The notes under the pieces: generated by a model
Databases searched by the model: none
What the model was told of the DNA's origin: nothing
The model's input: the letters and a program-made list of their open reading frames with translations, nothing else
Assembly: GCA_020435085.1 (NCBI GenBank)
Contig: JAGRAB010000237.1
Location: 1-5,004 of the forward strand
Length of the DNA stretch: 5,004 nt
From: Bdellovibrionales bacterium
Lineage (GTDB): Bacteria; Bdellovibrionota; Bdellovibrionia; Bdellovibrionales; UBA1609
Direction: 5' to 3'
In this document: positions 1-5,004 of the stretch, piece by piece
Numbering within the stretch: position 1 is the first letter of the stretch
Layout: the number at the start of each line of letters is the position of its first letter
Program-made: the position numbers and the translations under genes

Positions 1-625
1 TTTCTTTTTGCTCATCACCCATAGAGCCCGAAACGTCCATCATATAAATAACAACCGCATTAGCCTGAGGCTTTACCGTTGTTTTAGGTTTTCTGTAACG
101 AATATCTCTTTTAATTGGTACAACAATAGGATCGTGCGGATCATATGTGCCACTGGCGAGCTGTCGCTTCAAAGCCTCTTTATAAGATTCTTTAAAGTTT
201 CTCAAGCTATCGGGGCCGACAGGGCCTCTTCCGGTATACCGGTTTTGTAAGGTTTCGACGTTTTTGTTTCCACGCGGCTCGATTTTAGGCAGCTCCAACT
301 GCTCTCCTAAAATGTCTGCCAACTCTTCAAGAGTCACGTCTACCTCAAGAACATGTTGGCCAGGGCTATCTCCTGCCTGGCCAGAGCCCGGCTGTTGCTC
401 GCCCTCAACACCATCTCCTGGTTTGCCATCTCCTTGACCAACACCACCGGATTGTTTTTTTCCGTATTTAAAACGAGGGGTTTCTATTTGAGGAACAGGA
501 ATTTTGACGTATTCGTTTTCACGCTTACCGATCATTTCTCCTTGGGTCACATATTTTTTAAAGTTCTGCTTTATGCGACCTCGGATAATATCTTTAAATC
601 TTCTGTGATCCTCAAGTATTCCCAT
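1..625 (-). CDS. yhbH: DUF444 / VWA-domain protein YhbH (YeaH), N-terminal 208 residues, cut by window edge
   Basis: The start codon is at 625-623 and the frame stays open to the left edge, giving 208 codons of a protein that is usually about 380-430 residues. The protein opens with [20 protein letters not shown], a basic start typical of the YeaH/YhbH family. A Gly/Gln/Pro-rich low-complexity linker follows at residues 58-90. The end of the visible part, residues 197-201, is DVSGS. This is the DxSxS metal-ion-dependent adhesion site of a von Willebrand A domain, preceded by a hydrophobic beta-strand (AVVIYMM). The family is found beside prkA and spoVR. In E. coli yeaGH responds to nitrogen starvation and stationary phase, and in Bacillus yhbH belongs to the sporulation regulon; the molecular role is unclear. 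The gene overlaps the prkA stop by one base. No Shine-Dalgarno sits at normal distance (the nearest GGAG is about 19 nt upstream), so translation is probably coupled to prkA. Confidence 0.93.
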
Positions 626-2703
626 TATTTTTTATCTTTCACATCTCCACGCGCAAAAATAGAAGCCACATAATGTAAAACATCAGTCGCTGAGATCTCG
701 TCATATCCGAAATCTTTAATCAAGCGAGTTTTTACAATATCAATTTTTTCTTGCGTGTCCTTATCTGTTACAGATGTTACTAGAGACGTTAGTTTAATTG
801 AATCTTTTTGATCTTCAAAAAGCTTTAGTTCTAAAGCCTTATGGAGTCTTTCATTTGTTTTATAATCAAACTTTTTTCCATCCAAAGAAATCGCGCCAAT
901 GTAATTCATAATCTCTCTGCGGAAATCATCTTTTCGAGAGTCAGGAATTTCAATTTTTTCCTCAATCGATCGCATGAGTCTTTCATCTGGCTCTTCATCC
1001 GCACCAGTAAACTGATTACGAACTTTTTCTTTTTGGGTATAGGCTTTAACATTATCAATGTAGTTCCCACAAAGTCGATGAAGAGCACTCTCATCAGCAG
1101 AAATCGCTCTTTGAACTTCGCCTTTAATGATCTCTTCATACTCTTGTTTAACAACACCCAAAAGCTCTTTGTAATCTTGCTTTTGTTCTTCATTACCAAT
1201 AAGTGAGTGATGCTTTAACCCACCCTCTAACTCTTTAATGACCATGAATGGATTGACCGAGCCACGGTTGCGCTGCTGAGCCTGAACAATCGAGTTAGAA
1301 AGTTTATCTTGAATATATCGAGGCGAAATTCCTTCTAGCCCCTCTCTTCTTGCTTCTTTACGAAGCTCTTTAATATTGTCTTCTGTATAGTTTGGTAAAG
1401 ATTTTCCATTGTAAAGCTTGAGCTTTTGTAGTCGCGTCAGATTCGCTTTTTTTGGTTTTTCCAAACGAGTCAATATCGCCCACATACTTGCCATTTCAAT
1501 CGTGTGAGGGGCAATACTCACACCTCGAAGAATACGACTATTAAAGTCTTTTTTATAAATATTAATTTCATCTTTTAGTTTTGTTATATACGGGATATCA
1601 ATTTTAACAGTTCTATCTCTAAGGGCTTCCATAAACTCATTGTCTTGAAGTTTACGATACTCTGGCTCATTGGTATGGCCAATAATCACTTCATCAATCA
1701 TGGTTTGAGCAAATTTCTTTGGTTTGATTCTATGTTCTTGCGAAGCTCCAAGAAGATCGTATAAGAAAGCCACATCCAGTTTTAGAACCTCGACAAACTC
1801 AATCATTCCCCGATTGGCAACGTTAAACTCTCCATCAAAATTAAAAGCACGTGGATCAGAGTCCGACCCATATTCTGCGATTTTTCGATAGTTCAAGTCA
1901 CCTGTAAGTTCGGTACTGTCTTGGTTCTTTTCGTCTTTCGGTTGAAAGGTCCCAATACCAATACGATCGGCCTCACTGAGCACAAGGCGTTTGACGCGAA
2001 CGTGCTCCAGCACTCGATTCACATCACCATTATAAGCTTCAAGGAGTTTTGAAAAGAAATAGCGGCTGGGCGGACAGAGCTCACCAACAATGTTCACACG
2101 AAATTCGCCTTTGGCTCCGCGATTGAGTTCCTCACAAATTCTCTCTCGCATTTCTATTGGAATAAGTAACATGGGATCTTCATGCATAGGGCTCGGAAAA
2201 ACCCGAATACCTTTTCCAAAAATATCTTCAAACTTTCCCTCTTCATCGACCCATTCAAATGTGTAAAGAGCCCCTTGATCCGTACGAGAGTATTTCTCAA
2301 CACCGGCTTTCAGCTGACGGCAGATTGTTGATTTTGCTGAGCCCACGGGGCCATGAAGAAGTATCACACGTTTTTCAGTTCCGTAACCATAAGCGGCAGA
2401 ACGGAGAACATTAACAAGTTTCATGAGCGGAATATCTGCTCCATACACAGCATCTTTTCCATTATTTTCTTCGTCATCAAAAAAATTATAATGAACCACA
2501 TGTTTTTTTACGTCGACATACTCGCGCGTTCCTTTTTCCATAATCATGTCGTACATTCGTTGAAACGCATTACGCGTGACTTTCGGGTTTTGCCTGACTA
2601 TTTCAAGATAGTCTGAAAACGACCCTGACCATGTGAGATCTTTATACCCACTCGAAGTTTGCATTTGTGATATGAGATCTCTGATAGTATTGCCCGAATC
2701 CAT
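625..2703 (-). CDS. prkA: PrkA family AAA+ / serine protein kinase (YeaG)
   Basis: This is a complete 692-residue PrkA, slightly longer than E. coli YeaG (about 644) and B. subtilis PrkA (about 631). The N-terminal AAA+ part carries the P-loop GPVGSAKST at residues 118-126. Further PrkA-type blocks are [13 protein letters not shown] (296-308) and GHTNEPEY (342-349). The C-terminal PrkA kinase-like domain is recognisable from [16 protein letters not shown] (545-560), [15 protein letters not shown] (570-584) and [11 protein letters not shown] (594-604). The family was described as a serine kinase with weak similarity to eukaryotic cAMP-dependent kinases, and AAA+ protease-like activity has also been reported for it, so the true substrate is unsettled. 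The ATG at 2703 is supported by an AGGGGG Shine-Dalgarno six bases upstream. The gene leads an operon with yhbH, which starts inside its stop codon. Start and family are secure; the substrate is not visible from sequence. Confidence 0.97.
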
Positions 2704-2709
2704 AGACAG

Positions 2710-2715
2710 CCCCCT
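2710..2715 (-). promoter_or_regulatory. Ribosome binding site of prkA (AGGGGG)
   Basis: Reading the minus strand, AGGGGG ends six bases before the prkA ATG. It fixes that start over downstream alternatives. The run of five G is unusual compared with the AAGGA-type sites of the other genes here, and it is complementary to the C-rich loops of the putative small RNA at 4748-4905. Confidence 0.75.
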
Positions 2716-2732
2716 ATTTGGTTCTCTTTTTT

Positions 2733-2757
2733 AAGGAAAGACATTGCACCTTTCCTT
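2733..2757 (-). promoter_or_regulatory. 5'-leader stem-loop of prkA mRNA
   Basis: AAGGAAAG (2733-2740) and CTTTCCTT (2750-2757) form a perfect 8-bp inverted repeat around a 9-base loop. From the predicted -10 at 2763-2768, transcription should begin near 2756, so this hairpin would lie at the extreme 5' end of the prkA transcript. Terminal 5' stem-loops of this kind are known to protect some bacterial mRNAs from decay. The role here is inferred, and a protein-binding site in DNA is an alternative reading. Confidence 0.45.
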
Positions 2758-2762
2758 TCTCT

Positions 2763-2792
2763 ATTATGCCCCAGAAAGAGAATGTTCTCCAA
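2763..2792 (-). promoter_or_regulatory. Predicted sigma70-type promoter of the prkA-yhbH operon
   Basis: On the minus strand, a -35-like TTGGAG (2792-2787) is followed after 18 bases by CATAAT (2768-2763), five of six matches to TATAAT. This places the start of transcription near 2756 and gives a leader of about 53 bases before the prkA ATG. I saw no sigma54-type GG/GC element upstream. The assignment is by eye and untested. Confidence 0.5.
2778..2789. promoter_or_regulatory. Palindromic candidate operator in the prkA promoter
   Basis: GAGAATGTTCTC is an inverted repeat of two 5-base arms (GAGAA/TTCTC) around a 2-base centre. It sits between the predicted -35 and -10 and overlaps the -35. 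A bound regulator here would compete with RNA polymerase, so repression is the simplest reading. I do not recognise the site as that of a particular regulator. Confidence 0.4.
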
Positions 2793-3091
2793 TTTTTCCC
2801 ATATTTTTTTAAAATAAGATTTATTAAAAAACTATTAACCGAGATCTCGACGAAGCGACAGTGATTTAAATTGGATCACAGCTTAAAAACAAAGATACTG
2901 CCAGTACAAATCACCGAATTCTAGCATGAGTAAAAGAAGCCTTGGGCACTCTCAATTCTGTCCAAAAGTCTAGCTTTGGTGTCTTATAATTTGAATTGAT
3001 ATCAAAATGAAACGTATGACTTTGGTCGAGAGCTCATTCAAATCTTCTGAAACGAGCTTTTCTGCCTGACCTTCCCATCATATCTAGACAA
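2793..3091. other. Divergent intergenic DNA without a recognisable gene
   Basis: This stretch between the prkA promoter and the -10 of the plus-strand gene is AT-rich and holds no convincing coding frame. I see a 10-bp perfect palindrome CGAGATCTCG (2840-2849) and an inverted repeat GTGAT-N9-ATCAC (2861-2879), whose spacing is wrong for a CRP site. There is also an orphan TATAAT (2985-2990) without a -35, and a 7-bp stem with one G-T pair, AGAGCTC/GAGCTTT (3029-3035 with 3054-3060). None is enough to define a gene or RNA. Any of them could be a regulator site or a remnant. Confidence 0.5.
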
Positions 3092-3097
3092 TATAAT
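3092..3097 (+). promoter_or_regulatory. Candidate -10 box for the secreted-protein gene
   Basis: TATAAT is a perfect -10 hexamer in front of the gene at 3186 and would give a leader of about 80 bases. At 16-18 bases upstream I find no good -35, so either an activator is needed or the true promoter lies elsewhere in this AT-rich region. Confidence 0.3.
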
Positions 3098-3185
3098 AGT
3101 TTTAAACCAAAGATGACCACATGATGGATGTTTTTTTATAAACTTAATAAACTGTAATTGTATGATTTACTCGAAAGGAAAATAC

Positions 3186-4022
3186 ATGTTTTCTCTCTCA
3201 AAATTTCTTTTAATTGCAATCGGTTTTTTCACGCTTTCTGCAGGTGCAGATTTATCCTTACCCTCGCTATATGTCGACTCTAATACTGGAGAAGTTTCAT
3301 CTGTCGAGCCGGGCAAATGGAATATTGATTCGAAAACACGCGGAGAAGAAATCGTCAGCAAATATCGCCAATCTGCACCCGTAACGTCTACTTCCGCCGA
3401 TGGTTTCATCACTCAAGTTCTTGGTGCAGCTGATGTGGGTCTTTATTCTAAAGACAAATCCCCCCAAAGACTCACCCGGGTTTCATACATATCCACCCAC
3501 AAAGAGGGGTTTATGGGCATAGACAAAGATTTCAATTACATCGCAAAGGTCGAAAACATTGAATATCAAGCTGGTAAAAAAAGCAGTGTCAGTGCTTGTA
3601 GCTCGCTTAACAAAGAAAAGGCGTGTGTTACCGTAACAGCTAACTTATGTCAGCGCACCGTTGACCAGCTCAATGTTCAACGAGGAAAACTTGGCAAATC
3701 TCCTTATAAATCTTGGTCAGAGATCAGCCAAGAGTATTCATTCTGTAGCACATTTCAAACCAAACTCACCCCAGAAGTTATTAACGAACTCAAAGGCGCC
3801 GAAAAGACGGCTCAAACAAATATCAAATCGACTTATTCCGATCTCAAAAGAAATTTGCCTAAATTTCAATTTGACGCCACCTCTCGATTTTTTACAAAGC
3901 CTGCACCTTCTGAGGGATTCTTAAGTCCGTTAATAGAAGGTTGCGCCAATCACTTTCCAAGTGCAATCGTTGCTGAAGCTCAAAAACCAAGTTCAAGGGC
4001 AAAAAAAGAGGGAGCTCGATAG
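3186..4022 (+). CDS. Secreted or periplasmic protein of unknown function, five cysteines
   Basis: The product is 278 residues if translation starts at 3186, where AAGGAA (3175-3180) gives a well-spaced ribosome site. An in-frame ATG at 3162 would add eight residues but has no such site. Residues 1-21 form a Sec signal peptide: one Lys (K6), a hydrophobic core LLIAIGFF, and a likely cleavage in SAGA|DL with Ala at -3 and -1. There is no lipobox, so the mature protein of about 257 residues should be periplasmic or exported. It has five cysteines, C138, C147, C155, C187 and C253; the first three cluster within 18 residues and could form disulfides. The C-terminal tail is rich in Lys, Arg and Ser (KPSSRAKKEGAR). 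No transmembrane segment follows the signal. I do not recognise a family. The gene stands alone, divergent from prkA and convergent with the lipoprotein gene. Confidence 0.85.
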   Translation: MFSLSKFLLIAIGFFTLSAGADLSLPSLYVDSNTGEVSSVEPGKWNIDSKTRGEEIVSKYRQSAPVTSTSADGFITQVLGAADVGLYSKDKSPQRLTRVSYISTHKEGFMGIDKDFNYIAKVENIEYQAGKKSSVSACSSLNKEKACVTVTANLCQRTVDQLNVQRGKLGKSPYKSWSEISQEYSFCSTFQTKLTPEVINELKGAEKTAQTNIKSTYSDLKRNLPKFQFDATSRFFTKPAPSEGFLSPLIEGCANHFPSAIVAEAQKPSSRAKKEGAR

Positions 4023-4031
4023 CTCTCCCTT
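4001..4031. terminator. Probable bidirectional terminator between the convergent genes
   Basis: A hairpin forms from AGCT (4013-4016) and AGCT (4021-4024) around a CGAT loop. It extends outward by G-C (4012/4025), G-T (4011/4026) and G-C (4010/4027), then past one mismatch by three more pairs. Read on the minus strand it is followed by seven T (4007-4001), a good intrinsic terminator for the lipoprotein gene. Read on the plus strand it is followed by the weaker T-rich TTGTCTTAATTT. The stop codon of the plus-strand gene (4020-4022) lies in the loop and 3' arm. Confidence 0.65.
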
Positions 4032-4047
4032 GTCTTAATTTATCATC

Positions 4048-4662
4048 TTATCGCACTCGGTATTTTTGAAAAGACTTTGGAACTTTAAGAGAAAATACCG
4101 AGTCTGCGTGAGGTGTGAAGCTTGAAATATTCATTTGAATTTCTGCTTTGCTATGTTCAATAAAAATCGCTTTTCTTCGACCTTTGCGATCTTTCCAGGT
4201 GATTTTTAATTGGTCTTGAAGGTTTTTACATTCTAATAAGAATCCGATTTTATCTTTTATACAGCTCCAATTTTTATCAGTCATCGCCTCATCAAAAAGA
4301 AGATTAAAAAACAATTTTGGATCTATCGGCACCGAAAGTATCGGGCCAAGTACACGGTCGCTAGACGCTCCCTCATAATAAGCTTTTTGTCGAAACAAGA
4401 GATATTGCACTTGATCGCCGTTGAGAACAAGGCTTGCCACTGGTGTTCCCATCGCTGCCGTTACGTCCATTCTTAAACTCTTATTTTTAATAGCCTGGAT
4501 GTCGACATTTACAATGAAAGATTTTGACTTCACTTTGTCTTTTATTAAAACTTTTGATCCCCATTGTCCCTCGTTATATTCGGCATAATCGGTAGGGATC
4601 ATTTGGCAGGCCGTTGTGAAAAAAATCACCAAAACACTAAAAATCACCAATCGAACCATCAT
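4048..4662 (-). CDS. Outer-membrane lipoprotein, LolB-like in size and pattern
   Basis: This 204-residue protein starts with a basic residue and the hydrophobic stretch LVIFSVLVIFF, then TTAC at 16-19. That makes C19 the likely lipidated residue; Thr at -3 instead of Leu is non-canonical. The residue after Cys is Gln, not Asp, which favours outer-membrane sorting. The mature part contains LRMDVTAAMGTPVASLVLNG (63-82), then QVQYLLFRQKAYYEG. This resembles the LolB/LppX-type half-barrel, where a strand ending in 'tP.G..va.l.l' precedes the next strand, and E. coli LolB is of similar length (207). LolB receives lipoproteins from LolA and inserts them in the outer membrane, but this protein is too divergent to assert that role. 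C134 and C145 could pair as a disulfide in the periplasm. AAGGA lies seven bases before the first of two adjacent ATG codons, supporting 4662 as start. Confidence 0.88.
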   Translation of the reverse strand: MMVRLVIFSVLVIFFTTACQMIPTDYAEYNEGQWGSKVLIKDKVKSKSFIVNVDIQAIKNKSLRMDVTAAMGTPVASLVLNGDQVQYLLFRQKAYYEGASSDRVLGPILSVPIDPKLFFNLLFDEAMTDKNWSCIKDKIGFLLECKNLQDQLKITWKDRKGRRKAIFIEHSKAEIQMNISSFTPHADSVFSLKVPKSFQKYRVR

Positions 4663-4721
4663 CCTATGTTCCTTTTTATTTTGATCAGAAAAGCTTTAAA
4701 GGCTTCTCATATCATTTCTAT

Positions 4722-4749
4722 TTTATAGGTGAAAGAAGCTCTGCTTCAA
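4722..4749 (-). promoter_or_regulatory. Predicted sigma70-type promoter of the lipoprotein gene
   Basis: On the minus strand, TTGAAG (4749-4744) and TATAAA (4727-4722) are separated by 16 bases, matching the consensus at four and five of six positions. The leader would be about 50 bases. The -35 overlaps the T-tract of the terminator just upstream. The spacer contains a 13-base inverted repeat GAAGC-TCT-GCTTC (4735-4747) that also covers most of the -35 and may be an operator. Confidence 0.55.
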
Positions 4750-4782
4750 AAAAGTATGCCCCCTTTAACTCAAGGGGGCATA
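4748..4782 (-). terminator. Strong intrinsic terminator (minus strand) of the putative small RNA
   Basis: TATGCCCCCTT (4755-4765) and AAGGGGGCATA (4772-4782) form a perfect 11-bp GC-rich stem with a 6-base loop. On the minus strand the stem is followed by AC and then six T (4753-4748), the classical Rho-independent layout. On the plus strand it is followed by AAAAACAAAG, which would not terminate. It therefore ends a minus-strand transcript coming from 4783 or beyond, where no minus-strand protein gene exists. Confidence 0.8.
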
Positions 4783-4905
4783 AAAACAAAGGGCTAAGCA
4801 GTGCGGGTGTTTCGGAGGAAACTAAGACATTAAGGGGGGGTGTCTTATAGGCACTTGCTTTAAGGGGAAGCAAAAAGGTATTTTGAGGATCCCCACTGCT
4901 TAGTC
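4748..4905 (-). ncRNA. Putative small RNA with three C-rich hairpin loops
   Basis: On the minus strand, CTAAGCAGTG (4903-4894) pairs perfectly with CACTGCTTAG (4803-4794). Three more G-C pairs (4893-4891 with 4807-4805) follow across one bulged G. Inside are three hairpins. Hairpin A (4873-4855) has a 6-bp stem and loop CCCCTTA. Hairpin B (4847-4823) has a 7-bp stem and an 11-base loop of seven C plus TTAA. Hairpin C (4822-4809) has a 5-bp stem and loop CTCC, directly abutting B. A strong minus-strand terminator follows. The RNA would be about 155 nt. All loops are complementary to Shine-Dalgarno-like sequences, as in RsaE-type and 6C RNAs, which suggests trans-acting translational control. 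The promoter is unclear: TTTAAT (4912-4907) is a fair -10 without a good -35. The strand choice rests on the terminator. Regulatory action is inference. Confidence 0.55.
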
Positions 4906-4911
4906 TATTAA
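4883..4911 (+). promoter_or_regulatory. Weak candidate promoter for the gene starting at 5001
   Basis: TTGAGG (4883-4888) and TATTAA (4906-4911) are 17 bases apart, each matching the sigma70 consensus at four of six positions. Transcription would start near 4918, giving a leader of about 83 bases. It overlaps the 5' arm of the putative minus-strand small RNA, so the two transcription units would face away from overlapping start regions. Confidence 0.3.
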
Positions 4912-4930
4912 AACAACAAAAACGATCAAA

Positions 4931-4995
4931 TCTCCTATTCTGGAGCCGGCGTCCTTACCCAGCTCCCGTCCATGAATTCAATATATAAAAGGAGA
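4931..4995 (+). promoter_or_regulatory. Leader with competing pairings around the Shine-Dalgarno
   Basis: In the leader of the gene at 5001, TCTCCT (4931-4936) is exactly complementary to AGGAGA (4990-4995), which contains the Shine-Dalgarno. The same CTCC can instead pair with the nearby GGAG (4942-4945), and GGAGC (4942-4946) can pair with GCTCC (4962-4966). These choices are mutually exclusive, as expected for a switch between a masked and an open ribosome site. The stems are short, so chance complementarity with a purine-rich SD cannot be excluded, and no known riboswitch consensus was recognised. Confidence 0.25.
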
Positions 4996-5000
4996 ATTAA

Positions 5001-5004
5001 ATGG
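5001..5004 (+). CDS. Start codon of a gene running off the right edge
   Basis: An ATG at 5001-5003 follows AGGAGA (4990-4995); the AGGAG core ends six bases before it, an ideal ribosome site. Only one codon is inside the window, so nothing can be said about the product. An ATG at 4972 in another frame lacks a ribosome site and is less likely. Confidence 0.55.

What the first reader, a model, noticed from the sequence alone, without database searches (positions are those of the whole stretch)
4748..4905. Undescribed small RNA: closed four-way junction displaying three C-rich, anti-Shine-Dalgarno loops
The sequence directly shows a 10+3 bp enclosing stem and three consecutive hairpins with loops CCCCTTA, C7-TTAA and CTCC, then a perfect 11-bp terminator with six T on the same strand. 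No protein gene accounts for that terminator. Displaying C-rich loops is the known strategy of RsaE-type sRNAs, which use UCCC motifs against SD sequences. It is also the hallmark of actinobacterial 6C RNA, which has C runs in two hairpins. Here the architecture is different and the host is probably Gram-negative. I infer a global translational repressor whose loops each target SD-like purine runs.
Basis: partly seen in the sequence, partly recalled or inferred. Interest (0 to 1): 0.75.

Follow-up and report, generated by a model that had tools for sequence, protein, structure and literature searches.

The report
Structured C-loop RNA beside prkA
In uncultured bacteria related to the predator Bdellovibrio, a stretch between genes has the predicted fold and end signal of a small RNA, kept in a second species with matching base changes on both sides of its main stem; it likely switches off a nearby kinase-like gene, prkA, by pairing with that gene's start site, but no experiment has yet shown the RNA or its effect.

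Summary
The minus strand at 4905-4748 folds as described (z -6.95) and ends in an 11-bp terminator with six T. blastn found one syntenic relative, in a second genome of the same genus (Bdellovibrionia MAG). That copy keeps the enclosing stem as 16 continuous pairs: 3 double compensatory changes, 4 one-sided changes, one inserted pair. Five of its pairs are G-U and would be A-C on the other strand, so the minus strand is the RNA. The terminator is rebuilt from different sequence. Primary sequence is kept mainly in the middle hairpin (30 of 34 identical, C7 loop). The third hairpin and first loop are not kept, so the three-loop "closed four-way junction" is not the conserved unit. No Rfam match reaches its cut-off, and 6S RNA lies elsewhere in all three genus members. 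That hairpin's 5' arm plus C7 is complementary to the Shine-Dalgarno and start codon of nearby prkA: 15 pairs with one bulge in the relative, where the site is the only exact match in the genome; 14 of 15 in the window. I commit to a genus-restricted, probably Hfq-independent sRNA that likely represses prkA. The pairing is post hoc and rests on two genomes; transcription and function are untested. A leader of the downstream DUF4292 gene remains possible.

The parts
4748..4905 (-). Candidate small RNA gene, closing stem to T tract (about 158 nt); true 5' end unknown
4891..4905 (-). Enclosing stem, 5' strand (GACUAAGCAGUGGGG)
   Evidence: pairing kept in the relative with 3 double and 4 one-sided changes
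4792..4807 (-). Enclosing stem, 3' strand (CCCGCACUGCUUAGCC, one bulged G)
4854..4874 (-). Hairpin 1, loop CCCCUUA (4861-4867); stem kept in the relative, loop not
4823..4847 (-). Hairpin 2, loop CCCCCCCUUAA (4830-4840); the conserved core
4834..4851 (-). Segment CCUAUAAGACACCCCCCC holding the predicted antisense (5' flank and arm of hairpin 2 plus C7)
4809..4822 (-). Hairpin 3, loop CUCC (4814-4817); not conserved as a hairpin
4748..4782 (-). Intrinsic terminator, 11-bp stem and six T
   Evidence: different sequence but same form in the relative
2700..2714 (-). Predicted target site GGGGGCTGTCTATGG: Shine-Dalgarno to start codon of prkA
625..2703 (-). prkA (PrkA AAA and C-terminal domains), predicted target gene
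4048..4662 (-). DUF4292 gene, next gene downstream of the RNA

Best explanation
The minus strand at 4905-4748 carries the conserved predicted fold and terminator of a structured RNA, found here in two genomes of one Bdellovibrionia genus, that is likely a free-standing small RNA and likely represses translation of the nearby gene prkA by pairing its C7 hairpin with the prkA ribosome-binding site and start codon. Shown by sequence: the predicted fold, the terminator, the co-varying enclosing stem, the strand, and the complementarity. Inferred: the long stem presents hairpin 2; its C7 loop would contact the GGGGG Shine-Dalgarno of prkA; the 5' arm (CUAUAAGACA) would then unzip and pair on through the AUG, blocking the 30S subunit. 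Untested: that the RNA is made, when it is made, and that PrkA levels change.
For: Fold z -6.95. Syntenic relative in 1 of the 139 other genomes of the order by blastn, same form, z -4.84. Enclosing stem: 15 of 15 aligned pairs form in the relative despite 11 substitutions, against a null mean of 7.8 (P 3e-5); with a transition-only null P is 0.019. Hairpin 2 core found in 2 of 140 genomes of the order, these two. Antisense: GGGGGATGTCTATGG has one exact site in the relative, at the prkA start; up to 2 mismatches it has 5 sites there (reversed-pattern control 5), 5 in the window's genome (control 0) and 3 in G099 (control 4). GGGGGNTGTCTATG is in 12 of 140 genomes (control in 4); only in the two genomes with the hairpin does the frame behind it read PrkA. 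Whole-shuffled prkA leaders pair with hairpin 2 as well in 1 of 500 (window) and 0 of 500 (relative). prkA ranks 2 of 281 sampled ORF starts in the relative; the first looks like an internal ATG of trmD (recalled identity). The window's segment on its own prkA scores -20.9, reached by 3 of 281 starts of the relative, its prkA possibly among them. Of four starts in the window prkA pairs best with the RNA (-25.6 against -19.1, -13.0, -10.5). 6S RNA is separate in 3 of 3 genus members. No Hfq hit in 3 of 3, which fits a chaperone-free, loop-displaying RNA.
Against: The prkA match was found by eye after looking at nearby gene starts. If GGGGG is held in place, shuffled prkA leaders pair as well in 55 of 500 (window) and 14 of 500 (relative), so much of the strength is the G run. 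In the window the central position is C against C, not compensated. UGUCU in prkA may be kept as coding sequence of an older start (the third genus member's frame starts MS...). With the whole hairpin as probe prkA ranks 3 of 281. The prkA G runs are partly paired in predicted leaders. The third genus member (G099) lacks the hairpin 2 pattern and has a different C-rich region there. No promoter is recognised; the two 5' flanks share only a T-rich block ending TAA(T/A)AGACT. The prkA starts of other genera were not read one by one. Two sequences only.
Confidence: 0.45

Rival explanations
1. A multi-target sRNA: its C-rich loops pair with any G-rich Shine-Dalgarno, and prkA is one target among several.
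For: C7 and UCCUCC/CUCCU stretches are mostly unpaired in both genomes (0.67 to 1.0); pairing with an AAGGGGG-type site is strong (-14.4 to -15.9 kcal/mol for the C4 and C7 loops); 16 of 281 sampled ORF starts in the relative carry GGGG upstream.
Against: Loop 1 and hairpin 3 are not conserved. Conservation extends through the 5' arm of hairpin 2, beyond the C run, as an antisense to one specific site would need. Pairing with a canonical AAAGGAGG site is modest (-6.2 to -10.0 for six loops or stretches).
Confidence: 0.25
2. A cis-acting leader (attenuator or riboswitch-like) of the DUF4292 gene, the terminator deciding read-through.
For: The RNA lies on the same strand just upstream of DUF4292 in both genomes, 93 nt in the window and about 140 nt in the relative. 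C loops can pair with the terminator's 3' arm (-13.3 window; -10.9 for another C-rich stretch in the relative).
Against: The conserved C7 loop pairs with the terminator less well and with an interruption in the relative (-8.6), so no antiterminator through C7 is conserved. In the 27 fetched DUF4292 loci of other genera no C7 hairpin was found, and in 24 of the 26 with upstream sequence a same-strand frame of 460-519 aa ends within about 120 nt of the DUF4292 match, so a leader is not a general feature of the gene. A promoter-like site lies just after the terminator, though such sites are not well above chance in the window (15 against 10.9, sd 2.8).
Confidence: 0.18
3. The plus strand is the RNA: GGA-bearing loops that bind CsrA, as CsrB-type RNAs do (recalled).
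For: The plus strand folds well in the window (z -5.26) and carries GGA motifs.
Against: In the relative the plus strand folds poorly (z -1.60); five positions of its 16-pair enclosing stem would be A-C on the plus strand. No plus-strand terminator-like site past the stem was reported within the window.
Confidence: 0.04
4. A divergent 6S or other housekeeping RNA, or a chance fold.
For: Length and long closing stem recall 6S RNA.
Against: 6S is found elsewhere in 3 of 3 genus members and in 41 of 47 genomes of the family; no Rfam match reaches its gathering score; compensatory changes argue against chance.
Confidence: 0.03

Closest known systems
Actinobacterial 6C sRNA / B11 (Mycobacterium)
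   Same: C-rich hairpin loops and a repressed target with a G tract in its 5' UTR (PMC10470900, passages seen: two C-rich loops of B11, a tract of six guanosines in the eccB4 5' UTR). A reference title in that paper says the M. tuberculosis 6C RNA works independently of RNA chaperones; no Hfq was found here.
   Different: 6C is not among the Rfam matches; one conserved C7 loop inside a long enclosing stem with a separate terminator; conserved pairing extends into the hairpin arm; Bdellovibrionia, not Actinobacteria.
RsaE / RoxS and RNAIII (UCCC-seed sRNAs of Staphylococcus)
   Same: C-rich seed meets a G-rich Shine-Dalgarno to block translation (PMC9217828, passages seen).
   Different: Rfam RsaE scores 13.9 bits against a gathering score of 79.
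Attack-phase sRNAs of Bdellovibrio bacteriovorus (APsRNA1-7, merRNA)
   Same: Intergenic sRNAs with strong secondary-structure potential in a related predator, reported without significant homology in other genomes (PMC3627812, passages seen; the sentence is cut in one passage after 'except for that of B. bacteriovorus').
   Different: The word 'C-rich' does not occur in that text; their sequences were not compared with this one. merRNA holds a c-di-GMP riboswitch; no riboswitch family is among the matches here.
Antisense RNAs that start by loop-loop kissing (CopA/CopT type; recalled)
   Same: A hairpin loop plus one arm complementary to a region that controls translation.
   Different: Here the RNA does not overlap its predicted target; complementarity is 14-15 pairs, not full length.

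Membership tests
6C RNA (Actinobacteria) | Match to the Rfam model above gathering score | tested here: not met
   not listed at E up to 10
6C RNA (Actinobacteria) | Two hairpins each with a C run in the loop (finding text, and PMC10470900 passages for B11) | tested here: not met
   the window has two, but the relative keeps only the C7 loop
RsaE / RoxS | Match to RF01820 above gathering score | tested here: not met
   13.9 of 79 bits, E 6.2
6S RNA | Match to RF00013 above gathering score | tested here: not met
   no match at this place; 6S at other contigs of G000, G099, G100
Terminated structured bacterial sRNA (general kind) | Conserved fold with compensatory changes | tested here: met
   two sequences, paired by hand
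Terminated structured bacterial sRNA (general kind) | Own intrinsic terminator | tested here: met
Terminated structured bacterial sRNA (general kind) | Own promoter and a transcript | tested here: inconclusive
   no promoter recognised, a short shared flank only; no RNA data held
cis-acting leader of DUF4292 | Conserved antiterminator or alternative fold | tested here: inconclusive
   C7 pairs with the terminator arm in the window, less well in the relative; another C-rich stretch could
Base-pairing repressor of prkA | Complementarity to the prkA RBS in each genome with the RNA | tested here: met
   15 of 15 (one bulge) and 14 of 15; only two genomes, post hoc
Base-pairing repressor of prkA | Change in PrkA synthesis | not testable with these tools
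   needs expression data

The most novel reading that the evidence does not exclude
A new RNA family, confined to one genus of uncultured Bdellovibrionia, whose single conserved hairpin is a tailored antisense to the Shine-Dalgarno and start codon of the nearby prkA: a dedicated, Hfq-free RNA brake on the PrkA kinase operon, held out on a long enclosing stem.
Probability: 0.33. Interest if true: 0.55.

Novelty: new member of a known kind. Interest (0 to 1): 0.4.

Why it matters
PrkA kinases are widespread and tied to stress and starvation (general knowledge), yet I saw no paper on RNA control of prkA (10 of 1,070 papers listed, listing only; none). A chaperone-free antisense beside its target would be a compact case of how sRNAs arise: conservation concentrated in the predicted seed while loop 1, hairpin 3, the stem letters and the terminator drift. 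It would add a regulator in a predatory lineage for which the one paper I looked into describes attack-phase sRNAs only (PMC3627812, passages).

Tried and rejected
Rfam on the window, the relative and the third genus member: no match reaches its gathering score. The best by E-value is anti-hemB on the relative, E 0.016 but 20.8 of 49.5 bits; I take it as chance.

A covariance model from the window alone (R1) found the window only, in 140 genomes and in 30 sources. It missed even the true relative, and with filters off its best match there was hairpin 2 alone at 12.5 bits. These negatives therefore say little about distant relatives; the reach of the family rests on blastn and the hairpin pattern. 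MAFFT misplaced the enclosing stem, so I paired it by hand, and no two-sequence model was built.

The relative's RNA as query gave hits in 28 of 140 genomes at E up to 0.1. Apart from the relative itself and the window, 32 rows are stretches of 17-44 query bases, about 20 of them in the T-rich middle (about 31-92); best E 8.1e-4. I did not follow them up. The third member's region as query found itself and six short matches at E 0.028-0.097 in 47 genomes. Its best duplex with its own prkA leader is -39.1, a long gapped one; no control was run for it, so I give it no weight.

Coding: the 51-aa frame over the RNA and a 69-aa frame in the relative share 8 of 15 residues, E 0.041 for one comparison, over the conserved hairpin only; both have weak starts (TTG, GTG). 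I take this as a by-product of hairpin conservation.

Phages: no match. Genome contigs with the DUF4292 protein: 19 pattern stretches, none confirmed.

Target ranking used 281 ORF starts from 20 stretches (288,563 bases) of the relative's roughly 170 contigs, not its whole genome. ORFs were called mechanically and the best of up to three ATGs was kept per frame.

Full report
What is there. The minus strand from 4905 to 4748 folds into a 10+3 bp enclosing stem around three hairpins with loops CCCCUUA, CCCCCCCUUAA and CUCC, followed by an 11-bp terminator hairpin and six T. The fold is far better than shuffles (z -6.95, 0 of 200). No Rfam match reaches its gathering score. The plus strand also folds (z -5.26), so the single sequence does not fix the strand.

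Where it sits. On the minus strand of the window are DUF444 and prkA (PF04285; PF08298 and PF06798) and a DUF4292 gene starting 93 nt past the terminator stem; a plus-strand frame without a Pfam match lies between prkA and DUF4292. The window is a contig of 5004 bases in an assembly of 1.9 Mb, 62% complete. The relative found below sits on a contig of 25,451 bases, the length and place of a record named 'MAG: Bdellovibrionia bacterium isolate Co_bin.56'.

The relative. blastn over 140 genomes of the order, the window's own among them, found one other genome, G100, of the same genus, matching only query 60-93, the middle hairpin. Its surroundings are syntenic: prkA, DUF4292, then the RNA. Its minus strand folds into an uninterrupted enclosing stem, a hairpin with a C7 loop and a terminator of different sequence (z -4.84), while its plus strand folds poorly (z -1.60).

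Covariation. Pairing the enclosing stems by hand gives 16 pairs in the relative and 15 aligned ones in the window, 14 of them standard there: 3 double changes (C-G/U-A, A-U/G-C, G-C/C-G), 4 one-sided, 7 identical, 1 mispaired in the window only, and 1 pair inserted in the relative. All 15 aligned pairs form in the relative despite 11 substitutions. Random substitution leaves 7.8 on average (P 3e-5); allowing transitions only leaves 11.5 (P 0.019). Five positions of the relative's stem are G-U and would be A-C on the other strand (all). The minus strand is therefore the RNA. Hairpin 1 keeps its stem but has a long loop without a C run; hairpin 3 is absent, though CUCCU stays accessible. Hairpin 2 with flanks is 30 of 34 identical. 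So the conserved object is: enclosing stem, hairpin 2 with C7, terminator, with the stem of hairpin 1.

How far it reaches. The hairpin 2 pattern is in 2 of 140 genomes of the order, the same two, and in 1 stretch of genome contigs, which is the relative (the window's own record may be left out there). The third genus member, G099, has at the same place a different C-rich stretch followed by a hairpin without a T run, and no hairpin 2 pattern. A DUF4292 relative is in 120 of 140 genomes, and 30 loci were returned. In the 27 of other genera no C7 hairpin was found, and in 24 of the 26 with upstream sequence a same-strand frame of 460-519 aa ends within about 120 nt of the DUF4292 match. The single-sequence covariance model missed the true relative, so more distant relatives could be missed.

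What it likely does. CUAU-A-AGACAUCCCCC in the relative is complementary to GGGGGAUGUCUAUGG, its prkA Shine-Dalgarno through start codon: 15 pairs, one U-G among them, one bulged A. In the window the site is GGGGGCUGUCUAUGG and one position is C against C, leaving 14. The exact 15-mer occurs once in the relative's genome as held, at prkA. Up to 2 mismatches give 5 sites there, 5 in the window's genome and 3 in G099, against 5, 0 and 4 for the reversed pattern. GGGGGNTGTCTATG occurs in 12 of 140 genomes (reversed control in 4); only in the two with hairpin 2 does the frame behind it read PrkA. Among 281 sampled ORF starts of the relative prkA ranks 2 with the antisense segment and 3 with the whole hairpin; the one above it looks like an internal ATG of trmD (recalled from its sequence). 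Of four starts in the window prkA pairs best. The blastn-conserved piece coincides with the predicted pairing segment.

Limits. The match was found post hoc. Fully shuffled leaders do as well in 1 of 500 and 0 of 500, but with GGGGG held fixed in 55 of 500 (window) and 14 of 500 (relative). The two genomes are related, so the correlation is confounded by descent, and UGUCU in prkA may be retained coding sequence. G099 lacks both sides: no hairpin 2 pattern, and a prkA site AAGGGAG; this is consistent with the idea but no proof. The G runs are partly paired in predicted leaders.

Rivals. A leader of DUF4292 cannot be excluded: same strand, same neighbour in both genomes. No antiterminator is conserved through C7. 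A multi-target anti-Shine-Dalgarno RNA is possible; only 16 of 281 sampled starts have GGGG upstream. 6S is unlikely, being present elsewhere in 3 of 3 genus members. No Hfq was found in 3 of 3 genus genomes, one of them 62% complete; the control search rang in 5 of 14 named genomes.

Known kinds. It would work like C-rich-loop sRNAs: B11 and 6C (PMC10470900, passages), RsaE and RNAIII (PMC9217828, passages). It is not a member of 6C or RsaE by Rfam. Attack-phase sRNAs of B. bacteriovorus are in print (PMC3627812, passages); their sequences were not compared. Paper searches: seen as listings apart from the three papers named. No paper holding both 'Bdellovibrio' and 'prkA' as whole words is in the library; the 10 of 1,070 papers listed for prka, yeag and small rna showed no RNA control of prkA.

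Noticed in passing
L005 2180-2480, minus strand (G099): At the same place as the RNA, the third genus member has a C-rich, G-poor stretch (several CCCC and CUCC motifs) followed by a perfect 11-bp hairpin without a T run, and upstream a strong hairpin with a CUCCCCCUC loop; perhaps a replaced or fast-evolving counterpart.
   Followed up: partly
G000, G099, G100: No Hfq (PF17209) was found in the three genus genomes, although two are 96-97% complete.
   Followed up: no
window 2732-2760 and L002 323-347, minus strand: The prkA leaders of both genomes carry an inverted repeat upstream of the Shine-Dalgarno (AAAGGAAAG...CTTTCCTT; GGGGAGAG...CTTTCCCC, seen by eye); it folds in the window's leader but not in the best fold of the relative's.
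   Followed up: no
L002 1409-1430: A perfect palindrome CGGATCAGTATATACTGATCCG lies between the RNA terminator and DUF4292 in the relative; nothing as long is seen at window 4663-4747; possible operator.
   Followed up: no
window 3186-4022, plus strand: A 278-286 aa reading frame with a signal-like N terminus (by eye) and no Pfam match lies between prkA and DUF4292; G100 has no plus-strand frame of that size there and G099 has a different-looking one of 204 aa.
   Followed up: no
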